Below, piece after piece: positions 1-64,000 of a stretch of DNA of 64,000 nt. The notes under the pieces were generated by a model. It had not been told where the DNA came from, ran no database searches, and was given only the letters and a program-made list of their open reading frames with translations. This DNA comes from Amycolatopsis tolypomycina (GTDB lineage Bacteria; Actinomycetota; Actinomycetes; Mycobacteriales; Pseudonocardiaceae). Positions within the stretch are counted from its first letter, which is position 1. Every line of letters starts with the position of its first letter. The DNA lies in assembly GCF_900105945.1 (NCBI RefSeq), contig NZ_FNSO01000004.1:496001-560000 (forward strand), written 5' to 3'. Position numbers and translations under genes: made by a program.

Positions 1-1
1 C

Positions 2-490
2 CACGACTTCGACATCATTCGCTGGGTCAGCGGCCGGGAGGTCGAGGAGGTGTACGCGATCGGCTCGAACCGCGGCGAGCAGTTCTTCGTCGACGCGGGC
101 GACGTCGACACGGCGGCGGCGACGCTCACCTTGGACGACGGAACCCTGGCGACGGTGTCGATGACCCGCTACAACGGCGCGGGCTACGACGTGCGCCTGG
201 ACGTGCTGGGCTCGGTGTCGGGCGTGGTGGTCGGGCTGGACGACCGGGCGCCGCTGCGGTCGGTGGAGCCGGGGGTGGCGCCGCTGCCGGGGCCGGCATA
301 CCCGGGTTTCATGGAGCGCTTCCGCGCGGCCTACACGACGGAGCTGCGCGCGTTCCTGGACGTCGTCGCGGGCCGGGCGCCATCGCCGTGTGGAGCGGCG
401 GACGCCTTGGAGGCGTTCTACATCGCGGAGGCTTGCGAGGTTTCCCGCCGGGAACGGCGTCCGGTGAAGCTGGCGGAGGTCCGCCGGTAG
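2..490 (+). CDS. Gfo/Idh/MocA oxidoreductase, C-terminal part (inositol 2-dehydrogenase-like)
   Basis: The reading frame is open from the left window edge, so the N-terminal Rossmann domain lies outside. The first visible residues read HDFDIIRWVSGREVEEVYAIG in part, which is the His-Asp...Arg-Trp stretch found after the catalytic His in myo-inositol dehydrogenase-like members of the family. The remaining about 160 residues form the alpha/beta C-terminal domain (GTLATVSMTRYN, then a Pro-rich loop). The protein likely oxidises a cyclitol or sugar with NAD(P)+. The substrate cannot be fixed from this half. An internal GTG at position 50 is not the real start, because the frame continues upstream in homologous sequence. 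Confidence 0.8.
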   Translation, partial: HDFDIIRWVSGREVEEVYAIGSNRGEQFFVDAGDVDTAAATLTLDDGTLATVSMTRYNGAGYDVRLDVLGSVSGVVVGLDDRAPLRSVEPGVAPLPGPAYPGFMERFRAAYTTELRAFLDVVAGRAPSPCGAADALEAFYIAEACEVSRRERRPVKLAEVRR

Positions 491-605
491 CCGGAACTCG
501 CGTGATTGAAGGCGGAAGTCGCGTGATTGGAGCCGGAACTCGTGAGTTACGGCCCTGATCACGCGGGTGACGGCTCTGGTCACGTGAGTTACGGCCCTGA
601 TCACG
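491..605. repeat. Short tandem intergenic repeats, two related types
   Basis: Directly after the dehydrogenase stop there are two copies of a roughly 21-nt unit (CCGGAACTCGCGTGATTG and CGGAAGTCGCGTGATTG), a third partial copy, and then the 23-nt unit CGTGAGTTACGGCCCTGATCACG written in two halves at 541-563 and 583-605. A degenerate copy lies between these two. The units have a period of about 21 bases. The 3' end of a broken TetR gene runs straight into this array. No gene is seen in it. Function is unknown; a termination or recombination role is only a guess. Confidence 0.7.
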
Positions 606-993
606 GGCGGAGGCGCTTGCGGGCCGTGCGTTCGACGAGGGTTGCGGCCTTCGGCGAGGGCGGCGTTTGCCTCGGCCGACCAGCCGGCCGGGTCGAAGGC
701 CTGCTTGCCCGCGTCGAGGACCCGGGCGCCGTCGGGGTGCTTGCGGCGCCAGTGGACGACGCTCGTCGCCGCCGCGACGGCCGCGTTGCCGAGTGCGGTC
801 GTGAAGGTGGCCTGGAAGTCGCGCAGGGTGCGGAGCCAGAGCTGGGCCGGCAGGGCCGGGCGGTCCGGGAAGCGGTGGTAGATCGAGCCGTTCGGCGCGC
901 CAGCGGCCTTCGCCGTCGCGGCCATCGTGACCGCGCGGCGCCTCCGGCGGCGAACAACGCCGCCGCGGCGTCGAGGAACTGCGCTGTGGTGTG
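605..993 (-). pseudogene. TetR family regulator remnant, frameshifted
   Basis: On the minus strand a TetR DNA-binding domain is readable only by switching frame. TTAQFLDAAAALFAAGG is in one frame (about 993-936), and the next frame then gives VTMAATAKAAGAPNGSIYHR, followed by FPDRPALPAQLW and a ligand-domain stretch ending near WSAEANAALAEG. The N-terminal helix lacks its usual start and the C-terminus runs into the tandem repeat at 605. At least one frameshift near 936-945 is needed. No promoter or start was identified. It once probably regulated the adjacent SRPBCC-like gene, which is also broken. Confidence 0.65.
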
Positions 994-1242
994 CGCCGCC
1001 GACCGGCTGCGGTTCCGCTTCACCGCCCCGGCGGGCGTCCACGGCCACCACGAGTTCACGATCGGCGGCGGCGCGCTCACCCACGTCCTGGTGACATCCC
1101 TGCACGGCTGGGCCCGGCTGACCTGGCGCTGACCGGCCGGGGCGAGCGGCCGGTCCGCTGGTCGCCGTACGTCCGGTTCCTGCGCGGGCTGGGCGAAATC
1201 CGGTCGCGCGGCCGGCCGCCGGCGGTGAAGATCCGGGCATGA
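990..1242 (+). pseudogene. SRPBCC (START-like) domain protein remnant
   Basis: One plus frame gives DRLRFRFTAPAGVHGHHEF and, after a short gap, THVLVTSLHGWARLTW, which fits the second half of a polyketide-cyclase/START-like SRPBCC protein. The natural C-terminus (LALTGRGERPVRWSPYVRFL) continues in a different frame, so the gene carries a frameshift or small deletion near 1125. The N-terminal half is missing and has been replaced by the opposite-strand TetR remnant. The final TGA overlaps the ATG of the next gene as ATGA, as in an intact operon, so the damage is internal. Confidence 0.55.
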
Positions 1243-1736
1243 TCACGCTGACGCCGTTGGACGAGGCCGCCTTGGCGCGGCTGCTCGAAGCCGCCGTGGC
1301 CGGGGCCGATCCGCTGGAGGTCATGCCCCCGGTCGACGGTCCGCCCGGCTGGACGCCCACCCGCCGGGAGGCGTTCCTGGCGTTCCACCGCGCCCGGTCC
1401 CTGAACCCGGCGACGGCGGTGGAACGCACGTGGGTGATCGACGCCGACGGCACGGCGGTGGGCGCGGCCCGCCTGGAGCCCCACGGCGACGCGGTCGAGG
1501 CGGGCATCTGGCTGTCCCGCGACGCCCGCGGCCGCGGGATCGGCAAGCAGGTGACGGCGTTGCTGCTGGCCGAAGCCCGCAAAAGCGGCGCGGCGAGGTT
1601 CATCGCCTCGACGACGGCGGGCAACCACGGCGCCCGCGCCCTGCTGTCCGGCACGGGCGCGGCGCTCACCGCCGAGGGGGACGAGGTCGCCGCGGAGCTC
1701 CGGCTCGGCGGGGCTGCCGCGGCTGGTCGTGAGTGA
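1239..1736 (+). CDS. GNAT family N-acetyltransferase
   Basis: A 165-residue protein with the GNAT fold. The acetyl-CoA pyrophosphate loop is visible as RGRGIGKQVTALLLAEA (about residues 99-115), preceded by the beta-strand pair VGAARLEP and VEAGIWLSRD. A C-terminal segment TTAGNHGARALL matches the usual Asn-x-x-Ala-x-x-Leu helix. It transfers an acetyl group to an amine of unknown identity in the cytoplasm. The start ATG overlaps the stop of the decayed SRPBCC gene. Its TGA stop lies inside a 20-bp inverted repeat that separates it from the convergent asparagine synthase gene. Confidence 0.8.
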   Translation: MITLTPLDEAALARLLEAAVAGADPLEVMPPVDGPPGWTPTRREAFLAFHRARSLNPATAVERTWVIDADGTAVGAARLEPHGDAVEAGIWLSRDARGRGIGKQVTALLLAEARKSGAARFIASTTAGNHGARALLSGTGAALTAEGDEVAAELRLGGAAAAGRE

Positions 1737-1770
1737 GAAACAGTGTTCTGACACTGTTTCTCACTCACGA
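1727..1770. terminator. Perfect 20-bp inverted repeat at convergent gene ends
   Basis: TCGTGAGTGAGAAACAGTGT at 1727-1746, a four-base loop TCTG, then the exact reverse complement at 1751-1770. It covers the stop codon of the acetyltransferase gene and lies 18 bases from the end of the convergent asparagine synthase gene. It should form a very stable hairpin in transcripts from either side. There is no U tract, so it would be an actinobacterial-type bidirectional terminator. The termination role is inferred from position. Confidence 0.7.
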
Positions 1771-1787
1771 CGGGTGGCCGGCGTACC

Positions 1788-3629
1788 TCAGTCGAGCTGC
1801 AGCTCCGGCGAGTACATCTCGATCCAGTGGTACAGATCGAGCAGCCGGTCCAAGCCGATCCGGTCCGCCGGGTCCATGGTCGCCGAGTCCACTTCGGATG
1901 CTCGGTGCGTCCACGACCGGTCGACCAGGTCGAACACCGCGTGGCCCGGCTCGGCCAGCACCTCCTTGGCCTGCTGCTGCAACGCCGCCGCGTAGCCCGG
2001 GTCCTGGGTCGACGGGTACGGGCTCTTCACCCGCTGGGCCACCGACTCCGGCAGCACGTGCGACGTCGCGTGCCGCAGCAGGCTCTTCTCGCGGCCGTCG
2101 AACGTCTTCAGTGACCACGGGGTGTTGTACACGTACTCCACCAGCCTGTGGTCGCAGAACGGGACGCGGACCTCCAGGCCCACCGCCATCGACGCGCGGT
2201 CCTTGCGGTCCAGCAACATCCGGACGAACCGCGTCAGGTGCAGGTGGCAGATCGTCCGCATCCGGGCTTCGAGCGCGGATTCGCCGTCCAGGTGCTCCAC
2301 GGCCGACACCGCCGAGCGATACTCGTCGCGCAGGTAGGACTCCAGGTCCATCTTGCCCATCAGCTCGGGCGTGTAGATCGACGTCCGGTCGCTCATCATC
2401 GCGCTGCGGAACGCGATCCACGGGAACGTCTCCGCGTTGACCGACGCCTCGTCGAAGAACCAGCGGTAGCCGCCGAACACCTCGTCGGCCGACTCGCCCG
2501 ACAGGGCCACCGTCGACTCGCCGCGGATCGCCTTGAACAGCAGGTACAGCGACGTGTCCATGTCGCCGAGGCCCGCCGGGATGTCCCGGGCCCGCAGGAC
2601 CGCGCGCCGGACCTCGGGGTCGGTCAGCTCGGCCGGGTTGAGCACGACGTCCTGGTGCGCCGAGCCCACCAGGGAAGCGACATCACGCACGAACGGCGAG
2701 TCCGCCGTGTCGCGCATCTCGTCCGGCTTGAAGTTCTCCTCCTGGCCGAAGAAGTCGACCGAGAACGTCCGCAGCTGCTCCCCTTGCGAAGCGAGCCGGG
2801 CCGCGGCGAGGCCGGTGACGGCGCTCGAATCCAGGCCGCCCGACAGCAGCACGCACCGCGGGACGTCGGCGACCAGCTGCCGGTTCACGATGTCCGTCAT
2901 CAGCTCGCGCACGCGGGCGACCGTCGTCTCCTGGTCGTCGGTGTGCTGCTTCGCGTCGAGCTTCCAGTACGTGCGGGTGCGGACGCCTTCGCGGGACACC
3001 GTCACGATCGTCCCGGGCTGGACCTCCTCCATGTCCTTCCACAGCGACCAGCCGGGCTTCTTGGTGAACGCCATCAGCTCGCGCAGCCCGGCGGTGTCGA
3101 CGACCTTGCGCGCCAGCGGGTTCGCCAGGATCGCCTTGGGCTCCGAGCCGAACAGGACGCCGTCGCGGGTCGGGTAGTAGTAGAACGGCTTGATGCCCAT
3201 CCGGTCGCGGATCATCACGAGCCTGTCGTCGCGCTCGTCCCAGATCGCGAAGGCGTACATGCCGTTGAGGTGGTCGACGACGGCGTCGCCCCACTGCAGG
3301 TAGCCGTGCAGCACCACTTCGGTGTCGCTGTCGGTTTCCCACGTGTGGCCGAGCTTCGTCAGCTCTTCCTTCAGCTCGGTGAAGTTGTAGGCCTCACCGC
3401 TGTAGACCATCGCCACTTCGCCGTTCGGCGTGGACACCGTCATCGGCTGACGGCCGCCCGGCAGGTCGATGATGGCCAGCCGCCGGTGGCCGAGCGCGAC
3501 GTGCCGGCGCACCCAGGTCCCCGAGTCGTCCGGCCCGCGGCAGGCCATCGTCCCGGTCATGGCGTCGACGACGTCCTGGCGGCGGGTGAGGTCGGCGTCA
3601 TAGGAAACCCAGCCGGCGATACCGCACAT
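1788..3629 (-). CDS. asnB: Asparagine synthase (glutamine-hydrolysing)
   Basis: A 613-residue AsnB-type enzyme that makes asparagine from aspartate, ATP and glutamine-derived ammonia. The start at 3629 places Cys2 (MCGIAGW) at the mature N-terminus, as the class II glutaminase domain requires. A longer frame beginning at 3674 is rejected for this reason, and GGGAGGGG lies just upstream of the chosen ATG. The glutaminase domain includes RGPDDSGTW and GHRRLAIIDL, and the synthase domain carries the PP-loop SGGLDSS. It is transcribed alone. A palindrome with GTAAC direct repeats lies in its promoter, which suggests nitrogen-linked or other specific control. Confidence 0.95.
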   Translation of the reverse strand: MCGIAGWVSYDADLTRRQDVVDAMTGTMACRGPDDSGTWVRRHVALGHRRLAIIDLPGGRQPMTVSTPNGEVAMVYSGEAYNFTELKEELTKLGHTWETDSDTEVVLHGYLQWGDAVVDHLNGMYAFAIWDERDDRLVMIRDRMGIKPFYYYPTRDGVLFGSEPKAILANPLARKVVDTAGLRELMAFTKKPGWSLWKDMEEVQPGTIVTVSREGVRTRTYWKLDAKQHTDDQETTVARVRELMTDIVNRQLVADVPRCVLLSGGLDSSAVTGLAAARLASQGEQLRTFSVDFFGQEENFKPDEMRDTADSPFVRDVASLVGSAHQDVVLNPAELTDPEVRRAVLRARDIPAGLGDMDTSLYLLFKAIRGESTVALSGESADEVFGGYRWFFDEASVNAETFPWIAFRSAMMSDRTSIYTPELMGKMDLESYLRDEYRSAVSAVEHLDGESALEARMRTICHLHLTRFVRMLLDRKDRASMAVGLEVRVPFCDHRLVEYVYNTPWSLKTFDGREKSLLRHATSHVLPESVAQRVKSPYPSTQDPGYAAALQQQAKEVLAEPGHAVFDLVDRSWTHRASEVDSATMDPADRIGLDRLLDLYHWIEMYSPELQLD

Positions 3630-3667
3630 AGCCCCTCCCAAATATTGCTTAGCTGATACAACTATCG

Positions 3668-3687
3668 GTAACACAGGTGTAACACCT
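3668..3687. promoter_or_regulatory. Candidate operator upstream of asnB
   Basis: On the plus strand the sequence is GTAAC-acaggt-GTAAC (3668-3683), and overlapping it is the 13-base palindrome AGGTGT-A-ACACCT (3675-3687). It lies about 40-60 bases upstream of the asnB ATG. GTnAC-type pentamers spaced by six bases resemble half of a GlnR box, and the palindrome could instead be a site for a dimeric repressor. Which protein binds is inference. Confidence 0.4.
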
Positions 3688-3811
3688 CACGAGGATCTTG
3701 TCTGCCCGAATTGCACGTTCCGCACTTGTTCGGTCACGCCGTGTGGTGCTTGTCACTGAGCCACTACGTGCCGTGAGAACAGGGCAAACGCTTGCGTGAC
3801 CGCCGCCACCG

Positions 3812-3864
3812 GCCATCAAGGCGGCGTAAATGCGTGTCAGGAACGCATCAAGGCGCCATCAGCC
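3812..3864 (+). promoter_or_regulatory. Helically phased TCA(A)G repeats upstream of kdp
   Basis: TCA(A)G motifs begin at 3816, 3837, 3848 and 3859, so the spacings are 21, 11 and 11 bases, or whole turns of the helix. Such tandem, same-orientation half-sites are what OmpR/PhoB-type response regulators bind, and KdpE is encoded at the end of this operon. They lie 80-130 bases before the first gene of the kdp operon. The KdpE assignment is inferred. Confidence 0.5.
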
Positions 3865-3909
3865 GGTCTTCGGCCGGGTGTCTCAGGGCCGCACAGTGAC
3901 GTCGTCCCC

Positions 3910-3929
3910 GGTCACCGAACCCGGTGACC
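3910..3929 (+). promoter_or_regulatory. Hairpin in the kdp leader
   Basis: GGTCACCG-aacc-CGGTGACC is a perfect 8-bp stem with a 4-base loop, ending 17 bases before the GTG of the first small gene. It leaves the Shine-Dalgarno GAGAGG (3936-3941) free. The whole 3630-3946 gap (317 bases) otherwise holds only the asnB and kdp promoter elements; no tRNA or gene was seen. Confidence 0.4.
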
Positions 3930-3946
3930 TGTCCTGAGAGGTGCCT

Positions 3947-4030
3947 GTGGCCGACTTGCTCTACGCCGTTCTGCTGATCGGCATTTTCGTGGTGCTGGCG
4001 CTGGTGCTGCGCGGCTTGGAGAAGCTGTGA
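3947..4030 (+). CDS. 27-residue membrane peptide leading the kdp operon
   Basis: A 28-codon frame starting with GTG, with GAGAGG five to six bases upstream. It encodes a single hydrophobic helix (LLYAVLLIGIFVVLALVL) followed by RGLEKL at the C-terminus. Its TGA overlaps the GTG of kdpF (GTGA), so the two are translationally coupled. It is about the size of KdpF and, like KdpF, has an N-terminal helix with a short charged tail, but the sequence is different. It may be a second small subunit or stabiliser of the KdpFABC complex. No characterised family is recognised. Confidence 0.65.
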   Translation: MADLLYAVLLIGIFVVLALVLRGLEKL

Positions 4031-4119
4031 GCGCCGCGGCCGACATCGTGGGCGGGCTGCTCGCGCTCGGCCTGCTCGTCTACCTGTTCGTCGCGCTGAT
4101 CAGGCCGGAGAAGTTCTGA
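4027..4119 (+). CDS. kdpF: K(+)-transporting ATPase subunit KdpF
   Basis: A 30-residue single-span membrane protein: GTG start, hydrophobic helix [19 protein letters not shown], and the diagnostic KdpF tail RPEKF. KdpF stabilises the KdpABC complex in the membrane. It overlaps the preceding 27-codon gene by four bases and its TGA shares its last base with the ATG of kdpA, so translation of the three is coupled. Confidence 0.9.
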
Positions 4120-5780
4120 TGTCCGACACGACTGCCGGGCTCATCCAGCTCGGCCTGCTCCTCGCCGCCCTCGCCGCGGTCTACAAACCGCTCGGCGACT
4201 ACCTGGCGCGCGTCTTCTCCACCGAGAAGCACCTGAAGCTCGAGAAGGGCCTCTACCGGCTCTTCCGCGTCAACCCCGACTCCGAGCAGCGGTGGCCGAC
4301 CTACGCCGCGGGCGTGCTCGGCTTCTCGTTCGTCTCGGTCGTGCTGCTCTACCTGCTGCAGCGCCTGCAGCCGCTGCTGCCGTGGAACCTGGGCCGCGGC
4401 TCGGTGAGCCCGGCGGTCGCCTTCAACACGGCGGTCTCGTTCGTCACCAACACGAACTGGCAGTCCTACGTCCCCGAGACGACGATGGGCCACTTCGTCC
4501 AGATGGCCGGGCTGACCGTGCAGAACTTCCTGTCGGCGGCCGTCGGCCTGGCCGTGGCGATCGCGGTGACGCGGGGCTTCGTCCGGGCGAAGACCGACCG
4601 GCTCGGCAACTTCTGGGTCGACCTCACCCGCGGCACGGTCCGCGTCCTGCTGCCGATGGCCTTCGTGTTCGCGCTCGTCCTGGTCGCGCTCGGCGTCGTG
4701 CAGAGCCTCAAGGCCGGCGTCGCCGTGACGAACCCGGACGGCAGCCCCGGCACGATCGCGCTGGCGCCGGCGGCGAGCCAGGAGGCCATCAAGGAACTCG
4801 GCACCAACGGCGGCGGCATCTTCAACGCCAATTCCGCGCACCCCTTCGAAAACCCCACCGCGTGGTCGAACCTCGTGCAGCTGTTCCTGATCCTGGTGAT
4901 CCCGGTCAGCCTGACCCGCGCGTTCGGCAAGCTCGTCGGCAACACGCGCCAGGGGTACGTCCTGCTCAGCGTGATGGGCCTGCTGTGGGCGGCTTCGCTG
5001 GCGCTCATCTGGTTCTCCGAGGCCAAAGCGAACAACCCGGCGGCGCTGGCGGCCGGCGCGAGCATGGAAGGCAAGGAGCAGCGGTTCGGCATCGGGCTGA
5101 CGTCGATCTTCGCCGACACCACCACCGGCACTTCCACCGGCGCGGTCAACGGCGCCCACGACAGCCTGTCCGGCCTCGGCGGTGGGGGACCGCTGCTGAA
5201 CATGCTCTACGGCGAGATCTCGCCCGGCGGCGTCGGCACCGGCCTCTACGGCATCCTCGTGCTGGCGATCATCGCGATGTTCCTGGCCGGCCTGATGGTC
5301 GGCCGCACGCCGGAGTACCTGGGCAAGAAGCTCGGCAAGCGGGAGGTCACCTGCGCGGCCATCGCGATGCTGGCGATGCCGACGGTCGTGCTCCTCGGCT
5401 CCGGGATCGCCCTGCTGCTGCCGGGCACGGCGGGCGCGCTGGGCAACACCGGCGCGCACGGGCTGTCCGAGATCCTCTACGCCTACGCGTCCACCGGCAA
5501 CAACAACGGCAGCGCGTTCGGTGGCCTGACCGCGACCAGCGACTGGTTCCAGTCGTCGTTCGCCGTCGCCATGGCGTTCGGCCGGTTCGTGCCGATCGTC
5601 GCCGTGCTCTGCCTGGCCGGTTCCCTGGCCGCCCAGCGCAAGGTGCCCGAAACCGCGGGCACCCTGCCGACCACCGGGCCGCTGTTCGCCACCCTGCTCA
5701 CCGGCACGGTGGTGCTCGTCGCGGCCCTCACGTTCATCCCGGCGCTCGCGCTCGGGCCCATCGCGGAGGCACTCGCATGA
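4119..5780 (+). CDS. kdpA: Potassium-transporting ATPase subunit KdpA
   Basis: A 553-residue polytopic membrane protein of normal family length. It forms the K+-selective pore of KdpFABC and is homologous to the SKT/Trk channel superfamily. The four selectivity loops are visible as [26 protein letters not shown], the Gly-rich segment near GMTxxAD-equivalent [13 protein letters not shown], and [12 protein letters not shown]. The start ATG overlaps the kdpF stop and the stop overlaps the kdpB start (ATGA), giving tight stoichiometric coupling. Expression is expected at low external potassium, through the kdpDE genes downstream. Confidence 0.97.
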
Positions 5781-7822
5781 CCGTCACCGAAGAACGACCG
5801 CAGGTGACTCCCACCGAAGACCAGGGCCGGGTCGGCGCCGGCGTCTTCAGCCCGCGCCAGCTCTGGACGTCGCTGCCGGAGGCCGTCCGGAAGCTGAACC
5901 CGAAGCACCAGCTCGGCAACCCGGTGATGTTCGTGGTGTGGGTCGGTTCCGCGCTCACCACCGTCTTCGCGGTCACCGACCCGAGCGTGTTCAGCGTCCT
6001 CATCGCCGTGTGGCTGTGGTTCACGGTCCTCTTCGCGAACCTCGCCGAGGCCGTCGCGGAAGGCCGCGGCAAGGCCCAGGCCGAGAGCCTGCGGCGGTCG
6101 AAGAAGGAAACCGTCGCCCGCCGGCTCACCGAAACCGGAGAGGAACAGGTCCCCGGCGTCGAGCTGAAGGTCGGCGACCTGGTCGTCGTCGAAGCCGGCC
6201 AGGTGATCCCGGGTGACGGCGACGTCGTCGAGGGCATCGCGACCGTCGACGAGTCGGCCATCACCGGCGAGTCGGCCCCGGTCATCCGCGAGTCCGGCGG
6301 CGACCGGTCCGCCGTCACCGGCGGCACGACCGTGCTCTCCGACCGGATCGTCGTCCGGATCACCACCAAGCCCGGCGAGTCCTTTGTGGACCGCATGATC
6401 GCGTTGGTGGAAGGCGCCTCCCGGCAGAAGACGCCGAACGAGATCGCGCTGACCATCCTGCTCTCGACGCTGACGATCATCTTCCTGCTCGCCGTCGTCG
6501 CGCTGCAGCCGATGGCCCGCTACTCCGGGTCCGAGCAGCCGGTGATCGTGCTGACCGCGCTGCTGGTCTGCCTCATCCCGACGACGATCGGCGCGCTGCT
6601 GTCCGCCATCGGCATCGCCGGCATGGACCGCCTGGTGCAGCGCAACGTCCTGGCGACCAGCGGCCGCGCGGTGGAGGCCGCGGGCGACGTCTCGACGTTG
6701 CTGCTCGACAAGACCGGCACGATCACCTTCGGCAACCGCCGCGCCACCGAGCTGATCCCGGTCGGGACGTCCACCCCGGACGAGCTCGCGCGGGCGGCCC
6801 GGCTCGCCAGCCTGGCCGACGAGACACCCGAGGGCCGCAGCGTCGTCGAACTGACGGCAGGCCACGCGGACCGGGACGAGCCCGGCGAGTTCGTCCCCTT
6901 CACCGCGCAGACCCGGATGAGCGGCATCGACATCGGGAGCAGGCGGATCCGCAAGGGCGCCGCGTCCGCGGTCCGCGCCTGGGTCCGCGACAACGGCGGC
7001 GAGTTCCCCGACGAGACCGAGCGGGTGGTCGACGAGATCAGCGCCCAGGGCGGCACCCCGCTGGTCGTCGCCGAGGACACGGTCGTCCGCGGCGTGATCC
7101 GGCTGTCCGACGTGGTCAAGCCGGGCATGAAGGAACGCTTCGGCGAGCTGCGCTCGATGGGCATCAAGACGGTGATGATCACCGGCGACAACCCGCTCAC
7201 CGCGAAGGCCATCGCCGCCGACGCCGGCGTCGACGACTACCTCGCCGAGGCCAAGCCCGAAGACAAGATGGCGCTCATCAAGCGGGAACAGGAAGGCGGC
7301 CGCCTGGTCGCGATGACCGGCGACGGCACCAACGACGCCCCCGCCCTCGCGCAGGCCGACGTCGGCGTGGCGATGAACACCGGCACCTCGGCCGCCAAGG
7401 AAGCCGGGAACATGGTCGACCTCGACAGCGACCCGACCAAGCTGATCGAGATCGTCGAGATCGGCAAGCAGCTGCTGATCACCCGCGGCGCGCTGACCAC
7501 CTTCAGCGTCGCCAACGACCTGGCCAAGTACTTCGCGATCCTGCCCGCCATGTTCACCGGCATCTACGCCCAGCTCGGCGGGCTGAACATCATGCACCTG
7601 GCCACGCCGAAGTCGGCGATCCTCTCCGCCGTCATCTTCAACGCGCTGATCATCGTCGTGCTCATCCCGCTGGCCCTGCGCGGCGTGCGGTACAAGCCGT
7701 CGTCGGCCTCCGCGCTGCTGCGCCGCAACCTGCTCGTCTACGGCCTCGGCGGGATCGTCAGCCCCTTCCTCGGGATCTGGCTGATCGACCTGCTCGTGCG
7801 CCTCATCCCCGGAATCGGGTGA
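5777..7822 (+). CDS. kdpB: Potassium-transporting P-type ATPase subunit KdpB
   Basis: A 681-residue P-type ATPase that hydrolyses ATP to drive K+ uptake through KdpA. Motifs in order: actuator TGES ([10 protein letters not shown]), phosphorylation site DKTGTIT with Asp311, nucleotide-binding domain, and the hinge [20 protein letters not shown]. The ATG at 5777 overlaps the kdpA stop. An in-frame extension far upstream (to 4292) is antiparallel noise inside kdpA and is rejected. A four-base gap separates it from kdpC. Confidence 0.97.
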
Positions 7823-7826
7823 CACC

Positions 7827-8417
7827 GTGAACACACTCGTCAAACAGACCTGGGCCGGGCTGCGCGTCCTGCTCGTCATGACCGTCCTGCTCGGCGTCCT
7901 CTACCCCCTCGCGGTGTGGGCCGTCGCCCGCATCCCCGGCCTGGAGGGCAACGCCGAAGGCTCGGTCGTCACGCAGAACGGCCAGGCCGTCGGCTCGTCG
8001 CTCATCGGCGTCGACCCGGTGCCCGCCGACCCGGCGCACGACCCCTGGTTCCACACCCGGCCCTCGGCGGCCACCCCCGAGGTGCCGTCCGGTGCCTCCA
8101 ACAAGGGCCCGTACAACGAGGACCTCGTGAAGACCATCGGGGAGCGCAAGGACGCCATCGCGAAACGCGAAGGCGTGTCGCCCGATCAGGTACCGCCGGA
8201 CGCCGTCACCGCGTCCGGATCGGGCCTCGACCCGGACATCAGCGTCGCCTACGCCGAGCTCCAGGCCGCGCGGGTCGCGCGGAACACCGGCCTGCCGCTG
8301 GACCGGGTGAAGCAGCTGATCGAGCAGAACACGAGCGGTGCCGGGATCGGCGTTCCCGGCGTGGCTGTGCTCCCGCTCAACTTGGCCGTGCGCGCCGCGG
8401 CCGGAGGGGCACACTGA
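7827..8417 (+). CDS. kdpC: Potassium-transporting ATPase subunit KdpC
   Basis: A 196-residue protein with one N-terminal membrane helix (LRVLLVMTVLLGVLYPLAVW) and an extracytoplasmic domain. Typical KdpC landmarks are GQAVGSSLIG, the FHTRPSAA segment, ASGSGLDPDIS and ARVARNTGLPLDRVKQLI. KdpC is the non-catalytic subunit that increases ATP-binding affinity and assembles KdpA with KdpB. GTG start. The next gene (kdpD) begins five bases after the stop. Confidence 0.95.
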   Translation: MNTLVKQTWAGLRVLLVMTVLLGVLYPLAVWAVARIPGLEGNAEGSVVTQNGQAVGSSLIGVDPVPADPAHDPWFHTRPSAATPEVPSGASNKGPYNEDLVKTIGERKDAIAKREGVSPDQVPPDAVTASGSGLDPDISVAYAELQAARVARNTGLPLDRVKQLIEQNTSGAGIGVPGVAVLPLNLAVRAAAGGAH

Positions 8418-8421
8418 CAGC

Positions 8422-10953
8422 GTGACCACCGAAAACGCGAGGCCGCGCCGGGGAGAGCTGAGGATCTACCTCGGCGCGGCCCCGGGCGTCGGCAAGACGT
8501 TCGCCATGCTCGGCGAAGCGCGCCGCCGGCTCGACCGCGGCACCGACGTCGTCATCGGGCTGGTGGAGACGCACGGTCGCGAGAAGACCGCCGCCCTCCT
8601 CGAAGGCCTCGAGACCGTGCCGCGGCGGCACGCCGAGCACCGCGGCCGCGCGTTCGAGGAGATGGACGTCGACGCCGTCCTGGCGCGCGCGCCCGAGGTC
8701 GCGGTGATCGACGAGCTGGCGCACACGAACGTCCCGGGCTCGCGCAACGCCAAGCGCTGGCAGGACGTCGAGGAGCTCCTGGACGCGGGCATCGACGTGC
8801 TCTCCACGGTCAACGTGCAGCACCTGCAGAGCCTCAACGACGTCGTCGAGCGGATCACCGGCGTCACCCAGCAGGAAACCGTCCCGGACGAGGTCGTCCG
8901 CCGCGCCGAGCAGCTGGAGCTGGTCGACATCACCCCGGAGGCGCTGCGGCGGCGGCTCGCCCACGGCAACGTCTACCCCGCCGAGCGGATCGACGCCGCG
9001 CTCGGCAACTACTTCCGCCCCGGCAACCTGACGGCGTTGCGCGAGCTGGCGCTGCTCTGGGTGGCCGACCAGGTCGACGTCGCCCTGCAGCGCTACCGCG
9101 CCGAGCAGCGGATCACCGACACGTGGGAGGCGCGCGAACGGGTCGTCGCCTCGATCACCGGCGGGCCGGAGAGCGAGACGCTCATCCGCCGGGCCAGCCG
9201 GATCGCCACCCGGGCCGGCGCCGAGCTGCAGGTGGTGCACATCCTGCGCGGCGACGGCCTGGCCGGCATCAGCCCCGCCTCGATGGCCCGCTACCGCAAG
9301 CTCGCCGAGGAGGTCGGGGCCACGTTCCACACGGTCGTCGGCGACGACGTCCCGGCCGCGCTGCTGGACTTCGCCCGCGGCGTCAACGCGACCCAGCTGG
9401 TGCTCGGGACCTCGCGGCGCTCCCGCGTGGCGCGGCTGTTCGACGAGGGCATCGGCGCCGCGGTGGTCCGCCGGTCGGGGCCGATCGACGTGCACATGGT
9501 CACCCACTCCGAGGCCGGCGGGCGGCTGCGGACGCGGCTGATCGCGAGCCCGCTGGGGCTTTCGCGGCTGGTGACGGGCTGGGTGCTGGGCATCGTGCTG
9601 CCGGTGCTGGTCACCCTCGTCGGCGTGTTCGTGCCGAGCGGGCTCGACTTCGCCACCGACGTCATCGCCTACGTCCTGGCCACGGTCATCGTCGCCCTGG
9701 TCGGCGGCCTCGGCCCGGCGCTGGTCGCGGCCGTGCTCGGCGCCGGGCTGCTCAACTTCTTCTTCACGCCGCCGCTGTACACGCTCAACGTGCACACCCC
9801 GCAGAACCTCGTGACATTGATCGCGATGGTCGTGGTCGCGGTGCTGGTCGCGCTGGTCGTCGACCAGGCCGCGCGCCGGGCGGCGCAGGCGGCGCGGGCC
9901 CGGACCGAAGCGGCGTTGCTGGCCTCCTACGCCCGGACCGTGCTCACCCACGCGAACCCGATCGAGCGGTTGCTGGCGAAGGTGCGCGAGAACTTCGCGC
10001 TGACGTCGGTGACGTTGCTGGAGAAGCAGGACGGGGTGTGGCAGTGCGTGGCGACCTCGGGGGAGCACCCGTGCGCCGACCCGGACGAGGCCGACGCCGA
10101 CATCGCCGTCACCGCCGACGTCCACCTGACCCTGCGCGGCCGGGCACTGCCGGCGGCCGACCGGCGGGTGCTGGAAGCCGTGGCGGGACAGGCGTTCCTG
10201 GCCCTGCGGCAGCAGCGGGCCGCGGCCGCGGCGGCGCGCGCCGAGCGCAAGGCCGAGGCGACCGAGCTGCGCACGACGCTGCTCTCCGCCGTCGGGCACG
10301 ACCTGCGGACGCCGCTGACGTCGATCAAGGCGTCGATCGGCAGCCTGCGCGCGCCGGACCTGGCCCTGTCCGAAGAGGACACCGCGGAGCTGATGGAGGC
10401 CATCGAGCTGTCCGCCGACCGGCTGGCCGGGCTGATCGACAACCTCCTGGACTCGTCGCGGCTGGCCACCGGGGCGGTCCGCCCGCACCTGCGTCCGGTG
10501 GGCTACGACGAGGTCGTCGCGCACGCCCTGTCCAATGTGGACAACTCGGACGACGTCGTGGTCGCGGTCGACGACCAGCTGCCGTCCGTGCTGGCCGACC
10601 CCGGCCTGCTGGAACGGGTGGTGGCGAACGTGCTGGACAACGCCCTGCGCCACGGCGGCGCGCCGGTGTCGGCGCGGGCCAGCGCCCACTCCGGCCAGGT
10701 CGAGCTGCGGATCGTCGACCACGGCAAGGGCCTGCGGAAGGGGGCCGCGGACTCGGCGTTCGCGCCGTTCCAGCGGCTCGGCGGCGACCGCGACACGACG
10801 CCAGGCGTCGGGCTCGGGCTGTCGGTCGCGAAGGGGTTCACCGAGGCGATGGGCGGCACGATCCGCGCCGAGGACACCCCGGGCGGCGGGCTCACGGTCG
10901 TGGTTTCGCTGCCGGCGTTCAGTGTGGAGTACGAAGAGGAGGGGGTGCGATGA
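8422..10953 (+). CDS. kdpD: Sensor histidine kinase KdpD
   Basis: An 843-residue sensor. An N-terminal KdpD domain carries the Walker A GAAPGVGKTFAML and DELAHTNVPGSRN, followed by a USP-like domain, four membrane helices (about residues 375-475), a GAF-like region and a HisKA/HATPase core with the phosphoacceptor His626 in GHDLRTPLTSIKAS. The N box (VLDNALRHG) and G boxes (GVGLGLSVAKGF) are present. GTG at 8422 is chosen over an upstream in-frame ATG because it follows the kdpC stop by four bases. It senses K+ limitation or turgor and phosphorylates KdpE, whose start overlaps its stop. Confidence 0.96.
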   Translation: MTTENARPRRGELRIYLGAAPGVGKTFAMLGEARRRLDRGTDVVIGLVETHGREKTAALLEGLETVPRRHAEHRGRAFEEMDVDAVLARAPEVAVIDELAHTNVPGSRNAKRWQDVEELLDAGIDVLSTVNVQHLQSLNDVVERITGVTQQETVPDEVVRRAEQLELVDITPEALRRRLAHGNVYPAERIDAALGNYFRPGNLTALRELALLWVADQVDVALQRYRAEQRITDTWEARERVVASITGGPESETLIRRASRIATRAGAELQVVHILRGDGLAGISPASMARYRKLAEEVGATFHTVVGDDVPAALLDFARGVNATQLVLGTSRRSRVARLFDEGIGAAVVRRSGPIDVHMVTHSEAGGRLRTRLIASPLGLSRLVTGWVLGIVLPVLVTLVGVFVPSGLDFATDVIAYVLATVIVALVGGLGPALVAAVLGAGLLNFFFTPPLYTLNVHTPQNLVTLIAMVVVAVLVALVVDQAARRAAQAARARTEAALLASYARTVLTHANPIERLLAKVRENFALTSVTLLEKQDGVWQCVATSGEHPCADPDEADADIAVTADVHLTLRGRALPAADRRVLEAVAGQAFLALRQQRAAAAAARAERKAEATELRTTLLSAVGHDLRTPLTSIKASIGSLRAPDLALSEEDTAELMEAIELSADRLAGLIDNLLDSSRLATGAVRPHLRPVGYDEVVAHALSNVDNSDDVVVAVDDQLPSVLADPGLLERVVANVLDNALRHGGAPVSARASAHSGQVELRIVDHGKGLRKGAADSAFAPFQRLGGDRDTTPGVGLGLSVAKGFTEAMGGTIRAEDTPGGGLTVVVSLPAFSVEYEEEGVR

Positions 10954-11648
10954 GCGACCTGGGCGCCACCGTGCTGGTGGTGGACGACGAGCCGCAGATC
11001 GTGCGGGCACTGCGGATCAACCTGACCGCCCGCGGCTACAAGGTGATCACCGCGCACGACGGCACGGCCGCGTTGAAGGCGGTGGCCGAGACCAAGCCGG
11101 ACGTGGTGGTCCTGGACCTCGGCCTGCCGGACCTGGACGGCACGGAGGTGATCGCGGGCCTGCGCGGCTGGACGACGGTGCCGATCATCGTGCTGTCGGC
11201 CCGCGGCGACTCGGCGGACAAGGTCGAGGCCCTCGACGCGGGCGCCGACGACTACGTGACGAAGCCGTTCGGCATGGACGAGCTGCTGGCTCGCTTGCGA
11301 GCGGCGGTCCGCCGTTCGGCGGTGGCGGGCGCGGACGGCGCGGACGCGGTGGTCGACACGGCGTCGTTCACGGTGGACCTGGCGGCGAAGAAGGTCCGCC
11401 GCCACGACGGCGAGGAAGTCCACCTGACGAAGACGGAGTGGGGCGTGCTGGAGCTGCTCGTCCGCAACCGCGGCCGGCTGGTGGCGCAGAAGCAGCTGTT
11501 GCACGAGGTGTGGGGCCCGTCGTACGAGACGGAGTCCCACTACCTGCGGGTGTACCTGGCCCAGCTGCGGCGGAAGCTGGAACGGGAGCCGTCCCGGCCG
11601 CGGCACCTGCTGACCGAGCCGGGGATGGGGTACCGCTTCGAGGTCTAG
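10950..11648 (+). CDS. kdpE: Response regulator KdpE
   Basis: A 232-residue OmpR-type regulator. The receiver domain has VVDDEPQI, phosphoacceptor Asp56 (VVLDLGLPD) and the conserved Lys in VTKPFGMDELLARL. The winged-helix domain includes LTKTEWGVLELL and EPGMGYRFEV at the C-terminus. It activates the kdp operon, probably at the phased repeats near 3812-3864. The TAG stop (11646-11648) lies within the CTAG that is duplicated at both ends of the adjoining insertion sequence, so the insertion left the protein intact. Confidence 0.96.
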   Translation: MSDLGATVLVVDDEPQIVRALRINLTARGYKVITAHDGTAALKAVAETKPDVVVLDLGLPDLDGTEVIAGLRGWTTVPIIVLSARGDSADKVEALDAGADDYVTKPFGMDELLARLRAAVRRSAVAGADGADAVVDTASFTVDLAAKKVRRHDGEEVHLTKTEWGVLELLVRNRGRLVAQKQLLHEVWGPSYETESHYLRVYLAQLRRKLEREPSRPRHLLTEPGMGYRFEV

Positions 11649-11666
11649 TACTACAGGGCTAGATCT
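11649..11666. repeat. Left terminal inverted repeat of the IS
   Basis: TACTACAGGGCTAGATCT, the exact reverse complement of 13087-13104. It is directly preceded by the target-site copy CTAG. Confidence 0.93.
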
Positions 11667-11846
11667 CTAGCATTTGGAGTCGGAGGCGTCGCCTGAAGTG
11701 GCTTCGTCGTGCGTCTGCCTGGTGTCCGCGGCGCCAGGCGGACGCACGAAGACCGTGGTCGATGATGTGGTCGTCTTTGCCGATGAGGTTGAACAGGCGT
11801 CGGATCTCGGCGATGGAGAGTGCGATCAGGCGACGGGTCCGGGTGG

Positions 11847-13037
11847 TCATGGTGTGCGGCTTGCCCGCAGGTCGCGCTGATCTTTTTTTGCCTGGTGTCT
11901 CATCACTGCGAGGAATGCCATGGCCAGCATCGACAGGGTGATATGCCGGTACCAGGCGTGGTAGAGGCGGACTTGGTAGTTGTCCAGTCCTGCTTCGCTC
12001 TTGGCTGCTTCGAAACATTCCTCGATTGGCCAGCGGGCGCCGATGACACGGACAAGTTCCGTCAGTGATTCTCCGCGCGGGTTGTAGCAGTGGAAGTAGC
12101 CGAGTTCGCCGTCTGAAATGTTTCGGCGGAACACGTACTGATGGCCGTCACCGGCATCGACCATCGCCCAGTCGTAGACCCGGAAACCCTTGGCGCCGAT
12201 CCCGCAGGCACGACGGGACCAGTCGTGGCCTGTCAGGCGGGATTGGGCATGTTTGACCAGTGTCGGCAGGCCGGCCGCGGAGGAGATACCGCCAGTTGTG
12301 ATGTCGGTGTTCTTCGGCACGGCCATCGCATACGCGATTCCTTCGGCTTCCAGATACGTGCGCAGCCCCGGGTTCTGCCCGAACTCCTCGTCCGCGGCGA
12401 ACCACGCGAACGGCACCCCGGCCGTCACCGCTCGCGCGATCATGGCCTGCACCTGCTTCGGGCGGGTAGCGAACGTCACCTTCTCCGGCACGTGCGCCTC
12501 GGCCCGACGCCCGGGATCAGCACACCACGACGCATCGGGCAGATACAGTTCTCGGTCAATGAGTACCCGATCGCCGGCCGTGTTGGCATAGGCCAGGAAA
12601 ACCCCGATCTGACAGTTGTCGATCCGCCCCAGGGTCCCCGAATACTGACGTTGAACACCGGCCGACTTGTTGCCCTTCTTGGCAAACCCGGTCGGGTCCG
12701 CGATCAGCACGCCACGGGGATCAGCGAAATGTTCCATCGCATAGTCGCGTACCAGGTCTCGCGCCTCGGCGGCATCCCACGGCGACAGATTCAGCAACCG
12801 CTGGAGCGCCTTCGGCTCCGGATCTCCGGAATACTCCGCGATCGTCCAGCCGTTCTTCCGTTCCAGCGGGGCGATCAAGCCGCGCAGATAATGCCGGGCA
12901 TGCGCACGCGAATCCGTCCGATAGAACAACCCGTCCAGTCGCGCGCACACGTCCCGAAACTCCCGATCCCACACGGCCAAATCTTCCCGCGTCGCACCGC
13001 CCGAGAGGTCGGCCCGCCCGACAGAAGGAGTGCTCAC
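11847..13037 (-). CDS. IS701 family transposase
   Basis: A protein of about 396 residues with the DDE catalytic triad in recognisable surroundings: first Asp in GVLIADPTGFAKKG, second Asp in PFAWFAADEEFGQNPGLR, and Glu in WPIEECFEAAKSEAGLDNY, the last followed by the usual HAWYRHITLSMLAMAFLAV helix. It catalyses cut-and-paste movement of the 1456-bp element. The GTG at 13037 gives the usual N-terminus length; an in-frame GTG at 13055 is also possible. It ends with a short basic tail that differs from the core domain. Confidence 0.92.
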   Translation of the reverse strand: MSTPSVGRADLSGGATREDLAVWDREFRDVCARLDGLFYRTDSRAHARHYLRGLIAPLERKNGWTIAEYSGDPEPKALQRLLNLSPWDAAEARDLVRDYAMEHFADPRGVLIADPTGFAKKGNKSAGVQRQYSGTLGRIDNCQIGVFLAYANTAGDRVLIDRELYLPDASWCADPGRRAEAHVPEKVTFATRPKQVQAMIARAVTAGVPFAWFAADEEFGQNPGLRTYLEAEGIAYAMAVPKNTDITTGGISSAAGLPTLVKHAQSRLTGHDWSRRACGIGAKGFRVYDWAMVDAGDGHQYVFRRNISDGELGYFHCYNPRGESLTELVRVIGARWPIEECFEAAKSEAGLDNYQVRLYHAWYRHITLSMLAMAFLAVMRHQAKKDQRDLRASRTP

Positions 13038-13086
13038 TCGCCAACACTCGCACAATCAGCAGTCGATATCACGAACCGACACGCAA

Positions 13087-13104
13087 AGATCTAGCCCTGT
13101 AGTA
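13087..13104. repeat. Right terminal inverted repeat of the IS
   Basis: AGATCTAGCCCTGTAGTA, the exact reverse complement of 11649-11666. It is directly followed by the second target-site copy CTAG at 13105-13108. Confidence 0.93.
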
Positions 13105-13704
13105 CTAGGCCGGGGTGCTGGTCCCGGTCGTGCTCGACGTGGGGGCGCCGGCCGAGCTGGAGCCGCCACCGGACGGCGGCGGCTCCGACGAGGTGGAGGT
13201 CGTGGGCGGTGGCGACGACGTCGTGGTCGGCGTCGTCTTGGTGGTGGTCGGGGGCTGCGTCGGGTGCTGGCTCGTCGCCGGAGGCGGGTTGCCGCCCGTG
13301 TCGCCGCGCGGCGGCAGGGGCGGTGACGTCTGCGTGACGACCGTCGTGGTCGTCTTGCCGTCCGGGCTCACCGAGACCACCGTTGTCGGCGTGCTGGTCG
13401 ACGTGGGGCTCGACGTCGTCGGCGCGCCGCTGGAGGTCGACGGGTCGGTGGACGACGGCGTAGCCGGCAGCGTCTGGACGCCGGCCGGGAGGGTGCCCTG
13501 GCCGCCGGGGCCGCCCGTGCCGCCCGCGGTCGACGCGGGACCCGGCCCGGCGAGCTCGGCCACGGCGGCGAACGCGGTCGCGACGACCAGCCCGGCCACC
13601 CCGAGCACGACGTACCCGGTGCGGTTCGGTTTGCTGCTCTTGGGCGGCGCGGTGTCGATCCTGGTGATCCGAGAGCTCGAATCCGACCCGGCGGGGCGGG
13701 GCAT
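13105..13704 (-). CDS. Single-pass membrane protein with a Thr/Ser/Pro-rich external tail
   Basis: 199 residues: a short basic cytoplasmic head (MPRPAGSDSSSRITRID), one transmembrane helix (GYVVLGVAGLVVATAFAAVA, about residues 31-50), then about 145 residues almost entirely of Thr, Ser, Pro and Gly. The start at 13704 has AAGGAG six bases upstream. A much longer frame to 14079 lies opposite the acylphosphatase gene and is rejected. The tail looks like a cell-wall-spanning linker with no folded domain. The TAG stop uses the right-hand CTAG of the IS target duplication. Function unknown. Confidence 0.7.
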   Translation of the reverse strand: MPRPAGSDSSSRITRIDTAPPKSSKPNRTGYVVLGVAGLVVATAFAAVAELAGPGPASTAGGTGGPGGQGTLPAGVQTLPATPSSTDPSTSSGAPTTSSPTSTSTPTTVVSVSPDGKTTTTVVTQTSPPLPPRGDTGGNPPPATSQHPTQPPTTTKTTPTTTSSPPPTTSTSSEPPPSGGGSSSAGAPTSSTTGTSTPA

Positions 13705-13905
13705 ACGGGGCTCCTTGGGGAATGGGGAGGCGCGGTCGAGGCCGGGAACGGGGCTGTCTCGGGAGAGAGCGTCTCGTGAAAGACACAGCCACGGCGGGGG
13801 AGCGACCTCGGCGGGGAGGTTATCACCGTCGTGCGGGTATTCGCCCAGGTAGTGGCCTTGATCCGTTACTGTGCGCGGTCGGTTGACCCGGAAGGGAGGA
13901 ACGGC

Positions 13906-14193
13906 GTGAGTGAGGAAGAAACGCACACCCGGCTGACGGCGTGGGTGCGCGGCCGGGTCCAGGGCGTTGGTTTCCGCTGGTGGACGCGCAGCCGTGCGTT
14001 GGAACTGGGCCTGGTCGGGAGCGCGAGCAACCTCGCCGACGGGCGTGTCGAGGTCATAGCGGAGGGTAGCCGCGACCACTGTCAGCGGTTGTTGTCCGCG
14101 TTACGGTCGGGAGAATCACCCGGACGTGTGGAGCACGTCGCCGAGCGCTGGTCTGACCCGAAAGGGGGACTCAGGGGGTTCGTCGAGCGGTAG
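13906..14193 (+). CDS. acyP: Acylphosphatase
   Basis: A 95-residue acylphosphatase that hydrolyses carboxyl-phosphate bonds. The catalytic Arg lies in the signature [16 protein letters not shown] and the second catalytic residue in [17 protein letters not shown]. The GTG at 13906 follows GGGAGGA by about eight bases; the longer frame from 13831 has no ribosome site. The position immediately upstream of smc is the conserved actinobacterial order acyP-smc-ftsY, although ftsY is displaced here. Confidence 0.92.
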
Positions 14194-14349
14194 GCCGTCC
14201 GGGGCCGGTGTGGCTCGTGATGTTGCTGAGGCCGCCTCCGGTGTGCTAGGCGCGCCGAGGAGGGGGCGCATCCGGCGGACCCGCCGGGCCCCCAGGTAGC
14301 CTGGGACGATTGAACCGCCAGTACCCGCGGCCAGAGGGGTCAGCACCAC

Positions 14350-17300
14350 GTGCACCTGAAAAGCCTGACGCTCAAGGGCTTCAAGTCCTTCGCCTCGGCC
14401 ACCACGCTGCGCTTCGAACCCGGCATCACCTGCGTGGTCGGGCCGAACGGCTCGGGCAAGTCCAACGTGCTCGACGCCCTGCGCTGGGTCATGGGCACCC
14501 AGGGCGCCAAGGACCTGCGCGGCGGCAAGATGGAGGACGTCATCTTCGCCGGCACCGCGGGCCGCGCCCCGCTCGGCCGCGCCGAGGTCACCCTCACCAT
14601 CGACAACGCCGACGGCGCGCTGCCCATCGAGTACTCCGAGGTGTCGATCACCCGCCGGATGTTCCGCGACGGCGCCAGCGAGTACGAGATCAACGGCGAC
14701 CGCTGCCGCCTGATGGACGTCCAGGAACTGCTCTCCGACTCCGGCATCGGCCGCGAGATGCACGTCATCGTCGGGCAGGGCCAGCTCTCGGCGATCCTCG
14801 AGTCCAAGCCCGAAGAGCGCCGCGCCTTCATCGAAGAGGCCGCCGGCGTCCTCAAGCACCGCAAGCGCAAGGAACAGACCCTGCGCAAGCTGGCCAACAT
14901 GCAGGGCAACCTCGACCGCCTCGGCGACCTGACGACCGAGCTGCGCCGCCAGCTCAAGCCGCTGGGCAAGCAGGCCGAGATCGCCCGCAAGGCCCAGACG
15001 GTCCAGTCCGAGCTGCGCGACTCCCGCCTGCGCCTGCTCGCCGACGACCTGGTCACCCAGCGGGAGGCCATCGCGCGCGAAGAGGCCGACGAGAAGACGG
15101 CCCGCGCCCGCCGCGCCGAGGTCGAGCAGACCCTCGAGATCGTCTCCGCCGAAGAAGCCGAGCTGGAGGCCTCGCTCGCCGAGGACGCGCCGCTGCTGCA
15201 GACCGCCCAGGAGACCTGGTACAAGCTGTCCGCGCTGGCCGAGCGCCTGCGCGGCACCGTCCGCCTGGCGATCGAGCGCCAGCGGCACCTCTCCGCCGAC
15301 GTCTCGGCCCACACCGGCGGCCGCGACCCCGAGGAGCTTCTCGAAGAGGCCGAGCGCGTCGCCGAGCAGGAAGAAGAGCTCAACGAGGCCGTCATGGAGG
15401 CCCGGGAGCTGCTCGCCCAGACCGTGCTGCGCCGCGAGGACCTCGAACAGCGCGTCCAGGCCGCCGAGCGCGCGCACTGGGCCGCCGTCCGCGCGATCGC
15501 CGACCGCCGCGAGGGCATGGCCAAGCTGACCGGCCAGGTCGAGGCGCTGCGCAGCAAGAACGGCGCGACCACGGACGAGATCGACCGGCTGAGCGTCTCC
15601 ATCGAAGAGGCCGCCGAGCGCGCCGAGATCGCCGTCGAAGAACTCGAGCTGGCCAAGGCCGAGGGCGGCGCGGAGGAGTCCGACGACGCCGGCCTGATGG
15701 ACCGCCACGACCGTGCGGTCGAGGCCAACAACGCGGCCAAGGCGCGCGTCGAAGAGCTGGTCAAGGCCGAGCGCGCGGCCGAGCGCGAGATCGCGTCCGA
15801 AAAGGCGCGTGTCGAGGCGCTGTCGATGGGGCTCAAGCGCAAGGACGGCGCGGGCGCGCTGCTCGGCGCGTCCCACGAGCTGCCGGGCCTGCTCGGCTCG
15901 GTCGCCGCGCTGCTGACCGTCGAGCCGGGCCACGAGGTCGCGCTGGCCGCGGCGCTCGGCCCGGTGGCCGACGCGGTCGCCGTCGCGGGCGGCGAAGACG
16001 CCCTGCGCGCGCTGAAGTACTTGAAGGACACCGACTCCGGTCGCGCGGGCATCCTGCTCGGCGGTCCCGAGTCCACTGTGGACACCTATTCGTGGCCGTC
16101 GCTGCCGGAAGGCGCGCGCTGGGCCCGCGAGGTCGTCACGGCGCCGGCGCAGCTGCGGCCCGCGGTCGAGCAGGCCCTCGACAAGCTCGCCATCGTGCGC
16201 GACCTCGACGCGGCCCGGCACCTGGTCGCGGTGCACCCGGACGTCCGCGCGGTCACCGCCGAGGGCGACGTCTTCGGCGCCCGCTGGGCGATCGGCGGGT
16301 CGGGCCAGCGCGAGAGCGTCATCGAGGTCCAGGCCGCCGTCGACGAGGCGGGGGAGCGGCTGCGGCTGGCCGAACGCTCGCTGGAGCGGTACGCGGCCGA
16401 GCTGGAAGGTGCCCGCGCCGAGCAGCAGGCACGGCGTGAAGAGGTTTCGCAGGCCAAGGACGCCCTCGGCGAGGCAAAGGTCCGGAAGGCCCGCTCGTCG
16501 GAGCGGCTCAACCGGCTGCAGCAGGCCGCCCGCCAGGCCCAGGCCGAGGTCGAGCGGCTGACCGGGCAGCGCGCGAAGGTCGAGCAGAGCCGCGTGCAGG
16601 CGCTGGCCCAGCTCGCCGAGCTGGAGGAACGGCTCGCCGCCGTCGCCGAGCAGCCCGTCGAGGACGACCCGGACACCGCCGAGCGCGACGCCGCGGTCGA
16701 GGAACTGGCCGTCGTCCGGCAGGAGGAGATGGAGGCGCGGCTCGCGCAGCGCACCTCCGAAGAGCGGGCGCGCAGCATCGCCGGCAAGGCCGAGGGCCTC
16801 CGCCGCGCCGCCCACGCCGAGCAGCAGGCCCGCGAACGCGCCGAGCGCGCCGCCGCGGCCCGCAAGCGCGGCGCCGAGATCGCCACCGCCGTCGTCAACG
16901 CCGGCGAGCTGGCGCTGGAGCGCATCGAGCACTCGGTGCAGCGCGCGGCCACCGAACGCGACCAGGTCCAGGCCCGCCGCCAGAGCCGCGAGCAGGCACT
17001 GACGAGTGTCCGCGCCAAGGTCCGCGAGCTCACCGGCGAGCTGGAGAAGCTGACCGACGCCGTCCACCGCGACGAGGTGCTGCGCGCCGAGCAGCGGCTG
17101 CGGCTGGAGACCCTCGAAGCCAAGATCGCTGAGGACTTCGGCATCGGGCTGGCCGACCTGGTCCAGGAGTACGGCCCGGACGTCCCGGTCCCGCCGAGCG
17201 CGGGCGAAATGGCCGAGTACGAGGCGGCCAAGGACCGCGGCGAAGACGTCACCCCGCCGCCGCCGATGCCCTACGACCGCGAAACCCAGGCCCGCCGCGC

Positions 17301-17952
17301 CAAGCGCGCCGAGAAGGACCTGTCCCTGCTGGGCAAGGTCAACCCGCTGGCCCTGGAGGAGTTCGCGGCGCTGGAGGAGCGGTACAAGTTCCTCTCCACG
17401 CAGCTGGAGGACCTCAAGGACACCCGCAAGGACCTCGAAGCCGTCATCAAGCAGGTCGACGAGAAGATCCTCGAGGTCTTCGCCTCGGCGTACGCGGACG
17501 TCTCCCGCGAGTTCGAGACGGTGTTCGGCGTGCTCTTCCCGGGCGGCGAGGGCCGGATGGTCCTCACCGAGCCGGACGACCTGCTGGCCACCGGCGTCGA
17601 CGTCGAAGCGCGCCCGCCGGGCAAGAAGGTCAAGCGGCTGTCGCTGCTGTCGGGTGGCGAGAAGTCGCTGGTCGCGGTGGGCATGCTGGTCGCGATCTTC
17701 CGCGCCCGCCCGTCACCCTTCTACGTGATGGACGAGGTCGAGGCGGCGCTCGACGACACCAACATGCGCCGGCTGATCGGGCTGCTGGAGCAGCTGCGCG
17801 ACTCGTCGCAGCTGATCATCATCACCCACCAGAAGCCGACCATGGAGATCGCCGACGCCCTCTACGGCGTGAGCATGCAGGGCGACGGCATCACGAAGGT
17901 GATCTCGCAGCGGCTGCGCACGACCGAGGAAGAGCCGGTTCCGGTCAGCTGA
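14350..17952 (+). CDS. smc: Chromosome segregation protein SMC
   Basis: 1200 residues, the usual length. The N-terminal ATPase half has Walker A GPNGSGKSNVLDALRWV. Long coiled coils flank a hinge (about residues 510-670, near HELPGLLGSVAALLTVEPGHE). The C-terminal half has the ABC signature LSGGEKSLVAVGMLVAIF and Walker B FYVMDEVEAALDDTN. SMC dimers with ScpAB condense and align sister chromosomes on the nucleoid. GTG start. It ends at a convergent junction occupied by a repeat family. Confidence 0.97.
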   Translation: MHLKSLTLKGFKSFASATTLRFEPGITCVVGPNGSGKSNVLDALRWVMGTQGAKDLRGGKMEDVIFAGTAGRAPLGRAEVTLTIDNADGALPIEYSEVSITRRMFRDGASEYEINGDRCRLMDVQELLSDSGIGREMHVIVGQGQLSAILESKPEERRAFIEEAAGVLKHRKRKEQTLRKLANMQGNLDRLGDLTTELRRQLKPLGKQAEIARKAQTVQSELRDSRLRLLADDLVTQREAIAREEADEKTARARRAEVEQTLEIVSAEEAELEASLAEDAPLLQTAQETWYKLSALAERLRGTVRLAIERQRHLSADVSAHTGGRDPEELLEEAERVAEQEEELNEAVMEARELLAQTVLRREDLEQRVQAAERAHWAAVRAIADRREGMAKLTGQVEALRSKNGATTDEIDRLSVSIEEAAERAEIAVEELELAKAEGGAEESDDAGLMDRHDRAVEANNAAKARVEELVKAERAAEREIASEKARVEALSMGLKRKDGAGALLGASHELPGLLGSVAALLTVEPGHEVALAAALGPVADAVAVAGGEDALRALKYLKDTDSGRAGILLGGPESTVDTYSWPSLPEGARWAREVVTAPAQLRPAVEQALDKLAIVRDLDAARHLVAVHPDVRAVTAEGDVFGARWAIGGSGQRESVIEVQAAVDEAGERLRLAERSLERYAAELEGARAEQQARREEVSQAKDALGEAKVRKARSSERLNRLQQAARQAQAEVERLTGQRAKVEQSRVQALAQLAELEERLAAVAEQPVEDDPDTAERDAAVEELAVVRQEEMEARLAQRTSEERARSIAGKAEGLRRAAHAEQQARERAERAAAARKRGAEIATAVVNAGELALERIEHSVQRAATERDQVQARRQSREQALTSVRAKVRELTGELEKLTDAVHRDEVLRAEQRLRLETLEAKIAEDFGIGLADLVQEYGPDVPVPPSAGEMAEYEAAKDRGEDVTPPPPMPYDRETQARRAKRAEKDLSLLGKVNPLALEEFAALEERYKFLSTQLEDLKDTRKDLEAVIKQVDEKILEVFASAYADVSREFETVFGVLFPGGEGRMVLTEPDDLLATGVDVEARPPGKKVKRLSLLSGGEKSLVAVGMLVAIFRARPSPFYVMDEVEAALDDTNMRRLIGLLEQLRDSSQLIIITHQKPTMEIADALYGVSMQGDGITKVISQRLRTTEEEPVPVS

Positions 17953-18047
17953 CGTCGTCTTCGCGCGGTGCGCGGCGGTCCTCGCCGCGCACGCGCGGCT
18001 CGTAGTGCCTCAGGTCGCTGCCGGCGTCGCCGATCGTCGGGCGCCGC
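17945..18047 (-). other. Possible 3' remnant of a minus-strand gene
   Basis: On the minus strand, the about 33 codons between the repeat block and the smc end read TIGDAGSDLRHYEPRVRGED and then RRAPREDDVS-stop, with nearly all third positions G or C. The stop overlaps the smc 3' end by eight bases. There is no start codon in unique sequence; upstream the frame simply enters the 30-bp repeat. It may be the tail of a gene whose body was lost when the repeat arrived, or chance. Low confidence. Confidence 0.2.
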
Positions 18048-18049
18048 CC

Positions 18050-18122
18050 CAATGTGGCGTTCGGTGCGTTGGACGCACCGAACGCCACATTGGGTGCGTT
18101 GGACGCAACCAACGCCACATTG
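18050..18122. repeat. CCACATTG-type 30-bp repeat, locus 1
   Basis: CAATGTGGCGTTCGGTGCG (18050-18068), loop TTGGA, and the perfect reverse complement CGCACCGAACGCCACATTG (18074-18092) form a 19-bp stem. A further direct copy with two changes follows at 18104-18122, 30 bases on. The same family occurs at 55941-56073. The block lies between the convergent smc and DUF3455 genes. A bidirectional terminator role is plausible from position only. Confidence 0.75.
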
Positions 18123-18131
18123 GGGCGCTGG

Positions 18132-18632
18132 TCAGCCCGCGACCCAGAAGGCGTAGTCCGCCGAGTAGCGGACCGCGGTCTGCGCGCCGGCCGTGCACGC
18201 CCCGGCCGGGGCCACGCCGCCGCGGGTGTTGAGGCGCTGGATGTACGTCACCTTGCCGAAGACGCCGTCGCCGGTGTTGAGGTTCGCCTTGAGCAGCAGT
18301 TCCGGGATCGCGTCCTTCCGCGGCGACGACGCGGCCGCCGCCGCGCCGACCGTGCTGCCGTCCACAGTGGACGTCCAGACCGGGCCCTTGCTGTGCAGCG
18401 CCACCGGCTTCCCGTGGCGCGTCAGCACCGCGGCGGGCTGGACCAGCGCCCACGCGCCGTTCGTGCAGCCGTAGATCTGCACGCCTTCGGCCGGGTACGT
18501 GGTCAGCGGCCGGTTGCCCGCGGGGACCTTGATCGCGTCCGGCACCTTCGAGGCCGCCGGGGTGGCCGAAGCCGTCGCCGCGCCGCCGACCAGGAGGGCG
18601 CCGATCGCGAGCGCCACCGTCATCCGCTTCAT
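18132..18632 (-). CDS. Secreted DUF3455 domain protein
   Basis: 166 residues beginning with a Sec signal peptide (MKRMTVALAIGALLVGGAA, likely cleaved after ATASA). The mature part matches DUF3455: GVQIYGCTNGAWALVQPAA, then HSKGPVWTSTVDGSTV and a C-terminal GACTAGAQTAVRYSADYAFW. A Cys pair (one in YGCTNG, one in GACTAG) could form a disulfide outside the cell. The start ATG follows GAAGGTGG. A longer frame reaching 19406 is the shadow of the symporter gene. It lies downstream of the symporter/anmK pair on the same strand. The family has no established function. Confidence 0.8.
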   Translation of the reverse strand: MKRMTVALAIGALLVGGAATASATPAASKVPDAIKVPAGNRPLTTYPAEGVQIYGCTNGAWALVQPAAVLTRHGKPVALHSKGPVWTSTVDGSTVGAAAAASSPRKDAIPELLLKANLNTGDGVFGKVTYIQRLNTRGGVAPAGACTAGAQTAVRYSADYAFWVAG

Positions 18633-18718
18633 CGAATCCACCTTCGAAATCCTCCCGCCGCTTTTCGGCGGGCTCCCGCCATCCGACACGGGAGCCCGCC
18701 GGAAACGGTTCAGAAGGA

Positions 18719-20284
18719 TCAGGCGGCGCGCACCTCCGCGGTCTCGCCGGCGGCTTCGGCTTCGGCCGCCTTCGGGTCCGGCGTGCGGTGCCGCAGCGCC
18801 AGCAGACCGCCGACGACCAGCGTGATGACCACGCCCATCAGCGTGTACCACGGGTAGGCGAGCGCCACCTTGTCGCCGGCCGCCTTGCTGAAGTCCACGC
18901 CGATCAGGCCGCCGGTCTTCGCGTTGAACTTCACCCCGAGGATGACGAACGCCATCACCACGACCGTGACGACGAACGCGATGATCGCGTCCGCCTGCCG
19001 CGCCTTCTTGACCAGCAGGCCGAGCAGGAACGACCCGAGCAGCGCGCCGTAGGTGTACCCGGTGATCGCCAGCCCCAGCTCGATGACCGAGTTCTTCGTG
19101 GTGGAGAACATCGACGCGAACACCGCGAACACGACGGCCCAGATCAGTGTCCACATGCGACCGTGCCGCAGCAGCTTCGAGTCCTCCGGCGAGCGCTTGG
19201 TGAACCGCTGGTAGAGGTCGGCCACAGTGGACGTCGAGAGGGCGTTCAACGCCGACGCCAGCGCACCCATGGTCGAGGCGAGCACACCCGCGATGAGCAG
19301 GCCGGACACGCCGACGGGGAGGTCGTCGATGATGAACCGCGAGAACACGTCGTCCGGGCTCTGCATGCCGAGCTGCGCCACCGGCTTGCGGCCGTTGAAC
19401 ACCCACAGCATCGCCCCGACCAGCAGGAACAGTGCGAACTGGATGGTGACGATGATGCCGCTGCCGATCAGGGCCTTCTGCCCGTCACGCAGGCTGCGCG
19501 TGGCCAGCAGCCGCTGCGCGATCAGCTGGTCGGCGCCGTGGGAGGCCATCGACAGCGCCGCGCCGCCGAGCACCGCCGTCACGAACGCGTACGGGCTGGT
19601 CAGCAGGTTCTTCGTGAAGTCGACGAGCATGAACTTGCCGTCCGCGGACGCCTGGGCGGCCCAGTCGGCGGGCAGCTTGTTCAGCAGCACGATCGCGGCC
19701 ACCGCGGCACCGCCCAGGTACAGCGACAGCTGGATGACGTCGACCCAGACGACGGCCTTGATCCCGCCGATGTAGGCGTAGACCAGCGTCAACGCGGTGA
19801 GAATGACGACGATCAGCCAGTAGTCCAGGTGGATGCCGTAGTGGGCCAGGATCACCTTGATCGGGATGGCGCCGGCGAACAGCCGCACGCCTTCGGCGAG
19901 CAGCCGCGTGATCACGAACGTCACCGACGCGGTGCCCTGCAGCCCGGAGCCGAACCGCCGCCCGAGGAACTCGTACGCGCTGACGAGGTTGCCCCGGAAG
20001 TACCGCGGCAGCAGGACGAACGCGGCGATCGTCCGGCCGATGATGTAGCCGAAGGCCAGCTGCAGGAACAGGAACGCGTTGCCGAAGACCAGCCCGGGCG
20101 TGCTGATCACGGTGAGCGTCGAGGTCTCCGTGGCCACCACGGACAGCATCACCGCGCCCCACGGGAGGCTGCGCTCGCCGACGAAGTAGTCGGCCGCCGA
20201 CCGTTGTCTCCGGCCGACGAGCACGCCGATCAGCGGCATCGCCGCCAGGTAGATCACGATGATGGCGAGGTCAACACCGCGCAT
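18719..20284 (-). CDS. Sodium:solute symporter (SSS family)
   Basis: 521 residues with about 13 transmembrane helices and the SSS fold. Conserved stretches are ADYFVGERSLPWGAVMLS, the Ser/Thr-rich sodium-site segment VATETSTLTVISTPG, and GVLASTMGALASALNALST. The C-terminus is a short Ala/Glu-rich cytoplasmic tail. It overlaps the 3' end of anmK by 14 bases on the same strand, so the two are co-transcribed. The neighbour suggests a cell-wall sugar or other acid as substrate (inference); SSS members cannot be assigned a substrate from sequence alone. Confidence 0.85.
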   Translation of the reverse strand: MRGVDLAIIVIYLAAMPLIGVLVGRRQRSAADYFVGERSLPWGAVMLSVVATETSTLTVISTPGLVFGNAFLFLQLAFGYIIGRTIAAFVLLPRYFRGNLVSAYEFLGRRFGSGLQGTASVTFVITRLLAEGVRLFAGAIPIKVILAHYGIHLDYWLIVVILTALTLVYAYIGGIKAVVWVDVIQLSLYLGGAAVAAIVLLNKLPADWAAQASADGKFMLVDFTKNLLTSPYAFVTAVLGGAALSMASHGADQLIAQRLLATRSLRDGQKALIGSGIIVTIQFALFLLVGAMLWVFNGRKPVAQLGMQSPDDVFSRFIIDDLPVGVSGLLIAGVLASTMGALASALNALSTSTVADLYQRFTKRSPEDSKLLRHGRMWTLIWAVVFAVFASMFSTTKNSVIELGLAITGYTYGALLGSFLLGLLVKKARQADAIIAFVVTVVVMAFVILGVKFNAKTGGLIGVDFSKAAGDKVALAYPWYTLMGVVITLVVGGLLALRHRTPDPKAAEAEAAGETAEVRAA

Positions 20285-21497
20285 GGATCTCTCCTCCGGT
20301 CTTCTCCGCGACTCGCAACCGCGTCACGGTGCCCCCCAGCGGGGCGGGAAGGGTCAGGGGGCCGCGGCCCGGGATCAGGGCGCCCAGCAGGCGCGGCCCG
20401 CGGGCGCCGGTCGCCGACGGCACCGTACCGGGCACGCCGCACCAGGTGAGCCAGCCCAGCAACGCCGTCAGGTACGCCTCCTTGCCTGCGCCGGGCAGGC
20501 CGAGGTCGGCACTGGTCTTGACCACCGCCGGGCCCACCGCGCGGATCAGCGCGGCCATCAGCGCCGGGTTCGCGACGCCGCCGCCGGAGGCGATCACGGT
20601 CGTGACGCCGTGGCGGCGGCACTCCCCGGCCACGGTGACGGCGGTCAGCTCGGTCAGCGTCGCCAGCAGGTCGCCGGGTTCGACCGGCTCGAGGCCCGCG
20701 AGAGCCGCGTCGAGGAAGTCCGCGTTGAAGTGCTCCTTGCCGGTGGACTTCGGCGGCGCGGCGGCGAAGTACGGGTCGGTCAGCAGCCGCGCGAGCAGGT
20801 CGGAGCGCACGGACCCGCCGAGGGCGAGCTTGCCGTCGACGTCGCTGCGCTGCCCCGAGACGCGGTGGGCGGCCAGGTCGAGCAGGGCGTTGGCGGGCCC
20901 GGTGTCGTAGGCGATCACCGGCCGTCCCTCGGCCACGACGGTGATGTTGGCGATGCCGCCGAGGTTCAGCGCGGCGACCGGGCGGCCGGTGTCCTCCGCG
21001 AGGCCGCGCAGCCACAGCTGGTCGAGCGTGCTCGCCAAGGGCGCCCCGTGGCCGCCGGCGGCGACGTCGCGGGCGCGCAGGTCCGCGCACACCGGCAGCC
21101 CGGTGCGTTCGGCGATCCAGGCGGGCTGGCCGAGCTGGAGGGTGCCGCGGACGTGGCCGTCTTCGACCCAGTGGAACACCGTCTGGCCCAGCGACGCGAC
21201 GAGATCCGCGCTGCCGCCCAGTTCCGCGACGCCGCGCACGGCCGCGTCGGCGAACGCCTGGCCGACGCCGGTGTCGAGCCGGGTCAGCTCGCCCGCGGTG
21301 CAGGGGTTCGGCGGCAGGGCGGCGAGCAGGGCTTCGCGCAGCGGCTCCGGGTAGGGGACCTCGAGCTCGCCGAGCGGGGTCAGCACGACCGTGCCGGCCT
21401 CGGCGTGCAGGTCGGCGGCGGCCACGTCGATGCCGTCGAGCGACGTGCCCGAAATCAGGCCGATCACCCGATAGCCGTGGCTTGCGCGGTTCCCCAT
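20271..21497 (-). CDS. anmK: Anhydro-N-acetylmuramic acid kinase
   Basis: A protein of about 408 residues. The N-terminal phosphate-binding motif GLISGTSLDGID, the central LNLGGIANITV and the C-terminal ASGGGVANPALMAAL are the AnmK signatures of the ASKHA kinase fold. It phosphorylates and opens 1,6-anhydro-MurNAc released from peptidoglycan turnover, giving MurNAc-6-phosphate in the cytoplasm. MurQ, the next enzyme, is not in the window. Start uncertain: ATG 21497 gives the usual N-terminus, but a TTG at 21533 is also open. Its stop overlaps the start region of the symporter gene. Confidence 0.9.
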   Translation of the reverse strand: MGNRASHGYRVIGLISGTSLDGIDVAAADLHAEAGTVVLTPLGELEVPYPEPLREALLAALPPNPCTAGELTRLDTGVGQAFADAAVRGVAELGGSADLVASLGQTVFHWVEDGHVRGTLQLGQPAWIAERTGLPVCADLRARDVAAGGHGAPLASTLDQLWLRGLAEDTGRPVAALNLGGIANITVVAEGRPVIAYDTGPANALLDLAAHRVSGQRSDVDGKLALGGSVRSDLLARLLTDPYFAAAPPKSTGKEHFNADFLDAALAGLEPVEPGDLLATLTELTAVTVAGECRRHGVTTVIASGGGVANPALMAALIRAVGPAVVKTSADLGLPGAGKEAYLTALLGWLTWCGVPGTVPSATGARGPRLLGALIPGRGPLTLPAPLGGTVTRLRVAEKTGGEIHARC

Positions 21498-21636
21498 CCG
21501 GAGGGGTTTAGTGGAGCCTCCCGTGTGACGCAACCCACGTGGTTAAGTCTTGGCCCAATCGGGATCTAGGTTGTGATGAATTGCCTGTGCGGACGGGGTG
21601 TCCGGCGCGGCCGGGCGCGGATGAAAGGATGGGCGC

Positions 21637-22935
21637 GTGTCGAGCACCTGGTTCCTGTTCGTAGTCGTCGCCGTCGTCGTCCTGGTCGCCCTGCTGGTGA
21701 CCGGCCTGCTGGTCGCACGCAGGCGGCGGATCAGCCTGGACGCCCAGCGCGAGGTCGAGGCGAAACCGAAGGGTGGCTCGTACGCGGCCAGCGGGGGCAT
21801 CGCGCTCGCGCCCGGCGGCACGGCCGAGGCCGAAGCCCCGGAGCACCCGGTCGAGGACCGGCCGGAGGTCGACGGCCAGCCCGCGGTGGGCGACGACGCG
21901 GCCGTGCCGCGTGACTCGGCGCAGCGCACGGTCCGGGACGTCAAGCTGCCCGAGGCGCCCGAAGCGCCCGCGCCGGCCGAGCCCGCGCCGGCCGAGGAGA
22001 TCGAGCCGGCGACCGGCCGCATGGAGCGGCTGCGCGGCCGGCTGTCGAAGTCGCGGTCGGTGTTCGGGACGAGCCTGCTGGGCCTGCTCGGCGCCGGCGA
22101 CCTCGACGAGGACTCCTGGCAGGACGTCGAGGACACGCTGCTGATGGCCGACCTGGGCGCGGCCACCACGAACCAGATCGTCGAGCGGCTGCGCGACGAG
22201 CTCTCCCGGCGCGCGGTGCGGTCGTCGGCGGAGGCCCGCGAGGTGCTCCACGAGGTGCTGACGGCGCAGCTGTCGACCGACGGCCACCGCGCGGTCCGGG
22301 CGCTGCCGCACACCGTCGACGGCAAGAAGCAGCCGGCGGTGGTGCTGGTGGCGGGCGTCAACGGCACGGGCAAGACGACGACCACGGGCAAGCTCGCCCG
22401 CGTCCTGGTGGCCCAGGGCGGCACGGTGCTGCTGGGCGCGGCGGACACGTTCCGCGCGGCGGCGGCCGACCAGCTGCAGACGTGGGCCGAGCGCGTGGGC
22501 GCGGAGGTCGTCCGCGGCAAGGAGGGCGCGGACCCGGCGGCGGTGGCGTTCGACGCGGTCAAGCGCGGCGTGGACACCGGCGTGGACGCGGTCCTGGTCG
22601 ACACGGCGGGCCGGCTGCACACGAAGACGGGCCTGATGGACGAGCTGGGCAAGGTCAAGCGCGTCGTGGAGAAGCAGGCGAAGGTCGACGAGGTGCTCCT
22701 CGTGCTCGACGCGACGACCGGCCAGAACGGGCTCATGCAGGCCCGGGTGTTCGCCGAGGTCATCGACGTGACGGGCATCGTGCTGACCAAGCTGGACGGC
22801 ACGGCCAAGGGCGGCATCGTGTTCCAGGTCCAGAAGGAGCTGGGCGTCCCGGTGAAGCTGGTCGGGCTGGGCGAGGGCCCGGACGACCTGGCGCCGTTCG
22901 AGCCGGGTGCCTTCGTGGACGCGCTCCTGGGCTAG
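21637..22935 (+). CDS. ftsY: Signal recognition particle receptor FtsY
   Basis: 432 residues. An N-terminal membrane helix (WFLFVVVAVVVLVALLVTGL) and an acidic Pro/Glu/Ala-rich linker precede the NG GTPase domain. G motifs: GVNGTGKTTTTGKLARV, DTFRAAAADQL, DTAGRLHTKTGL, and TKLDGTAKGG. It docks SRP-bound ribosomes at the membrane. GTG start at 21637. The order smc-ftsY is conserved in actinobacteria, but here 3.7 kb of minus-strand genes intervene. The TAG stop shares CTAG with the stop of the convergent gene. Confidence 0.96.
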   Translation: MSSTWFLFVVVAVVVLVALLVTGLLVARRRRISLDAQREVEAKPKGGSYAASGGIALAPGGTAEAEAPEHPVEDRPEVDGQPAVGDDAAVPRDSAQRTVRDVKLPEAPEAPAPAEPAPAEEIEPATGRMERLRGRLSKSRSVFGTSLLGLLGAGDLDEDSWQDVEDTLLMADLGAATTNQIVERLRDELSRRAVRSSAEAREVLHEVLTAQLSTDGHRAVRALPHTVDGKKQPAVVLVAGVNGTGKTTTTGKLARVLVAQGGTVLLGAADTFRAAAADQLQTWAERVGAEVVRGKEGADPAAVAFDAVKRGVDTGVDAVLVDTAGRLHTKTGLMDELGKVKRVVEKQAKVDEVLLVLDATTGQNGLMQARVFAEVIDVTGIVLTKLDGTAKGGIVFQVQKELGVPVKLVGLGEGPDDLAPFEPGAFVDALLG

Positions 22936-23531
22936 GTGATCTGCTCCCGGGTGGCCCAGTCGTGGCCCGGGCACAGCCCGTTCCAGCCTCGCCGGCCGAC
23001 CGGGATCGTGCAGCGTGGCCCGAACCGGAACACCTCGGCCCGGCAGTTCGAGTCGCCCGCCGGCGAGCGCGGGGCGGCGCCCCGCTCGGCGGCGCGCGCG
23101 ATGATCGAGGCGGCGGCCGACGGGGCCGGGAACCCGCCGGGTGCGGCCGGGAGCTGCCGGGGTGCGATGGGCGCCCGGCGGTGCCGGGTCGAAGGGACCC
23201 GTGCCGTCCGCCGCCTGCAGCCCCAGCTTCTTCAGCAGGCTCTCCGTCGGCTGCTCGGTCGCGATGGTGAGCCGGTCGGTCCCGCTGCTCGCGACCCAGT
23301 GCCGCACCCAGCCGATGCCGTACAGCACCGGCCGCCGAACCGGACGGTGATGTCGAGGTCGCTGGTGACGTCGCCGAGCCGGTGCCGGCGCGGCTCGGCG
23401 ACCGGGGGCAGGACGAGCTGCCGCGGCCCGTCGAGCAGCCGGTCGACGCCGCGTTCGGCGAGACGGCCGATGACGGCGGCACCGGCCGTCTGCCCCAGCC
23501 AGAGGAGCGCCAGGGTGATCGGTTCGGCCAC
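22932..23531 (-). pseudogene. Broken paralogue of the 23593-24063 gene, with a Cys-rich C-terminus
   Basis: Frame 1 (from 23531) gives MAEPITLALLWLGQTAGAAV and onwards to SDLDITVRFGG. A second frame (from about 23328) then gives LYGIGWVRHWVASSGTDRL and KLGLQAADGTGPF, which aligns with GIGWSRLTVA...LGLRKADGTPLF of the upstream gene. A third stretch, back in the first frame past its stop at 23232, reads CRAEVFRFGPRCTIPVGRRG and ends WNGLCPGHDWATREQIT-stop at 22932. At least two frameshifts or deletions are needed. The Cys/Trp-rich tail may bind metal. The original function is unknown. Confidence 0.55.
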
Positions 23532-23592
23532 TTCGGCTCCCTCCGCGAGCGCGTGCTGCAGGGAAAGAGGCGCCTGGGCCCCGAGCTGATAC

Positions 23593-24063
23593 CTAAAGCC
23601 GGAACAGCGGCGTTCCGTCGGCCTTCCGCAGGCCCAGCTGCAGGATCACCGGCGCCGACGGGCGGTTGACCGCGATCAGGCACGGCGACGTCCGGCGGGC
23701 CGCGACCGTCAGCCGCGACCAGCCGATGCCCTGCAGGGTCCGCCGCGTGGGGTCGACGACCATGGCCGCGCCGAAGTAGCGGCCGCCCGGGAGCGCGATG
23801 CGGGCGGTGTGGCCGAGTACCGCGGAGAACGCGGTGCCGGTCCGGCTGCCGTCCTCCTGCAGCGTGAGGATCACCGGCGTCCGGCCCTTCGCGGCGAGGT
23901 GGTGCCGGACGCCGATCTCGACGGTCCCGGCCGCGGTCTTGGCCGGCCGCGGCCAGGCGGGCGGTGCGGCGGGCCCGTCGAGCGCCCGGTCGACGAGCCG
24001 GTCCAGGAGGTTCGAAGCGGCGCCCTGTGCGAGCCAGGCCAAGGCACCGGTGTGCGTGTCCAT
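23593..24063 (-). CDS. Uncharacterised protein, paralogue of the adjacent broken gene
   Basis: 156 residues. The N-terminal helix (GALAWLAQGAASNLLDRLVD) resembles MAEPITLALLWLGQ... of the neighbouring pseudogene, and a beta-rich C-terminal half carries TVEIGVRHHLAAKGRTPVIL, GIGWSRLTVAAR and LGLRKADGTPLFRL. The ATG at 24063 follows GGAGG by five bases; an in-frame start at 24102 lacks a ribosome site. No transmembrane segment or catalytic motif is evident. The tandem arrangement suggests a duplicated gene pair of which only this copy survives. Function unknown. Confidence 0.6.
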   Translation of the reverse strand: MDTHTGALAWLAQGAASNLLDRLVDRALDGPAAPPAWPRPAKTAAGTVEIGVRHHLAAKGRTPVILTLQEDGSRTGTAFSAVLGHTARIALPGGRYFGAAMVVDPTRRTLQGIGWSRLTVAARRTSPCLIAVNRPSAPVILQLGLRKADGTPLFRL

Positions 24064-24203
24064 GCGCGCCTCCGGCGATGTTCGATGACGGCGGACGCGC
24101 ACCGGCGCAGAATCCGGGCATGCCCGGTTGACGCACGTCCGCTCGTGCCCCTCCTCGTAGCAGACGCTTCGAAGCCGTCATTCGCTACGAGAGAGGCCCC
24201 ATC

Positions 24204-24287
24204 ATGACCGCCAATCGCGGAGATCGGGTGCTGCTGCGTCCGATCGGCGCAGCAGCACCGCGTCCGAGCCGGACGCCGGGGAGCTGA
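24204..24287 (+). CDS. Possible 27-residue small ORF behind a hairpin
   Basis: An ATG preceded by GAGAGAGG encodes 27 residues (MTANRGDRVLLRPIGAAAPR and a short rest) and stops one base before the convergent coiled-coil gene ends. Upstream, CTCGTAGC (24154-24161) pairs with GCTACGAG (24184-24191), so the right arm of a hairpin overlaps the start of the ribosome site. A conditional small gene is possible; composition alone does not prove it. Confidence 0.25.
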   Translation: MTANRGDRVLLRPIGAAAPRPSRTPGS

Positions 24288-24288
24288 G

Positions 24289-24609
24289 TCAGTCCTTGTC
24301 GATGACCTGCTGAAGCAGCCGGCTCATCTGCTCAATGCCGATGTTCACCTTGGTGAACCCGCGGTCGACCTTGGCGTCGAGCTGATCGAACTTCGACTCG
24401 AGCAGGTCGAGTCGCTGGCCCTGCTCGACCTGCGTCTCGCGCATGGCGTTGAGCACCTTGGTGTGGCCGTTCAGGATCTGCTTGAACTCGGACACATCGC
24501 GGTCTGCCGTTCCGGCGAGCACGCGGGCGGCCGCGGCGTCCTGCCGGATGCGCTGCATCTGTTCCTCCAGTGCGGTCACTCGGGTTTCGAGGTCTTCGAG
24601 GCTTGCCAT
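24289..24609 (-). CDS. Small coiled-coil protein
   Basis: 106 residues, almost entirely heptad-like helix: LEDLETRVTALEEQMQRIRQ near the N-terminus, then QRLDLLESKFDQLDAKVDRG with regularly spaced Leu, Val and Phe, ending in IEQMSRLLQQVIDKD. The ATG at 24609 begins the coiled coil; the in-frame extension to 24849 is low-complexity antisense of the IclR gene. It probably oligomerises; no enzymatic motif. It is transcribed in the same direction as the IclR gene upstream but separated by 74 bases. Confidence 0.7.
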   Translation of the reverse strand: MASLEDLETRVTALEEQMQRIRQDAAAARVLAGTADRDVSEFKQILNGHTKVLNAMRETQVEQGQRLDLLESKFDQLDAKVDRGFTKVNIGIEQMSRLLQQVIDKD

Positions 24610-24683
24610 GCCGCGTACTTTACCGGCGCAGGTTTCGCTCGCCGCAGGGGGGTCACTTTGTGTCACCCTAAATTCACCCAGTG

Positions 24684-25460
24684 TCACACTTGTGCGACGG
24701 CCTGGGACAGGCTGGCCCCGAGGGCGTCCGCCACCCGCTGCACCGCCGGGGCGATGTGCGCCACCGCCTCGGCGGTCAGCCGCCCGGACGGGCCCGACAC
24801 CGACACGGCCGCCGGCACCGGCGCGCCCGGCACCGCCACCGCGACGCACCGCACTCCCAGCTCCTGCTCCGCCTCGTCCAGCGCGTACCCCTGCGCGGCG
24901 ATCCGCGACAGCTCCACCGCCAGCGCGTCCGGGTCCGTGAACGTGTGCTCCGTGTACGCCGGCATCCCCGTCCGCGAAAGCAGCTCACGGACATCGGAAG
25001 ACGGCAGGTGCGCCAGCATCGCCTTCCCGACCCCCGTCCCATGCGGCAGCAGCCGCCGGCCGACCTCCGTGAACATGCGCATCGAATGCTTCGAGGGCAC
25101 CTGGGCCACGTACACGACTTCGTCGCGCTCCAGGACCGCCAGGTTCGCCGTCTCGCCGACCTCCTCCACCAGCTCGGCCAGCAGCGGCCGGGCCCACGCG
25201 CCGAACTGCATGCTCGCGTTCTCGCCCAACCTGATGAGCCGCGCGCCCAGCGCGTAGCGGCGGTTCGTGTTCTGGCGGACGTACCCCAGGTCCACGAGCG
25301 TGCGGATCAGCCGGTGGATCGTCGGCATCGGCAGCCCGGACAGCGTCGCCAGCTCGGACAGGCTCGCCTCGCCGCCGGTGTCCGCGAGGTGTTCCAGCAG
25401 CTCGAAGGCGCGCTGCAGGGACTGGACGCCGCCGTCGCGACCGTTCTTCTCCGCCGGCAC
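24684..25460 (-). CDS. IclR family transcriptional regulator
   Basis: 258 residues. The N-terminal winged helix-turn-helix has VQSLQRAFELLEHLADTGGE and LSELATLSGLPMPTIHRLIR. The C-terminal GAF-like effector domain runs from about residue 90 (ENASMQFGAWARPLLAELVE) with the family segment GTGVGKAMLAHLP. It is divergent from malate synthase with an IclR-like palindrome between them, so it very likely controls aceB. In Streptomyces the IclR-type regulator AllR governs both allantoin genes and malate synthase, and the purine/allantoin genes nearby make an AllR-like role plausible. The effector is inferred. Confidence 0.88.
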   Translation of the reverse strand: MPAEKNGRDGGVQSLQRAFELLEHLADTGGEASLSELATLSGLPMPTIHRLIRTLVDLGYVRQNTNRRYALGARLIRLGENASMQFGAWARPLLAELVEEVGETANLAVLERDEVVYVAQVPSKHSMRMFTEVGRRLLPHGTGVGKAMLAHLPSSDVRELLSRTGMPAYTEHTFTDPDALAVELSRIAAQGYALDEAEQELGVRCVAVAVPGAPVPAAVSVSGPSGRLTAEAVAHIAPAVQRVADALGASLSQAVAQV

Positions 25461-25488
25461 GGTGGCCCTCCTTACGTCGGCGTTGAGC

Positions 25489-25503
25489 TTCCGCTATGCA
25501 GAA
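25489..25503. promoter_or_regulatory. IclR-type operator between the regulator and aceB
   Basis: TTCCGC-TAT-GCAGAA is an inverted repeat (TTCYGC n3 GCRGAA) of the form bound by many IclR-family proteins. It lies 29 bases before the regulator start and 70 bases before the aceB ATG, so it could control both. Seen directly; the binding protein is inferred. Confidence 0.55.
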
Positions 25504-25572
25504 ACTATAGTCCGGCTGGTAGAAAACCGTAGGGACGTTATCCAAAGATCCGAACCCTCGAGGTGTTTCCCC

Positions 25573-27149
<1,577 letters not shown>

Positions 27150-27150
<1 letters not shown>

Positions 27151-28337
27151 TGCGCCTGCCCGAGGACGTCTACGCCGCCGCCGACGCGCGCTTGGCCGAG
27201 GCCGACGCGCGCGTCGCGGCGGCGTACCCGGGGGAGCGGCCGGGACGCCGGCCCGTGCACACGGTCTACGTCCCGGCTTCGCAGTACAAGACGCGCCTGG
27301 TGGCCGACTGGGGCAAGCAGGCGATGCGCGTGTTCATCGAGCACGGCGACCTGCTCGGCGTCGACGCCGACGTGTACGAACGCGTCCGGGCCAAGCTGCT
27401 GACCGAGCCGATCGAGGACCTGCGGATCGACTTCGAGGACGGCTACGGCCGCGTGCCGGACGACGTCGAGGACGCCGCCGCGCGCGCGGCCGGCCAGACT
27501 CTCGCGACGACCGGCGGGACACCGTTCTGCGGCATCCGCTTCAAGAGCTTCGAGGCGGCGACGCGCCGGCGCGGGATCCGCACCCTGGACCTGTTCCTCG
27601 GTTCGCTGCTGGACAACGGGCCGCTGCCACCCGGATTCGTCGTCACGCTGCCGAAGGTGACGGCGGTGGACCAAGTTGCTGTCGCCGCGGAAGTACTGGC
27701 GCACTTGGAATCCGCGTACGAACTAGCTTCGGGGACGCTGCGCTTCGAGGTCCAGATCGAGACCTCCCAGTCCATTGTGGACCTCGATGGAACGCTGTCG
27801 GTGGCGCGGATCGTGCAGGCCGCGGCGGGCCGCTGCTCGGGGCTGCACTACGGGACGTACGACTACAGCGCGGGCCTCGGCATCGCGGCGGCGTACCAGA
27901 GCATGGAGCACCCGGCGGCGGACCTGGCCAAGGGTTTGATGCAGGTCGCGGCGGCGGGCACCGGCGTCCGCCTCTCGGACGGCTCGACGAACAAGCTCCC
28001 GATCGGCGACGCCCTGCCCGCGGCGTGGGCCGAACACCTCCGGCTGGTGCGAAGGTCACTGGAGCGCGGCTTCTACCAGGGCTGGGACCTGCACCCCCAC
28101 CAGCTGCCGACCCGCTTCGCGGCGACGTACACGTTCTACCGTTCGGGGTTCCCTGAGGCGGTGGAGAGGTTGCGCGCGTACGCGGAGAAGACGGCCGGGG
28201 GAGTGCTGGACGAGCCGGCGACCGCGCAGGCGCTGGCGGTGTACCTGCTGCGGGGGCTCGACTGCGGGGCGTTGGACGAAGGTGAGCTGCCGTTCGGCCG
28301 GGCTGAGCTGGAGAAGTACGCACTGCGGCTCGCGTGA
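27150..28337 (+). CDS. DUF6986 family protein, HpcH/HpaI-citrate lyase beta-like
   Basis: 395 residues with a TIM-barrel aldolase-like core. The acidic/Gly motif LRIDFEDGYGRVPDDVED, FVVTLPKVTAVDQV and LRFEVQIETSQSIVDLDG resemble metal-binding strands of citrate lyase beta/HpcH proteins, and LHYGTYDYSAGLGIAAAYQS provides a further conserved turn. The GTG start shares the last base of the aceB stop, so it is translated with malate synthase. It may act on a glyoxylate- or malyl-CoA-type substrate; the reaction is not established. Its TGA lies in a long hairpin. Confidence 0.75.
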
Positions 28338-28389
28338 GCAGTGGCAGAGCGGGCGCTCAAGGGGAAGCGCCCACTCAGCCACTGCTCAC
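28334..28389. terminator. Long hairpin over the stop codon at a convergent junction
   Basis: GTGAGCAGTGGC (28334-28345) pairs with GCCACTGCTCAC (28378-28389). Inside, GAG/CTC and GGGCGCT/AGCGCCC continue the stem with two single mismatches around an 8-base loop CAAGGGGA. It includes the TGA of the DUF6986 gene and ends nine bases before the 3' end of the convergent membrane-protein gene. Likely a bidirectional terminator. Confidence 0.7.
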
Positions 28390-28397
28390 GGTGACTG

Positions 28398-28739
28398 CTA
28401 CGACGGCAACCGGCCGGGGTGTTCCGGCCGGTGTGCGATCACGGCAACCACGGTCAGCACGGCGAGCTGACCCGCGATCGTCCCGGCTGTCGCCCACGTC
28501 GGAAGAGCCGCCGCAGCCGCCTTCAACGTCAGCGTCGGCCCGAGGACCGCGCCGAGCACCACCAGCACGTCCAGGACCGTGGTGAGCAGCCGGCGGGTCT
28601 GGCTCGACGGCACCGCCATCTCCGCCTTCACCTCCGACGTCTCGATCCGGACGTGCGCGAACCGGCTCGGGCTGTCGTCCCGGTCCGGTTCTCCTCCGTG
28701 AGGTGCGGATGGATCCGCACGCTCGATTTCGGCACCCAT
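28398..28739 (-). CDS. Small two-helix membrane protein
   Basis: 113 residues: a charged N-terminal half (MGAEIERADPSAPHGGEPDR and on to RIETSEVKAEMAVPSSQTRR) and two hydrophobic helices (LLTTVLDVLVVLGAVLGPTL and AGTIAGQLAVLTVVAVIA). The ATG at 28739 starts a plausible protein; an extension to 28946 reads as low-complexity sequence. It is monocistronic and convergent to the DUF6986 gene. No family is recognised. The acidic cytoplasmic part could interact with a partner, but nothing in the context says which. Confidence 0.55.
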   Translation of the reverse strand: MGAEIERADPSAPHGGEPDRDDSPSRFAHVRIETSEVKAEMAVPSSQTRRLLTTVLDVLVVLGAVLGPTLTLKAAAAALPTWATAGTIAGQLAVLTVVAVIAHRPEHPGRLPS

Positions 28740-29081
28740 GCTCGTGCCCGTTCCTTTCCGGGCCCGGCCAGGCGTCCTCGGTGGCACGCTGGACCGGGGA
28801 CCACTTTTCGTGACCGCGGCTCGCGCCGCGGCCGGTTTACCGGCCGGCGATTCCCCCCGACAATGGGCAGTCGCCGCCCGGTTCCCCCGGAGTCCCTGCC
28901 GCGAGGAAGCGTGGTCCTGCTTCCCGATCACTCGGCCCGCCTGCATGAAGACGAGTCCGCGTCAAGGGTGCCGTTCGACTGTAGAACCCCGCAGGCTAGA
29001 TCGCAACACACTTCTGCTGCGAAAAATGTGTGCTTCCGGTGTCGAACATGTCATGATGGTGTGGCAAGCAGAGGAGGAAGC
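28740..29081. other. 342-bp intergenic region with two small palindromes
   Basis: The region lies between two divergent small genes and must hold both promoters. CCGCGG-ctcgcg-CCGCGG (28814-28831) and GCCGGT-tt-ACCGGC (28831-28844) are adjacent perfect inverted repeats. The 29000-29070 stretch is relatively AT-rich (GCGAAAAATGTGTGC, CATGTCATGATGG), as expected of a promoter for the gene at 29082. No credible ORF or tRNA was seen. Confidence 0.4.
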
Positions 29082-29318
29082 ATGCCCGCAGGTGAGGAGA
29101 ACCGGTCCGCGGTGGTCGACCGCGTCAACGTTGCGTTGATTGCCGAAGCGGTCGAGGCGCTGGCGAAGCTCCAAGAGCGCACCGGCCTGAAGAAAGTCGA
29201 CCTCGTCAACCGGGCCCTCCTGGTCTACGAGTTCCTCGATGCCGAGCTCAAGGCGGGCAAGCAGGTCTTGTTGCGCGATCAGGACGGCCGCGACCAGCTC
29301 GTGAAGATCTTCCTGTAG
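29082..29318 (+). CDS. Small ribbon-helix-helix-like protein
   Basis: 78 residues. VVDRVNVALIAEAVEALAKL followed by QERTGLKKVDLVNRALLVYE has the strand-helix-helix pattern of RHH antitoxin/Arc-type DNA-binding proteins (a short beta segment, then TGLKKVDLVNRAL as the turn and second helix). The tail is charged. A strong ribosome site GAGGAGGAA precedes the ATG. No toxin gene follows, since the downstream gene is convergent and abuts stop-to-stop, so it is not part of an obvious toxin-antitoxin pair. The regulatory role is inferred from fold only. Confidence 0.6.
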   Translation: MPAGEENRSAVVDRVNVALIAEAVEALAKLQERTGLKKVDLVNRALLVYEFLDAELKAGKQVLLRDQDGRDQLVKIFL

Positions 29319-30464
29319 TTACTCGCCGAGGCGGGCGCGGTCGGCGGCGGCCCGGCCCGCGCCCCAGCCTTCGTGGCTCCGGACGGTCACCGACTTGTTC
29401 ACCACTTCGGGGAACAGCTCGGTGAACGCCGCCGCCACCTGCTTCTCGTGTGACGCCAGCACCGGCAGCAGCTCCGGCGATTCCGCGATCGTCGCCTCCG
29501 TGGCTCGCTCGAGCCGCTCGCCGATGCGGGTGGCGTAGGAGACGAGGAACGACTTGCGGAACGGGCGGGACCGGCCGGCCGGGTCGGCGATCATCGCCCG
29601 CGTCGCCTGGACGAGCAGGGACGTCGTCAGCAGCTCGACGGCGGCCAGGTCGTCCTCGTCGCCGACCGCCGTGACGAACTCCCAGCGCGGGTCGAAGACC
29701 GCGCGGCAGCGGTTGGCCTTCGCGACCACGTGGACCAGCAGCGACTTCGCGTCCGTGTACGGCGTGTCGAGCCAGATCCGGCGGGCCGCGGGCCGCTCGG
29801 GCACCTCGTCCGCCTCGACCAGCACTCGGTCCAGGGCGTGGCGGGTCATCAGCTCCTGCGCCTTCGCCGAAAGCGCCTCGGCCTCCTCCGGGTACGTGCT
29901 CGACTCGGCCTTGGCCAGCAGGGCGCGGACCCGGCCCAGCTTCTTCTCGTCGACGGCGTGGTGACCCGCCGGACGCCCGGGCGCGGTCCCCGGCGCGGGC
30001 AGGACGACGGTGACCGGCGGCAACGTCTTCAGCAGGCCGAAGGCTTCGATGGCCGCCGCGACGGCTTCGGACGGCGTCAGGATGTGCTTCGCCGCCCACT
30101 GCGGCAGGTGCGGCTCCGTCGTCGTCCACCAGCGGCCGGTGCTCACCGCGTCGAGCTGGGCCTGCCAGTCCGGGTGGACGACCGCGAACTGCCCGGCGTA
30201 CGCGACCAGGGTGTCGAGCAGGTACGAGCCGGCGAACTCGTCGAGACGGCGGCGGGCCGCCTGGTGGAGGTCGGCGGGCAGCCAGCCGCCCCGGCACGCC
30301 CGGCCGATCAGCTGCCGGGCAATCAGATCGGCAGCCGAGGCGAGTTCGGCCGGCAGCGTGAACCCCGGCGCGAGCCGTCGGGCGTCGCCCGGTGCGGCGG
30401 CGAGCAGCGCGTCGCCGAACTCTTCGACCGTCGTCGGCGGCGGGCCGACGGGAACCTTGCCCAC
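29319..30464 (-). CDS. DUF2786 domain protein
   Basis: 381 residues. The DUF2786 block is clear in the middle: KKLGRVRALLAKAESSTYPE, EEAEALSAKAQELMTRHALD, about residues 175-215. It is followed by a helical domain (DTPYTDAKSLLVHVVAKANR, LLTTSLLVQATRAM). The N-terminal 150 residues are helical and Trp-containing (LVAYAGQFAVVHPDWQAQLD). DUF2786 proteins have no established biochemical role. The stop codon directly abuts the stop of the convergent RHH gene with no spacer. It is divergent from the dicarboxylate transporter gene with a 92-base gap. Confidence 0.8.
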   Translation of the reverse strand: MGKVPVGPPPTTVEEFGDALLAAAPGDARRLAPGFTLPAELASAADLIARQLIGRACRGGWLPADLHQAARRRLDEFAGSYLLDTLVAYAGQFAVVHPDWQAQLDAVSTGRWWTTTEPHLPQWAAKHILTPSEAVAAAIEAFGLLKTLPPVTVVLPAPGTAPGRPAGHHAVDEKKLGRVRALLAKAESSTYPEEAEALSAKAQELMTRHALDRVLVEADEVPERPAARRIWLDTPYTDAKSLLVHVVAKANRCRAVFDPRWEFVTAVGDEDDLAAVELLTTSLLVQATRAMIADPAGRSRPFRKSFLVSYATRIGERLERATEATIAESPELLPVLASHEKQVAAAFTELFPEVVNKSVTVRSHEGWGAGRAAADRARLGE

Positions 30465-30556
30465 CCGCCCAGTCTGCCGCAGTGTCCTTTCCGGGCGTCG
30501 GGTACGTCACTGCGAGCGTTAACACCGCTGGAACATCCGATGCCTAGGGTCGCGCC

Positions 30557-31837
30557 ATGGCGGAGAACAAGAAGCGCTGGTGGACGTCCGTGTTCGTGCA
30601 GCTGCTCGTCGCGGTGGTCGCGGGCGTGCTGGTCGGGCACTTCTGGCCGGTGCTCGGTGCGCAGCTCAAGCCGGTCGGCGACGGCTTCATCCGGCTGATC
30701 AAGATGATCATCGCGCCGCTGATCTTCTGTGTCGTGGTGACCGGGATCGCGGCCGTCGGCGACATCAAAGCGGTCGGACGAATCGGACTCAAGGCCATCG
30801 TCTACTTCGAGGTCGTCACGACGTTCGCGCTGCTGTTCGGCCTGGTCGTGGCGAACGTCTTCCGGCCCGGGGCCGGGCTGGACATCAACCCGGCGACCCT
30901 CGACCCGAAGGCCGTGGCGAGCCAGACGAAGGGCGGACAGCTGCCGTCCGTCGGCGACTTCCTCCTCCACACCATCCCTGACAGCGTGGTGAACGCCTTC
31001 GCGCAGAACCAGCTGCTCCAGGTGCTGGTGTTCGCGGTGTTCTTCGGCGTGGCACTGGCCGCGATCGGGCGCGAGCGAGCCCCGCTGGTGCTCGGCTTCG
31101 TCGACCAGGTGCAGCAGGTCATCTTCAAGGTGATGGGCTGGATCATGCGGGTCGCGCCGCTGGGCGCGTTCGGCGCGATGGCGTTCATCATCGGCCAGTA
31201 CGGTCTGTCCACTTTGGGCACCTACGCGAAGCTGATCGCCGCCTGCTACGGCGCGGCCGTGCTCTTCACGCTGGTCCTCGCCGCGATTTCCCGGTTCTAC
31301 GCCGGGGTTTCGGTCTGGAAGTTCCTCCGCTACGCGCGTGAGGAGTTCCTGCTCGCGCTGGGCACGGCCTCGACGGAGTCGGTGATGCCGCGGATCATGG
31401 TCAAGCTGACCGACGCGGGCTGCTCCCGCGCCGCGACGGGCCTGGTGGTGCCGACCGGGTACTCGTTCAACCTCGACGGCGCCACCATCTACCTGTCGAT
31501 CTGCACCGTGTTCCTGGCGCAGGCGTTCGGCGTGGAGATGACACTCGGCCAGCAGCTCCTGGCCGTGCTGATCCTGATGCTGACGTCGAAGGGCATGGCG
31601 GGCGTGCCGGGCTCGAGCTTCCTGGCCCTGTCGGCGACGGCCGCGGCGATCGGGGCGTTCCCGGTGGCGGGCGTGGCCCTGCTGCTGGGCGCGGACCGCC
31701 TGATGGACTCGATGCGCGTGTTCGTCAACCTGCTGGGCAACTGCGTGGCGACGTTCGTGGTGGCGAAGTCCGAGGGCCAGCTCGACCGGGAGAAGCTGCG
31801 GGAAACCCTGGACGGAGCGACGCCGGTCGCGGCCTAA
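30557..31837 (+). CDS. dctA: C4-dicarboxylate:cation symporter (DAACS family)
   Basis: 426 residues of the DctA/GltP family. Conserved re-entrant loop and substrate segments: LGTASTESVMPRIMVKLTDA, PTGYSFNLDGATIYLSICTV, MLTSKGMAGVPGSSFLALSA and the C-terminal ADRLMDSMRVFVNLLGNCVA. It imports succinate, fumarate or malate with Na+ or H+. The location beside malate synthase and purine catabolism suggests use of organic acids. The convergent MarR gene shares four bases (CTAA) with its end and may regulate it, although MarR genes more often control divergent neighbours. Confidence 0.92.
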   Translation: MAENKKRWWTSVFVQLLVAVVAGVLVGHFWPVLGAQLKPVGDGFIRLIKMIIAPLIFCVVVTGIAAVGDIKAVGRIGLKAIVYFEVVTTFALLFGLVVANVFRPGAGLDINPATLDPKAVASQTKGGQLPSVGDFLLHTIPDSVVNAFAQNQLLQVLVFAVFFGVALAAIGRERAPLVLGFVDQVQQVIFKVMGWIMRVAPLGAFGAMAFIIGQYGLSTLGTYAKLIAACYGAAVLFTLVLAAISRFYAGVSVWKFLRYAREEFLLALGTASTESVMPRIMVKLTDAGCSRAATGLVVPTGYSFNLDGATIYLSICTVFLAQAFGVEMTLGQQLLAVLILMLTSKGMAGVPGSSFLALSATAAAIGAFPVAGVALLLGADRLMDSMRVFVNLLGNCVATFVVAKSEGQLDREKLRETLDGATPVAA

Positions 31838-32322
31838 CGCAGCCGCGGGAGCGCGTCCCGGGCGAAGTGGCTCAGCGTGCGCAGGTCTTCGGTGAACCGC
31901 TCCCGGTGGTCGTCGGGCAGGGGCCGGAAGAAGAACTGCTCGACGTTCGCCACGTGCACGCGGCTGGCGCGCACGGTCGTCTCTTCGCCGAACGAGGTCA
32001 GCCGGACCAGCTGGACGCGGCGGTCGGCCGGGGACGCCGTGCGGGTCACCAGCCCGAGCGCCTCCATCCGGTCGACCAGCCGGGTCGCCCCGCCGGTGGT
32101 GAGCACCTGCTCCTGCGCGATCGAGCGCATGGTCAGCCCGTCGTCACCGGTGCGGCCCACGATCAGCAGGACCTCGTACATCAGGTGGGTGATCCCGCAT
32201 TCGCGCTCCAGTGCCCGCCCGAGCAGGTAACCGAGCCGGTTTGCGGCGCCCTGGAGCTGCCCGAAGGCCAGCACGCGGGCGTCGTCCGCCGCCTGCCGGG
32301 CCGAAGTTATCTCGGGGTCCAC
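31834..32322 (-). CDS. MarR family transcriptional regulator
   Basis: 162 residues. The winged helix-turn-helix lies at LTMRSIAQEQVLTTGGATRL and VDRMEALGLVTRTASPADRR, and the wing ends VQLVRLTSFGEE. The dimerisation helices form both ends. The GTG at 32322 is chosen because the longer frame (to 32388) adds low-complexity residues; GGGAGGA lies somewhat far upstream. Stop TAG overlaps the dctA stop TAA in CTAA. The ligand and target are unknown. Confidence 0.85.
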   Translation of the reverse strand: MDPEITSARQAADDARVLAFGQLQGAANRLGYLLGRALERECGITHLMYEVLLIVGRTGDDGLTMRSIAQEQVLTTGGATRLVDRMEALGLVTRTASPADRRVQLVRLTSFGEETTVRASRVHVANVEQFFFRPLPDDHRERFTEDLRTLSHFARDALPRLR

Positions 32323-32411
32323 GCCCTCAGTCTCCTCCCGGCATGCGGCCGCGCAACGCGAGACGGCGGCCGGTGGGGTGCGAGGCACGTCCCCTGCGCC
32401 GAGCGGCGTTT

Positions 32412-33731
32412 CTAGTCGCCGGCGCGCAACGCCAGGTACACGTCGAGCTGGTCGGCGAACTCCGTCAGATCCACCCCCAGCAGCTCACCCGCCCGCCCGA
32501 TCCGGTAGCGCAGCGTGTTCACGTGGACGTGCAACGCCTTCGCCGCCCGGGTGGGCGAGCCCGAGCACTCCAGGAACACCCGGACCGTGTGCACCAGGTC
32601 CGTGTGCTGCTCGGCGTCGTAGGCCAGCAGCGGGCCGAGCACCCGGCGCCGCAGTGCCGCGCGCAGCCCGGCCGGCGCACCCGCCAGCAGCAGCTCGTGC
32701 GCCGCCACTTCACCGGCCCGGACCACCGCCACCCGGCCCGGCTGCCGTGCCGCCACCGCCAAGGCGTACCGCGCGCTCTCCGCGGCCTCCGCCCGCGGTC
32801 CCGGATCGCCGACCCCGCACAGGAGCCGCGCCGCCCGCAGCAACGGCTCCACAATGGACAAGCCCGCGGGCTGGAACCGCGCGACAGCCGCGTAAGACGT
32901 GTCACCCGCGGAATCGAACACCACCGCGTCCGGCAGCCACTCGGTCAGCACGTCCCGGCTCTCGTCGCTGCCCTCGGTCCGCAACGCGACGACGCACACC
33001 TCCTCGGGCAGCGACACCGCCGGCGGCACGGCCCGCGCCCGGGTGACCCCGACGAGCCCCGCCACCTCCTCGGTCAGCTCCGCCTGCGCGGTGCTCACCG
33101 GCCCGCCGACGGCGATCAGCCACGGCACCGCGTGCCTGCCCTCGACCGGGAGCACGGTCAGCGGTCCCGGCTCGCGTGCCGCGTACCGGCGGACCACCTC
33201 CTCGGGCGGCATCGGCAGCGGGGCCGTCCCCGCGACGAGCCGGCCGAGGCCCGACAGCACCCAGCAGGGCAGCCCGAGTTCCGCCGCGGCGCGCTCCACC
33301 AGCGTCTCCACCGGGGCCTCGGCCGCCGCCTGCAAACGTTTGCGCGCACTGTCGGACGCCGCCGCCAGCGCCAGCACGACCTGCTCGGTGATCACCGAAA
33401 ACGACAGGTCGGCCGGCACTTCCAGGAGCGGGATCCGGTGGCGGACGCAGGCGTCGACCACGTCGTCCGGGATGCCGCCGGAGTCGGCGCCGGACGCGGC
33501 CAGCGCCGCCGCGCCCGACCGGGCCAGCGCGGCCACGAACGGTTCGGCGTCCCCGGGCGCGTGCCACCAGAGCAGGCCGGACAGCACCAGCTCACCGGCC
33601 GACAGGTACCGTCCGGGGTCGGACAGCTCCGTGACGTAGATGCGCGTCACCGGCCGGTCGAGCAGGTCGGTCCCGGCCCGCGGGCGCAGCCGCAGCCCCG
33701 GCAGGTCCAGCAGAGTTTTCACGGTCGTCAT
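32412..33731 (-). CDS. pucR: PucR family regulator of purine catabolism
   Basis: 439 residues. The N-terminal PucR domain (MTTVKTLLDLPGLRLRPRAG, VTRIYVTELSDPGRYLSAGE) is followed by a central GGDEF-like/CdaR region and a C-terminal helix-turn-helix of the PucR/CdaR type (LHVHVNTLRYRIGRAGELLG). PucR proteins activate xanthine dehydrogenase and urate genes in response to purine intermediates. The gene is divergent from the xanthine dehydrogenase operon, 137 bases away, the usual arrangement for its target. The start ATG at 33731 gives the family N-terminus; a frame to 33752 adds seven residues. Confidence 0.9.
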   Translation of the reverse strand: MTTVKTLLDLPGLRLRPRAGTDLLDRPVTRIYVTELSDPGRYLSAGELVLSGLLWWHAPGDAEPFVAALARSGAAALAASGADSGGIPDDVVDACVRHRIPLLEVPADLSFSVITEQVVLALAAASDSARKRLQAAAEAPVETLVERAAAELGLPCWVLSGLGRLVAGTAPLPMPPEEVVRRYAAREPGPLTVLPVEGRHAVPWLIAVGGPVSTAQAELTEEVAGLVGVTRARAVPPAVSLPEEVCVVALRTEGSDESRDVLTEWLPDAVVFDSAGDTSYAAVARFQPAGLSIVEPLLRAARLLCGVGDPGPRAEAAESARYALAVAARQPGRVAVVRAGEVAAHELLLAGAPAGLRAALRRRVLGPLLAYDAEQHTDLVHTVRVFLECSGSPTRAAKALHVHVNTLRYRIGRAGELLGVDLTEFADQLDVYLALRAGD

Positions 33732-33868
33732 GAGGCTTGTAGGAAAGCACAAACGCGCCCGGGTCCGCTCCCGTGCGGTTCATGCGTGCTGCCGTTGCCG
33801 CCCGGCCGTGATCCGTCGTCTACTGGTCTATCGCACCCGCGAAGGAGCACCTCTCTGAAGGAGAACCA

Positions 33869-34735
33869 GTGGAGTTCCTGCGTCCCGCGACGCTCGCCGA
33901 GGCGCTGGCCCTCAAGGCCGAGCGGCCGGACGCGGTGCCGATCGCCGGCGGCACCGACGTCATGGTCGAGCTCAACTTCGACCACCGGCGCCCGGCAGCC
34001 CTCCTCGACCTGACCCGGGTCCCCGAGCTGGCGCAGTGGTGGTCCACATCGGACGGCACGGTCCGGCTCGGCGCCGGCGTCCCCTACTCCCGCGTCATCG
34101 CCGAACTGGGTGAATCCGTCCCCGCGCTGGCCATGGCCGCCCGCACGGTCGGGTCGCCGCAGATCCGCAACCGCGGCACGGTCGGCGGCAACCTCGGCGC
34201 CGCCTCGCCCGCCGGCGACACCCACCCGGTGCTGCTCGCCCTGGACGCGCGGGTCGAGGTCGCGTCCGTCCGGGGGACCCGGATCCTCCGCGCGGAGGAT
34301 TTCTACGTCGGCGTGAAACGGCACGCGCTGGCCCCGGACGAGCTGATCACCGCCGTCCACCTGCCCGGCCACGCCGGGCCGCAGCAGTTCGCCAAGGTCG
34401 GGACGCGCAACGCGATGGTCATCGCGGTCTGCTCCTTCGCGCTGTCGCTCCGGCAGGGCGAGGTCGGCGCGGCGATCGGCTCCGCCGCCCCGACCCCGCG
34501 CCGCGCCCGGGAGGCCGAGGCCTTCCTGGCCGCCGAGCTGCCCTGGACGTCACCCGAACCGCTGCCGGACTCGCTGAAACGCCGCTTCGGCGACCTGGTC
34601 GGCGCCGCCGCCCGGCCGATCGACGACGTCCGCGGCAGCGCCGCGTATCGGAAGCACGCGCTGGGGGTACTCGCGCGGCGTACGTTGACCTGGGCCTGGG
34701 ACGAACACCGGACGGGGGAGCGCGCATGCGCCTGA
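33869..34735 (+). CDS. Xanthine dehydrogenase, FAD-binding subunit
   Basis: 288 residues of the CoxM/XdhB type. FAD motifs: PIAGGTDVMVELNF near residues 24-37 and QIRNRGTVGGNLGAASPAGD. It passes electrons from the Fe-S clusters to FAD and the final acceptor. GTG start with AAGGAG upstream. It is the first gene of a tightly overlapping operon (next start overlaps by ten bases), divergent from pucR. The three-subunit order FAD, Fe-S, Mo here has the deaminase gene inserted before the Mo subunit. Confidence 0.92.
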   Translation: MEFLRPATLAEALALKAERPDAVPIAGGTDVMVELNFDHRRPAALLDLTRVPELAQWWSTSDGTVRLGAGVPYSRVIAELGESVPALAMAARTVGSPQIRNRGTVGGNLGAASPAGDTHPVLLALDARVEVASVRGTRILRAEDFYVGVKRHALAPDELITAVHLPGHAGPQQFAKVGTRNAMVIAVCSFALSLRQGEVGAAIGSAAPTPRRAREAEAFLAAELPWTSPEPLPDSLKRRFGDLVGAAARPIDDVRGSAAYRKHALGVLARRTLTWAWDEHRTGERACA

Positions 34736-35193
34736 ATGTCACGATCAACGGCGAGCAGCGCCAGGCGGACGACGTCTGGGAAGGCGAAAGCCTGCTGTAC
34801 GTGCTGCGGGAACGGCTCGGCCTCCCGGGCTCCAAGAACGCCTGTGAGCAGGGCGAATGCGGCTCCTGCACGGTCTACCTCGACGACGTCCCGGTGTGCG
34901 CCTGCCTGGTCGCGGCCGGGCAGGCCGAGGGCCGCGTGGTCCGCACGGTCGAGGGCCTCGCCGACGGCGACGCGCTCGACCCGGTCCAGCAGTCCTTTGT
35001 GGACGCGGGGGCCGTGCAGTGCGGCTTCTGCACCCCCGGCCTGGTCGTCGCCGCGCACGACCTGCTGAACCGCGTCCCCGATCCGAGTGACGAGGAGATC
35101 CGCGAAGCGCTGGCCGGCAACCTCTGCCGCTGCACCGGCTACGAGAAGATCCTCGACGCGGTGCGTGCCGCGGCCAAGGGAGGTGTGGCGTGA
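34726..35193 (+). CDS. Xanthine dehydrogenase, [2Fe-2S] subunit
   Basis: 155 residues with two [2Fe-2S] clusters. Plant-ferredoxin-type Cys ligands are in NACEQGECGSCTVYLDDVPV and CACL, and the second helical cluster is in VQCGFCTPGLVVAAHDL and NLCRCTGYEKIL. It carries electrons from the molybdenum centre to the FAD subunit. Translation is coupled on both sides: ten-base overlap with the FAD subunit and GTGA overlap with the following deaminase gene. Confidence 0.95.
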   Translation: MRLNVTINGEQRQADDVWEGESLLYVLRERLGLPGSKNACEQGECGSCTVYLDDVPVCACLVAAGQAEGRVVRTVEGLADGDALDPVQQSFVDAGAVQCGFCTPGLVVAAHDLLNRVPDPSDEEIREALAGNLCRCTGYEKILDAVRAAAKGGVA

Positions 35194-36530
35194 GGACGCT
35201 CATCGCGAACGCGGCGATCGCCACCGTCAGCGGTCCCGAACACAAGTCCGGGCACGTCGTCGTCGAGAACGACCGGATCGCCGAAGTCGGCGAAGGCGTC
35301 TACACCGGCGAGTTCGACGAGCGCGTCGAGGCCGAAGGCTGCCTGGTCACGCCCGGCCTGATCAACACCCACCACCACCTCTACCAGTGGGCGACCCGCG
35401 GGATGGCGGCCGACCACACGCTCTTCGAGTGGCTGGTCGCGCTCTACCCGGTCTGGAGCCGCCTCGACGACGAGATCACGCACGCCGCGGGCACCGCCGG
35501 GATGGCGCGGCTGGCGCTGACCGGCTGCACCACCGTCGCCGACCACCACTACGTCTTCCCGCGCGACGGCGGCGACCAGGTCGCGGCGCTGGCCGCGGCC
35601 CGCCAGCGCGTCGGCGTCCGGCTGCACGTCGTGCGCGGGTCGATGGACCGCGGCGAATCCGACGGCGGCCTCCCGCCGGACAACCTCGTCGAGACGACCG
35701 AGGGCGCGCTGACCGGCACCGAAGCGGCCATCGACCGCTTCCACGACGACTCCCCGGCCGCCCACCTGCAGATCGCGGCGGGGCCCTGCTCGCCGTTCTC
35801 GGTCACCGAGCGGCTGATGTCCGGCGCGGCCGAGCTGGCCCGCCGCAAGGGCGTCCGGCTGCACACGCACCTCGCGGAGACCGTCGACGAGGAGCGCCAG
35901 TGCCTCGCCGAGGTCGGCTGCACGCCCGCCGAGTACGCCGACAAGCTGGGCTGGCTCGCCGACGACGTCTGGCTCGCGCACACCATCCACCTCGCGCCCG
36001 AGGCGATCCGCCGGTTCGGCGCGACCGGCACCGGGTCGGCGCACTGCCCGACGTCCAACGGCCGCATCGGCGCCGGCATCGCGCCCGTCCGCGACCTGCT
36101 CGACGCCGGGGTCGCGGTCGGCCTGGGCGCCGACGGCGCCGCGTCCAACGAGTCCGGCGGCCTCGGCGAGGAGCTCCACCAGTCGCTCCTGCAGGCCCGC
36201 CAGCGCTGCGGGCCCCGCGGCCTGACCACGCGGGAAGCGCTGTGGATGGGCACGATGGGCGGCGCCCGCTGCCTCGGCCGCGCGGCCGACCTCGGCTCGC
36301 TCGAGCCGGGGAAGCTCGCCGACCTCGCCGTCTGGGACCTGACCGGGCTCAACTACGCCGGCATCACCGACCCGGTCGCGGCGCTGGTGCTCGGCACCAC
36401 CCCGCCCCTGCGCCGCCTGTTCGTCGGCGGCAAGGCCGTCGTCGAGGACGGCACCCTGCGCGAAGCCGACGAGTCCGCGATCGCCCGCGAGCTGGCCGCC
36501 GCGAGCGCCCGGCTGAGGGAGAGCAGATGA
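35190..36530 (+). CDS. 8-oxoguanine deaminase-like amidohydrolase
   Basis: 446 residues of the amidohydrolase superfamily. Metal ligands HxH sit in TPGLINTHHHLYQWATRGMA; further His in VRLHTHLAETVDEERQC and LAHTIHLAPE; catalytic Asp in GLGADGAASNESGGL. HHHLYQ...TRGM with a following LVALYPVWSRLD fits 8-oxoguanine deaminases, which give urate directly from 8-oxoguanine. Placement within the xanthine dehydrogenase operon supports a role in feeding urate formation. Guanine or another ureide/purine analogue cannot be excluded. GTG start; ATGA overlap with the next gene. Confidence 0.85.
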   Translation: MRTLIANAAIATVSGPEHKSGHVVVENDRIAEVGEGVYTGEFDERVEAEGCLVTPGLINTHHHLYQWATRGMAADHTLFEWLVALYPVWSRLDDEITHAAGTAGMARLALTGCTTVADHHYVFPRDGGDQVAALAAARQRVGVRLHVVRGSMDRGESDGGLPPDNLVETTEGALTGTEAAIDRFHDDSPAAHLQIAAGPCSPFSVTERLMSGAAELARRKGVRLHTHLAETVDEERQCLAEVGCTPAEYADKLGWLADDVWLAHTIHLAPEAIRRFGATGTGSAHCPTSNGRIGAGIAPVRDLLDAGVAVGLGADGAASNESGGLGEELHQSLLQARQRCGPRGLTTREALWMGTMGGARCLGRAADLGSLEPGKLADLAVWDLTGLNYAGITDPVAALVLGTTPPLRRLFVGGKAVVEDGTLREADESAIARELAAASARLRESR

Positions 36531-38782
36531 CGACGTCCGTCACCTCGCAGACCGCCAACGGCATCGGGACCTCGCCGCGGCGGCCCGACGGCACGGTGAA
36601 GGTGCGCGGCGAGTTCGCCTACTCCTCGGACCTGTGGCACGAGGACATGGTGTGGGGCGTGACGCTGCGCAGCCCGCACCCGTACGCGCGGATCACCGGC
36701 ATCGACATCGCGGAAGCCCTCGCCGTGCCCGGCGTCCACGCGGTGCTGACGCACGAGGACGTCCCCGGCGTCAACCGGTACGGCCTCGAGCACGCCGACC
36801 AGCCGGTGCTCGCCTCTGACGTCGTGCGCTACCAGGGCGAGCCGGTGGCGCTGGTCGCCGCCGACCACCCGGAGACCGCGCGCCGCGCGATGAAGCGAAT
36901 CAAGGTCACCTACGAAGAGCTGGAGCCGGTGACGGACTCCGAAGCGGCCGTCGCGGGCGAAGGGCCTTCGCTGCACTCCGGTGGCAACGTCGTGCGGCAC
37001 GTGAAGATCCGCCGCGGCCCGCAGGACCTCGACGCCGACGTCGTCGTCTCCGGTGTCTACGAAGTCGGTATGCAGGACCAGGCGTTCCTCGGGCCGGAGT
37101 CCGGGCTCGCCGTGCCGGACACCGAAGGCGGCGTCGACCTGTACGTCGCCACGCAGTGGCTGCACGTCGACCAGCAGCAGATCGTCGCCGCGCTGGGCCT
37201 GCCGGTCGAGAAGGTGCGGCTGACGCTCGGCGGCGTCGGCGGGGCGTTCGGCGGCCGCGAAGACCTGTCGATGCAGGTGCACGCCTGCCTGCTGGCGCTG
37301 CACACCGGCAAGCCGGTGAAGATGGTCTACAACCGCGAAGAGTCCTTCTACGGACACGTCCACCGCCACCCGGCGAAGATGTACTACGAGCACGGCGCCA
37401 CCCGCGACGGCCGGCTCGTGTACGTGAAGACGCGCCTGTACCTCGACGGCGGCGCGTACGCGTCCTCGACGGGCGCGGTGGTCGCGAACGCGGCGACACT
37501 CGGCGTCGGACCGTACAAAGTGGACAGTGTCTCGGTGGACTGCTGGGGCACGTACACCAACAACCCGCCGTGCGGCGCGATGCGCGGCTTCGGCGCGGTG
37601 CAGGCGGCCTTCGGCTACGAGTCGCAGATGGACAAGCTGGCAGCCGCCTGTGGACTGGATCCCGTCGACATCCGCGTCCGCAACGCGATGAGCGAGGGCG
37701 ACCTGATGCCCACCGGCCAGGTCGTCGACGCGGAAGCGCCGGTCGCGGAGCTGCTTTCCCGGGTGCGGGAGATGCCGCTGCCCCCGGAGCGGCCCTTCGA
37801 CCTGCGGCACATGCCGGGCGGGGTGTCGAACACGACGCACGGCGAGGGCGTCGTCCGCGGCGTCGGGTACGCCGTCGGGATCAAGAACGTCTGCTTCTCC
37901 GAAGGCTTCGACGACTACTCGACGGCCCGCGTGCGCCTGCAGGTGGTCGGCGGCGAGCCGGCCGCGACCGTGCACACCGCGGCCTGCGAGGTCGGCCAGG
38001 GCCTGGTGACGGTCATGCAGCAGATCGTCCGCACCGAACTCGGCGTCGACCGGGTGACGGTGCTGCCGATGGACACCTCGATCGGCAACGGCGGCTCGAC
38101 GTCGGCGTCCCGCCAGACGTACGTCACCGGCGGCGCGGTGCAGGCCGCCTGCGTGGCGGTGCGCGCGCGGCTGCTGTCCCGCTTCGACCAGCGGGTGCGG
38201 GTGGTCGGCGGCAAGGTCGTCGCGGCCGACGGCCAGGTGGTCGCGGACCTGGTGGACGTCCTCGGCGACGACGTCCACGACGAGACGGTGGAGTGGCGGC
38301 ACCGCCCGACGTCCGCGCTGGACCCGGAAACCGGCCAGGGCACCGCGCACGTGCAGTATGCGTTCGCCGCGCACCGGGCGGTCGTGGACGTCGACACCGA
38401 GCTGGGCCTGGTCAAGGTGGTCGCGCTGGACTGCGCCCAGGACGTCGGCAAGGCAGTGAACCCCCAGGCCGTGCTGGGCCAGATCCAGGGCGGCTCGGCG
38501 CAGGGGCTCGGGCTCGCGGTGATGGAGGAGATCCAGACGTCCGGCGGGAAGATCCGCAACCCGTCCTTCACCGACTACCTGATCCCGACGGTGCTGGACA
38601 TGCCGCCGATGACCATCGACGTCCTGGAGCGCCCCGACCCGCACGCGCCGTACGGCCTGCGCGGGGTGGGCGAGCCACCGACGATCTCCTCGACCCCGGC
38701 GATCGTGGCGGCGATCCGGGCCGCGACCGGGCTCGCGCTCACCCGCGTCCCGGTGCGGCCGGAGCACCTCACCGGGACATGA
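36527..38782 (+). CDS. Xanthine dehydrogenase, molybdopterin-binding subunit
   Basis: 751 residues. It carries the substrate-oxidising molybdenum cofactor. Recognisable segments: GTSPRRPDGTVKVRGEFAYS, QDQAFLGPESGLAVPD, GGVGGAFGGREDLSMQ, NNPPCGAMRGFGAVQAAFGY, CEVGQGLVTVMQQI and the Glu region LRGVGEPPTISSTPAIVAAI. It hydroxylates hypoxanthine and xanthine to urate. No XdhC-like maturation factor lies in the window. The 3' end overlaps the convergent TetR gene by 14 bases. Confidence 0.94.
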   Translation: MTTSVTSQTANGIGTSPRRPDGTVKVRGEFAYSSDLWHEDMVWGVTLRSPHPYARITGIDIAEALAVPGVHAVLTHEDVPGVNRYGLEHADQPVLASDVVRYQGEPVALVAADHPETARRAMKRIKVTYEELEPVTDSEAAVAGEGPSLHSGGNVVRHVKIRRGPQDLDADVVVSGVYEVGMQDQAFLGPESGLAVPDTEGGVDLYVATQWLHVDQQQIVAALGLPVEKVRLTLGGVGGAFGGREDLSMQVHACLLALHTGKPVKMVYNREESFYGHVHRHPAKMYYEHGATRDGRLVYVKTRLYLDGGAYASSTGAVVANAATLGVGPYKVDSVSVDCWGTYTNNPPCGAMRGFGAVQAAFGYESQMDKLAAACGLDPVDIRVRNAMSEGDLMPTGQVVDAEAPVAELLSRVREMPLPPERPFDLRHMPGGVSNTTHGEGVVRGVGYAVGIKNVCFSEGFDDYSTARVRLQVVGGEPAATVHTAACEVGQGLVTVMQQIVRTELGVDRVTVLPMDTSIGNGGSTSASRQTYVTGGAVQAACVAVRARLLSRFDQRVRVVGGKVVAADGQVVADLVDVLGDDVHDETVEWRHRPTSALDPETGQGTAHVQYAFAAHRAVVDVDTELGLVKVVALDCAQDVGKAVNPQAVLGQIQGGSAQGLGLAVMEEIQTSGGKIRNPSFTDYLIPTVLDMPPMTIDVLERPDPHAPYGLRGVGEPPTISSTPAIVAAIRAATGLALTRVPVRPEHLTGT

Positions 38783-39341
38783 GCGTCTTGGCCACCTCGA
38801 CGGTCGCGGCGCCGGCGACGGCCATCGCTTCGGTGTCGCGCAGCGACCGGCAGAGCACGAACGCGCCTTCGAGGTTGTTGACGGCGGTGATGGTCAGCGT
38901 CCGGGCGGCTTCCGCGCTGAGCCCGAAGGCCGCGAACTTTTCGGTCCCGGCGTCGATCCAGGCGGTGAAGACGTCGGCGGTGGCCTGCCGCAGCGGCTCG
39001 TTCGTGGCGGCCGCCTCCAGGGCGACGGTCGCGATCGGGCAGCCTTCGACGTAGCCGGTGGCTTCGAGCGTGGCGATCCCGGCGGCGAAGAAGGCCTCGA
39101 TCCCGCTGACGAGGTCTTCGGCCGGTGTGATGAAGAGGTCGAACAGCGCGATGTACGCCAGACCCGAGGTGCGGATGACCTCCTCGCCGAGCTGTTGCTT
39201 GCCGCCGGGGAAGAAGTGGTAGAGCGACCCGAAGGGCGCGTTGGCCTCGGAGACGATCTGCTTCAGCCCGGTGCCGGCGTAGCCGTTGCGCCGGAACAGC
39301 TCGGCGCCGGCGGCCATGATGCGGTCCTTGGTCCCTGCCAC
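38769..39341 (-). CDS. TetR family transcriptional regulator
   Basis: 190 residues. N-terminal helix-turn-helix: AGTKDRIMAAGAELFRRNGY and TGLKQIVSEANAPFGSLYHF, then FPGGKQQLGEEVIR. The ligand domain has VEGCPIATVALEAAATNEPL, typical of the TetR_C_33/LfrR-like group. It overlaps the 3' end of the xanthine dehydrogenase Mo subunit by 14 bases. It is oriented toward that operon, so it is not obviously part of the purine regulon; its target may be elsewhere. No palindrome was recognised in its short upstream region. Confidence 0.88.
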   Translation of the reverse strand: MAGTKDRIMAAGAELFRRNGYAGTGLKQIVSEANAPFGSLYHFFPGGKQQLGEEVIRTSGLAYIALFDLFITPAEDLVSGIEAFFAAGIATLEATGYVEGCPIATVALEAAATNEPLRQATADVFTAWIDAGTEKFAAFGLSAEAARTLTITAVNNLEGAFVLCRSLRDTEAMAVAGAATVEVAKTLMSR

Positions 39342-39431
39342 GGAGCCGAGGATACGCGGCCGGTAGAGCGTTCTATCAAATCCGGGTTGTCCACAGGTTG
39401 GCCGGGCTGTGGGCGCGGGTCCGAAACGTCA

Positions 39432-39476
39432 TGAAAGAGTCGTTCATGACGTCGGACGTCATGAACGACTCTTTCA
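39432..39476. terminator. 45-nt perfect palindrome downstream of the urate oxidase gene
   Basis: TGAAAGAGTCGTTCATGACGTC (39432-39453), one central G, and its exact reverse complement (39455-39476), so the stem is 22 bp. Each arm contains further symmetric GACGTC and GTTCATGAC-like elements, so cruciform formation is possible. It lies 24 bases past the urate oxidase stop, on the downstream side of the uraD-uraH-uaZ operon. Termination is a reasonable inference; such repeats recur at gene ends in this window but with different sequences. Confidence 0.65.
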
Positions 39477-39500
39477 GTGCGTCGGCGACGGCTCCACCGC

Positions 39501-40382
39501 TCAGTGGAGGTCCCAGGCCGGGCCCGGGTCCTCGGCGTCGTCGCGCAGGATGGTGCCCTCGATCAACCCGTACGGCCGGTCCGCCGCGTAGAACACCTCG
39601 TTGTCGTTCTTCAGCCCGAACGGGCTCAGGTCCACCAGGAAGTGGTGCTTGTTCGGCAGCGACAGCCGAACCTCGGCCACCTCCGGGCGGGCCTCCAGCA
39701 CCGCCGCGCCCATCGCGTACAGCGTCTGCTGCAGCGAAAGGCTGTGCTTCGTCGCGAACGTCTCCAGCATCACCCGCCGGACTTCGCGGTGTGATTCCGC
39801 CCAGTCGGCTTCCTCGCCCTGGTAGCGCCACCGGGCCGTGACGGCCGTGGCCAGGATGCGGTCGCCGGTCTCGGCGAGCGTCGTGTACTGGTCGCGGGGG
39901 AAGCCGTGGAACTCCGAGCCGGTCGACTTGAGCAGCGTCAGGCCGTCGATGCCGGACACCACCCACGCGCGGCCGCCCTGCACCGTCACCGCGGTCGTGC
40001 GCCGCTCGTTGCCGGAGCGGCTGAACGCGTGGTCGTGCGGCGAACCACCGACCGCGATCCGGTCCCAGCCGTGCTCGTCGATCTTGATCCGGGCGCCCGT
40101 GATGTTCTCCTGCGTGCCCACGAAGTGCCTGGCCAGGCGCAGGCCGAAGTCCTCGATCTCGCCGACCGGTGCCTCCTTCGCGAAGGCGTACACCGTGTTC
40201 TTCTGCGTGTCGGTCGCCAGCACGCCGGCGTTGTCGCCGGTCAGGTGCGTCGCGGCCAGCTCGCCGCGCAGCGACGTCGACACCGTCAGGTCCTTGAGGT
40301 GGTGCACCGGGCCGTCGCGGCGCACCGTGACCAGGCGGACCTCCGCCTTGCCGTACTGGTTGGGGCCCAGGGTGATGGCCAC
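39501..40382 (-). CDS. Factor-independent urate oxidase
   Basis: 293 residues. Two tunnelling-fold domains: MAITLGPNQYGKAEVRLVTV with the catalytic Lys/Thr region THLTGDNAGVLATDTQKNTV, FVGTQENITGARIKIDEHGW, LLKSTGSEFHGFPRDQYTTL and the C-terminal LSLPNKHHFLVDLSPFGLKN. It oxidises urate to 5-hydroxyisourate with O2. It is the last gene of the minus-strand operon HTH-uraD-uraH-uaZ, two bases after the uraH stop. The 45-nt palindrome follows. Commonly named uaZ, pucL or uox. Confidence 0.95.
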   Translation of the reverse strand: MAITLGPNQYGKAEVRLVTVRRDGPVHHLKDLTVSTSLRGELAATHLTGDNAGVLATDTQKNTVYAFAKEAPVGEIEDFGLRLARHFVGTQENITGARIKIDEHGWDRIAVGGSPHDHAFSRSGNERRTTAVTVQGGRAWVVSGIDGLTLLKSTGSEFHGFPRDQYTTLAETGDRILATAVTARWRYQGEEADWAESHREVRRVMLETFATKHSLSLQQTLYAMGAAVLEARPEVAEVRLSLPNKHHFLVDLSPFGLKNDNEVFYAADRPYGLIEGTILRDDAEDPGPAWDLH

Positions 40383-40384
40383 GG

Positions 40385-40702
40385 TCAGCTCCCTCGGTAG
40401 GTCGAATAGGCGAACGGGCTGAGCAGGAGCGGCACGTGGTGGTGCGCCGCGGGGTCGGAGATCCGGAACGTCAGCGCGACCTCCGGGAAGAACGCGGCCG
40501 GGCCCAGGTAGGCGCCGGTGTCGAAGACCAGGCGGTAGCTGCCAGGGGCAAGGGTTTCCGGGCCGAGGTCGCGGATGCGGCCGTCGGCGTCGGTGCGGCC
40601 CTCGGCGATCAGCTCGCCCTCGGCGGTCTCGAACCGGACGGCGATCCCCGCGGCGGGGCGCCCGGCCGCCGTGTCGAGGACGTGGGTCGTCACGAGGCTC
40701 AC
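40385..40702 (-). CDS. uraH: 5-hydroxyisourate hydrolase
   Basis: 105 residues of the transthyretin-like family. N-terminal TTHVLDTAAGRPAAGIAVRF supplies an active-site His, and the family C-terminal signature is HHHVPLLLSPFAYSTYRGS. It hydrolyses 5-hydroxyisourate to OHCU. GTG start overlapping the uraD stop (GTGA). The next gene, urate oxidase, makes its substrate. Confidence 0.95.
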   Translation of the reverse strand: MSLVTTHVLDTAAGRPAAGIAVRFETAEGELIAEGRTDADGRIRDLGPETLAPGSYRLVFDTGAYLGPAAFFPEVALTFRISDPAAHHHVPLLLSPFAYSTYRGS

Positions 40703-41148
40703 GCCGCCACCGCCTTGGTCAGCCGCAACGAGGCGATCTTCAGCAGCTCCCGGCCGGCGACGGCCAGTTCGGTCGCCGGGTCGTTGTGCAGCCGTTCGCG
40801 GAGGATCTTCAGCAGCTCGTCGCCGCTGCGGCCGCCGGCGCAGACGAGGTAGACGTGGCCGAACTTGGCTTCGTACTCGGCGTTCGCCGCGGCGAACGCG
40901 TCCGGATTGTCCACACCGGACTGTTCGGAACGCGCGAAGCCGCCCGCGGGTTTCTCTCCGATCCGCGGGTGCGCGGCCATCGCCTGCCGGATCTCGTCGC
41001 TGTTCAGCGGCAGGTCGGCGGCGGCTTTCAGCGCGTCGAGATCGGCGTACGGGCGCCCGGCGAGCACGGCGTCGACCCACCGGGGCACGGCGAGGCACTC
41101 CGTCAGCAGCGGCCGGACGTCGGTGGTGTTGAACTCGGTGAGCAGCAC
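40699..41148 (-). CDS. uraD: OHCU decarboxylase
   Basis: 149 residues. The catalytic His lies in AMAAHPRIGEKPAGG, and further family residues are in NPDAFAAANAEYEAKFGHVY and ILRERLHNDPATEL. It converts 2-oxo-4-hydroxy-4-carboxy-5-ureidoimidazoline to (S)-allantoin. A perfect TCAACA-TTT-TGTTGA palindrome lies 32 bases upstream of the start. Coupled to uraH by a four-base overlap. Confidence 0.93.
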   Translation of the reverse strand: MLLTEFNTTDVRPLLTECLAVPRWVDAVLAGRPYADLDALKAAADLPLNSDEIRQAMAAHPRIGEKPAGGFARSEQSGVDNPDAFAAANAEYEAKFGHVYLVCAGGRSGDELLKILRERLHNDPATELAVAGRELLKIASLRLTKAVAA

Positions 41149-41179
41149 GGGCTGACCGTACGTCGGCGCCGGAGTTCCG

Positions 41180-41194
41180 TCAACATTTTGTTGA
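41180..41194. promoter_or_regulatory. Palindromic operator between the HTH gene and uraD
   Basis: TCAACA-TTT-TGTTGA, a perfect 6-bp inverted repeat with a 3-base centre, in the 55-base gap before uraD. The surrounding bases read TTCCG...GAAAG. The allB leader at 41757-41773 contains a related TTTCCGTTCTGTGAAAT element, so the same regulator could serve both arms. The likely binder is the adjacent HTH protein or an IclR/GntR-type regulator (inference). Confidence 0.5.
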
Positions 41195-41203
41195 AAGACC
41201 TGG

Positions 41204-41680
41204 TCAGTCGGCTTCCCGGTTGAGGTAGTTGTAGACGGTGAACCGCGTGACGCCCAGCGCGTCGGCCACCGACGAGACGGATTTCCGCAGGCCGAAGGCG
41301 CCGCGTTCGCGCAGCAGCCGCACCGCGCGCTGCTTGCCCGCGCGGTCGAGTTCGCCCAGTCTGGCGCCCAGTTCCCGTTCGACGTCGGCGATCAGCCGGG
41401 CCAGGGCGTCGTTGAGCTCGACGACGGGCGCGCTGCCCGGGTCGTCGGCCCGGCGCAGCTGCAGCGTGACCCGCGTGGCGCCACCGTCCAGCGCCGCCTT
41501 CGCGATGGCCGGGAGGGCTTCGAGCAGCTCCTTCGCGTCGCCGCGGGCGAGGGTGCCGAGCGGGCCGAAATCGGTGTCCAGCCCGGCTTCCGCGGCGGCG
41601 TCCCTGGCGGCGACGGCGTGTTCGGGCGGCGAACCTTCGCCGTGGAACGGTTCGCTGGTGAACTCCGCTTCTAGCCGCAC
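41204..41680 (-). CDS. Putative ureide-pathway regulator: thiamine-BP-like domain plus HTH
   Basis: 158 residues in two parts. The N-terminal about 80 (VRLEAEFTSEPFHGEG, AEAGLDTDFGPLGTLARGD, ATRVTLQLRR) looks like a ferredoxin-fold MTH1187/thiamine-binding-like domain, a plausible ligand sensor. The C-terminal about 45 (RAGKQRAVRLLRERGAFGLR, SVSSVADALGVTRFTVYNYL) is a compact helix-turn-helix. It is divergent from allantoinase and upstream of uraD-uraH-uaZ. A link to ureide sensing is inferred from location and domain order. GTG start. Confidence 0.7.
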   Translation of the reverse strand: MRLEAEFTSEPFHGEGSPPEHAVAARDAAAEAGLDTDFGPLGTLARGDAKELLEALPAIAKAALDGGATRVTLQLRRADDPGSAPVVELNDALARLIADVERELGARLGELDRAGKQRAVRLLRERGAFGLRKSVSSVADALGVTRFTVYNYLNREAD

Positions 41681-41710
41681 GAAGATGACCGTAACGCGCG
41701 ACGTCCGTCG

Positions 41711-41739
41711 TTGACGAGCGGCGCGCGCCGTGGTTACTG
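41711..41739 (+). promoter_or_regulatory. Sigma-70-like promoter for allB
   Basis: TTGACG (41711-41716), 17 bases, then TTACTG (41734-41739). The ATG of allB at 41809 leaves a leader of about 60 bases, which includes TTTCCGTTCTGTGAAAT near 41757-41773. That element may be an operator. Confidence 0.5.
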
Positions 41740-41808
41740 TCGTTGTGCGAAACCGCCTTTCCGTTCTGTGAAATCGGCGGTGTCATTCCTCCCGACGAAG
41801 GGCTTCGG

Positions 41809-43137
41809 ATGGATCTTGTGGTGCGCGCCGCCCGGGCCGTGACGCCCGAGGGCGAGGTCCCGGCGACCGTCGGCGTCGACGGCGGCCGGATCGTCGCGGT
41901 CGAGCCCGCCGGCACGGCGCTGGCCGGCGACCGCGTCCTCGACCTCGGCGACGACGTCGTGCTGCTGCCCGGACTGGTCGACACGCACGTTCACGTCAAC
42001 GACCCCGGCCGCGCCGAGTGGGAAGGCTTCGAGACGGCGACCCGCGCGGCCGCGGCGGGCGGGGTGACCACGATCGTGGACATGCCGCTGAACAGCCTGC
42101 CGCCGACCGTCGACGTCGCGGCCCTGGAGGTCAAGCGCAAGGCGGCGGCCGGCCGGGTGCACGTCGACGTCGGGTTCTGGGGCGGCGCGATCCCGGGCAA
42201 CGTCGGCGACCTGCGGGGCCTGCACGACGCCGGGGTGTTCGGCTTCAAGTGCTTCCTGCTGCACTCCGGCGTCGACGAGTTCCCGCCGCTCGACCCGGCC
42301 GGGCTCGACGAAGCGTTGCGGGAGCTGAGTTCCTTCGACGCGCTGATGATCGTCCACGCCGAAGACGCGCACGAGATCGACGACGCACCCGAACCACACG
42401 GCGGTCGCTATGTCGACTTTCTGCAGTCGCGGCCGCGCGAAGCCGAGAACCTCGCGATCTCGCAGGTGATCGACGCGGCCCGGCGCCACTCCGCGCGGGC
42501 GCACATCCTGCACCTGTCCTCTTCGGACGCTTTGCCGCTGATCGCGTCGGCGCGGCGTGACGGCGTCCGGCTGTCGGCGGAGACCTGCCCGCACTACCTC
42601 AGCTTCGTCGCCGAGGAGATCCGCGACGGCGCCACGCAGTTCAAGTGCTGCCCGCCGATCCGCGAGGCGGCCAACCGCGAGCTGCTCTGGCAGGGCCTCG
42701 CCGACGGCGTGATCGCCACGATCGTCAGCGACCACTCGCCGTGCACGCCGGAGCTGAAACGCTTCGACAGCGGCGACTTCGGCCAGGCGTGGGGCGGGAT
42801 CTCCAGCCTGCAGCTGGGGCTGCCGGCGATCTGGACGCAGGCGCGGCAACGCGGGTTCGCGCTCCCCGACGTCGTCCGGTGGATGGCCGAGCGCCCGGCC
42901 GCGCAGGCCGGGATGCGCCGCAAGGGCCACCTCGCGGTGGGCTACGACGCCGACTTCTGCGTGTTCGCGCCGGACGAGGCGTTCGTGGTCGACGTCGCGA
43001 AACTGAAGCACCGCAACCCGGTCAGCGCCTACGACCGGCGGCCGCTCGCCGGCGTCGTGCGCTCGACCTGGCTGCGGGGCACCGAAATCACCGGCGACGA
43101 GCCGCGCGGCGCGCTGCTCACCCGGGGCAACTGCTGA
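41809..43137 (+). CDS. allB: Allantoinase
   Basis: 442 residues of the cyclic amidohydrolase group. Metal-binding HxH in [40 protein letters not shown], the carbamylated Lys in [12 protein letters not shown], and later His in [11 protein letters not shown] and [12 protein letters not shown], with Asp in [11 protein letters not shown]. It opens the hydantoin ring of allantoin to allantoate. The internal ATG at 41809 begins the usual [11 protein letters not shown]; the open frame from 41743 lies in the leader. Allantoicase follows 13 bases later. Confidence 0.96.
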
Positions 43138-43150
43138 AAGGGAGACCGTC

Positions 43151-44152
43151 GTGTCCGACCGTCCGGAGTGGACAGAACTGCCCGACCTCGCCTCCCGCCG
43201 CTTCGGCGGCACGGTGATGTGGGCGACCGACGAGCTGTTCGCCGAGAAGGAGAACCTGGTCAACCCGTGGGTGCCGGCGCACCGCGCGGAGACGTTCGGC
43301 CCGAAGGGCCAGGTCTACGACGGCTGGGAGACCCGCCGCCACCGCGAACCGGGCGACGACCAGGCCATCGTCCGGCTCGGCCTGGCCGGTACGGTCACCG
43401 GCGTCATCGTCGACACGGCGTTCTTCAAGGGCAACTACCCGCCGTTCGTCTCGGTCGAAGCGACGTCGCTTCCGGGCTACCCGTCGGCGGCGGAGGTGGC
43501 CGCGGCGGAGTGGGACGTCCTGGTCGACCGCGCCCCGGCGTCAGGCCACACGGAGAACTTCTACGCGGTCAACGGCTCGCGGCGCTACACGCACGTCCGG
43601 CTGACGCAGCACCCGGACGGGGGAGTGGCGCGCCTGCGCGTCCACGGCGCGCCGATCCCGGACCCGGCCCTGCTCGACCTGGACGCCCTCGACCTGGCGG
43701 CGCTGGAGAACGGCGCGATCGTCACGGGCTGCAGCAACCGGTTCTATTCGTCGCCGAACAACATCCTGTCGCCGGGCCTGGCTGCCCACCAGGCGGAGGG
43801 CTGGGAGACGGCCCGCCGTCGCGACGACGGCAACGACTGGGTGACGCTGCGGCTGGCGGGCGCCGGGATCGTCCGGTTCGTCGAGCTGGACACGAGCAAC
43901 CTGAAGGGGAACGCGCCGGGCTGGGCGTCGGTGAGCGGCCGGGAGACGTACGGCGAGTGGGTTCCGCTGCTGCCGAAGACGCGGCTGCAGCCGGACACGC
44001 GCCACCGGTTCGCGCTCCCGGACGGCCCGGAGGTGTCGGAGGCCCGCCTCGACATCTACCCGGACGGCGGCCTGGCACGGCTGCGGTTGTTCGGCCGGCT
44101 CACCGAAGCGGGCCGGACGAACCTGAAGGCCCGGTTCGACAAGACGCGCTAG
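43151..44152 (+). CDS. alc: Allantoicase
   Basis: 333 residues made of two similar beta-jelly-roll repeats: RRFGGTVMWATDELFAEKEN...GWETRRHREPGDD and NRFYSSPNNILSPGLAAHQA...GWETARRRDDGNDW. It hydrolyses allantoate to ureidoglycolate and urea. GTG start preceded by GAAAGGGAG. Ureidoglycolate lyase and urease are not in the window. The TAG stop lies in a CTAG shared with the convergent small membrane-protein gene. Confidence 0.95.
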   Translation: MSDRPEWTELPDLASRRFGGTVMWATDELFAEKENLVNPWVPAHRAETFGPKGQVYDGWETRRHREPGDDQAIVRLGLAGTVTGVIVDTAFFKGNYPPFVSVEATSLPGYPSAAEVAAAEWDVLVDRAPASGHTENFYAVNGSRRYTHVRLTQHPDGGVARLRVHGAPIPDPALLDLDALDLAALENGAIVTGCSNRFYSSPNNILSPGLAAHQAEGWETARRRDDGNDWVTLRLAGAGIVRFVELDTSNLKGNAPGWASVSGRETYGEWVPLLPKTRLQPDTRHRFALPDGPEVSEARLDIYPDGGLARLRLFGRLTEAGRTNLKARFDKTR

Positions 44153-44322
44153 TTCGCGCCGGGCCGGTTGAGGTAGGCGGAGGCCAGCGACAGCACGCAG
44201 GCGCAGCCGACGATCGCGCTGACCCACCACTGCATGCCGACGACAACGCTCCAGACGAAGCCCGCCGCCGCAAGGGCGGCGACGAGGAGGTTCCGGAACT
44301 GCAGCGGGGTCGGCTTGGCCAT
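44149..44322 (-). CDS. 57-residue membrane protein
   Basis: An ORF of 58 codons from an ATG at 44322: a short basic head (MAKPTPLQFRN), two hydrophobic helices (LLVAALAAAGFVWSVVVGMQ and VSAIVGCACVLSLASAYL) separated by the Trp pair of MQWWVS, and a short tail. The stop (minus TAG, plus 44149-44151) overlaps the allantoicase stop in CTAG. The third-position G/C bias is that of a real gene. No family or function is recognised. Confidence 0.7.
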   Translation of the reverse strand: MAKPTPLQFRNLLVAALAAAGFVWSVVVGMQWWVSAIVGCACVLSLASAYLNRPGAN

Positions 44323-44365
44323 GCCGCCAGCCTCTCACGGCCCCTGTCCGGCCCCGCGTTGTGCC

Positions 44366-44431
44366 CTGTTCTCCGACCCTATGGCCAACTGCGACATCGA
44401 TGAGGCACTTAGCCATAGGGTCGGAGAACAG
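44366..44431. terminator. Perfect 20-bp inverted repeat with 26-base loop
   Basis: CTGTTCTCCGACCCTATGGC (44366-44385) and its exact reverse complement (44412-44431). The loop contains the palindrome CATCGATG. It lies six bases past the stop of the minus-strand metallo-hydrolase gene and 44 bases upstream of the small membrane-protein gene. Likely terminates the hydrolase transcript; the symmetric form differs from ordinary rho-independent terminators by lacking a U run. Confidence 0.6.
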
Positions 44432-44436
44432 CCGCG

Positions 44437-45186
44437 TCAGACCTCCGCGCGCTGCCCGGGTTCGAGCAGCACGAGCCGGTCGGCGAGCCCCGCCGCGTCG
44501 AAGGCTTCCCGCAGCGTGTCCGGTCCCTCGCTGAAGTGTCCCCAGCCCCGGAAGTGCAGCGGAACCACCTTCGCCGCCCCGAGCACCTTCGCGGCCTCGA
44601 CCGCGTCCACGCTGGTCAGCGTCAGCGGTGCCCCGTCGAACAACGGCGTCCGGGCCGCGCCGGCGAACAGCACCGCGATGTCCACCCGGAACCGTTCCGC
44701 GATCTCTCGCACCAGGCCGACCGACGCGTTGTCCCCGCTCACGTACACCGTCGGCAGCCCGTCGCCGGTCAGCACGAACCCCGTCACGTCCCCGGTGAGC
44801 CGTGCCGCTCCGGCGGGCCCGTGCAGCGCCGGAACCGCAGTCACGGTGAGGGCCCCGACCTGCGTCGACTCCCACGGCTCCAGGCCCCGCGCCGTCCCGC
44901 CGAGCCGCTCGGCCCCGCTCGGCGTGATCAGCGTCAACGGCACCGTCGCCAGGTACGCGCGGCCGCGGTCGTCGAGGTTGTCGGGGTGCTGGTCGTGCGA
45001 CAGCAGCACCGCGTCCACCGCCCCGACCGCCTCCTCGGTCAGTGCCGAATCCTCGGTCTTGACCAGCACGCGCTCGCCGATCGGGTGGTCGCCGGGCGGG
45101 TCGAACGTCGGGTCGGTGAGCAGCCGGACGCCGCCCAGCTCCAGGAGGGCGGTCGGGCCGCCGGAGAACGTGATCCCGAAAGTCAT
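44437..45186 (-). CDS. MBL-fold metal-dependent hydrolase (UlaG-like)
   Basis: 249 residues of the metallo-beta-lactamase fold. Metal-binding motif SHDQHPDNLDDRGRAYL (His-x-Asp-x-His variant), further His in TAVPALHGPAG, Asp in YVSGDNASVGLVREI, and a C-terminal His in VVPLHFRGWGHFSEG. It probably hydrolyses a phosphodiester or lactone; the substrate is unknown. The ATG at 45186 (MTFGITFSGG) begins the fold; an open frame to 45396 adds low-complexity residues. It lies downstream of the CoA-binding and metY genes on the same strand. Confidence 0.8.
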   Translation of the reverse strand: MTFGITFSGGPTALLELGGVRLLTDPTFDPPGDHPIGERVLVKTEDSALTEEAVGAVDAVLLSHDQHPDNLDDRGRAYLATVPLTLITPSGAERLGGTARGLEPWESTQVGALTVTAVPALHGPAGAARLTGDVTGFVLTGDGLPTVYVSGDNASVGLVREIAERFRVDIAVLFAGAARTPLFDGAPLTLTSVDAVEAAKVLGAAKVVPLHFRGWGHFSEGPDTLREAFDAAGLADRLVLLEPGQRAEV

Positions 45187-45221
45187 ACCCGGGCCAACAG
45201 CGGCAGCCGCCGTGGTCTTCC

Positions 45222-45698
45222 CTACGGCGCCGACTGCCGCCGCGAGCTGATCACGCCCGTGTTGAACCCGGCCAGGTGCAATCCACCGGCGAACCGCGCG
45301 TGCTCGATCTTGACGCACCGGTTCATCACGACGTCCAAGCCCGCCGCGCGCGCCCGGTCGGCCACCGGCTCGTGCCACAACCCGAGTTGCAGCCACAGCG
45401 TCCGCGCGCCGGCGTCGATGACCTCCTCGGCCACCTGCGGCAGGTCGTCGTGCCTGCGGAAGACGCTGACCAGGTCCGGTTCGCCCGGGACGTCCTTCAG
45501 CGACGCGTACACCGGCTTCCCGAACAGCGTGTCCAGCCGCGGGTTGACGAAGGTGACCTCGTAGCGCGTCGACGACAGCAGGTAGGTCGCGACGAAGTAG
45601 CTGGGCCGCGCCGGGTTGGCCGACGCGCCGACCAGCGTCACCGACTTCGTCCGCCGCAGGATCGCCCGCCGCTCGACGGCGCCGACGTCGTACGTCAT
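45222..45698 (-). CDS. CoA-binding (Rossmann) domain protein
   Basis: 158 residues with one CoA_binding domain: RTKSVTLVGASANPARPSYF and onwards to VTFVNPRLDTLFGKPVYASL, EVIDAGARTLWLQLGLWHEP and the terminal NRCVKIEHARF. It resembles the nucleotide/CoA-binding half of succinyl-CoA synthetase alpha and YccU-type proteins. It starts inside the metY stop (ATGA overlap), so the two are made together. A role in sensing or handling an acyl-CoA or O-acetyl precursor of sulfur metabolism is possible but not shown. Confidence 0.85.
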   Translation of the reverse strand: MTYDVGAVERRAILRRTKSVTLVGASANPARPSYFVATYLLSSTRYEVTFVNPRLDTLFGKPVYASLKDVPGEPDLVSVFRRHDDLPQVAEEVIDAGARTLWLQLGLWHEPVADRARAAGLDVVMNRCVKIEHARFAGGLHLAGFNTGVISSRRQSAP

Positions 45699-46981
45699 CC
45701 GGCCACCGCCTTGCCGAGCGCCTGGTCGAGGTCCCAGAGGATGTCGTCGACGTCCTCCAGGCCCACCGACAGCCGGATCAGGTCGGGGCCGACGCCCGCG
45801 GCCGCGAGCTGCTCCTCCGACAGCTGGGCGTGCGTGGTCGACGCCGGGTGGATGACGAGCGTCCGCGCGTCGCCGACGTTCGCCAGGTGCGACAGCAGCT
45901 CCACCGACTCGACGAACTTCTCGCCCGCCGCGCGGCCGCCGTCGATGCCGAAGGAGAACACCGCACCGGGTCCCGCGGGCAGGTACTTCCGCGCGAGGTC
46001 GTGGTGCGGGTGCGACGGCAGCCCGGCGTAGGACACCCAGGCCACCCGTGGATCCGAGTGCAGGTGCTCGGCGACGGCTTTGGCGTTCGCGACGTGCGCG
46101 TCCATCCGCTGCGGGAGCGTCTCGACCCCTTGCAGCAGAAGAAAAGCCGAGTGCGGCGACAGGACCGCGCCGATGTCACGCAGCTGCTCGGCGCGCAGCC
46201 GCGTGCAGAAGGCGTACTCGCCGAAGTTCTCCCAGTAGCGGAGGCCGCCGTAGCTGTCGACGGTCTCGGTCATCCGCGGGAACTTCCCGTTGCCCCAGTC
46301 GAACGTCCCGGACTCGACGACGATCCCGCCGAGCGTCGTGCCGTGGCCGCCGAGGAACTTCGTCGCCGAGTGCAGCACGATGTCGGCGCCGTGCTCGATC
46401 GGGCGGCACAGGTACGGCGTGGCGAGGGTGGCGTCGACGACCAGCGGGATGTCGTGGGCGTGCGCGAGGTCGGCCAGCGCGGCGAGGTCGGCGATGCCGC
46501 CGCCGGGGTTGCCGATGACCTCGGTGTAGAGCAGCCGCGTCCGGTCGGTGATCGCGGCGGCGTAGTCGTCGATGCCGCCGCTGACGAAGGTGGTCTCGAC
46601 GCCGAAGCGCCGGAGCGTGCCGGTGAGCTGGGTGACGGTGCCGCCGTAGAGGCCGCTCGCGGACACGATGTGGTCGCCGGCTTCGGTGAGCGCGCTGAAG
46701 GTGAGGAACTCGGCGGCCTGCCCGCTGGCGGCGGCGACCCCGCCGATCGCCCCTTCGAGACTGGCGATCCGCTCTTCGAAGGCAGCCACGGTCGGGTTCC
46801 CGATCCGGCTGTAGACGTTGCCGTACTTCTGCAACGCGAACAGGTTCGCGGCGTCGGCGGCGTCTTCGAAGACGAAGCTCGTGGTCTGGTAGATCGGGAC
46901 GGCCCGGGCGCCGGTCGCGGGGTCGGGCGTGCCGCCCGCGTGCAGGGCGCGGGTGCGGAAGCCCCAGCTGCGTTCACTCAT
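45695..46981 (-). CDS. metY: O-acetylhomoserine sulfhydrylase-type PLP enzyme
   Basis: 428 residues of the Cys/Met-metabolism PLP family. Long N-terminal segment [40 protein letters not shown], and the PLP Lys in [20 protein letters not shown]. The length and long insert near [20 protein letters not shown] fit O-acetylhomoserine aminocarboxypropyltransferase rather than cystathionine gamma-synthase. It makes homocysteine from O-acetylhomoserine and sulfide. Overlaps the CoA-binding gene by four bases. Confidence 0.9.
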
Positions 46982-47056
46982 CGCAGCCCACGGTAACCGC
47001 AGAATCCCCCGGATGACACGCCTCTCAGGGCGTGGGCGCGGCTACGCTCTGAGTCC

Positions 47057-47494
47057 GTGACGGTGCGCTGGAGCGTGACGATCGACTGCGCGGACCCCCG
47101 CGCGCTGGCGAGGTTCTGGGCGGTCGCCCTCGGCTACATCGAACGGCCGCCCCCGGCCGGGTTCGCGAGCTGGGAAGCGTGGTTCGCCGAGCACGGCGTG
47201 CCCGAGGCGGAGTGGGACGACGGCGCGTACCTGACCGACCCGGAGGGCGTCCTGCCGAGCCTGAGCTTCCTCAAGGTGCCCGAAGGCAAGGTCGCGAAGA
47301 ACCGCCTCCACCTGGACGTCCAGGCCGGCGGCGGGCGCGACGTGCCGTGGGAGACGCGCTGGGAGCGGGTCGTCGAGGCGGTCGCCCGGCTCACCGCCGC
47401 GGGGGCGAACGTCCTGCGCGAACACCGGCTGGACGGCCGTCCCGACCACTTCGTGATGGCGGATCCGGAGGGCAACGAGTTCTGCGTGCTGTGA
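47057..47494 (+). CDS. VOC family (glyoxalase-like) protein
   Basis: 145 residues of the glyoxalase_6 group. It starts WSVTIDCADPRALARFWAVA, has PSLSFLKVPEGKVAKNRLHL in the middle and ends HFVMADPEGNEFCVL, which supplies the metal-site Glu and the usual C-terminus. Single small cytoplasmic domain, probably dimeric; catalytic role unknown. GTG start, 75 bases divergent from metY. Convergent with the SDR gene, six-base gap. Confidence 0.85.
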   Translation: MTVRWSVTIDCADPRALARFWAVALGYIERPPPAGFASWEAWFAEHGVPEAEWDDGAYLTDPEGVLPSLSFLKVPEGKVAKNRLHLDVQAGGGRDVPWETRWERVVEAVARLTAAGANVLREHRLDGRPDHFVMADPEGNEFCVL

Positions 47495-47500
47495 ACCGGG

Positions 47501-48319
47501 TCAGCTCCGCCACGGCAGCACCCGGCCGAACCGGACCAGCTCGCCGTAGGTCGCCGGATCCGGCTCCGCGAACACCAGGTCCAGCACCGCCCGTGCGGCC
47601 TCGTCCGGCGTCTGCGCCTGGCTGAAGTCGCTGAACCAGGGCCGCGACGCCCGCGTGTCGACCAGGCCGGGGCAGACCGCCGCCACCAGGGTGCCCTCCG
47701 CCAGGTCGGCGTCCCGGCGCTCGGCCGCCACCGCGCGGACCGCCGCGACCTGGGCCACCTTCGACGGCACGTTGATCCACTCCGGCCAGCCCGCCGCGGC
47801 GGCCGTGCCGTCGTGGATCGCCGCGCGCCAGTCCTCGACCGCCTTCTCGACGTCGTCCAGCGAGACGCCGTCGAAGCGCGGCCGCAACGGCTCGGGCAGG
47901 TGGTTCAGCGTGCCCAGCGAACTGGCCACGACCAGCAGCCGCCCGCCCGGCCGCAGCACCGGCCCGAACGACCGCAGCACCGCGTGGGTGCCGCCGTTGG
48001 CGACGTCGATGAAGACGTCGGCCTGCTCGGCCTGCGGGCGGCCCGGGTCGAGCGGGCCGATGGCGTTCGAAATCACGATGTCGGCCGGCTCGGCGAAGCG
48101 CGCGACCGCGGCCGCGTCGGAGACGTCGAGGACGTGGCCTTCGACGCGGCTGCGCGTCGCGGGATCGGCGGCGACGGCGGCGGCCGCCGCGGCCACCCGG
48201 CCGGCGTCGCGGCCGGTGAGCAGCACGACGTCTTCGGGCGCGAGGCGGGCGGCGAGCCCGCGGACGAGGGCGAAGCCGAGGCCCTGGTTGGCCCCGGTCA
48301 CCACGGCGATGCGTGTCAT
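47501..48319 (-). CDS. SDR oxidoreductase lacking the usual catalytic Tyr
   Basis: 272 residues of the carbonyl-reductase-like SDR type. NAD(P) motif VTGANQGLGFALVRGL, ISNAIGPLDPG (NAG variant), and Ser in VVASSLGTLNHL. At the YxxxK position the protein reads EWINVPSKVAQV, so Lys is present but the Tyr is Asn. The C-terminal half has CPGLVDTRASRPWF. Either the Asn supports catalysis or the protein has another job. Divergent from a LysR regulator, 61 bases away, which suggests LysR control. Confidence 0.82.
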   Translation of the reverse strand: MTRIAVVTGANQGLGFALVRGLAARLAPEDVVLLTGRDAGRVAAAAAAVAADPATRSRVEGHVLDVSDAAAVARFAEPADIVISNAIGPLDPGRPQAEQADVFIDVANGGTHAVLRSFGPVLRPGGRLLVVASSLGTLNHLPEPLRPRFDGVSLDDVEKAVEDWRAAIHDGTAAAAGWPEWINVPSKVAQVAAVRAVAAERRDADLAEGTLVAAVCPGLVDTRASRPWFSDFSQAQTPDEAARAVLDLVFAEPDPATYGELVRFGRVLPWRS

Positions 48320-48380
48320 ACCCGCACGCTAAGCCGGTCCGAGCCATGCGAACAGCGAGAATCGAGCAACCCTGGTATGC

Positions 48381-49298
48381 GTGAACGTCATGGACTTCGG
48401 CGACGTCACCCTGCTCGCCCTGCGCGTGTTCCGCGAGGTCGCCGAGCGCGGTACCCTGACCGCGGCCGCGACGGCGCTCGGCTACACGCAGTCCGCGGTG
48501 TCGCGGCAGATCGCGTCGCTCGAACGGGTCACCCGGACGCCCGTGCTGGAACGGCGGCCCGGCGGCGTGCGCCTCACCGCCGCCGGGAACGTCGTGCTGC
48601 GGCGGGCCGTCGCGGTGCTCGACGAGATCGACGCCGCCGGGCGCGAGCTGGCCGGGCTGCCCGCCGACGCCGGGACGGTCCGGCTGGGCTGGTTCCCCAG
48701 CGCGGGCGCGGTGCTGGTGCCCCGCGCCGTCGCCGAACTGCGGCGGACACACCCCGCGGTCACCGTCGTCACCCGGGAAGGCACGACACCGGTCCTCGTC
48801 CGGGCGCTGCGCGCGGGCACGATCGACCTGGCGGTGCTCGGCTCGGCCCCGCCGTTCCGCCCGCCGGACGCCGAGACGCCCGCACTGCGCCTGGAGACGC
48901 TCGCCGAGCGCACCCTCTGCCTCGCCGTGCCCGCGGGCCACCCGCTGGCGGGCGCCGGCCCGGTCGACGTCGCGGACCTGCGCGGGCAGCGCTGGATCGC
49001 CGCGCCGTCGGCGGGGGAGGGGACGCTGATGGGCGTGTGGCCGGGCCTCGACGAGCGTCCCGAGATCGCCCACACCGCCCGCGACTGGCTGGCGAAGCTG
49101 AACCTGGTCGCCGCGGGCTGCGGGCTGACGACGTTGCCCGCCTCGCTGGCCGAGGCCGTGCCGCCGGGGGTGCGGGTGCTGGCCGTGCGCGGTGGCCCGG
49201 CCGAGCGGCGGCGGGTGGTGCTGGCGCGCCTCCCCGGCCCGGTGCCCGAACCCGCGGCGCTGCTGGCCGACGTCCTGCGCCGCGTCGCCGCCGGATGA
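48381..49298 (+). CDS. LysR family transcriptional regulator
   Basis: 305 residues. Winged helix-turn-helix: LLALRVFREVAERGTLTAAA and TALGYTQSAVSRQIASLE; effector domain from about residue 92 (GTVRLGWFPSAGAVLVPRAV) with ARDWLAKLNLVAAGCGLTTL. GTG at 48381 or ATG nine bases later are both possible starts. It is divergent from the SDR gene at 47501-48319, the normal LysR target arrangement. Upstream sequence is too short to mark an operator with confidence. Confidence 0.9.
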   Translation: MNVMDFGDVTLLALRVFREVAERGTLTAAATALGYTQSAVSRQIASLERVTRTPVLERRPGGVRLTAAGNVVLRRAVAVLDEIDAAGRELAGLPADAGTVRLGWFPSAGAVLVPRAVAELRRTHPAVTVVTREGTTPVLVRALRAGTIDLAVLGSAPPFRPPDAETPALRLETLAERTLCLAVPAGHPLAGAGPVDVADLRGQRWIAAPSAGEGTLMGVWPGLDERPEIAHTARDWLAKLNLVAAGCGLTTLPASLAEAVPPGVRVLAVRGGPAERRRVVLARLPGPVPEPAALLADVLRRVAAG

Positions 49299-49380
49299 CC
49301 CGGATCACTCCCGTTCCGGTCACATCGGCCGCCGCCGTGGGGTCTACTCCTACGACGGCGAACGGAAGGAACCGGACACA

Positions 49381-50235
49381 GTGGACGCGTTGACCGAGCG
49401 GTTCGAGCAGGAGCGGCCGCGGCTGCGGGCGGTCGCCTACCGGATGCTGGGTTCGGCGGCCGAAGCCGACGACGCGGTCCAGGAGGCCTGGCTGCGGTTC
49501 CACCGCACCGACGCGAGCGAGATCGACAACCTCCCCGCGTGGCTGACCACGGTGGTCGCCCGGATCTGCCTGTCGCTGCTGCGCACCCGCCGCACCCACC
49601 GCGAGGAGCCCCTCGACGGGCAGCCCGAGCCGGACGACGACCGCCGCGACCCGGAGCAGGAGGCCGAACTCGCCGACTCCGTCGGGCTGGCGCTGCTCGT
49701 GGTCCTCGACGCGCTGGGCCCGGCCGAGCGCGTCGCGTTCGTGCTGCACGACATGTTCGCGGTGCCCTTCGACGAGATCGCGCCGGTGATCGGCAAGACC
49801 CCGGCCGCCACCCGGCAGCTCGCCAGCCGCGCCCGTCGCCGGGTGAAGGGTGGCGAGGCGGCCGACGCGGACCTGCCCCGGCGCCGCAAGGTCGTGGAAG
49901 CCTTCCTGGCGGCGTCCCGCGGCGGTGACTTCGAAGCCCTCCTGGCCCTGCTCGACCCGGATGTGGTGCTGCACGCCGACCGGTTCGCCGGCCCGAGCCC
50001 GGCGCCGATCGTGCTGCGCGGCGTCGAGAGCGTGCGCCGCGGCGCGATTCTGGCGTCCGAACGGGCCCGTGCCAGCGAGCTCGCCCTGGTCGACGGCACG
50101 CCGGGCCTGCTCATGGTCCGCGAGGGACGGCTCGCGGTGGTCCTGAAGTTCCAAGTCGACGCCGACCGCATCACGGGCATCGAGGTCATCGCCGATCCGG
50201 AGCGGCTGGCCGCGCTGGAGCTGGCGGTGCTCTAA
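49381..50235 (+). CDS. ECF41-type RNA polymerase sigma factor with SnoaL-like tail
   Basis: 284 residues. Sigma region 2 is FEQERPRLRAVAYRMLGSAA with EADDAVQEAWLRFHR, and region 4 is LGPAERVAFVLHDMFAVPFD through PATRQLASRARRRV. The C-terminal about 100 residues (VVEAFLAASRGGDFEALLAL, PDVVLHADRFAG) are a SnoaL-like domain, the mark of group ECF41, which modulates sigma activity without an anti-sigma factor. GTG start with AAGGAA upstream. Its stop overlaps the convergent FhuF-like gene in CTAA. No anti-sigma or carboxymuconolactone-decarboxylase partner is adjacent. Confidence 0.88.
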   Translation: MDALTERFEQERPRLRAVAYRMLGSAAEADDAVQEAWLRFHRTDASEIDNLPAWLTTVVARICLSLLRTRRTHREEPLDGQPEPDDDRRDPEQEAELADSVGLALLVVLDALGPAERVAFVLHDMFAVPFDEIAPVIGKTPAATRQLASRARRRVKGGEAADADLPRRRKVVEAFLAASRGGDFEALLALLDPDVVLHADRFAGPSPAPIVLRGVESVRRGAILASERARASELALVDGTPGLLMVREGRLAVVLKFQVDADRITGIEVIADPERLAALELAVL

Positions 50236-50858
50236 CCCAGTGCGGCGCGAAGGCGTGCTTCGCGCTCTGACGGTGTCTGACGCGGGCAGCTCACGCACTT
50301 GGGGTTGCCGACTTCGTAGATCAGGCAGCACGAAGCGCGCCGTACGGCGGGGGTGCGGCCGACGCGCACGAAGCGCGGCTTCGGCAGGCCCAGGTCGATC
50401 GCGGCGACCAGGGGCTCGGCGAGGGCCATCGCGCGTTCCGGGTCGGGCGTCCAGAGCAGCCGGTTGCCGATGGAGTCGGTGGCGATCGCGCCCAGCGCCC
50501 GCTCCCGCGCCCCGCTGACGGCGGCGATGGTGGCGATCGCCGTGCCGAGGGCGCCGGTGAGCGCGGCGCCGAGCTCGGGGAGGCCGCCGTCGAGGGCGCG
50601 GGTGGACCGGGCGCCCAGGAACCGCCCGTCGGCGACGAGGTCGAGCTCCACGGCGTCCAGCGACGGATCCACCGGCTGCCCGGCCACCAGGCCTGCCACC
50701 GCCGGGGCCACGAGGACCGACGACAGCGAGTACCACCAGATCGTCCCCAGCACCTCGGGCCGCGCGCAGCCGTAGAGCTTCGCCGCGCCGCCGATGCGGG
50801 CCCGCACCCAGTCCTCGTCCGCGAGCCGGGCGGCCGACACGGTCCAGTCGGGCTTCAC
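50232..50858 (-). CDS. FhuF-like ferric siderophore reductase
   Basis: 208 residues. The C-terminal [2Fe-2S] site is RASCCLIYEVGNPKCVSCPR (CC-x9-C-x2-C), close to the CC-x10-C-x2-C of FhuF. The rest is helical (LGTIWWYSLSSVLVAPAVAG). It probably reduces ferric siderophores in the cytoplasm to release iron. It overlaps the upstream methyltransferase gene by four bases. No siderophore transporter is in the window. Confidence 0.8.
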   Translation of the reverse strand: MKPDWTVSAARLADEDWVRARIGGAAKLYGCARPEVLGTIWWYSLSSVLVAPAVAGLVAGQPVDPSLDAVELDLVADGRFLGARSTRALDGGLPELGAALTGALGTAIATIAAVSGARERALGAIATDSIGNRLLWTPDPERAMALAEPLVAAIDLGLPKPRFVRVGRTPAVRRASCCLIYEVGNPKCVSCPRQTPSEREARLRAALG

Positions 50859-51706
50859 CCCTTCCTCCGGTACGTGGAGACGGTGAACGACAGCGTGACG
50901 GCTTGCGGCTCGCTCAGCGCGTCAAGGCGTTCCCGGCGGCCGTCGCGGTCCAGGTGGAACCCCGCCGGCCCCATCTCGACGGCCTGGCGCACCTGCCGCG
51001 GCGTCAGCTCGACCTCGCGCCGCACCTCGGTGCGCCCGGTGCGCGTGAAGTACTCGCCGAGGGTGGCGTCGAGACGCTCGTCCTTGCGCTCGTCGACGGC
51101 CAGGACCAGGTCGCCGAGCTCGCGCAGGTGGTCCGGGGCGGGCGCGGCGACGACCAGGAGGCCGTCCGGCCGCAGCACGCGGTGGAACTCGGGGCCGTTG
51201 CGCGGCGCGAAGACGTTCAGCACGACCGACGCCACGCCGTCGCCCACCGGCCACGGCTCCCACAGGTTCCACACCGCCGCGCCCAGCCGCGGGTGGGCCC
51301 GGGCCGCCCGCCGCAGGGCGACCGCCGAGACGTCCAGCGCGAGGCCGTACGCCTCCGACGCCTCCAGCACGCGCGCGAGGTAGTAGCCCGTGCCCGCGCC
51401 GGCGTCGACGACCAGTCCGCCGGCCTCCGCGCAGACGCGGGCCAGTTCGTCGGCGAGGGGTGCGTAGGCGCCCGAGGCGAGGAAGTCCGCGCGCGCCGCC
51501 ACCATCGGCGCGGTGTCCGCCGTCCCGGCCGGGATTCGCGCGTGCAACAGGTTCACGTAACCCTGTCGCGCTAGATCGAAAGAGTGGCGGTTCCCGCAAC
51601 GCAGCGTGCGTCCCGCTGCGCCGATCGGGTCACCGCAGACCGAACACCGCAAGGCCGCCACCACCGGGGGTGGCAGTGGGTCATTCCCGTGGTCGGCCGG
51701 TGTCAT
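50855..51706 (-). CDS. RlmA-like 23S rRNA (guanine-N1) methyltransferase
   Basis: 283 residues. An N-terminal zinc ribbon (ALRCSVCGDPI, LRCGNRHSFD) precedes a Rossmann methyltransferase: GLVVDAGAGTGYYLARVLEA (SAM motif I), YGLALDVSAVALRRAA, and VLNVFAPRNGPEFHRVLRPD. RLARQGYVNLL-like wording (DLARQGYVNLLHAR) after the ribbon is typical of RlmA(I)/(II), which modify 23S rRNA helix 35 and can affect macrolide or tylosin response. Start uncertain: ATG 51706 or a nearby GTG. Its stop overlaps the FhuF-like gene, so they form an operon. Confidence 0.85.
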   Translation of the reverse strand: MTPADHGNDPLPPPVVAALRCSVCGDPIGAAGRTLRCGNRHSFDLARQGYVNLLHARIPAGTADTAPMVAARADFLASGAYAPLADELARVCAEAGGLVVDAGAGTGYYLARVLEASEAYGLALDVSAVALRRAARAHPRLGAAVWNLWEPWPVGDGVASVVLNVFAPRNGPEFHRVLRPDGLLVVAAPAPDHLRELGDLVLAVDERKDERLDATLGEYFTRTGRTEVRREVELTPRQVRQAVEMGPAGFHLDRDGRRERLDALSEPQAVTLSFTVSTYRRKG

Positions 51707-51759
51707 GGAGGTATTCGACCACGACGTTTCGCAACCGGACACTCCAGGAGGGGTCCTGG

Positions 51760-51775
51760 GAAACCTGGCCGTAAC
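51760..51775 (+). promoter_or_regulatory. GlnR-like box upstream of amt
   Basis: GAAAC-ctggcc-GTAAC, two pentamers six bases apart, 105 bases before the amt start. GlnR boxes in actinomycetes are built of GTnAC-n6-GaAAC units, and amt-glnK-glnD is a classic GlnR target. Assigned from motif and gene identity; not proven here. Confidence 0.55.
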
Positions 51776-51879
51776 AACGGGGCGCGGACAGTTCACGCGG
51801 GCGAAACCTCACGAGCCGCCCCGTGAAACACCGCGCGCCAAAACTGCCAACGCACGAACCCAGGGCACGGGAGGACGAT

Positions 51880-53600
<1,721 letters not shown>

Positions 53601-53609
53601 GCGTCTGGG

Positions 53610-55919
53610 ATGGCCGACGGGGGCGAACTGGTCAAGGCCACCGAGCGCTTGCTCGAGGGCAGGCACGGGAGGCTGGGGGCGTCCGCACTGCGGGCGGCCC
53701 TGGTCGACCTCTACGAGTTCTGGCTGGGCAGGGGAGCTTCGGCGGCCGGCGTCGACACCGCGGAACCGGGTGTCGCGCTGGTCGCCGTGGGCGGGCTCGG
53801 CCGCCGGGAGCTGGTGCCGTTCTCCGATCTCGACCTGCTGCTGGTGCACAACGGCAACAGCGGCGTCGGCGAGATCGCGGACGCGCTCTGGTATCCCCTG
53901 TGGGACGCGAAAGTCGGGCTCGACCACTCGGTCCGCACGCCGGGTGAGGCGCTGAAGGTCGCTTCGGAGGACCTGCGCGTGGCCATGGGCCTGCTCGACG
54001 CCCGGCACCTCGCCGGGGACGCCGAGCTGAGCGGCCGCCTGGTGTCCGCGGCGCGCGACCAGTGGCGGCGCACGGCGCGCAAGCAGATCCCGGACATGAC
54101 GGCGTCGGTCCGGCAGCGCTGGGCGCGCAGCGGCGAGATCGCGCAGTCCGCCGAACCGGACCTCAAGCACGGCCGGGGCGGGCTGCGGGACTTCGCCGTC
54201 CTGGAAGCACTGGCCGCGGCGCAGCTCACCGCGCGTCCGGGCGAGGAACTCCTGGAAGCGAAGGGACTCCTCCTCGACGTCCGCACCGAGCTGCGGCGCG
54301 AGATCCGGCGCGAACGGGACGTGTTGTCCGCGCCGGAGGCCGAACTGGTCGCCGCCGAGCTCGGCTTCGGCGACCGGTTCACGCTGGCCCGCAAGCTTTC
54401 CGGAGCGGGCCGCACGATCGCGTACGCGCTGGACGTCGCGCTCCGGTCCACTGTGGAGCCTCCACGGTCGCGCTTCGGGCGGCGTCCTTCGCGGACGCCG
54501 CTGGCGGAAAACGTGGTGCTGCACGGGAACGAGGTCGCGCTGGCCCGCGACGCGGTTCCGGCGAAGGACCCGGCGCTGCTGCTGCGCGTCGCGGCGGCGT
54601 CGGCCCGCACGGGCAAGCCGATCGCGCTCGGCACGCTCAAGGCGCTGGCCGAGTCGGCGCCGGAGCTGCGCGCGCCGTGGCCGGCCGAAGCGCTGAACGC
54701 GCTGGTCGAGCTGCTGGGCGCGGGCGAAGGCCTGGTCGACGCGGTCGAGTCGCTCGACCGCACGGGCCTGTGGTCCCGGCTGTTCCCGGAGTGGGGCGCG
54801 GTCCGCGACCTGCCGCCGCGCTCGCCGGTGCACCAGTGGACGGTCGACCGGCACCTGATCCGCACCTGCGTCGAGGCGGCCAAGCTGACCACCACGGTGT
54901 CGCGGCCGGACCTGCTGCTGATCGGCGCGCTGCTGCACGACATCGGCAAGGGCCGCGACGCGGACCATTCCGAGCTGGGCGCCAAGATCTCGGCCCAGGT
55001 CGCGGCCCGGCTCGGGCTGTCCGCGGCCGACGCGGCCACGGTGTCGTCGATGGTCCGCCACCACCTGCTGCTGCCGCACACGGCGACGCGGCGCGACATC
55101 AGCGAGCCGGCGACGGTGGCGCGCGTGGTGAAGACCCTGGACAGCGACATCGTCCTGGTCGAGCTGCTGCACGCGCTGACCCAGGCCGACTCACTGGCGA
55201 CCGGCCCGGGGGTGTGGACGGACTGGAAGGCCCGGCTGCTGGCGGAGCTGGTGTCGGGCTGCGAGGAAGTGTTGCACGGCAAGGGGTTCACGGCCCCGTC
55301 GCCGATGGACGACGAACAACGCGAGCTCGTCGCCTCGGCGGCGGCGTCGGGCACGGGCGAAATCCGGATCAGCTCGCACGGCAAGGTGGTGACGGTCCTG
55401 CTGGCGGTCCCGGCCCGGGCGGAGCTGCTGGCCCCGGCGGCGGGCGTGCTGGCCTTGAATTCTTTGGAGGTCCATTCGGCGGTCCTGCGCGGCCACGACG
55501 GCGGCCGGGCGGGGGTGTTCACGGCGTCGCCGAAGTTCGGGTCACTGCCGGACGCGACGTTGTTGCGCGAGCAGTTCGCCCGCGCGGTGGCGGGCACTTT
55601 GCCGCTGACCCAACGCCTGGCGGCGAAGGAGCGCGACTACGGGTCGCCGGCTCCGGTGGCGCCGAAGGTGCTGTGGTTCGACGACGAGACGACGGGCCCG
55701 GACACGGTGGTCCTGGAGCTTCGCGCGGCCGACCGGATCGGCTTGCTGTTCCGGGTGGCGGGCGCGTTGCGCCGCTGCGGCGCGGAGGTCCGCTGGGCCA
55801 AGGCATCAACGCTGGGCGGCGCGGTGGTGGACTCGTTCGCGGTGACACCGAAGAGCGGCCGCATCGAACCGGGCTGGCGCCGCGAGGTGGAGCAGGCAGT
55901 ACTGGCCGCAGCTTCCTGA
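53610..55919 (+). CDS. glnD: PII uridylyl/adenylyltransferase GlnD
   Basis: 769 residues. Nucleotidyltransferase domain: GGLGRRELVPFSDLDLLLVH with the catalytic DxD; then the HD phosphohydrolase motif LLHDIGKGRDADHSELGAKI, and two ACT domains at the C-terminus (residues about 600-769, VLELRAADRIGLLFRVAGAL). It modifies and demodifies GlnK according to glutamine. It follows glnK by nine bases. The end lies at a convergent junction filled by the 30-bp repeat family. Confidence 0.95.
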   Translation: MADGGELVKATERLLEGRHGRLGASALRAALVDLYEFWLGRGASAAGVDTAEPGVALVAVGGLGRRELVPFSDLDLLLVHNGNSGVGEIADALWYPLWDAKVGLDHSVRTPGEALKVASEDLRVAMGLLDARHLAGDAELSGRLVSAARDQWRRTARKQIPDMTASVRQRWARSGEIAQSAEPDLKHGRGGLRDFAVLEALAAAQLTARPGEELLEAKGLLLDVRTELRREIRRERDVLSAPEAELVAAELGFGDRFTLARKLSGAGRTIAYALDVALRSTVEPPRSRFGRRPSRTPLAENVVLHGNEVALARDAVPAKDPALLLRVAAASARTGKPIALGTLKALAESAPELRAPWPAEALNALVELLGAGEGLVDAVESLDRTGLWSRLFPEWGAVRDLPPRSPVHQWTVDRHLIRTCVEAAKLTTTVSRPDLLLIGALLHDIGKGRDADHSELGAKISAQVAARLGLSAADAATVSSMVRHHLLLPHTATRRDISEPATVARVVKTLDSDIVLVELLHALTQADSLATGPGVWTDWKARLLAELVSGCEEVLHGKGFTAPSPMDDEQRELVASAAASGTGEIRISSHGKVVTVLLAVPARAELLAPAAGVLALNSLEVHSAVLRGHDGGRAGVFTASPKFGSLPDATLLREQFARAVAGTLPLTQRLAAKERDYGSPAPVAPKVLWFDDETTGPDTVVLELRAADRIGLLFRVAGALRRCGAEVRWAKASTLGGAVVDSFAVTPKSGRIEPGWRREVEQAVLAAAS

Positions 55920-55940
55920 CCGGCTCGGCCCCAAACGCCC

Positions 55941-56073
55941 CAATGTGGCGTTGGTTGCGTCCAACGCACCGAACGCCACATTGGGTGCGCTGGATGCACC
56001 GAACGCCACATTGGGTGCGTTGGATGCACCGAACGCCACATTGGGTGCGCTGGACGCACCGAACGCCACATTG
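55941..56073. repeat. CCACATTG-type 30-bp repeat, locus 2
   Basis: An inverted first unit, CAATGTGGCGTTGGTTGCG (55941-55959), then four direct copies of CGCACCGAACGCCACATTG-like units ending at 55983+, 56013, 56043 and 56073, 30 bases apart. The spacers are nearly identical (GGTGCGYTGGAYG), so this is a tandem satellite, not CRISPR. The same family is at 18050-18122. It separates the convergent glnD and monooxygenase genes. Confidence 0.75.
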
Positions 56074-56085
56074 GGGCGCATGGGG

Positions 56086-57414
56086 CTAGGCGGGCGCTCC
56101 GACCCAGCGGCGCAGGGCCTCGTCGAGGCCCGGCCCGCCGTCCCACACGACGTACCCGTCCGGCCGGACGAGCCGAGGTGCCGCCCCCTCGCGGCCCTCG
56201 ACCCGTCCGGTCCACCCCGCCGGCACCGCGGCGCCGACCAGGACCGCGCGGCCGTCCGGGCCCGCCGGGTCGTCCGCCCGTCCGATGACCCCCGCGTACG
56301 TCACGCCGAGGCCCGACAGCTCCGCGGCGACCGCGCGGCGGGCCTCGGGCACCGCCAGCAGCTCCGTGACCACCGCCCGGACCGCCGCCGCGTCCGGGTC
56401 GGGCACGCCCAGCACTGCCTGGGCCCTCGTGCTGACCAGCACCCGCGCCGCGATCGGGTGGCGTTCGTCGTGGTAGCTGTCGAGCAGCCCGTCCGGTGCC
56501 GTGCCGTGGACCGTCGCCGCCAGCTTCCAGCCCAGGTTGGCCGCGTCCTGCAGGCCCAGGTTCAGCCCCTGGCCGCCGACCGGGAGGTGGATGTGCGCCG
56601 CGTCGCCGGCGAACAGCACCCGGCCGTGGCGGTAGCGCTCCAGCTGCCGGGACGCGTCGCCGAACCGCGACGCCCACAGCACCTCGCCCAGGACGACGTC
56701 CGGCCCGTGCGCCGCGGTCAGCGCCCGCTGCACCTCGCCGGCCGTGACCGGCGCGTCGCGGCCCAGCCGGTGCTGCTCCTCGCCGTACACGATCGTGCGG
56801 TAGCGGCCCCCGGACAGCGGCAGCAGGTAGCCCGACCCCGACGACGGCAACGTCCAGTCCTCGGCCAGCCTGGCGGGCTTGGCGGCCAGGGTGACGTCGG
56901 CGACGACCAGTGAGGTCCGCGCCGGGCGGCCGGGGAACGCGGCACCCAGCAGCGTCCGGACCGTGCTGTGCCCGCCGTCGGCGGCGACCAGCCAGCCGGC
57001 CTGGTGCTCGCGGCCGCCCGCGGTGACCGTCACACCCGCGTCGTCCTGGGCGACGGCGGTGACGGCCGCGCCGCGCAGCACCGGTGTGCGCAGCCGGGCC
57101 TCGATCGCCGCCGTGACGTGGACCTGCTCCACGCCGAGCTGGTACGGGAAGCGCGTCGGCAGGTCGCGGTAGTCGATCGGGACGCCGGAGAAGTGCCCGG
57201 CGGGCAGCTTCGCCCGCACGTGCGGCTCGATCGCCGGGAGCAGGCCCCGGTCGGCCAGCACCTCGACCGACCGCGGCTGCAGGCCGAGGGCCTTCGACTG
57301 CGTGGCGGGCTCCGGGGCGCGTTCCAGCACCAGGACGTCGACCCCGGCGCGCTCCAGCTCGAACGCCGTCAGCAGGCCGGTCGGCCCTGCGCCCGCGACC
57401 AGGACGTCAGGCAT
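56086..57414 (-). CDS. FAD-dependent aromatic monooxygenase
   Basis: 442 residues of the PheA/TfdB-like class A flavoprotein hydroxylases. FAD motif VLVAGAGPTGLLTAFELERA, DG motif VAADGGHSTVRTLLG, and GDAAHIHLPVGGQGLNLGLQ for ribityl binding. It hydroxylates an aromatic or polyketide-type substrate with NAD(P)H and O2; the substrate is not known. It is the third gene of a tetR-membrane protein-monooxygenase operon; its start overlaps the membrane-protein gene by eight bases. Confidence 0.88.
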   Translation of the reverse strand: MPDVLVAGAGPTGLLTAFELERAGVDVLVLERAPEPATQSKALGLQPRSVEVLADRGLLPAIEPHVRAKLPAGHFSGVPIDYRDLPTRFPYQLGVEQVHVTAAIEARLRTPVLRGAAVTAVAQDDAGVTVTAGGREHQAGWLVAADGGHSTVRTLLGAAFPGRPARTSLVVADVTLAAKPARLAEDWTLPSSGSGYLLPLSGGRYRTIVYGEEQHRLGRDAPVTAGEVQRALTAAHGPDVVLGEVLWASRFGDASRQLERYRHGRVLFAGDAAHIHLPVGGQGLNLGLQDAANLGWKLAATVHGTAPDGLLDSYHDERHPIAARVLVSTRAQAVLGVPDPDAAAVRAVVTELLAVPEARRAVAAELSGLGVTYAGVIGRADDPAGPDGRAVLVGAAVPAGWTGRVEGREGAAPRLVRPDGYVVWDGGPGLDEALRRWVGAPA

Positions 57415-58063
57415 CGAGGTTCTCCTTGCGGAGGTACCAGACGTGCCAGGCGATCAGCAGGCCCAGCGCGCCGAACCAGGCCAGGTTGGTGACCAGCGCG
57501 ATGAGGTCGATCGGGAGCGCGTAGACGAGCACGACGTGCAGCACCGCGCTGCCCAGCAGCACCGCGCCCCAGGCGGCGGTGTCGATCCGCAGCCCGCGCC
57601 GGAACCGGGCGTCGGTGTCCCAGCGGGCCGCCCACGCGTCCGCGCCCTCGGCGCCGCGCTTGACCTCGGCGATCGTGCGGCCGAGCGTCAGCTGCGCGGG
57701 ACGGCCGACGAAGACCGACACCAGCATCCACGCGCCGAAGAGGCCGCCCAGCGCCGCCGTCCAGCCTTCGCGGATCACCAGCGTGCGCGGGTCGTCCGAC
57801 AGCAGGCCGAGCACGACCGACAGCACCAGGACGCTGAGCGTGACCAGGGCGACCAGGTCGATCCTGCGGTTGCGGGCGATCGTCCACACCACGTACGGCG
57901 CGGCCACCACGATGCCTGCCATCAGCGCCCACCACTGGCTCACGCCCGCGGCACGCAGGCCGTAGAACAGGGCCATCGGCACGATCACTTCGAACACGAC
58001 GTTCCGCACGTTGGCGCGCACGACCCGCCGCAGCCCGGCGTCGGTTTCCTGCTCGGTCGTCAT
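57407..58063 (-). CDS. VC0807-like integral membrane protein
   Basis: 218 residues with about six hydrophobic helices, e.g. NVVFEVIVPMALFYGLRAAG, WWALMAGIVVAAPYVVWTIA, LVALVTLSVLVLSVVLGLLS and IDLIALVTNLAWFGALGLLI. The pattern matches the VC0807 family of unknown function, often found with TetR regulators. The ATG at 58063 overlaps the tetR stop (ATGA). The longer frame to 58684 is antisense to tetR. It may export or tolerate the substrate or product of the monooxygenase (inference). Confidence 0.75.
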   Translation of the reverse strand: MTTEQETDAGLRRVVRANVRNVVFEVIVPMALFYGLRAAGVSQWWALMAGIVVAAPYVVWTIARNRRIDLVALVTLSVLVLSVVLGLLSDDPRTLVIREGWTAALGGLFGAWMLVSVFVGRPAQLTLGRTIAEVKRGAEGADAWAARWDTDARFRRGLRIDTAAWGAVLLGSAVLHVVLVYALPIDLIALVTNLAWFGALGLLIAWHVWYLRKENLDA

Positions 58064-58662
58064 TCGGGTCCCCCGGTGGATTCGGGTGCGGTCGCCCGCA
58101 CGTAGAGGTCGGCGAGCTCGCGGCCGATGCGCGTGAGTTCGGCGGGCTCGGGCACGTTCGCCGCCGCGGTGGCGACGACGGCGTCGAGCCCGGTCGTCAA
58201 GGCGAGCGCCGTGATCCGGGCGTCGAAGGCGCCGAAGACGCCGGCTGCCTGCCCGGTGCGGAAGTGCTCTTCGAACAGCGCGAGCCGCCCGTCGACGGCG
58301 TCGCTCCGGGAGCCGGCGTTCTTGACGAGGTCGATCAGGGCCCGCAGCTCGGTGGCGTGCTCGCCGACGAGCTCGACGTTCGCCTCGACGAAGGCGCGCA
58401 GCTGGGCGACGTGCCCGACGGCGGCGTCGATGCGCGGCTGCATGAACGCCCCGGTGATCTCTTCGATCTCGGTGACGCACGCCTTGAGCAGGTCGTCCTT
58501 GCCCGCGAAGTGGTAGCTGATCATGCCGGTGCTCGACAGGCCCGCCTGCTTCGCGATCCGGCTGAAGGACGCCTTCGCGTACCCGGCCTCGGCGATCACG
58601 GCGATCGCCGCTCGCACGATCTGTGCTCGCCGGCCGGACTCGGTGAAGGTTCTTGCTCGCAT
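58060..58662 (-). CDS. TetR family regulator of the monooxygenase operon
   Basis: 200 residues. Helix-turn-helix: RAAIAVIAEAGYAKASFSRI and AKQAGLSSTGMISYHFAGKD; ligand domain from about residue 70. The ATG at 58662 is inside a perfect TTGCTC-gcat-GAGCAA palindrome, with a second near-palindrome just upstream, so the protein probably represses its own operon by binding over the start. Four-base overlap with the membrane-protein gene. Confidence 0.88.
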   Translation of the reverse strand: MRARTFTESGRRAQIVRAAIAVIAEAGYAKASFSRIAKQAGLSSTGMISYHFAGKDDLLKACVTEIEEITGAFMQPRIDAAVGHVAQLRAFVEANVELVGEHATELRALIDLVKNAGSRSDAVDGRLALFEEHFRTGQAAGVFGAFDARITALALTTGLDAVVATAAANVPEPAELTRIGRELADLYVRATAPESTGGPE

Positions 58663-58678
58663 GAGCAAAATTTAGCTC
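58653..58678. promoter_or_regulatory. Overlapping operators at the tetR start
   Basis: TTGCTC-GCAT-GAGCAA (58653-58668) is a perfect 6-bp inverted repeat; GAGCAAAATTTAGCTC (58663-58678) is palindromic except for one central-arm pair. They share GAGCAA and cover the tetR ATG, suiting two repressor dimers. The AT-rich core may also hold the -10 region. Confidence 0.6.
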
Positions 58679-58732
58679 AATCAAGCAAATTCGACAAGTC
58701 GCCAGGTCAGAGCCCGGATTCGGGGGCTTTGC

Positions 58733-60037
58733 TCAGGCGGATGCGGTGCCTTCGACGACCTGGTTGCGGCCCGCGTCCTTGGCCCGGTACAGGGCCTTGT
58801 CCGCGGCCTGCAGCAGCCGGTCGACGGCCGTGCCGCCGTCCGGGTAGGTCGCGACGCCGATGGAGGCGGACAGGCCGTCGATCGCACGGACGCGGCTGTC
58901 GTCCTCGTATTCGACCCGCAGGCCCTCGATCGCCGAGCGGATGCGTTCCGCCACCGCCAGCACCGCGGCCGGGCCGATGTCCGGCAGCAGGACCACGAAC
59001 TCCTCGCCGCCGAAGCGGCCGACCGAGTCGTAGTCGCGGACGGCGCTCTTGATCGTCGCGGCCACCGCGCGCAGCACCGTGTCGCCCGCCAGGTGACCGT
59101 GGCTGTCGTTGATCAGCTTGAAGTGGTCGAGGTCGATCATCAGCACGCCGAACGTGCCGTGCGTGTGGCGCTGCGCCCTGGCCAGTTCGCGTGAAGCGAG
59201 CAGGTGCCACCCGGTCGTGTTGAACAGGCCGGTCTTTTCGTCGGTCGTCGCCGCGATCTCCAGCTGCTTGATCAGCACCGCCCGGTGCAGCACCAGCAGC
59301 GGCGGCACGATGGCCAGGGTGAGCGCGGGCAGCGTCGCCAGCGTCAGGGCCGTCAGCATGCCCAGGCAGAGCGTCGCGACTTCGAGCAGGTTGTCGCCGA
59401 GGCCGCCGAAGAACGCCTTCACCGAGCGGGTCGTGATCGTCAGCGCCGGGATGATGGTGATCGCCGCGACCAGGAAGTACGTCACCGCGGCGAGCGCGAT
59501 CGCGGTGACCCCGCGCCACCCGGCCGTCAGCGCGGCGGACATGTCGCCGACCCCGAGCCACGCGAGCACCAGGTCGGCCGAGTAGCAGGTGACGACGACG
59601 AGCGTGGCGTTCAGCGTCGTCCGGAACGGCGGGACGCGCTTGATCCGCGCCAGGCTGCGCGTGGCGAGGTGCACGTACAGGACGGCGACCAGGGCGGCGC
59701 CGAGCGCCGGCGGCAGGAGCAGCACCCCGGCGAACGTCCAGACCGACGTCAGGTTGATGTGCGGGGTGTCCGACACGAGCCGCCGGACGCGTTCGACCTG
59801 CCGGCCGAGTTCGGCCTGCAGCACCCCAAGCCCGGCGAGGACGCCGAAGACGGCCAGGTCCCAAGCCCGCACGGGCACGGCCAGCGCCGTCCAGACGGTG
59901 GCGGCGAGCGCGACCGACTCGACGAGGAAGCAGTAGAAGATCAGCGATCCGCGCTGCTGCCAGAGGGTCCAGTGAGCAGGGTTCAACGCCCCACGGATCC
60001 GTCCCGCGCGGGGTTGGGCCGGACGGGCGCCGTCCAT
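58733..60037 (-). CDS. Membrane diguanylate cyclase (GGDEF)
   Basis: 434 residues. About six to eight N-terminal membrane helices (LIFYCFLVESVALAATVWTA, TFAGVLLLPPALGAALVAVL, GVTAIALAAVTYFLVAAITI, MLTALTLATLPALTLAIVPP) precede a GGDEF domain: DEKTGLFNTTGWHLL, MIDLDHFKLINDSHGHLAGD, and the active site GRFGGEEFVVLLPD. RDYD lies five residues before GGEEF, the position of the c-di-GMP inhibitory I-site RxxD. It makes c-di-GMP from GTP. No EAL domain. Start ATG 60037 or TTG 60043; a frame to 60358 runs antisense through the micro-ORF array and is rejected. Confidence 0.88.
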   Translation of the reverse strand: MDGARPAQPRAGRIRGALNPAHWTLWQQRGSLIFYCFLVESVALAATVWTALAVPVRAWDLAVFGVLAGLGVLQAELGRQVERVRRLVSDTPHINLTSVWTFAGVLLLPPALGAALVAVLYVHLATRSLARIKRVPPFRTTLNATLVVVTCYSADLVLAWLGVGDMSAALTAGWRGVTAIALAAVTYFLVAAITIIPALTITTRSVKAFFGGLGDNLLEVATLCLGMLTALTLATLPALTLAIVPPLLVLHRAVLIKQLEIAATTDEKTGLFNTTGWHLLASRELARAQRHTHGTFGVLMIDLDHFKLINDSHGHLAGDTVLRAVAATIKSAVRDYDSVGRFGGEEFVVLLPDIGPAAVLAVAERIRSAIEGLRVEYEDDSRVRAIDGLSASIGVATYPDGGTAVDRLLQAADKALYRAKDAGRNQVVEGTASA

Positions 60038-60153
60038 ACTCAAGGCGGTGCAACTCCCCTGGGTGATCCGACGATCCGCATCCACCCCACCACACCGGGC
60101 GCCCGCGATCGACGGTTGCCACACGTTCGGAGCAGTGAAGGGAGGCCGCCGCC

Positions 60154-60174
60154 ATGCGCAACCGCGAGTCCTGA
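60154..60174 (+). CDS. Micro-ORF 1, peptide MRNRES
   Basis: ATG CGC AAC CGC GAG TCC TGA, with GGGAGG eight bases upstream. First of five copies. Its start is ATG, as in copy 5; copies 2 to 4 use GTG. Confidence 0.6.
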   Translation: MRNRES

Positions 60175-60219
60175 GCCGTCGTGACCCCCTGTCCGTCCGT
60201 GCCGGGAAGGAGAGCCGTC

Positions 60220-60240
60220 GTGCGCAATCGCGAGTCCTGA
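60220..60240 (+). CDS. Micro-ORF 2, peptide MRNRES
   Basis: GTG CGC AAT CGC GAG TCC TGA, with AAGGAG seven bases upstream. The Asn codon changes from AAC to AAT, a synonymous change. Confidence 0.6.
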   Translation: MRNRES

Positions 60241-60285
60241 GCCCGCTGTGTGTCCTGTTCGTCCGTGCTCGAGAGGAGAGCTGTC

Positions 60286-60306
60286 GTGCGTAACCGCGAG
60301 TCCTGA
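60286..60306 (+). CDS. Micro-ORF 3, peptide MRNRES
   Basis: GTG CGT AAC CGC GAG TCC TGA, with GAGGAG seven bases upstream. The first Arg codon changes from CGC to CGT, a synonymous change. Confidence 0.6.
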   Translation: MRNRES

Positions 60307-60350
60307 GCCCGCTGTGTGTCCTGTTCGCCCGCGCCCGAGAGGAGAGCGTC

Positions 60351-60371
60351 GTGCGCAACCGCGAGTCGTGA
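60351..60371 (+). CDS. Micro-ORF 4, peptide MRNRES
   Basis: GTG CGC AAC CGC GAG TCG TGA, with GAGGAG six bases upstream. The Ser codon changes from TCC to TCG, a synonymous change. Confidence 0.6.
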   Translation: MRNRES

Positions 60372-60420
60372 CCCCGGCCGTACCCCCATTCCGTTCCCGT
60401 CCGAGAAAGGAATCGTCACC

Positions 60421-60441
60421 ATGCGCAACCGTGAGTCGTGA
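60421..60441 (+). CDS. Micro-ORF 5, peptide MRNRES
   Basis: ATG CGC AAC CGT GAG TCG TGA, with AAAGGA nine bases upstream. The second Arg codon is CGT and the Ser codon TCG, both synonymous changes. The array ends 30 bases before the convergent SDR gene. Confidence 0.6.
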   Translation: MRNRES

Positions 60442-60470
60442 ACCCTCGTCCGCCGGCCGGGTGGGACGCC

Positions 60471-61223
60471 TCAGGCGGTCGCGCCGCCGTCGACCACCAG
60501 GTCGTGCCCCACGGTGAACGCCGCTTCGTCCGAAGCCAGCCACAGCACCGCGGCGGCCACCTCGGCGGTGGCACCCACCCGGCCCAGCGGAATCGCGTCC
60601 TTCAGCCGCTCGGCGCGATCGGCGTCCGTCTCGCCGGGGCGCCGGGACATGTCCGTGTCGGTCGCGCCCGGGCTGACGGCGTTGATTCGGACGCCGTCGG
60701 CGATGTGGTCGCGCGCCGCCGTCCTGGTCAGCGCGCTCACCGCGGCCTTCGACGCCGCGTAGGCCGCCATGTTCGGCAGCCTGCCGTGCGCGCCGATGTT
60801 CGACGCCATGTTGACGATCGCGCCGCCGCCGTGTGCCCGCATGTGCGCGACCTCGTGCTTCAGGCACAGCCATGTCCCGGTGACGTTCGTGTCGAGCACG
60901 GCGCCGAAACCGGCCTCGTCGAGGTCCGCGGCCGGCGCCGGCGCCCCGAGGACGCCCGCGTTGTTGAACGCGACGTCCAGCCCGCCGTGCCGCGCGACGA
61001 CCGTCTCCACCATCCGCGCCACATCCGCGGAGTCGGTCACGTCGACGGTCACCGCGCTCGCGCCGCCGCCGATTTCCTTGACGGCCGACGCCAGCCGCTG
61101 CTCGTCGCGCCCGGCGACGACCACCGTGGCGCCCTCGTCCGCGAACGCCCGCGCCGTCGCCCGTCCGATGCCCGAGCCGCCGCCCGTCACCAGGACGACT
61201 TTGCCCGCGAAACGTGCCCCCAT
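60471..61223 (-). CDS. SDR family oxidoreductase
   Basis: 250 residues of the classical SDR family. NAD(P) motif VLVTGGGSGIGRATARAFAD, NNAG in LDVAFNNAGVLGAPAP, catalytic Ser in IVNMASNIGAHG and YxxxK in AAYAASKAAVSALTR, with C-terminal DLVVDGG. It reduces or oxidises a small alcohol/ketone. The ATG at 61223 follows AAGAAGG. It lies 23 bases downstream of the TetR gene on the same strand. Both carry a TATTnGAGAATGATC-like site upstream, so TetR probably controls this enzyme. Confidence 0.92.
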   Translation of the reverse strand: MGARFAGKVVLVTGGGSGIGRATARAFADEGATVVVAGRDEQRLASAVKEIGGGASAVTVDVTDSADVARMVETVVARHGGLDVAFNNAGVLGAPAPAADLDEAGFGAVLDTNVTGTWLCLKHEVAHMRAHGGGAIVNMASNIGAHGRLPNMAAYAASKAAVSALTRTAARDHIADGVRINAVSPGATDTDMSRRPGETDADRAERLKDAIPLGRVGATAEVAAAVLWLASDEAAFTVGHDLVVDGGATA

Positions 61224-61244
61224 CGTGTACCTTCTTTCTGGTCT

Positions 61245-61259
61245 GATCATTCTCGAATA
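61245..61259. promoter_or_regulatory. TetR-site copy upstream of the SDR gene
   Basis: On the minus strand this reads TATTCGAGAATGATC, nearly identical to TATTGAGAATGATC upstream of the TetR gene at 61852-61865. It overlaps the last codons and stop of tetR and lies 22 bases before the SDR start. Seen directly; a shared operator is inferred. Confidence 0.4.
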
Positions 61260-61834
61260 AGCAGGCGCAGGGCCTGCGAGACGGCCGCGTGCACCCGGTT
61301 CGCCGCGTCCGTGCCCTTGCCGAGGACGCGCAGGCCCTGGAGCACGGTGAGCAGGAAACGCGCCAGTGTCGCCGGGTCGCTGTCCTGGGGGAGTTCGTCC
61401 TGGGCCTTCGCGCGTTCCAGAGCCATGGTCAGTGCGACCTCGAGGGTGTCCCAGCTGCGTTCCACCACCCGCGCGACTTCGGGATCGTGGGGGAGCAGCT
61501 CGATCGCCGCGTTGACGACGAAGCAGCCCATTTTCGTTTCGTCGCCGAGGATCTCCGCCGTGTAGCCGTCGAAAAGACGGCGCACCGCGCCCACCCCGGA
61601 CCCCGGCTCCGACAGCTGGGCCATCACCCGTGCGTCGGTTCGTTCCGCGTAGCGCTTCAACGCCGTGACGTAGAGGTCGTGCTTCGTGCCGAAGGTGGCG
61701 TACAGGCTGGCCTTGGCGACGCCGAGGTGCGTGACGAGGTCGCTGACCGACGTCGCCTCGTACCCCTGCTGCCGGAAGAGCGTGAGCGCGCCGTCGCACG
61801 CTTCGCCGACGTCGAACTCCTTGACCCGGGACAT
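61247..61834 (-). CDS. TetR family transcriptional regulator
   Basis: 195 residues. Helix-turn-helix: EACDGALTLFRQQGYEATSV and SDLVTHLGVAKASLYATFGT; ligand domain with MGCFVVNAAIELLPHDPEVA, typical of the YxaF/LmrA-like group whose members often sit beside an SDR. The start ATG at 61834 is 18 bases from the conserved AT-rich site. It likely represses itself and the SDR gene downstream. Confidence 0.9.
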   Translation of the reverse strand: MSRVKEFDVGEACDGALTLFRQQGYEATSVSDLVTHLGVAKASLYATFGTKHDLYVTALKRYAERTDARVMAQLSEPGSGVGAVRRLFDGYTAEILGDETKMGCFVVNAAIELLPHDPEVARVVERSWDTLEVALTMALERAKAQDELPQDSDPATLARFLLTVLQGLRVLGKGTDAANRVHAAVSQALRLLIRE

Positions 61835-61851
61835 GATCGAAACCCTAGCCG

Positions 61852-61865
61852 TATTGAGAATGATC
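61852..61865. promoter_or_regulatory. Candidate TetR operator
   Basis: TATTGAGAATGATC, immediately upstream of the TetR start, with a matching copy (on the other strand orientation) before the SDR gene at 61245-61259. A 14-base match at both promoters of a TetR/SDR pair is good evidence of one regulon. Confidence 0.5.
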
Positions 61866-61955
61866 GGTCAAATATGCGGGCGGCGGTGTGTCGCGTCCGG
61901 TGACGCGGCGTGCGGTGGCACTATGGCTGCTTCGACCGGCCCGAGGGGGTGAGCG

Positions 61956-62318
61956 ATGCAGGATCGGCTGACGCTGCCGCCGACCGTCGTCGCCACCCAC
62001 TTGCGCTCCTGCGCTGAGGAACTCGCCGCCGGACTGCGCTGTGGTGGTCCGGGTGCCACGACGGCCGAGCTCACCGACGTCGTCGCGCAGCTGGTCGCCG
62101 GCCAGGAAGCCATCTCCCACGCGCTCGCCGGGCTCGCCGCCCGGGTCGAGGGTGGTTCGGACGCCCTGGCCGCGGCCCCGCCGCTGGATGTCGAGGTGGT
62201 CACCGAGGTGCTCCGCGCGGCCGCGATCGCCTCCCGGTGTTCCGCGGAGGCGCTCGACGAGGTCACGCCGTCGTTCGAATGTGTGAGCGAATCCGTCGCG
62301 CCTGACACCCGTTTGTAG
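61956..62318 (+). CDS. Small hypothetical protein
   Basis: 120 residues, mainly helical and rich in Ala, with regularly spaced Leu and Val (VVATHLRSCAEELAAGLRCG, LTDVVAQLVAGQEAISHALA, LDVEVVTEVLRAAAIASRCS). No membrane segment, no recognised motif. ATG preceded by GAGGGGGTGAG. It lies upstream of ku on the same strand with a 52-base gap; no overlap, so co-transcription is uncertain. The four-Cys content and helical pattern suggest a small cytosolic oligomer, nothing more. Confidence 0.6.
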   Translation: MQDRLTLPPTVVATHLRSCAEELAAGLRCGGPGATTAELTDVVAQLVAGQEAISHALAGLAARVEGGSDALAAAPPLDVEVVTEVLRAAAIASRCSAEALDEVTPSFECVSESVAPDTRL

Positions 62319-62370
62319 CTGTCGATCCGCCGCGGCCGCTGTCTAGCCTGGAGCTGCGGAGGTGGCACGG

Positions 62371-63243
62371 ATGCGCGCGGTGTGGACGGGCACGATCGGG
62401 TTCGGCAGTTACGCCATCCCGGTGAAGGCGTACAGCGCCACCGAGGAGCGGGAAATCCCGCTGCACCAGGTGCACGAGCCCGACGGCGGCCGCATCCGGG
62501 TCAAGCGCGTGTGCGAGGTCGACGGCGCCGAGGTGCCGCCCGAGGAGATGATCCGCGGCTACCCGGTCCCCGGCGGCGACGTCGTCCTGCTGTCCGACCA
62601 CGAGCTGGCGTCGCTGCCGATGCCGGGCCGCACGATCGCCATCCGCTGCTTCGCGCCGGTGTCCGACGTCGACCCGCTCTGGTTCGCGAAGAGCTACTAC
62701 CTCGAACCCGAGCCGGCGGGCACGAAGCCGTACGTGCTGTTCAGCGAGGCGCTCCAGCAGTCGGGCCGGCTCGCGCTGGTGACGGTGGCGCTGCGCCGCC
62801 GCGAGACGCTGGGTGCGTTGCGGGTGCGCGACCAGGTGATCATCCTGGAAACGATGCGGTGGCCCGACGAGGTGCGCACCCCGGACTTCCCGTTCCAGCA
62901 CGCCGACGTCGACATCCGCCCGGGCGAGCTGCGGCGCGCGGCGAACCTGGTCGAGGAGCTGACCGGCGAGTTCGACCCGGGCCGCTACCCCGACCGTTAC
63001 CGCGAGGCCTTCCACGCGTTGGTCCAGGCGAAGATCGACGGCGCCGAGGTGGTCCAGCCGACGGCGGCCGAGCAGGCCGAGGGAGTAACCCGCCTGCTGG
63101 CGGCGTTGCAGGAGAGCGCGGCCGACGCGGAGGACGCGCGCAACGCGGCGGTCACGAAGGCCAAGGCGGCGGCGGCGAGGGCCGCGAAGGCGCGCACGAC
63201 GGCGAAGCGAGCCGCGACACGCACCCGGTCGAAGACGTCCTGA
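62371..63243 (+). CDS. ku: Ku protein, non-homologous end joining
   Basis: 290 residues, a bacterial single-subunit Ku. MRAVWTGTIGFGSYAIPVKA at the N-terminus, LHQVHEPDGGRIRVKRVCEV, KSYYLEPEPAGTKPYVLFSE and the C-terminal core VEELTGEFDPGRYPDRYREA all fit. It ends in a Lys/Arg/Ala-rich DNA-binding tail. It holds broken DNA ends and recruits LigD, which is not in the window. The ATG at 62371 is chosen because GGAGG lies eight bases upstream; a GTG at 62362 would sit on the ribosome site. Confidence 0.95.
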   Translation: MRAVWTGTIGFGSYAIPVKAYSATEEREIPLHQVHEPDGGRIRVKRVCEVDGAEVPPEEMIRGYPVPGGDVVLLSDHELASLPMPGRTIAIRCFAPVSDVDPLWFAKSYYLEPEPAGTKPYVLFSEALQQSGRLALVTVALRRRETLGALRVRDQVIILETMRWPDEVRTPDFPFQHADVDIRPGELRRAANLVEELTGEFDPGRYPDRYREAFHALVQAKIDGAEVVQPTAAEQAEGVTRLLAALQESAADAEDARNAAVTKAKAAAARAAKARTTAKRAATRTRSKTS

Positions 63244-63483
63244 GTATTACTACCCACGGGTAATTGAGGGTTCTCACACTCAACCGGCCGTCCCCGGCGC
63301 GGCAGACTTCTCCCTGTCAGCGGATACCGGATCGCTGGCGAGGGGGGAAGTCGGGACGGCCCCTGGGGAGGTGAGCCGTCCAGACGCCAGGGTTCCGGGG
63401 CGGGCCGAAGGAGGAGCGGCCCGTTTCCGGAACCCGTCCCGCACCACGGGGAGGTGGCGCGGGGCGCAAGGGGGTGTCCGAAG

Positions 63484-63519
63484 GCTGCCGTGGAGGGATC
63501 GAGGGGTCTCCACGGCAGC
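63484..63519. terminator. Hairpin between convergent ku and marR genes
   Basis: GCTGCCGTGGA (63484-63494) pairs perfectly with TCCACGGCAGC (63509-63519), 14-base loop. It lies three bases past the marR stop. The 278-base gap 63244-63521 contains no gene; the rest is G-rich with no clear structure. Confidence 0.65.
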
Positions 63520-63521
63520 TT

Positions 63522-64000
63522 TCAGGCGTCCGCCACCCGGATCAGCAGGTCGGCGGCCAGCCGGAGCAGCTGCTGCTCCGTCGGCGAGAGCGTCGCTTCG
63601 AGCGCGCCGGCCAGCCAGCGTTCGCGTTGGGTGGTGTACCGGCGCAGCACGGCCAGGCCGTCCTCGGTGATGCTGACGCGCGACCGGCGCCCGTCATCGG
63701 GATCCGGTGTCCGCTCGATGTGGCCGCGGAGGTCGAGCGAGGCCAGGATGCGGGTGAGCGACTGCGGCTGCAGCCGTTCCGCTTCGGCCAGCTCGGTCGG
63801 CGTCTGCGTGCCGGCGCGGTAGAGCCGGCTCAGCACCGCGAGCACCGCCGGGCCGGGGATGTGCCGGTCCGCCTCGGCGCGCATCCGCCAGTTCAGCCGC
63901 CCGACGCCTTCGCGCACCCGCCGGGACAGGTCGGCGAGTTCGGCGTCCGCGGTGACCCGCGCGGCGGTCTCGTCAAGGGTCCGGGCCGGTTCGGTCTGCA
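63522..64000 (-). CDS. MarR family transcriptional regulator, 5' end at window edge
   Basis: About 159 residues visible. Winged helix-turn-helix: YRAGTQTPTELAEAERLQPQ and SLTRILASLDLRGHIERTPD, followed by RRSRVSITEDGLAVLRRY. The N-terminal helix reads back through QTEPARTLDETAARVTADAE to the edge. The last two window bases complete the second and third positions of an NTG codon directly before it, so the start codon probably spans the boundary. A GTG at 63917 is possible but would cut the N-terminal dimerisation helix. Confidence 0.85.
   Translation of the reverse strand, partial: QTEPARTLDETAARVTADAELADLSRRVREGVGRLNWRMRAEADRHIPGPAVLAVLSRLYRAGTQTPTELAEAERLQPQSLTRILASLDLRGHIERTPDPDDGRRSRVSITEDGLAVLRRYTTQRERWLAGALEATLSPTEQQLLRLAADLLIRVADA

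Follow-up and report, generated by a model that had tools for sequence, protein, structure and literature searches.

A tandem array of five six-codon genes, each encoding the hexapeptide MRNRES, lies divergent from the gene of a membrane diguanylate cyclase (DGC) in the window, the 64-kb stretch of Amycolatopsis DNA (64,000 nucleotides) that was analyzed here. Comparison with related genomes places the array in an extensive family of very short actinobacterial peptide genes that has no name yet, and the system has the look of a novel form of peptide signalling in bacteria. These comparisons strongly support both selection on the peptide and its pairing with the DGC. Coding-level selection, tandem dosage, agreement of peptide type with DGC type, and linkage to an MFS transporter are all visible in the sequences.

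The MRNRES array and selection on the hexapeptide

The five ORFs are located on the plus strand at 60154..60174, 60220..60240, 60286..60306, 60351..60371 and 60421..60441, with start-to-start spacings of 66, 66, 65 and 70 nt. The first and fifth start with ATG and the other three with GTG, and all five end with TGA. The Shine-Dalgarno (SD) sequences are, in order, GGGAGG (60140-60145), AAGGAG (60207-60212), AGGAG (60274-60278), AGGAG (60340-60344) and an SD-like AAAGGAA (60406-60412), and they end 6-8 nt 5' of the start codon. A pattern scan of the 64-kb window gave five exact matches to RTGCGNAAYCGNGARTCNTGA, all on the plus strand, which confirmed exactly the initial annotation of five six-codon ORFs, each with its own SD, that all encode MRNRES and differ only synonymously. 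No further copies of RTGCGNAAYCGNGARTCNTGA were present in the window at up to 2 mismatches (mean in shuffled sequences, 0.01). In the rest of the genome, no MRNRES copies were found at up to 1 mismatch, and three scattered extra matches, each with 2 mismatches, appeared at up to 2.

The array sits between the start of the DGC gene (58733..60037, minus strand) and the end of a gene coding for an SDR oxidoreductase (60471..61241, minus strand). The latter is convergent with the array and occupies the place of the MFS transporter at many paralogous loci; it is not thought to be part of the peptide system. The intergenic stretch that separates the first SD from the DGC start codon (60038..60139) is strongly conserved across 25 aligned arrays and presumably holds divergent promoters. 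Scans of the locus for sigma-70 promoters and terminators gave no match, which says little for actinobacterial promoters. No co-directional gene lies 3' of the array in the window. The DGC start region (60035-60042) reads CATACTCA on the plus strand and TGAGTATG on the coding strand, and the same unusual, conserved start context is found at L079, L080, L081, L082, L083 and L086 (orthologs and one paralog), but not at L078. Elsewhere in the window, a 30-bp direct repeat (55966-56079; about 3.8 copies, 95% matches), whose unit encodes APNATLGALD in one frame, lies directly past the end of an ORF (53610-55919) that is GlnD-like by eye.

The MRNRES array was found in 26 of 80 Amycolatopsis genomes, with 4-11 copies per array, and these are exactly the 26 whose best DGC match is at least 85% identical. 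A total of 173 copies from these 26 genomes were pooled; one array spans two contigs and contributed only 3 of its 8 copies. All 173 copies read xRNRES-stop, with 59 ATG, 113 GTG and 1 GTT starts, the GTT (in L017) being the single lost start codon. In within-array comparisons, the first and second positions of codons 2-6 showed 0 differences in 5,340, the stop codon 0 in 1,602, and the third positions 761 in 2,670 (28.5%), while the 20 nt 3' of the stop showed 6,640 in 10,680 (62%). A strict SD (GGAG, GAGG or AGGA at -16 to -4) precedes 166 of the 173 copies, and a weaker SD precedes the other 7. The initial annotation had read the greater variability between copies as selection on translation of the hexapeptide, and had proposed a count of synonymous versus other changes across relatives, with non-synonymous changes or lost ribosome sites as refuting signs. 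That count places every difference within codons 2-6 at third positions, and neither an amino-acid change nor a lost ribosome site occurs among the 173 copies; the claims on variability and on selection are thus both supported in these 26 genomes.

Copies with changed amino acids would have shown up, since the scan of the relatives tolerated up to 5 mismatches in 20 nt. Copies broken by indels could escape such a scan, but there is no room for a whole overlooked unit because the largest gap between neighbouring copies is 95 nt. When up to 7 mismatches were allowed, the additional matches were all isolated and chance-like. The exact pattern GTGCGCAACCGCGAGTCNTGA occurred in 10 named records, 9 from Amycolatopsis and one a contig titled Afipia; the match in the latter (L041) is isolated and without SD, and it was rejected. 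Identical cores between spacers that differ at 62% would not readily result from gene conversion, and purifying selection acting on the MRNRES peptide is the natural reading of this pattern. The arginine codons are CGC or CGT only, with CGG in 0 of 346 in the pooled copies versus 37% in seven neighbouring genes, indicating a codon- or nucleotide-level constraint of some kind besides the peptide.

The copies also differ by their place in the array. ATG is the start codon of the first copy in 22 of 25 arrays and of the last copy in 25 of 26; the inner copies mostly have GTG, and the last copy carries CGT at codon 4. It is as if the inner copies had been renewed by unequal recombination.

In the six next orthologs of the DGC (63-80% identical), one or two tiny ORF copies are found in the same place. 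They encode MRNRDS (three genomes), MRNRET ending with TAG, MSNRDT, and MRNRES twice; in one genome with MRNRES the serine codon is AGC in place of TCC, and the peptide is unchanged. The six-codon length and the order Arg/Ser-Asn-Arg-acidic-Ser/Thr are kept in all six, and an SD-like purine run is present, although in two genomes it is merely a run of G. It is the peptide that is conserved here.

Diguanylate cyclases and a wider family of tiny genes

The presumed partner of the peptide is a protein of 434 aa. Its GGDEF domain matched Pfam PF00990 with 149 bits. The motif GGEEF is located at residues 343-347 and RxxD at 334-337, and GGEEF is invariant across 60 aligned DGC proteins. The N-terminal part has about six hydrophobic segments, followed by the GGDEF domain. 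Among solved structures, 48 chains match, nearly all in the GGDEF half only, with 8wcn_A matching from residue 145. This architecture and the catalytic motifs are those of sensor-type membrane diguanylate cyclases (GGDEF with an N-terminal membrane domain), and we know of none with a gene-encoded peptide ligand alongside. At E up to 1e-60, 105 of 150 genomes drawn from the taxonomic family, representing 32 of 46 genera, had a member of the DGC family; in a sample of the class, 47 of 296 genomes had one at E up to 1e-50.

Tiny ORFs were also found in the divergent position at paralogous and distant DGC genes, where they encode MCGRDN, MNGRED, MGNKDW and, three times, MRDRGN. In one set they were present at 28 of 28 loci, including rows of MRSRDN, rows of eight and ten xNRDN, MRSWDW and MRGVEY; one locus (L119) holds ten tiny ORFs. 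In a second set of 60 loci many, but not all, were positive (MATREG, MRGKDW, MASTKEQ, MRDKIW, SKDL cores, GKDWN and MRNRAW). In the taxonomic family to which Jiangella belongs there are rows of MRDNTWT, MRDTTWS, MRDNNWN and MRANSWD, and L198 is 100% identical to a Jiangella gansuensis protein. MRNHNW occurs three times on plasmid p1 of Pseudonocardia sp. DSM 110487 (NZ_CP080522.1). The next annotated gene past these ORFs (L223:1574-3487) codes for a prolyl oligopeptidase family protein, possibly a peptide-cleaving neighbour. At most loci the tiny ORFs have 5-9 codons, and within arrays residue 2 varies while the last four residues are constant, as in MHNRDN, MSNRDN, MANRDN and MTNRDN.

A fixed rule was applied to DGC-linked loci. 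The 169 homologs of the window's DGC are a non-random sample, 87 taken from homology searches and 82 hand-picked down the match lists; after exclusion of L169 at a contig end, 168 loci formed 100 clusters. A tiny ORF by rule has 5-9 codons, an ATG, GTG or TTG start and GGAG, GAGG or AGGA at -16 to -4, and lies on the divergent strand at -30 to +350 from the DGC match. Such ORFs were present in 74 of the 100 clusters, some of which look like chance ORFs (e.g. L159, L167 and L172), versus 12.9 ± 3.5 (maximum 22) in 100 dinucleotide shuffles, 14 in the reversed sequence and 9 on the opposite strand. Two or more ORFs sharing their last four residues (-30 to +650) were found in 29 of the 100 clusters, versus 0 in 100 shuffles, 2 in the reversed sequence and 0 on the opposite strand. 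Neither an MFS transporter nor an ORF by rule was found in 16 clusters; 4 of these (L074, L184, L192 and L193) hold a peptide ORF outside the rule and 12 do not. L087, from the same genome as the window, is an example of a DGC without either peptide or transporter.

The peptide type follows the DGC type. The 99 peptides were assigned by eye to 13 classes, one of them a catch-all. On a tree of the 99 N-terminal regions of the DGCs, a quick tree with long-branch warnings, these classes need 17 changes, versus a mean of 68 after shuffling and a minimum of 12. In DGC pairs from different genera with more than 60% N-terminal identity, the mean peptide similarity was 0.77 (35 pairs) and 0.91 (5 pairs). 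Paralogs within one genome had similarities of 0.20-0.50 by bin (51 pairs), no higher than distant pairs (about 0.3). The rank correlation between peptide and sensor identity was 0.24 over 4,851 pairs (permutation maximum, 0.12) and 0.17 between genera. The sensor half of the DGC correlates with the peptide only a little better than the catalytic half (partial correlations of 0.152 versus 0.068). As peptide and DGC are neighbours, shared descent would by itself bring their types into agreement, and it explains part of what is seen.

Two further arrangements were observed among these DGCs. At L238 (G215:C1:22000-40000), the MFS gene and the peptide-paired DGC are separated by another GGDEF protein of this family (38%), which faces the opposite way to that DGC. 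At L226 (G143), a frame on the DGC strand is open through the MFS gene, the array region and the DGC (1,146 aa), and the upstream stretch of L132/L133 is similar; this may be due to chance at high GC or to a fused transcript.

The MFS transporter and in-frame repeat precursors

Within the upstream DNA retrieved (0.3-2.1 kb), an MFS transporter was found at 60 of the 100 DGC clusters, on the strand of the DGC in all 60. The three transporters tested belong to PF07690, and the nearest NCBIfam models are those of an H+ antiporter and efflux proteins, all below their cut-offs. Tiny ORFs by rule occurred in 50 of the 60 MFS-flanked clusters versus 24 of the other 40 (Fisher p = 0.011), a modest link by the fixed rule. 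A later inspection by eye of the 10 MFS-flanked clusters without such an ORF showed a peptide ORF in each, which falls outside the rule owing to a weaker SD, a greater distance, a repeat precursor, or a length of 11-12 residues, the last three being less certain. In wider neighbourhoods (about 15-18 kb), of which 18 were hand-chosen and their genes called by a crude script, the transporter was present in 16, with its place or orientation changed in three (L224, L229 and L238). One of the two without it is L239, whose cluster representative L125 has the transporter. By these crude calls, no other gene family occurred in more than 4 of the 18.

A search of the window's own genome with the transporter only gave seven matches at E up to 1e-30, and all seven adjoin a DGC with peptide ORFs between. 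Four lie beside peptide-DGC loci already seen, while the other three loci were found by the transporter alone. These encode MSNRDG and MSNRDC; MRDKGW and MSDKGW; and a GDRET core twice, in different codons and in ORFs of 9 and 12 residues, the last locus being the least certain. The ORF scan at these three loci used a lax SD and both strands, and it also listed a few unrelated ORFs. The seven transporter loci and the window's array make eight peptide systems in one genome. No transporter is present at the MRNRES locus in the window's clade.

In one DGC clade (six tree rows, support 92), the same place is taken by one longer ORF in which a four-residue core is repeated in frame. The repeats are, by locus, RPNDW x3, RPTDW x3, STDW x6, PTDW x6 and SEWH x4, and a further precursor in the window's own genome (about C4:6.185 Mb) carries PTDW nine times. 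At L194, where the stretch is partly N, tandem ORFs have the core doubled in each, MRDTNWVLRDTNWSW. In-frame repeats (PTDW, STDW, SEWH and RDTNW) replace or join tandem ORFs at some loci. The spacing of the copies had earlier been taken to exclude a polyprotein; this stands for the MRNRES array but does not extend to the paralogous loci, some of which use polyproteins. Six relatives of the repeat precursors were found in the protein database, all annotated as hypothetical; PTDW is kept across them while the linkers vary, with the single exception of PTDR in P0122. Pfam and NCBIfam assigned the repeat precursors to no family, with one sub-threshold match to DUF6470 (E = 0.087), and no hydrophobic signal was seen in them by eye. 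Both tandem ORFs and in-frame repeats multiply short cores, which argues that the product would be a peptide of about 4-7 residues and that its dose matters.

A candidate peptide signal, its rivals and known systems

We propose that short signals are translated directly, exported by the MFS transporter and sensed by the membrane domain of the DGC, and we consider this mechanism as a whole somewhat probable from the genomic evidence. Each six-codon ORF would be translated singly into MRNRES without a precursor, and five copies would raise the dose of the peptide. Reiterative translation, as measured for mccA (PMC6495379), possibly aids this step and would suit high output here. A core may be released from the encoded peptide, and the efflux-type MFS transporter, the third gene of the module in many relatives, would carry the short peptide out; the window's clade, without a local transporter, may use one of the seven paralogous transporters. 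The N-terminal membrane domain of the DGC is predicted to sense the peptide and to set c-di-GMP synthesis, and the signalling would take place between cells rather than as self-sensing. Paralogous modules with other peptide cores would then form separate channels, eight of them in this genome. Translation in the cell, processing, export, binding to the DGC and c-di-GMP output, with its direction, are thus all predicted steps of this scheme.

The main rivals are an intracellular ligand and a modified bioactive product. In the former case, the cell that makes the peptide would also sense it, the peptide being an allosteric effector of the DGC that reports, for example, translation capacity or growth; the MFS protein would remove the peptide or have another substrate. 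This agrees with the lack of a signal sequence, by eye, in the precursors read, and with a clade that manages without a local transporter. However, the transporter is the most constant third partner, and the unlike peptide types of the paralogs resemble separate channels, which would be needless for self-sensing; we regard an intracellular ligand as unlikely. Somewhat more doubtful is that the ORFs are minimal RiPP- or microcin-like precursors, which an enzyme from another locus would modify and the MFS protein would export as a bioactive product, with the DGC as a regulator only. Biarylitide and microcin C precursors are encoded by genes of just 5 and 7 codons, many cores contain Trp, and the MFS proteins resemble efflux pumps, although below all model cut-offs. 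On the other hand, no co-travelling maturase was seen, since no third gene family exceeded 4 of the 18 neighbourhoods by the crude gene calls; the constant partner is a DGC and not a modifying enzyme; and cores as chemically diverse as NRES, KDW, TREG and GVEY are ill-suited to one such enzyme. A microcin C-like reading, which was considered for the C-terminal Asn of several peptides and the pump, is held unlikely, as the C-termini vary (N, S, T, W, Q, Y, D, G and L) and no third gene recurs.

The ORFs might also be incidental to a tandem-repeat RNA, non-coding or antisense, for example on the MFS-DGC transcript. They lie antisense between the MFS and DGC genes in 60 of the 100 clusters, so that transcription through them could interfere, and the bias against CGG would fit an RNA element. 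Differences confined to third positions, the swap of serine TCC to AGC in an ortholog, spacers that diverge to about 62% and the in-frame polyprotein versions at paralogous loci all speak against it. In addition, single array units show no more folding than shuffles (z +0.12 to +1.66), and Rfam 15 covariance models gave no match in 58000-62500 of the window at E up to 1; an RNA element is therefore very improbable. Leader peptides or attenuators, in which ribosome stalling controls a downstream gene, share short ORFs with a strong SD, and the Arg-X-Arg motif has been linked to macrolide-type ribosome stalling. But the gene that follows runs antiparallel to the ORFs, both in the window and in the 60 MFS-flanked clusters, there are up to 11 copies, the cores vary freely between paralogs, and polyprotein versions exist, which makes a leader peptide scarcely credible. 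Macrolide-type stalling at Arg-X-Arg was dropped, as there is no downstream gene. Among the three roles suggested in the initial annotation, the signal peptide is accordingly the one favoured, while the ribosome-occupancy sensor and the titrating leader RNA are disfavoured by the in-frame repeat ORFs at paralogs, the lack of folding and the lack of a co-directional gene in the window.

Leaderless communication peptides, such as the 8-residue RopB-activating peptide of streptococci, are likewise signals encoded without a leader, as the tiny ORFs here would be. The receptor of the RopB type is a cytoplasmic transcription factor, and that system is not known to have tandem arrays or a DGC. The receptors of RRNPPA/Phr pheromones are cytoplasmic TPR proteins that adjoin the peptide gene, whereas the constant neighbour here is a membrane GGDEF protein. 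The RRNPPA/Phr pheromones of Bacillota are secreted short peptides with receptors, and their propeptides, some of which hold several putative pheromones, are processed by extracellular proteases (PMC11343458). They are the nearest in logic to the present system. The differences are that the ORF here would be the peptide itself at most loci, that ORFs of 5-12 codons leave no room for the export signal of such precursors, and that the partner is a membrane DGC in actinobacterial hosts.

The precursors of microcin C and biarylitides are the nearest in gene size (PMC6495379; PMC13417212). The microcin C precursor gene mccA has seven codons, similar to the 5-9 codons at most loci here, and MccC serves as a dedicated export pump; reiterative translation is possible for ORFs of 2-8 codons, and microcin C itself is an antibiotic, with dedicated enzymes that attach a nucleotide to its precursor (PMC6495379). 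The present loci differ by the constant DGC partner and the tandem copies, and no nucleotide-joining enzyme was seen recurring among the crude gene calls of the 18 neighbourhoods. Biarylitide precursor genes, of 18 bp and five codons, evade automatic annotation, have motifs beginning with MR or MK, and depend on dedicated cross-linking P450 enzymes (PMC13417212). Their cores are different from those found here, and no maturase was seen recurring among the crude gene calls of the same 18 neighbourhoods. A 2016 review on quorum sensing in actinobacteria lists butyrolactones, nucleotides and generally cyclic or modified peptides as signals (PMC4748050).

A search of the open-access literature, which excludes subscription journals and preprints, gave no description of such a system among the matches listed. 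This agrees with the earlier statement that no described system of this kind was known. We hold it evenly balanced whether these loci represent an unrecognised class of peptide communication, in which genes of 5-12 codons, tandem or fused, would encode signals of about 4-7 residues, each with a dedicated MFS exporter and its own membrane DGC, giving many peptide-to-c-di-GMP channels (eight in this genome). In terms of how it acts, the system may prove to be a further branch of peptide signalling. If so, there would be a gene-encoded layer of peptide signalling in actinobacteria, the great antibiotic producers, which has escaped annotation because gene callers pass over ORFs this short. c-di-GMP enzymes would gain gene-encoded ligands, the family would supply naturally occurring peptide-receptor pairs in which the evolution of specificity could be studied, and its tandem and polyprotein versions would serve as natural experiments in signal dosage. 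Short synthetic peptides could then be added to cultures to test their effects on development and product formation.
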